A DNA stretch of 11,513 bases from Arthrobacter sp. (GTDB lineage Bacteria > Actinomycetota > Actinomycetes > Actinomycetales > Micrococcaceae). The stretch is taken from contig JAODMS010000092.1 in assembly GCA_025464925.1 (NCBI GenBank), positions 1 through 11,513 on the forward strand. Direction: 5' to 3'. This document shows positions 1 through 11,513 of this stretch, piece after piece. The notes below the pieces were generated by a model that had not been told where the DNA came from, did no database searches, and worked only from the letters and a program-made list of their open reading frames with translations. The translations under genes were made by a program, and so were the position numbers. How positions within the stretch are numbered: the first letter of the stretch is position 1; every line of letters starts with the position of its first letter.

Positions 1-377
1 CTTCGAAGCCGTCACGACGTGAGTCGTCCGGCCACAGCAACAAAGCCATACCCGCCTCCCCCGGATAGCCACGACCCTACAACGGCCACGGAACCACCCG
101 TCAACACCATAAGGACAGCAACCAGAAGACGTCGAAGACGTGGACACGGGCCAGGGCATCCGGAGCCCTGCGACGGAGGCACTGGACCCCGACAGCCGGC
201 CGCGCCAGCGGACGCCCGTGCTGGTCCTCGTACTAGGCTGGGCGTCTGACCATACGCCCTACGTCGTAGAGGAACAGGGCCGGGATGTCCGGAGCCTGCG
301 AAGGCGCACCCTGGACCCAACAGCCGGCCGCCAAGCCCGCTAAATTGGCATAGCGGATGAAGCTGGAAGGGACTAAC
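1..377. other. Leader region without a supported gene
   Basis: I see no convincing gene here. Several frames are open on both strands, but their products are low-complexity Pro/Arg/Gly-rich strings typical of out-of-frame translation of GC-rich DNA, and none has a good ribosome binding site. The only structure I can support is an imperfect direct repeat, listed separately. The left edge may cut a neighbouring gene, but no recognisable end of one is visible. Confidence 0.5.
153..335. repeat. Imperfect direct repeat, two copies of about 55 bp
   Basis: Two related blocks lie at about 153-208 and 281-335, 128 bp apart start to start. Both contain TCCGGAGCC, then a TGCGA-AGG segment, then CTGGACCC, then ACAGCCGGCCGC. 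By eye they align over about 55 bp with a few substitutions and one- or two-base gaps. The spacing and the absence of a clear reading frame suggest an old local duplication. Function unknown. Confidence 0.55.
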
Positions 378-785
378 GTGCGCGATCTGCAAGACAATGC
401 GACTGAACCTGACGAGGACGCCAGCAAGTTTCCTGTCGCGAAGTCAGTGCGGGGGAAGATCGCCGTAATCGTGGGGGTTCTTCTGGTCCCTTCTGTGCTC
501 AGTATTGCCTTGAGCAGCGGGGTGGATGACCGTGCAGAGCGGGACGCTGAAGTCGTGTCCCTCATGTCGGACTACTCCGTGGATGATGTAAGCATTTACG
601 ACGGGTCATGGCACGGGAACGACAGGAGTCTCCCCGGTCGCTATACCTTGAACATCACCAAGGACGGCTCAGTGCATGTATGCCGCCAAGTTACCGTTGA
701 GTCCCTCCGCGCCAATGAGCCAGTCCAATGCGATGGTGGCACGGTCATCCACCCAAAGGTGGTTCCAGTTACAGGGAACAGCTAA
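378..785 (+). CDS. Small single-pass membrane protein, unknown function
   Basis: I do not recognise this family. The protein has about 135 residues with an acidic, soluble N-terminus of about 25 residues, then one hydrophobic segment (IAVIVGVLLVPSVLSIAL, roughly residues 26-44) preceded by positive charges (KSVRGK). It continues into a polar C-terminal domain, probably outside the membrane, with two cysteines 16 residues apart (HVCRQV...VQCDGG) that could form a disulphide. I chose the GTG at 378 because GGAAGG lies 7 nt upstream; an in-frame ATG at 357 has no comparable site. The next gene starts 10 nt after the stop and a strong hairpin follows it, so the two probably form one transcript. 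Confidence 0.7.
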   Translation: MRDLQDNATEPDEDASKFPVAKSVRGKIAVIVGVLLVPSVLSIALSSGVDDRAERDAEVVSLMSDYSVDDVSIYDGSWHGNDRSLPGRYTLNITKDGSVHVCRQVTVESLRANEPVQCDGGTVIHPKVVPVTGNS

Positions 786-795
786 CGAAAGCCCG

Positions 796-996
796 ATGGC
801 GACTCCGTCACGCCCTAACCGGGTGCTGAGGCTCCTGGCTGTGCTGTTCACAGTCGCTGCGGTCGGATCGGTGGTGCTGGTGGCCGTGGACATGGTCGTT
901 GGTCGGCCTGCTGCCGGCGACGTCTTCATCACCGTCCTGAATGCCCTGGCGGCGTTCGTATTGTGGCGGCGGGTGTTGGAACAAACCCGGGCATGA
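796..996 (+). CDS. Small two-pass membrane protein, unknown function
   Basis: A 66-residue protein with two hydrophobic segments (LLAVLFTVAAVGSVVLVAVDMVV and VFITVLNALAAFVLW) separated by a short polar turn, and arginine-rich ends (PSRPNRVLR and RRVLEQTRA). The family is not recognised. The frame is open from 676, but the extra N-terminus would overlap the upstream gene almost entirely, so I chose the ATG at 796, 10 nt after the upstream stop. The ribosome binding site is weak (GAAAG), which fits translation coupled to the upstream gene. A terminator hairpin begins two bases after its stop codon. Confidence 0.65.
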   Translation: MATPSRPNRVLRLLAVLFTVAAVGSVVLVAVDMVVGRPAAGDVFITVLNALAAFVLWRRVLEQTRA

Positions 997-998
997 GG

Positions 999-1026
999 AA
1001 AGGCCGGCACCTGGGTGCCGGCCTTT
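999..1026 (+). terminator. Strong hairpin terminator after the two membrane genes
   Basis: AAAGGCCGGCAC pairs perfectly with GTGCCGGCCTTT, giving a 12-bp stem around the tetraloop CTGG. It starts two bases after the stop codon at 996. The stem ends in TTT, with no long U tract. It marks the end of the 378-996 transcript and could also act on convergent transcripts from the minus-strand genes. Confidence 0.85.
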
Positions 1027-1302
1027 CCGGGTTTCCCTCTGCAAAGGAAATTTGGGTGGGCAGCGTCTCGCTGCCTGGTGGTCAGAGGTTGTGGTGTTCC
1101 TGGGCCCAGCCGATATTCGCAGGCCCGGTTGGTTCGCCGGCGGTGAGCAGACGAATTTCGATGATGTCTTCCGCCAGGCTGGGGTGGCGCGCAGAGCCGC
1201 CGGGGAGCGCTGTGCCGTCAAATCGGGCGGATGTTCTCTGCCTGGGCCTCCGGGCCGGGACACGGTTCTGTTCCTGCTGGCCCCTCCGGTTCCGGCATTA
1301 TT

Positions 1303-1536
1303 TCAGGTCCGGTCCACGGCCCCTGCCTGGCCGGCGTGACGGGCACAGTGGGCGCAGCAGTACACCCCCTCCGCGCTCTCCGTCCCGTGTCCGATGATCC
1401 GGCAGCCACAGTGCGCGCAGGCCGGAGCCATGGCCTGGATGGCGCACTCAAAACTGTCGAAGGTCTCGGATACATCGCCTCTGGTGATGGTGAAGGCCTT
1501 GTCGTAATCGTTGCCGCAGGTATCGCAGATCGCCAT
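1303..1536 (-). CDS. Small Cys-rich zinc-ribbon-like protein
   Basis: A 77-residue protein beginning MAICDTCGNDYDKAF. Cysteines come in metal-binding-style pairs: CDTC (residues 4 and 7), a lone Cys in SFEC, then CAHCGC and YCCAHC near the C-terminus. Small proteins of this pattern are common in Arthrobacter-like genomes and are annotated as hypothetical; I infer zinc binding, with no known partner. The frame stays open upstream to 1659, but AAAGGAA sits about 8 nt before the ATG at 1536 and the protein begins sensibly there. It lies on the same strand as the gene at 1634-1888, about 100 bp downstream of it, so the two may be co-transcribed. Confidence 0.8.
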   Translation of the reverse strand: MAICDTCGNDYDKAFTITRGDVSETFDSFECAIQAMAPACAHCGCRIIGHGTESAEGVYCCAHCARHAGQAGAVDRT

Positions 1537-1633
1537 GATGATTTCCTTTCGAACCGGGTGCTGAGGCGGGAACCGGGAGCAGGTGCAGCAGCGCAACTGT
1601 GCCGGTGCAGCCGGGACCGGCGGGCGTCCCTTC

Positions 1634-1888
1634 TTATTCGCCGGGCTGCGCGGCGTCAAAAAACCTGTATTCAGCCTGCCCCGCGGGGGCCCCGGCCGAC
1701 TTTCCCCGGATGAAATTTCGGTCTTCCTCGGACGCCGTCAGCTGGCCGTGCTGGTCAGCCTCGGCGTCTCCGCCGGCCGCCATGATTTTGGCCGACGTCG
1801 TGCGCGGGAGGACCTGGCATCCCGGGTTGTCCATCAGCCACTTCTGCGTCCCGGCATCGAGCCTGTCCCACAGTTCCCTGATGGCCAT
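1634..1888 (-). CDS. Hypothetical protein, 84 residues
   Basis: An acidic small protein beginning MAIRELWDRLDAGTQKWL, with a middle segment NPGCQVLPRTTSAKI and an acidic SEEDRNFIRGK stretch. The first half resembles small conserved hypothetical proteins I associate with Arthrobacter and relatives; no catalytic motif or membrane segment is visible. The start is uncertain: the ATG at 1888 gives the natural-looking N-terminus, but a GTG at 1897, three codons earlier, sits closer to a GAAGAAGG ribosome binding site. The last 20 or so residues (AGAPAGQAEYRFFDAAQPGE) are low complexity and may have been added by loss of an earlier stop. Confidence 0.6.
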   Translation of the reverse strand: MAIRELWDRLDAGTQKWLMDNPGCQVLPRTTSAKIMAAGGDAEADQHGQLTASEEDRNFIRGKSAGAPAGQAEYRFFDAAQPGE

Positions 1889-1954
1889 CTGAATCACGCC
1901 GCCTTCTTCGCCGGGATCACGCGGACCGCCGGAGACCGTCCGGTACACCAAATG

Positions 1955-2188
1955 TCAGCCTAGGCTACGCCCGGTGAGCCGGGAATGATATAGCCCCCAA
2001 CGTACGCCGGAGCCATTGAGGTGAACGACGTATCGATGCCCAAGAAGGCGTTCTTCTTTGATTCCTGCCCATGCCCACCAGGGCGGTTGACCGCCTAGCA
2101 ACTTTTGGTTCCAAAAAGCCGTTTGCACCAGATTCAAAAGGGAGTTGGCCTTTACCCCTTGGGAGTAGACCAGGCCATTTGGGAGCAT
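1955..2188 (-). CDS. Doubtful hypothetical protein, possibly truncated
   Basis: An open frame of 77 residues from an ATG at 2188, rich in Trp and Leu (AFWNQKLLGGQPPWWAWAGIK, then RYVVHLNGSGVRWGLYHSRL). The stretch between 2100 and 2190 looks less GC-rich than its surroundings, which suggests imported DNA. No ribosome binding site is visible before 2188, and the frame stays open upstream to 2383 with an unconvincing sequence. It could be the 3' end of a truncated gene or a chance frame. Confidence 0.3.
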   Translation of the reverse strand: MLPNGLVYSQGVKANSLLNLVQTAFWNQKLLGGQPPWWAWAGIKEERLLGHRYVVHLNGSGVRWGLYHSRLTGRSLG

Positions 2189-2388
2189 CAGGCGCCCAAG
2201 GGCTGACACGCCCCTGACCTGGGCACGGCTCTGTCTCTCAACCCGCGGGATGTGAGGCAGTCCGGCGAGACAGCAGTGCCGTCCCGGTACTCCGCGGCGC
2301 CGGGTGTCTTGCCACCGTGTATCGCAGCCTCCTGCTGGCTTTGGTGGCGTGGGTATTGGTTGCAAGACACTTGCGGGGCCCACATGGG

Positions 2389-2602
2389 AAACTGATTGGC
2401 TCTGCGCTGGTCTCGACCAGGGCCCAGGACTCCGGCCGGCAGATCCGGGACCTGCTCGGCGCCGGGGTCCGCCGGGGTGATCTCTACACCGACCACGGGG
2501 TCAGCGGGGCGCGGGCGGCCCGGCCGGCATTCAATCAGGCCCTGGAGGACGCCTTCCGCCGGGGACTTCCACCTGGCCATTGACGTGAAGCGTGTGTGGT
2601 GA
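2389..2602 (+). pseudogene. Serine recombinase fragment, frameshifted
   Basis: Frame 1 reads KLIGSALVSTRAQDSGRQIRDLL, then DLYTDHGVSGARAARPAFNQALEDA, the N-terminal catalytic half of a serine resolvase/invertase. The nucleophile serine corresponds to the TCG at 2413, but the conserved arginine in the usual YARVS motif is leucine here. After about 2560 the homology moves to another frame (AGDFHLAIDVKRVW, equivalent to the usual GDTLVITTLDRLGR) and stops at 2602. The rest of the catalytic domain and the DNA-binding helix-turn-helix are missing, and no in-frame ATG precedes the homology. It is a dead remnant and differs from the intact resolvase at 9173-9721. Confidence 0.8.
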
Positions 2603-2639
2603 GCGGCCGAAACGCGCGTGTACTCGGCGTCCTGAGCCG

Positions 2640-3491
2640 TCACGGGCACCCGGTCGCCCCGCGGCCAGCCACGTCGACGAGGGCACCGATGAGTTCGGGA
2701 CCCAGCCCCAGTGCTGCATCGTTGTGGTTCGCCCCCGCTACCTCCACCTCGATGACGTAGTTTCCGGCGTCCCGGGCCGCCTGAGCCACGTCCCGGCTCT
2801 GCTGCGCGGGCACGATGGTGTCCGCGCTCCCGTAGACCACGGCGGTCGGGATGTCCGCTCGCACTACGTTCTCGCGTACCGGGTAATGATCGCGCAGCAT
2901 CCAGCCCACCGGCACGCCGTAGGCTGCCCGGCCGACGTCGGCGAGCGAGGTAAAAGGTGAGCGCAGCAGCATCGCGGCTGGAGGGTGCTCGGTGGTGAGC
3001 TCCGTGACCACCCCGGCGCCGATGCTCTCCCCGAAATAGACGAGCGAGCCCGCCGGTACTCCTGCCGCACCTGTCAGGAACTCGCGAGCGGCGCGGACAT
3101 CGCGCGCGAGACCGTCCTCGGACGGGTACCCGGGATTCCCCGCGTAACCGCGATAGTCGAAGAGCAGCACGCCGAATCCGAGCTCGCTGATCGCTCGTCC
3201 CAGCCCTGCCCGATTAGCCCGGTTGCCGCCGTTGCCCGGTGCGACGAGCACGGTCGCGCGGCAGCCGGCTGCGGCTGGCAGGTACCAGGCACCGAGCTCG
3301 AGGCCGTCACTGGTCGTGAGCGTGACTTCCTGGGATCCGGGCAACAGCTCGGCGGCCGGGCGTGGCTGGCCGCGGTCGGGGAAATAGATGAGCGAGCGTT
3401 GGAAGAACCACGGCATGCCAATCAGGAGCCCGACGACGACGAACACGGTCGCGAGCGGCATGATCCTTCGCACCGTCAACTTTTTCGCCAC
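2640..3491 (-). CDS. Membrane-anchored alpha/beta hydrolase
   Basis: A serine hydrolase of the ABHD13/Bem46-like alpha/beta fold, about 283 residues. The N-terminus is a signal anchor: MAKK-like basic start, then hydrophobic residues 11-30 (MPLATVFVVVGLLIGMPWFF). The family landmark QRSLIYFPD follows. Catalytic residues are visible: Ser156 in GESIGAG, Asp224 in YGSADTIVP and His256 in GANHND. The oxyanion region is APGNGGNR and FDYRGYAGNPG is typical. The enzyme should act on the outer membrane face; its substrate (an ester or peptide) cannot be told from sequence. The frame is open to a GTG at 3527; I preferred the GTG at 3491 because it gives a short basic N-terminus before the membrane helix. 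An ATG at 3461 is another option. Confidence 0.9.
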   Translation of the reverse strand: MAKKLTVRRIMPLATVFVVVGLLIGMPWFFQRSLIYFPDRGQPRPAAELLPGSQEVTLTTSDGLELGAWYLPAAAGCRATVLVAPGNGGNRANRAGLGRAISELGFGVLLFDYRGYAGNPGYPSEDGLARDVRAAREFLTGAAGVPAGSLVYFGESIGAGVVTELTTEHPPAAMLLRSPFTSLADVGRAAYGVPVGWMLRDHYPVRENVVRADIPTAVVYGSADTIVPAQQSRDVAQAARDAGNYVIEVEVAGANHNDAALGLGPELIGALVDVAGRGATGCP

Positions 3492-3668
3492 CGTCTTATG
3501 ATCGCAGAGCGGTTCGCGCCCGCACACGCCACGTGACCCACGACCTGATCACCGACCGCTGACGCACGCCGTCGAGCACGTGATACACGGAGAAGAAGAA
3601 ATTCGTACCACCCCGGCCCGGCATTCAACCGGCTGATACCGGCCGGACCAGGCGCACCAACCGATCCG

Positions 3669-3749
3669 GGCGTGTCCAACGAAGGGAGCGAGAGTGGGCG
3701 CGAGATACCGCTGGCCTTGGAAATGAATGCCGTCGCGATGAACGGTTCG
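3669..3749 (-). pseudogene. Mu-type transposase C-terminal fragment
   Basis: The minus strand encodes RTVHRDGIHFQGQRYLAP followed by TLAPFVGHA, which matches the Mu/TnsB-type transposase C-terminal domain (usual form: HRDGI-FQG-RY---TLA-FVGE). The similarity ends abruptly at GHA, where the usual VTIRYDPRD stretch does not follow. The catalytic DDE core and N-terminus are absent: upstream on this strand the reading runs directly into the transposon-end-like sequence at 3769-3817. It therefore looks like an element whose interior has been deleted, joining one end to the middle of the transposase gene. Confidence 0.7.
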
Positions 3750-3768
3750 GTTTTCGCGAGAGGCTTGC

Positions 3769-3817
3769 CTGTGAATCGCAGCGATAAGTGGCGGCATTTT
3801 CGCGACGCTAAATGTCA
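3769..3817 (-). repeat. Transposon-end-like sequence, copy A
   Basis: Read on the minus strand it begins TGACATTTAGCG and contains related short units: TAGCGTCGCGAAAA, TTATCGCTGCGA and, slightly further in, CTCTCGCGAAAA. Repeated binding sites just inside a TGACA-like terminus are the usual layout of Mu/Tn552/TnsB-type transposon ends. It aligns without gaps to 9921-9969 at 40 of 49 positions. The adjacent transposase fragment at 3669-3749 supports this reading. The precise outer boundary is uncertain because weak similarity continues past TGTCA. Confidence 0.7.
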
Positions 3818-3873
3818 CCCCTGATGCCCGTAAGCCGAAGGGCGCACGTTCCTCGCGGTGACTCAGGCGCCGG

Positions 3874-4725
3874 TCATGCCGGCAGCTCAGTCACGTAGAT
3901 GCGGGCGCTGCGCCGCGCCTGCACCGCCCTGAGGTGGTCGACTCCCTCAAACTCGTTGCAGAGGAGGAACAAGTGCCGGCCCTCCGGCCCGCCGAGCGCG
4001 CATGAGAAGCACGGTACGTCGGTCTCGACCCGATGGGTGATCTCGCCGCCGTCAAGCACCCGAACGACCGCTCCAGCGGGCGCGCCCTCGACGCGGGTGT
4101 GCGCGAAAGTGTCAGCCGTCTGGGACCAGATACCGCCGGCGGCGTCGATGCAGATGCCGTCGGGTCCAAGGCCCTCTGCCCAATTGCGACGCCCGGACAG
4201 CGAGCCGTCGTGCCCGATGTCGAAGGCCGACAGCCTGCCGGCGAAGGACTCGGCGACGACGAGTGTCGATCCGTCGGGAGTCACGACCATGCCGTTGGGA
4301 AACTCGATGTCGCCGGCTACCTCGCGAGTGGTGCCGTCCGGAGCGACCAAGCGGATCCACCCCGGTGTGGGTTCACCGCCCCCGGCGAAGTCGAAGTCGG
4401 CCCCGTTTACGTAGACGTGGCCGGCCGGATCGACGATGACCTCGTTGCCTCCCTGCTCGCTGTACCTGTCGGTGGAGCCGTCCGGCCGCACCAGGGCCAG
4501 ATCCTCGCCGGAGACCAGCAAACCGCCGTCGGACAACCAGGCGATGGCCCAGCCCATCCTCGTGGGCCCGGATGCCATGACCTCAGTTTGGCCCAGAAGG
4601 TCGACGGCCAAAACCTCACCGGCACCCCAGTGAGCAAACCACAGACGGCCGTCGTGCCAACGCCCGGACTCAATCATCACGAAGCCGTCCGCAAGCAGAC
4701 GCGGGGCGGGGAGCATCTGTGTCAT
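3874..4725 (-). CDS. SMP-30/gluconolactonase/LRE family protein
   Basis: A 283-residue six-bladed beta-propeller of the SMP-30/gluconolactonase family, cytoplasmic or without an obvious export signal. The divalent-metal ligands expected for the family are present: Glu19 (in MIESGRWHDGRLWF), Asn144 (in EFPNGMVVTPDG) and Asp189 (in GPDGICID), plus Asn94 in GGNEVIVDPAGHVYV. Members hydrolyse sugar lactones or related esters; the substrate here is unknown. I placed the start at the ATG at 4725, with AGGA about 9 nt upstream, because the longer open frame to 4818 adds a Cys/Arg-rich stretch foreign to the family. No partner enzymes of a sugar pathway are adjacent, so it appears to be a single-gene unit. 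Confidence 0.9.
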   Translation of the reverse strand: MTQMLPAPRLLADGFVMIESGRWHDGRLWFAHWGAGEVLAVDLLGQTEVMASGPTRMGWAIAWLSDGGLLVSGEDLALVRPDGSTDRYSEQGGNEVIVDPAGHVYVNGADFDFAGGGEPTPGWIRLVAPDGTTREVAGDIEFPNGMVVTPDGSTLVVAESFAGRLSAFDIGHDGSLSGRRNWAEGLGPDGICIDAAGGIWSQTADTFAHTRVEGAPAGAVVRVLDGGEITHRVETDVPCFSCALGGPEGRHLFLLCNEFEGVDHLRAVQARRSARIYVTELPA

Positions 4726-5224
4726 GACAACGATCCTGCCAAACGACAAGCCCGCGGCGCCAGACCGGCCGCAACGGCATCCCGCTCCCCAGCGAGCAGG
4801 CGGTAGCCGCACCGGCACGGGGTCGGTCCTGACGGCATCGACATGCCCTGCGTTTCTGGGTCTTTGCAGGCATTCATCGGAGTGGCTGCGGCAGGCCCAC
4901 GCACCGACGCGTTCGGTAGTGCAGACGACGACTGACTAGGACGGACCTGACGCGAAGCTCTTTTCGCGGAGCTCCATGCATGAGACCAGATGGCCCACGC
5001 GATTCCAGCTGCTGTCCAAATATGGAGGGACGTCTGTTGCATAAGCCGGTCCCCCAGCGCGACCCCTCCCAACCCCTCCCCCACCGATCAAAATTCCATA
5101 CAGATGCTGGGATCCTGCATTCGCGTATACCCGCCCGCAAAACTGTCCCGCTTAGGTCGGGCGGTTCCTGGGGGTCGACGCAACAGATGCGTGATTTTTG
5201 GGTCGTTTTCCCGGTGCTTCGAGG
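4726..5224. other. Intergenic stretch, nothing firmly identified
   Basis: About 500 bp between the SMP-30-like gene and the IS30 remnant. Open frames on both strands lack start signals and recognisable motifs. One minus-strand frame without a start codon ends ELREKSFASGPS at a stop at 4936-4938 and could be the tail of a lost gene, but I do not recognise it. The sequence GGGTCGACGCAACAGATGCGT at about 5172 may be the outer end of the IS30 element. Confidence 0.4.
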
Positions 5225-5691
5225 CTACCGCAACGCGGCGGCCGGCGCGGTGCGTTCGGCTTTGAATCGTTCTGCCGGGGTGTCGTAGTCGAGGGTCTTC
5301 CGTGGCCGTTCGTTGAGTTCACGCATCACGTGAGAGACGTGCGCAGCGCTGTGAACCGCGAGGTTGGTGCCCTTGGGGAAATATTGGCGGGCCAGCCCGT
5401 TAAAGTTCTCGTTAGCGCCGCGCTGCCAGGGACTGGAGCGTTCGGCGAAGTAGACCGCAACGCCGGTCTTCTTTGTTAGTTCCTCGTGCCAGGCCATTTC
5501 CACGCCCTGGTCCCAAGTGAGTGTTCGCTTCAGGTGCGTTGGCAGCTTCGCTAACGCACCTGACGGCGGCCGCGTTGACGCTCGCAGCGGTGTGATCCAG
5601 AGGCAGATTCACGATGATGCCGTATTGGGTTTTCCTTTCCCTGAGTGTCATCATCGCCGAGACTGACCCGACGCCGACGATGAAATCCCCC
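5225..5691 (-). pseudogene. IS30 transposase, catalytic C-terminal part, frameshifted
   Basis: The DDE integrase core of an IS30 transposase. From the IS110 junction it reads GDFIVGVGSVSAMMTLRERKTQ (first catalytic Asp in EGDF) and LPLDHTAASVNAAAVR. A single extra base near 5558 then shifts the frame, and homology resumes as LAKLPTHLKRTLTWDQG (second Asp), EMAWHEELTKKTG and SPWQRGANENFNG (catalytic Glu), ending with NERPRKTLDYDTPAERFK. All three catalytic residues are still encoded, but not in one frame. The N-terminal part lies beyond the IS110 element at 7153 onward, with about 85 residues missing between the two. Confidence 0.9.
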
Positions 5692-5695
5692 TCCT

Positions 5696-5701
5696 TACGG
5701 T
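5696..5701 (+). promoter_or_regulatory. -10 half of the circle-junction promoter (left end)
   Basis: TACGGT lies four bases after the CT core. When the element ends are joined, it is placed 17 bp downstream of TTGACA in the right end, forming a complete sigma-70-type promoter. In the integrated state the upstream DNA is IS30 sequence and no -35 box is seen, so the RNA should be expressed mainly from the excised circle. Transcription would begin near 5708. Confidence 0.7.
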
Positions 5702-5708
5702 GTTGTTG

Positions 5709-5892
5709 TGGGTGATTTCGGGGCTGTCGTAGTGTTCCGATCACCCTCGGGTGGCGGGTAGGCCCAGATCTCCCTGCGCGCTGGGACGGCTTACTGGGAA
5801 TGGCCGCCCGCTGCCCGCCGATGACCCGACCGCTGATTGAGACTTACGACATTGATCGTTGGGTAAGGACGTGCCGGCGTGGTTATCGACAG
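5709..5892 (+). ncRNA. Bridge RNA of the IS110 element
   Basis: The leader folds into the three parts known for IS110 (IS621-type) bridge RNAs. 5' stem-loop: GGGTGAT (5710-5716) with ATCACCC (5740-5746). Target loop: stem GCGGG/CCCGC (5754-5758 with 5807-5811) plus GGCC/GGCC (5761-5764 with 5802-5805). It encloses left guide AGATCTCCCT (5766-5775), which pairs with the bottom strand of target AAATCCCCCT with two wobbles, and right guide ACTGGGA (5793-5799), complementary to TCCCAGT at the right flank. Donor loop: stem GCCGATGACC/GGTTATCGAC (5817-5826 with 5881-5890, 9 of 10 paired). It encloses left guide ATTGAGA (5836-5842), identical to the right element end, and right guide GTAAGGA (5863-5869), complementary to TCCTTAC at the left end. 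The order of guides is that of IS621. RNA ends are estimates. Confidence 0.85.
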
Positions 5893-5933
5893 GGCCAACG
5901 AAAAATGGGAGCTGATCGAAGGGACCGAAAGAC

Positions 5934-7136
5934 ATGCCGGCATTGTGGGCAGGAATCGACTCGGGCAAGAGAGCCCATCACTGCGTCGTGATCGACCAGG
6001 CGGGGACGGTGCTGCTCTCGAAACGGGTCGAGAACGACGAGACCGTGCTGCTGGAGCTTATTGCCACGGTCGCCGGGCTCGCCGGCCGGCGGTGAGGTCT
6101 GCTGGGCCACGGATCTGAACGCCGGCGGCGCGGCGCTGCTGATCGAGCTGTTGGCCGCGCACGCGCAGCGGCTGCTCTATATCCCCGGACGGATCGTGCA
6201 TCACGCCGCGGCGACCTACCGCGGGGATGGCAAAACCGACGCGAAAGACGCCAGGATCATCGCCGACCAGGCACGCATGCGCACCGACCTCCAGCCCGTG
6301 CGCGGTGCGGACCAGATCAGCGTGGACCTGCGCCTGCTGACCGCCCGCCGCACGGATCTGGTCTGTGACCGGGTCCGGGCGATCAACCGGCTCCGGGCCA
6401 CCTTGCTGGAGTACTTCCCTGCTCTTGAGCGGGCGTTCGACTACTCCAAGAAGGCCCCCTGATCCTCCTGGGCGGCTACCAGACTCCAGAAGGCATCCGG
6501 CGGATGGGTTTGACCCGGCTCGCCGGCTGGCTCAGGAAACGCGGCTGCCGGAACAGCGCCAAGATGGCAGAGAAGGCACTTGAGGCCGCGAACGCCCAGC
6601 ACACCGTCCTGCCGGCCCAGTCCACGGGCTCGGCACTGGTCGTCCGGCTGGCCGGGCAGATCAGCGCAACCGACTCAGAGATCGCCGACGTCGATGCCCA
6701 GATCACGGACGTCTTCCGGCAGCACGACAGCGCCGATGTTCTGCTGAGTCTGCCTGGGTTCGGACCCGTTCCCGCGGCAACGTTCCTCGCGAACATCGGC
6801 GGCAACCTGAACGGGTTCGACACTTCCGACCGGCTCGCCAGCGTCGCCGGGTTGGCTCCGGTCCCACGCGATTCCGGCCGGATCAGCGGCAACCTGCACC
6901 GGCCGCGCCGGTTCAACCGCAGGCTTCTGCGGACCTGTTACCTCGCCGCCCTCTCCAGCCTGAAAAACAGTCCCGCATCCAGAACCTACTACGACCGGAA
7001 ACGAAGCGAGGGAAAGTCCCACAAGCAGGCGCTCATCGCCCTGGCCCGGCGCCGCATCAACGTCCTCTGGGCCATGCTCCGCGACCACACCACCTACCGG
7101 GAACCAACGCCAAAGATCACCGCCCAGGCGGCTTGA
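5934..7136 (+). pseudogene. IS110 recombinase, two frameshifts
   Basis: The recombinase would be about 400 residues. It starts at the ATG at 5934 (MPALWAGIDSGKRAHHCVVID, first RuvC-like Asp) and runs to about 6090, where one extra base gives a stop at 6093-6095. The middle continues in the next frame (CWATDLNAGGAALL, then GKTDAKDARIIADQARMR with the remaining acidic residues) until a missing C in the C-run near 6458 gives a stop at 6460-6462. The last part returns to the first frame (LLSLPGFGPVPAATFLANIG, APVPRDSGRISG with the likely catalytic Ser, then KQALIALARRRINVLWAML) and ends at 7136. The first domain is DEDD RuvC-like, the second is the Transposase_20 domain with the serine nucleophile. 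The +1 and -1 changes cancel, so sequencing error in GC-rich runs is a possible alternative. Confidence 0.9.
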
Positions 7137-7138
7137 CA
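7133..7138 (+). promoter_or_regulatory. -35 half of the circle-junction promoter (right end)
   Basis: A perfect TTGACA overlaps the recombinase stop codon and lies 12 bp from the right core. With the two-base core and three bases of left end it sits exactly 17 bp from TACGGT at 5696-5701. Known IS110 elements rebuild a promoter across the joined ends in this way. Confidence 0.7.
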
Positions 7139-7152
7139 GAAACATTGAGATT

Positions 7153-7447
7153 CCCAGTGGCCTGCCTCTAGACGGTTGAGTTTGCGTTGCACGAGGGTGC
7201 GCAGCCGGGCGTTGGCAACGAGCTTATGCACTTTTGGTCGGGCCCGTTGCAGCCGGGCGTCGTGATCGGCAGTGCGGGGCAGGTAGAGGCCCTGTGCGTC
7301 CCGATGACGGTCCAGTTCCCGTTTGATCGTGGAGGCGTGACGGCCAAGCTCGGCCGCGATGCGCCGCATCGAGTGCCCCAGCCGCAGCAGGTCCGCGATC
7401 CGCAACCGCTCCCGCGCATCCAGGTAGCGGCCCGCGGTTACGGACGG
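7153..7447 (-). pseudogene. IS30 transposase, N-terminal helix-turn-helix part
   Basis: The minus strand reads VTAGRYLDARERLRIADLLR, then GHSMRRIAAELGRHASTIKREL, the helix-turn-helix typical of IS30 transposases, then RPKVHKLVANARLRTLVQRKLNRL. Immediately afterwards comes EAGHWE, which in intact members lies about 85 residues further on (WSPEQI... to ...PGHWEGD), so an internal deletion has removed that stretch at about 7170. Reading continues into the IS110 right end. The start is uncertain: a GTG at 7447 is near the conserved part, and the frame is open to 7528, where it overlaps the DUF3892-like gene on the other strand. Confidence 0.88.
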
Positions 7448-7499
7448 CACTGTGATGGGTGGGATCTGGAAATTGCTGGCTCGACGCAGCTGCGTCCCC

Positions 7500-7658
7500 G
7501 TCGAATGGATCGACGTCAAAAAGGGCACAGCCTACGTCGGGAGCGGTCCACACAAGGCATATGTAGGCGTTGTAACGCCCGAGGGCCGGTCGCCCTACCT
7601 GCGCTCATATGCCGACAAGGAGTGGAACAACAATCTGCTCTCGTTGCCCCACTTTTAG
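7500..7658 (+). pseudogene. DUF3892-like protein, 5'-truncated
   Basis: The frame reads VEWIDVKKGTAYVGSGPHKA, then YVGVVTPEGRSPYLRSYADK and EWNNNLLSLPHF, matching the second half of DUF3892 proteins (small proteins of unknown function ending in a YLRTYADG-W--NLL-LP-F motif). About 35 N-terminal residues are missing: the open frame extends to an ATG at 7452, but that part overlaps the IS30 end and has no family resemblance. The lost 5' half is not seen on the other side of the IS30 element, so the locus was rearranged as well as interrupted. Confidence 0.7.
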
Positions 7659-7809
7659 AGTCCGGCAGCCGATCGTTCGGCCAAGGCTCAGAAAATCTGC
7701 TTCACGTACCCTCGGCGATCATGCTGTAGAGGGCAAGCAACAAGCCCGACGCCGCATATTGCCGCTCCCGTAGGATCGGCACGACAAGGTCCACCTACGA
7801 AAGGAAAAC

Positions 7810-8325
7810 ATGATCTTCCCAGGCGGCAGCATTGATCAGTACGCGGTTCCGGCCAGGGATTTGAACGAATCCTTCATTGGGGCCCACTTCGGCCTCACCA
7901 AGGGTGCCGAGGTCATCTACGGAAAGATCGGTGCGATCCGGATCTTCGAGACGCACGTTCTGTTGACGCTGGCCGGCGTCACCGCCGATGACCTTCGCCT
8001 GGATGCGAACCAGGAAGTCATCTTCTCCCACGGACAGCACCAGAACCAGTTAACGCGACGCGCGCCCATGACTGAATCCGTCGATGCTGAGGTCGCGCGC
8101 AAACTCAGCACAATTCCAGTTCGTGTGTCTCGCCAAATGACCCCCGTCGAGTATCAGTTTCGCGTGAGCGAGATCCTCAGGCTTTCTGACATCGATGCAG
8201 TGGCCGACGAAACGGGCGGCGTGTACTACGGGGGCGAGGGCGTTGAGCTGGAAGATCAGCCTTTACTCGCGGCCATTCGCGTACTCATTGGGAGGCGATT
8301 CGGCATCCCGGATGCTCTCATATGA
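7810..8325 (+). CDS. Hypothetical protein, 171 residues
   Basis: I do not recognise this family. The start is well supported: AAAGGAAA lies a few bases before the ATG at 7810. The protein is soluble, acidic overall, with no membrane segment. Visible landmarks are GAHFGLTKGAEVIYGKIG and RIFETHVLLTLAGVTADDL in the first half, and SRQMTPVEYQFRVSEILRLS followed by GGVYYGGEGVELEDQPLL in the second. A linker (SHGQHQNQLTRRAPMTESVD, about residues 73-92) may separate two domains. It stands alone between mobile-element remnants with its own 150-bp upstream region, which suggests imported cargo. Function unknown. Confidence 0.75.
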   Translation: MIFPGGSIDQYAVPARDLNESFIGAHFGLTKGAEVIYGKIGAIRIFETHVLLTLAGVTADDLRLDANQEVIFSHGQHQNQLTRRAPMTESVDAEVARKLSTIPVRVSRQMTPVEYQFRVSEILRLSDIDAVADETGGVYYGGEGVELEDQPLLAAIRVLIGRRFGIPDALI

Positions 8326-8365
8326 ACGAGCCAGACCGGAGGCCCGCATAGGGGTCCTTCGGATC

Positions 8366-8499
8366 AAGTGTCGCGTTTCTGAAGTTGTGGGACGGTTGAC
8401 TTTCGCGAGGATCTGTTCCTGTGTCTTGGGCCAGACGAAGGGGTGGCATCGGTCGTTCCAGCCGGTGATGAATTGGCGGATCTTGGCGTTGAGGTCAGC
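8366..8499 (-). pseudogene. IS630 transposase, C-terminal remnant
   Basis: The minus strand, read from a codon just after an in-frame TGA, gives DLNAKIRQFITGWNDRCHPF, then VWPKTQEQILAKVNRPTTSETRH. This is the conserved end of IS630-family transposases (usual form: DLN-KIR-FI-GWNDRCHPFVW-KT-DQIL-KANRK-TS-TRH). There is no start codon and no catalytic domain. After TRH the frame continues without the usual stop, so the very end is also altered. It explains the sequence between the 171-residue gene and the next membrane protein. Confidence 0.85.
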
Positions 8500-8538
8500 T
8501 CAACCTGAAGACCCTCGTAGTCCCCCTGCCAAGGAACG

Positions 8539-8606
8539 GGGACACTCTTTGTGGGGCACTCCCCCATCGAACGAATCCTCGGGCTGACCCGTAATAGGAG
8601 TGTCCC
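8539..8606 (+). repeat. Inverted repeat spanning the ribosome binding site
   Basis: GGGACACTC (8539-8547) is the exact reverse complement of GAGTGTCCC (8598-8606), which covers the end of the ribosome binding site AGGAG and the spacer before the ATG at 8609. Pairing in the mRNA could hide the site. It may instead be a leftover terminal repeat of the IS630 element whose tail lies beside it. Confidence 0.4.
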
Positions 8607-8608
8607 GT

Positions 8609-9013
8609 ATGGCCCACAACTTTCATCATGATCGCCGTCACAGCAAAGACTTTCGCTACGGCTCACAGGGGCTGACAGAGGCTGCAACTATGCTCTCCAG
8701 CATGCACTCCTTCACCCGCCGCGGACTGCGGTCACGCCGCTTTCCGGAAGTAGCCCGCCAGGACATCGCTGCCTTCCTCGCTCTGGACGAGAACAAACAA
8801 TTCGAAGACTTGCGCACTCTCCGCACCCGTGCAGCGCACCTGAGCGGCGGCAGCCTGGGCGCCTACACCGCGCTCTACGTTGGCGTCATCCTGGTTGCCC
8901 TCCCATTGCTCGGCCCGGCAACAGCATCATGGGTAGGACCTTTCGCCTCATCTCTGTGCATAGCCCTGATAATCCTTCTCGCCGGCTGCTGGATCGCCTA
9001 CTCGTTCGTTTAG
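8609..9013 (+). CDS. Small two-pass membrane protein, possibly cut by an amber stop
   Basis: A 134-residue protein of unknown family. A basic, His-rich N-terminal half (MAHNFHHDRRHSKDFRYGSQ, then RRFPEVARQDIAAFLALDENK) is followed by two hydrophobic segments, LGAYTALYVGVILVALPLLG and FASSLCIALIILLAGCWIAYSFV. AGGAG ends 8 nt before the ATG at 8609, which decides the start; an in-frame GTG at 8600 overlaps that site. The reading frame continues after the TAG for 23 codons (DQHDMARAATRLAFYEEALK) to a TGA at 9083-9085, a sensible cytoplasmic tail, so the TAG may be a nonsense mutation. Confidence 0.7.
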   Translation: MAHNFHHDRRHSKDFRYGSQGLTEAATMLSSMHSFTRRGLRSRRFPEVARQDIAAFLALDENKQFEDLRTLRTRAAHLSGGSLGAYTALYVGVILVALPLLGPATASWVGPFASSLCIALIILLAGCWIAYSFV

Positions 9014-9083
9014 GACCAGCACGACATGGCACGCGCGGCCACCCGTCTTGCGTTCTACGAAGAAGCCCTCAAAACCCAAATAT

Positions 9084-9113
9084 GAAAATCAGCCCCTGAG
9101 AACCAGGGCTGAT
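9084..9113 (-). terminator. Terminator of the resolvase gene
   Basis: On the minus strand ATCAGCCC pairs with GGGCTGAT around a short loop (10-bp stem with one bulged base) and is followed by TTTT. It lies about 60 bp after the resolvase stop, as expected for a factor-independent terminator. On the + strand it lacks a U tract, so it would act only weakly on the 8609 gene. Confidence 0.65.
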
Positions 9114-9172
9114 GTCCGAAACCGCAAACTCTTCGCGAGATTCAACTGGACCTCGAGCTGCAACCGCTGCGC

Positions 9173-9721
9173 CTAGAGGAGGTACCGGTAAACCGTGGCG
9201 CGGGAGACTCCGAGCATCTTGCCGATGTCGGAGGCACTGCCCCCTTTGCCTTTGAGTTGTCTGGCCCGGGCAGCGGCCGCGTCATCGACTTTGCGGGGCC
9301 TTCCGCCGCGGCCGTTGTTGGCCGCGGCGGCAGCGAGGCCGGCTCTCGTGCGTTCGATCATCGTGTCACGCTCCAGTTGCGCGAACGCGGCCATAATCGT
9401 CAGCATGGCGGTGCCCATGGGCCCGGTCGTGTCGAGTCCTTCGGTCAGGGACCGGAAGCCTGCTCCCCTCTCCCGGATGTTCTCGATGATGTCCAGGACG
9501 TGCCTAGTGTTGCGGCCCAGGCGGTCGAGCTTCCACACGGTGAGCACGTCGCCGGCCTCCAGCCGGTCCAGAGCTCTGGACAGCTGAGGGCGTTCGACCG
9601 TGGACCCGCTGACGCCGTTATCGGAAAAGGTCCGAGCTGCGCCGGCGGACTTGAGTGCAGTGAGCTGCAGATCGAGGTTCTGTTCCGCAGTGGAAACCCT
9701 CGCGTACCCGATTACAGCCAT
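9173..9721 (-). CDS. Serine recombinase (resolvase/invertase family)
   Basis: A complete 182-residue small serine recombinase that would carry out site-specific recombination, most likely resolving transposition cointegrates. The catalytic domain begins MAVIGYARVSTAEQNLDLQL with nucleophile Ser10, followed by LEAGDVLTVWKLDRLGRNTR and the long E helix FAQLERDTMIERTRAGL. A basic hinge (GRGGRPRK) leads to a C-terminal helix-turn-helix (ASDIGKMLGVSRATVYRYLL). Every expected part is present and it has normal length. GGGGA lies about 8 nt before the ATG. The 250 bp upstream hold a 38-bp palindrome (possible recombination site) and a transposon-end-like sequence, which together suggest it belongs to that transposon. 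Confidence 0.95.
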   Translation of the reverse strand: MAVIGYARVSTAEQNLDLQLTALKSAGAARTFSDNGVSGSTVERPQLSRALDRLEAGDVLTVWKLDRLGRNTRHVLDIIENIRERGAGFRSLTEGLDTTGPMGTAMLTIMAAFAQLERDTMIERTRAGLAAAAANNGRGGRPRKVDDAAAARARQLKGKGGSASDIGKMLGVSRATVYRYLL

Positions 9722-9859
9722 GAGCTTCCCCGTATTCTCTTAAAGCCGGGCAAATTGCCGTTGTGAGATTACCTGTTATTGGACGGCATTCTGAGAATTC
9801 AGGGGCGCGTGTTGAACCGCCAATTCCTCGACATCCCTTACGCCACCTCAAAAGCGGTC

Positions 9860-9897
9860 CGACCGTCTCAGTAATGGATCGATTACTGAGACGGTCG
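9860..9897. repeat. Perfect palindrome, 16-bp arms: res-site or terminator candidate
   Basis: CGACCGTCTCAGTAAT is exactly repeated in reverse around the six bases GGATCG. It lies 140 bp upstream of the resolvase gene, where such enzymes usually have their binding sites. It is also flanked by AAAA on the left and TTTT on the right, as in a bidirectional terminator. Sequence alone does not separate the two. Confidence 0.6.
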
Positions 9898-9920
9898 TGC
9901 CGTTTTCTAGCGGGCGTCGG

Positions 9921-9969
9921 CTGTGACTCGCAGCGATAAATGACGGTCTTTTCGCAGCGCTATTTGTCA
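9921..9969 (-). repeat. Transposon-end-like sequence, copy B
   Basis: Read on the minus strand it begins TGACAAATAGCGCTGCGAAA and contains a second related unit TTATCGCTGCGA about 22 bp further in, the repeated-site layout of Mu/TnsB-type ends. It aligns to 3769-3817 without gaps at 40 of 49 positions and lies in the same orientation. The interior of the element would be to the left, with the palindrome and resolvase. No inverted partner end was found in the window. Confidence 0.7.
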
Positions 9970-9993
9970 TCCGGCAGCCCGCAGGGGGATCGC

Positions 9994-10533
9994 CTACCGG
10001 GCACCCTCCTGTGGCGAGGTATTGTCCATAGCGGCCTGAATCTTCCGAATGATTGACCCAAGAAGGCCCGACGCGAGAAGTCCGGAACCGAGCGGGCCCG
10101 CGGAGTCCTCACCAAGTGGTGGCAACTGCTGAAGCGCCGCCCTCACTTGAGCATTCATGTGCTCGAGCTGCCAGGAGATCTCGTCGGAGATTGCCGTGGG
10201 CTGATCCGGAGCGGCCAGACCGGCCGCTTTCGCGGCGTAGGCGGCTGCGCCGAGAGCGTGCGCGCCCATGTGAGCGACGCCGGCAGCTTGTCCAGCAGCC
10301 CGGGCGGCCGCCACAGCCGCAGGAGAGGTCACTGCGTGCGCGGCCCGACCTGCAACGAAGCGCCGGCGAATCTCACCGGCGGTATCAAGTTCACCCTGGG
10401 CAAACGCCCGAGTACGAGCGATGGCATCACGTGGTCGACCGTCAGTCGGAGCCTCCGTCTCGAACAAGACCAGGACCCGCTCAGCACAGTCCGCCGCCCA
10501 CGTTGCGACGAGGCGGCGATCAGCTTCGCTCAT
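9994..10533 (-). CDS. Putative immunity protein (Imm5-like, Ala-rich)
   Basis: A 179-residue alanine-rich helical protein. It begins MSEADRRLVATWAADCAERV, continues RPRDAIARTRAFAQGEL and contains GQAAGVAHMGAHALGAAAYA, the pattern of actinobacterial proteins annotated as putative immunity proteins (Imm5-like domain): a D-R-L---WA-DCAERVL start, RPR-AI--AR-F--GEL and a central AHM--HA-GAAAYA stretch. Immunity to a toxin is an annotation by family; no toxin gene is visible nearby. I chose the ATG at 10533, where similarity begins; the frame is open to a GTG at 10566. It starts just outside transposon-end copy B. Confidence 0.75.
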   Translation of the reverse strand: MSEADRRLVATWAADCAERVLVLFETEAPTDGRPRDAIARTRAFAQGELDTAGEIRRRFVAGRAAHAVTSPAAVAAARAAGQAAGVAHMGAHALGAAAYAAKAAGLAAPDQPTAISDEISWQLEHMNAQVRAALQQLPPLGEDSAGPLGSGLLASGLLGSIIRKIQAAMDNTSPQEGAR

Positions 10534-10710
10534 GACTGCGGGGACGGCATGCCAGCATTTTCGCACGCTGGCCCGCAGGACGATCGGCCAACGGGCGACT
10601 GGTTGCGCGCTCCGGCCGAGACTGAACCTCCCATTCCGGTGCTTAGCCAGTATTCGCTCGAAGGGCTAGACGAGGCTTGGGAAGGACAACAAGCCCCGTC
10701 TGGCTTCAGG

Positions 10711-10986
10711 TCAAGGGTGGCCCGCGACAGAAGCGCCGGAGCCGTACTCGATCCAAGGTCCGACCCCAACGTTGGGGCATACGGCGTGCATGGCCCTTTC
10801 CGTGGTGTCGTAATCGGCCGGCCCACTCCTGTACATGACCTTTGCCAGATTTATGTCGCGGTCGATGCGGCCGTCCGTCCAGAGGGCGTCGTAGCGGAAG
10901 GCGCGAACCTCGCGGCGTAACCATCTGGAGGTACGAAGGTACGCGGTCGCGCGGAAAGCAATTGGTGCCTGATCTCGGGCTGACAT
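10711..10986 (-). CDS. Doubtful hypothetical protein, 91 residues
   Basis: An open frame beginning MSARDQAPIAFRATAYLRTS, continuing WLRREVRAFRYDALWTDGRI and DRDINLAKVMYRSGPADYD. The composition is more protein-like than the competing frames, but no family is recognised, no good ribosome binding site is seen, and the frame is open upstream to 11166 with an unconvincing Pro-rich sequence. It may be the remains of a gene. Confidence 0.35.
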   Translation of the reverse strand: MSARDQAPIAFRATAYLRTSRWLRREVRAFRYDALWTDGRIDRDINLAKVMYRSGPADYDTTERAMHAVCPNVGVGPWIEYGSGASVAGHP

Positions 10987-11102
10987 GACCCCATCCTGAC
11001 ATGACTGCCTGTGTCCCAGTGACGGATCCTCCAACGGACATTTTTGCGGGCGCAAGGGCTCGGACACGGCGCCCCCAGGGTTAGGAGCAAAGACAGGCGT
11101 GG

Positions 11103-11513
11103 CTAGGGCAGCCGGTCCAGCCTTAGGAGTGTCTGCGGGGTGTGCCAGAGGACATTTTTCATCCATTGGCTTCCGAGTCCCCAGCCTTCGAGTACCTGAA
11201 TCTGGTGGCTGTAGGAGTAGGGAATCGAAGGAAAATCCGTGCCGAAGACGACTTTGTGTGACAGTCCGGCAAGGGTGTCCTGGTATCCGGGCGGGATCGG
11301 GGCGACCTGTTCCATGTAGGAGGTCCCGACCATGGTGGTGTCGAGGTAGACGTGAGGATTGTTTGCTGCAAGGTCGGCGTACTCCTGGTACTCCGGCAGG
11401 CCTGCGTGCGCGATGATGAGCACCAACGAGGGGTACCTTTTGATGAGTTCGCGTATGGGTTCAGGTCCGGTGTATTCCCCGGGGTGCGGACCGTTGCCGC
11501 AGTGGATGACGAC
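11103..11513 (-). CDS. Amidohydrolase family protein (5' part outside window)
   Basis: The C-terminal 136 residues of an amidohydrolase_2-type metal-dependent hydrolase. The frame runs uninterrupted from the window edge: VVIHCGNGPHPGEYTGPEPI with a metal-binding His, then LVLIIAHAGLPEYQEYADLA with a second conserved His, VYLDTTMVGTSYMEQVAP, and KVVFGTDFPSIPYSYSHQI with the conserved active-site Asp in GTDFP. It ends LLRLDRLP at a TAG. Family members hydrolyse or decarboxylate ring or carboxylate substrates; the substrate is unknown. The metal ligands of the first strand (HxH) would lie outside the window. Confidence 0.9.
   Translation of the reverse strand, partial: VVIHCGNGPHPGEYTGPEPIRELIKRYPSLVLIIAHAGLPEYQEYADLAANNPHVYLDTTMVGTSYMEQVAPIPPGYQDTLAGLSHKVVFGTDFPSIPYSYSHQIQVLEGWGLGSQWMKNVLWHTPQTLLRLDRLP

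Follow-up and report, generated by a model that had tools for sequence, protein, structure and literature searches.

The window, an 11,513-nucleotide stretch of an Arthrobacter sp. contig (JAODMS010000092.1) analysed at its full length, carries an IS110-family element of 1,458 bp at positions 5693-7150, inserted into an IS30-family transposase gene that is read from the opposite strand. The element, its non-coding leader and the two flanks comprise the following features (window coordinates, then strand).

5225-5692, -: C-terminal portion of the IS30 transposase split by the insertion; also frameshifted, with NF033563 matched in two reading frames
5683-5692, +: left target AAATCCCCCT, with the core CT at 5691-5692; pairs with the left target guide through 8 Watson-Crick and 2 wobble pairs
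5693-5701, +: left end; the right donor CCTTAC at 5693-5698 is the complement of the right donor guide
5696-5701, +: TACGGT, a -10-like hexamer of a putative promoter in the circular form
5709-5892 (approximate extent), +: bridge RNA, with a 5' hairpin, target loop and donor loop (covariance model match at 5742-5891)
5766-5775, +: left target guide AGATCTCCCT
5793-5800, +: right target guide ACTGGGA(A), core included
5836-5842, +: left donor guide ATTGAGA, equal to the right end at 7144-7150
5863-5869, +: right donor guide GTAAGGA, complement of the left end
5934-7136, +: IS110 transposase gene in three frame pieces, 5934-6083, 6085-6459 and 6447-7136 (Pfam; tblastn with the pASPHE301 protein)
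7133-7150, +: right end, with TTGACA (-35-like) at 7133-7138 and the left donor ATTGAGA at 7144-7150
7151-7158, +: core TT and right target TTCCCAGT, pairing with the right target guide
7151-7528, -: N-terminal portion of the same split IS30 transposase, internally gapped (PF13936 HTH_38; blastn against L113)

Both IS110 domains were matched, PF01548 (DEDD) on the first two frame pieces and PF02371 on the third, and 14 bases separate the transposase stop codon from the right core. The cores differ between the two junctions, CT on the left and TT on the right. On the IS30 side, the N-terminal piece at 7151-7528 gave no NCBIfam match. The window is rich in mobile-element debris, given an open resolvase (PF00239) at 9173-9721 on the minus strand and a frame at 2317-2583 that resembles a resolvase fragment by eye.

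The window copy is damaged. Two frameshifts in the transposase were located by tblastn. In its leader, a U present in all other rows of the first alignment is missing after GGUA, and the inner hairpin of the target loop contains one additional G. The host IS30 gene carries one frameshift and a gap of about 250 bases relative to L113, an empty site in a relative of the gene broken here (blastn, 74% over 575 aligned bases on the left and 75% over 274 on the right). Elsewhere in the window, three genes have reading frames that are uninterrupted across their domains, which would make local decay a likelier cause of these defects than errors in sequencing. Given two transposase frameshifts, two leader indels and a broken host IS30, the window copy is probably dead, that is, inactive by itself at present.

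As relatives of the element we took the best 80 of 170 matches to the C-terminal half of the transposase in a one-genome-per-species collection, together with four plasmid stretches. We aligned 28 leaders without reference to structure, the window being among the 28 rows from which the covariance model was built. The consensus of this alignment has 37 pairs, 14 of which show compensatory change (both sides changed and the pair kept in at least one sequence), a number that rises to 21 of 37 on the structure-fitted alignment. The model gave 78 matches in 76 of 85 sources, the window leader scoring 160 bits (E = 4e-32); an opposite-strand match in L007 (E = 0.0018) was dropped as spurious, leaving 77 rows. 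Nine sources gave no match (L012, L016, L029, L067, L041, L045, L048, L055 and L084): the leader of L012 contains Ns, and in L016, L029 and L067 the locus starts too near to hold a leader. Among the 71 distinct rows of the fitted alignment, 96.1% of cells were paired, versus 88.7% in shuffled alignments and at most 46.7% with slid partners, and none of 500 shuffles reached any of five pairing measures. Under stricter filters, the model was found at E = 1e-10 or better in 14 of 197 genomes of one relative's family.

Folding of single sequences was set aside as evidence. The window leader folded alone gave z = -1.82, with 11 of 200 shuffles folding equally well, and the leader of a relative gave z = -0.65; since these values are unconvincing against shuffles, the case for structure rests on the alignment. 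The first-pass annotation had proposed the stems from the window itself and named their loss among relatives as one observation that would speak against it; the relatives keep them, with the compensatory changes given above. Its suggestion of a search with public covariance models bore no fruit, as no Rfam family matches the leader and an Rfam scan of the window returned two sub-threshold matches, none of them within the leader. We thus observe a conserved two-loop RNA in the long non-coding left end, upstream of the recombinase gene as in IS621-type elements and not downstream of it as in the IS1111 group. Its two internal loops hold the four guide segments, first the left and right target guides and then the left and right donor guides, as had been read from the window sequence alone.

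The donor guides of the window match the right and left ends of the element as had been claimed: the left one (ATTGAGA) is identical to 7144-7150 and the right one (GTAAGGA) is the reverse complement of CCTTAC (5693-5698) extended by the core T in front of it. Across the relatives, six bases of the left end agree with the right donor guide in 63 of 66 readable rows (exceptions L047, L057 and L070), and seven bases of the right end agree with the left donor guide in 50 of 52, the two exceptions (L066 and L083) being read out of register. Near-constant motifs served to locate the ends, which accounts for much of this agreement; for the left ends these motifs were sequence patterns, a few of them written after viewing rows (L011, L047, L057 and L070). 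The varying letter also agrees: the right donor guide changes in step with left ends CCTTAC, CCTTAA, CCTTAT and CCCTAC, and the left donor guide with right ends ATTGAGA and ATTGGGA.

When right end, core and left end are joined, TTGACA appears in 58 of 62 elements, a count that is uncontrolled by shuffling and comes from a search motif that favoured TTGAC; TTGACA is also present where the right end was located by the guide alone. In 50 of the 62, the best -10-like hexamer follows after 17 bases, mostly as TACNNT and usually with three of six consensus letters, again as a count uncontrolled by shuffling. In IS621, a promoter is described as forming across the joined ends, and the arrangement found here resembles that junction promoter (PMC11208160).

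Some right ends depart from the common layout. L017 and L019 lose the right end beyond TTGACAAAGAC, where both continue with one and the same unrelated sequence, so something else has cut into the same place. Extra DNA of 0.6-2 kb lies between transposase and right end in some relatives outside the IS30 class, namely L030 (3600-5617), L044 (3600-5728) and L068 (3600-4250). By eye, it holds an acetyltransferase-like protein and an IS3-type transposase pair in L030, a long secreted-looking protein in L044 and an unknown frame of 160 residues in L068, and would appear to represent passenger genes or nested insertions.

The window element and 31 relatives are inserted at one codon boundary, GHWE/GDL (the slash marking the insertion point), of IS30-family transposases. 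Read in the IS30 frame, the left flank of the window and of the 31 relatives with a readable left junction encodes GD followed mostly by a hydrophobic residue, apart from DD in L040 and the shifted end of L011. On the other side, WE stands at the junction in 27 of the 29 elements with a right end, mostly as GHWE (GLWE in L020, GNWE in L005), and the right flanks of L006 and L083 read differently. The Asp of GHWEGD is presumably the first catalytic acid of the IS30 DDE domain. The IS30 halves of two clean cases fit NF033563 at 1-137 or 138-267, and the rve domain match of the C-terminal half is reported from profile position 23 onwards. The copies nearest the window share ancestry, so that the 32 IS30 insertions cannot all be counted as fully independent tests.

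It is conceivable that the site is chosen by the protein alone, or that insertions elsewhere have been lost to selection and IS30 genes are simply dispensable landing places. IS30 genes are indeed repeated and dispensable, and surviving insertions could be enriched in them. However, survival would not fix one base position across IS30 genes that differ as widely as these (median identity 54% among 27 left halves and 42% among 25 right halves), and related transposases with other guides use other sites; we therefore regard this explanation as very improbable. A similarly slight chance attaches to the idea that the IS110-in-IS30 arrangement goes back to a single old composite that was passed on or spread as a whole, with no repeated targeting. 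All IS30-targeting members do form one clade, a few pairs share a left flank (28 distinct 14-base left flanks among 32), and two Rhodococcus copies, one on a plasmid and one chromosomal, look alike. Yet the interrupted IS30 genes differ: among pairs that match, identity reaches 90% in 2 of 304 for the left halves and in none of 288 for the right halves. Empty sites exist as well. On the diversity of the IS30 genes, a single inherited composite was judged unlikely.

The reading we prefer, that the RNA directs the element to these codons, was examined by comparing target guides with insertion sites. Guides were read at fixed columns of the model, and the junctions supplied the flanks. The score covered 8 bases in the best of five registers for left guides and 7 bases in the best of three for right guides, a wobble pair counting one half and swapped pairs being given equal register freedom. 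From the rows with both junctions (62 of 77), 18 representatives were chosen that amount to 17 distinct guide classes, as two of them (L007 and L011) are both of the IS30 class. Their own left site scored on average 7.08 of 8, versus 3.98 for the sites of other elements, and their own right site 6.53 of 7, versus 4.01 for swapped sites. None of 20,000 permutations reached the observed sum on either side, and the own site was the best in its row for 16 of 18 representatives on the left and 17 of 18 on the right.

Beyond the representatives, the left score was at least 6 of 8 in 64 of 75 rows with a left flank, and the right score at least 5.5 of 7 in 59 of 64 rows with a right flank. The poorest left fits (4 of 8 or less) were L033, L044 and both copies of L031; L077 was weak on both sides and had the poorest right fit (4), and right scores of 5 of 7 were found in L006, L083, L030 and L036. 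Six IS30-class rows (L001, L006, L008, L009, L020 and L040) had left scores of 5 or 5.5. Covariation of guides and insertion sites among relatives, put forward in the first-pass annotation as a test of its reading, is thus borne out with few exceptions, as is its match of the target guides to the flanks of the window, where 7151-7158 is the full reverse complement of the right target guide including the core. That a bridge RNA programmed the window insertion, as a matter of history, is well supported. The location in an IS30 transposase gene, the target shared with relatives and the two transposase frameshifts go beyond what that annotation mentions. The least probable explanation, that the transposase gene simply has a regulatory leader acting in cis, with guide matches due to chance or to shared descent of leader and ends, draws on the non-significant single-sequence folding and on donor guides and ends that may be co-conserved for other reasons, and fails on target flanks that are not descended from the element, yet follow the guides across 17 distinct guide classes, and on guide segments that lie in two internal loops in the IS621 order.

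One locus among the poor fits has an unusual arrangement. L031 carries two differing bridge RNA leaders head to head, at 1976-2134 (-) and 2235-2394 (+), separated by about 100 bases, and the left guides of both fail to fit the junction they share. Perhaps two left ends meet here after a rearrangement.

Within the IS30 class, guides and sites disagree mainly where the code is degenerate. Over eight codon-aligned left positions there are 52 differences in 31 rows (L011, whose left end differs, was left out of the position table); 46 fall on the third letter of an Asp, Gly or Glu codon. On the right side, the third position of the His codon differs in 15 of 29 rows and a position beyond it in 11. 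At the fourfold-degenerate Gly position the guide has U in 18 and G in 14 of 32 rows and never A or C; this pattern is suggestive only because the guides are related, the 16 distinct guides dividing into 9 with U and 7 with G. No tendency of the guides to track the synonymous letters at their own sites was detected in the IS30 class (184.5 versus a permuted mean of 179.7, sd 3.5; 504 of 5,000 permutations as high, n = 28). The 32 elements combine 16 distinct left guides with 28 distinct left flanks of 14 bases within a single known protein motif, which lets the mismatches tolerated in nature be mapped at each position.

We also searched 100 genomes, from the family of one relative, with a predicted-site pattern read off the codons, ATCNCCYTCCCARTG. 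It occurred at 17 sites in 14 genomes, versus none for the reversed pattern, and the motif was uninterrupted at all 17. Fourteen sites lie in an IS30-type frame, 12 by tblastn and two (L118 and L123) by the in-frame motif; L109, L110 and L120 lie outside IS30 frames. IS30 genes are to be expected among these matches, because the pattern encodes the motif; what counts is the scarcity of other matches.

A quick tree built on 81 C-terminal pieces of the transposase, from which L055 and L066 (short frames) and L082 were omitted, places 31 IS30-targeting rows, the window included, on one side of a single branch. L012, L016 and L029, whose IS30 target is known from the right flank only, fall on the IS30 side, and the other 47 rows lie opposite (SH-aLRT 99; midpoint rooting was used for drawing). 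On these two observations, insertion at GHWE/GD and one transposase clade, we propose an IS30-targeting IS110 clade. By their titles, its hosts are Micrococcaceae, Microbacteriaceae, Nocardiaceae, Mycobacteriaceae, Pseudonocardiaceae and Propionibacteriaceae, with single rows from Intrasporangiaceae, Kineosporiaceae and a metagenome-assembled Bifidobacterium. Among the titles, abstracts and passages of open-licence papers covered by our search, none reports such a clade, which is weak evidence. In 26 of 31 relatives the leader is followed by an open frame of at least 400 codons, and these are candidate systems.

Taken together, we put the probability at about 0.92 that this is an IS621-type IS110 element with a bridge RNA leader aimed at the HWEGD codons of IS30 transposases, its programme being kept by a clade in Actinomycetota. 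The testable defining features of the IS621 mechanism are present in the window element, and by analogy with IS621 we infer transcription, recombinase binding and strand exchange. In the circular form, the joined ends would make a promoter (TTGACA, 17 bases, TACGGT) that transcribes the bridge RNA. Its donor loop would pair with the joined ends and its target loop with both target strands around a two-base core (CT or TT), after which the recombinase would swap strands. The target would be the H-W-E-G-D codons of an IS30-family transposase, so that insertion splits the IS30 protein between E and G. More tentatively, at slightly below even odds, the lineage could be a specialised RNA-guided parasite of IS30 across families of Actinomycetota, one that reads HWEGD at fixed codon positions, tolerates third-position mismatches and keeps only the wobble-capable G or U at the fourfold position, and that could in this way insert into and disable almost any IS30 transposase gene it meets there. 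The clade serves as a naturally replicated example of bridge RNA targeting within Actinomycetota, in which one mobile element is programmed against the coding sequence of another.

Targeting of another mobile element is already known for IS4321. Judging by the title of their 2003 paper, Partridge and Hall reportedly described the targeting of Tn21-type terminal inverted repeats by IS4321/IS5075. Those elements, of a related family, are also mentioned in PMC11187229; they belong to the IS1111 group with subterminal inverted repeats, and aim at the end of a transposon instead of at codons of a transposase. IS900 of Mycobacterium avium subsp. paratuberculosis is likewise an IS110-family element with a fixed site, for which PMC8141618 gives the motif CATGNNNNNNTCTCCTT and insertions mostly outside coding sequences. 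This motif resembles the guides and sites of L032, L037, L043 and similar relatives, whereas the guides of the window clade differ from it. On its other strand, CATGNNNNNNTCTCCTT looks like a ribosome-binding site followed by a start codon. The sites of L052, L058 and L059, such as AAAAGCTAAAT/ATCCTTCGGGCTTT, look like halves of intrinsic terminator hairpins, so another clade may aim at terminators.

ISKrh6 of Kocuria rhizophila could be a member of the clade by its family (IS110), its Micrococcaceae host and its length (1,476 bp versus 1,458 bp in the window); the account of ISKrh6 in PMC12500396 reports no IS30 target. The closest likeness is to IS621, as described in PMC11208160, with which the window element has in common the IS110 family, the RNA in the left end upstream of the recombinase gene, the guide order, the pairing rules, a CT-like core and, putatively, a promoter across the joined ends. 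The two differ in host phylum, in the right donor guide, which forms seven contiguous pairs in the window element and follows a discontiguous pattern in the description of IS621, and in the target, which is described as REP-type for IS621 and is a protein-coding motif of IS30 transposases in the window clade (PMC11208160).
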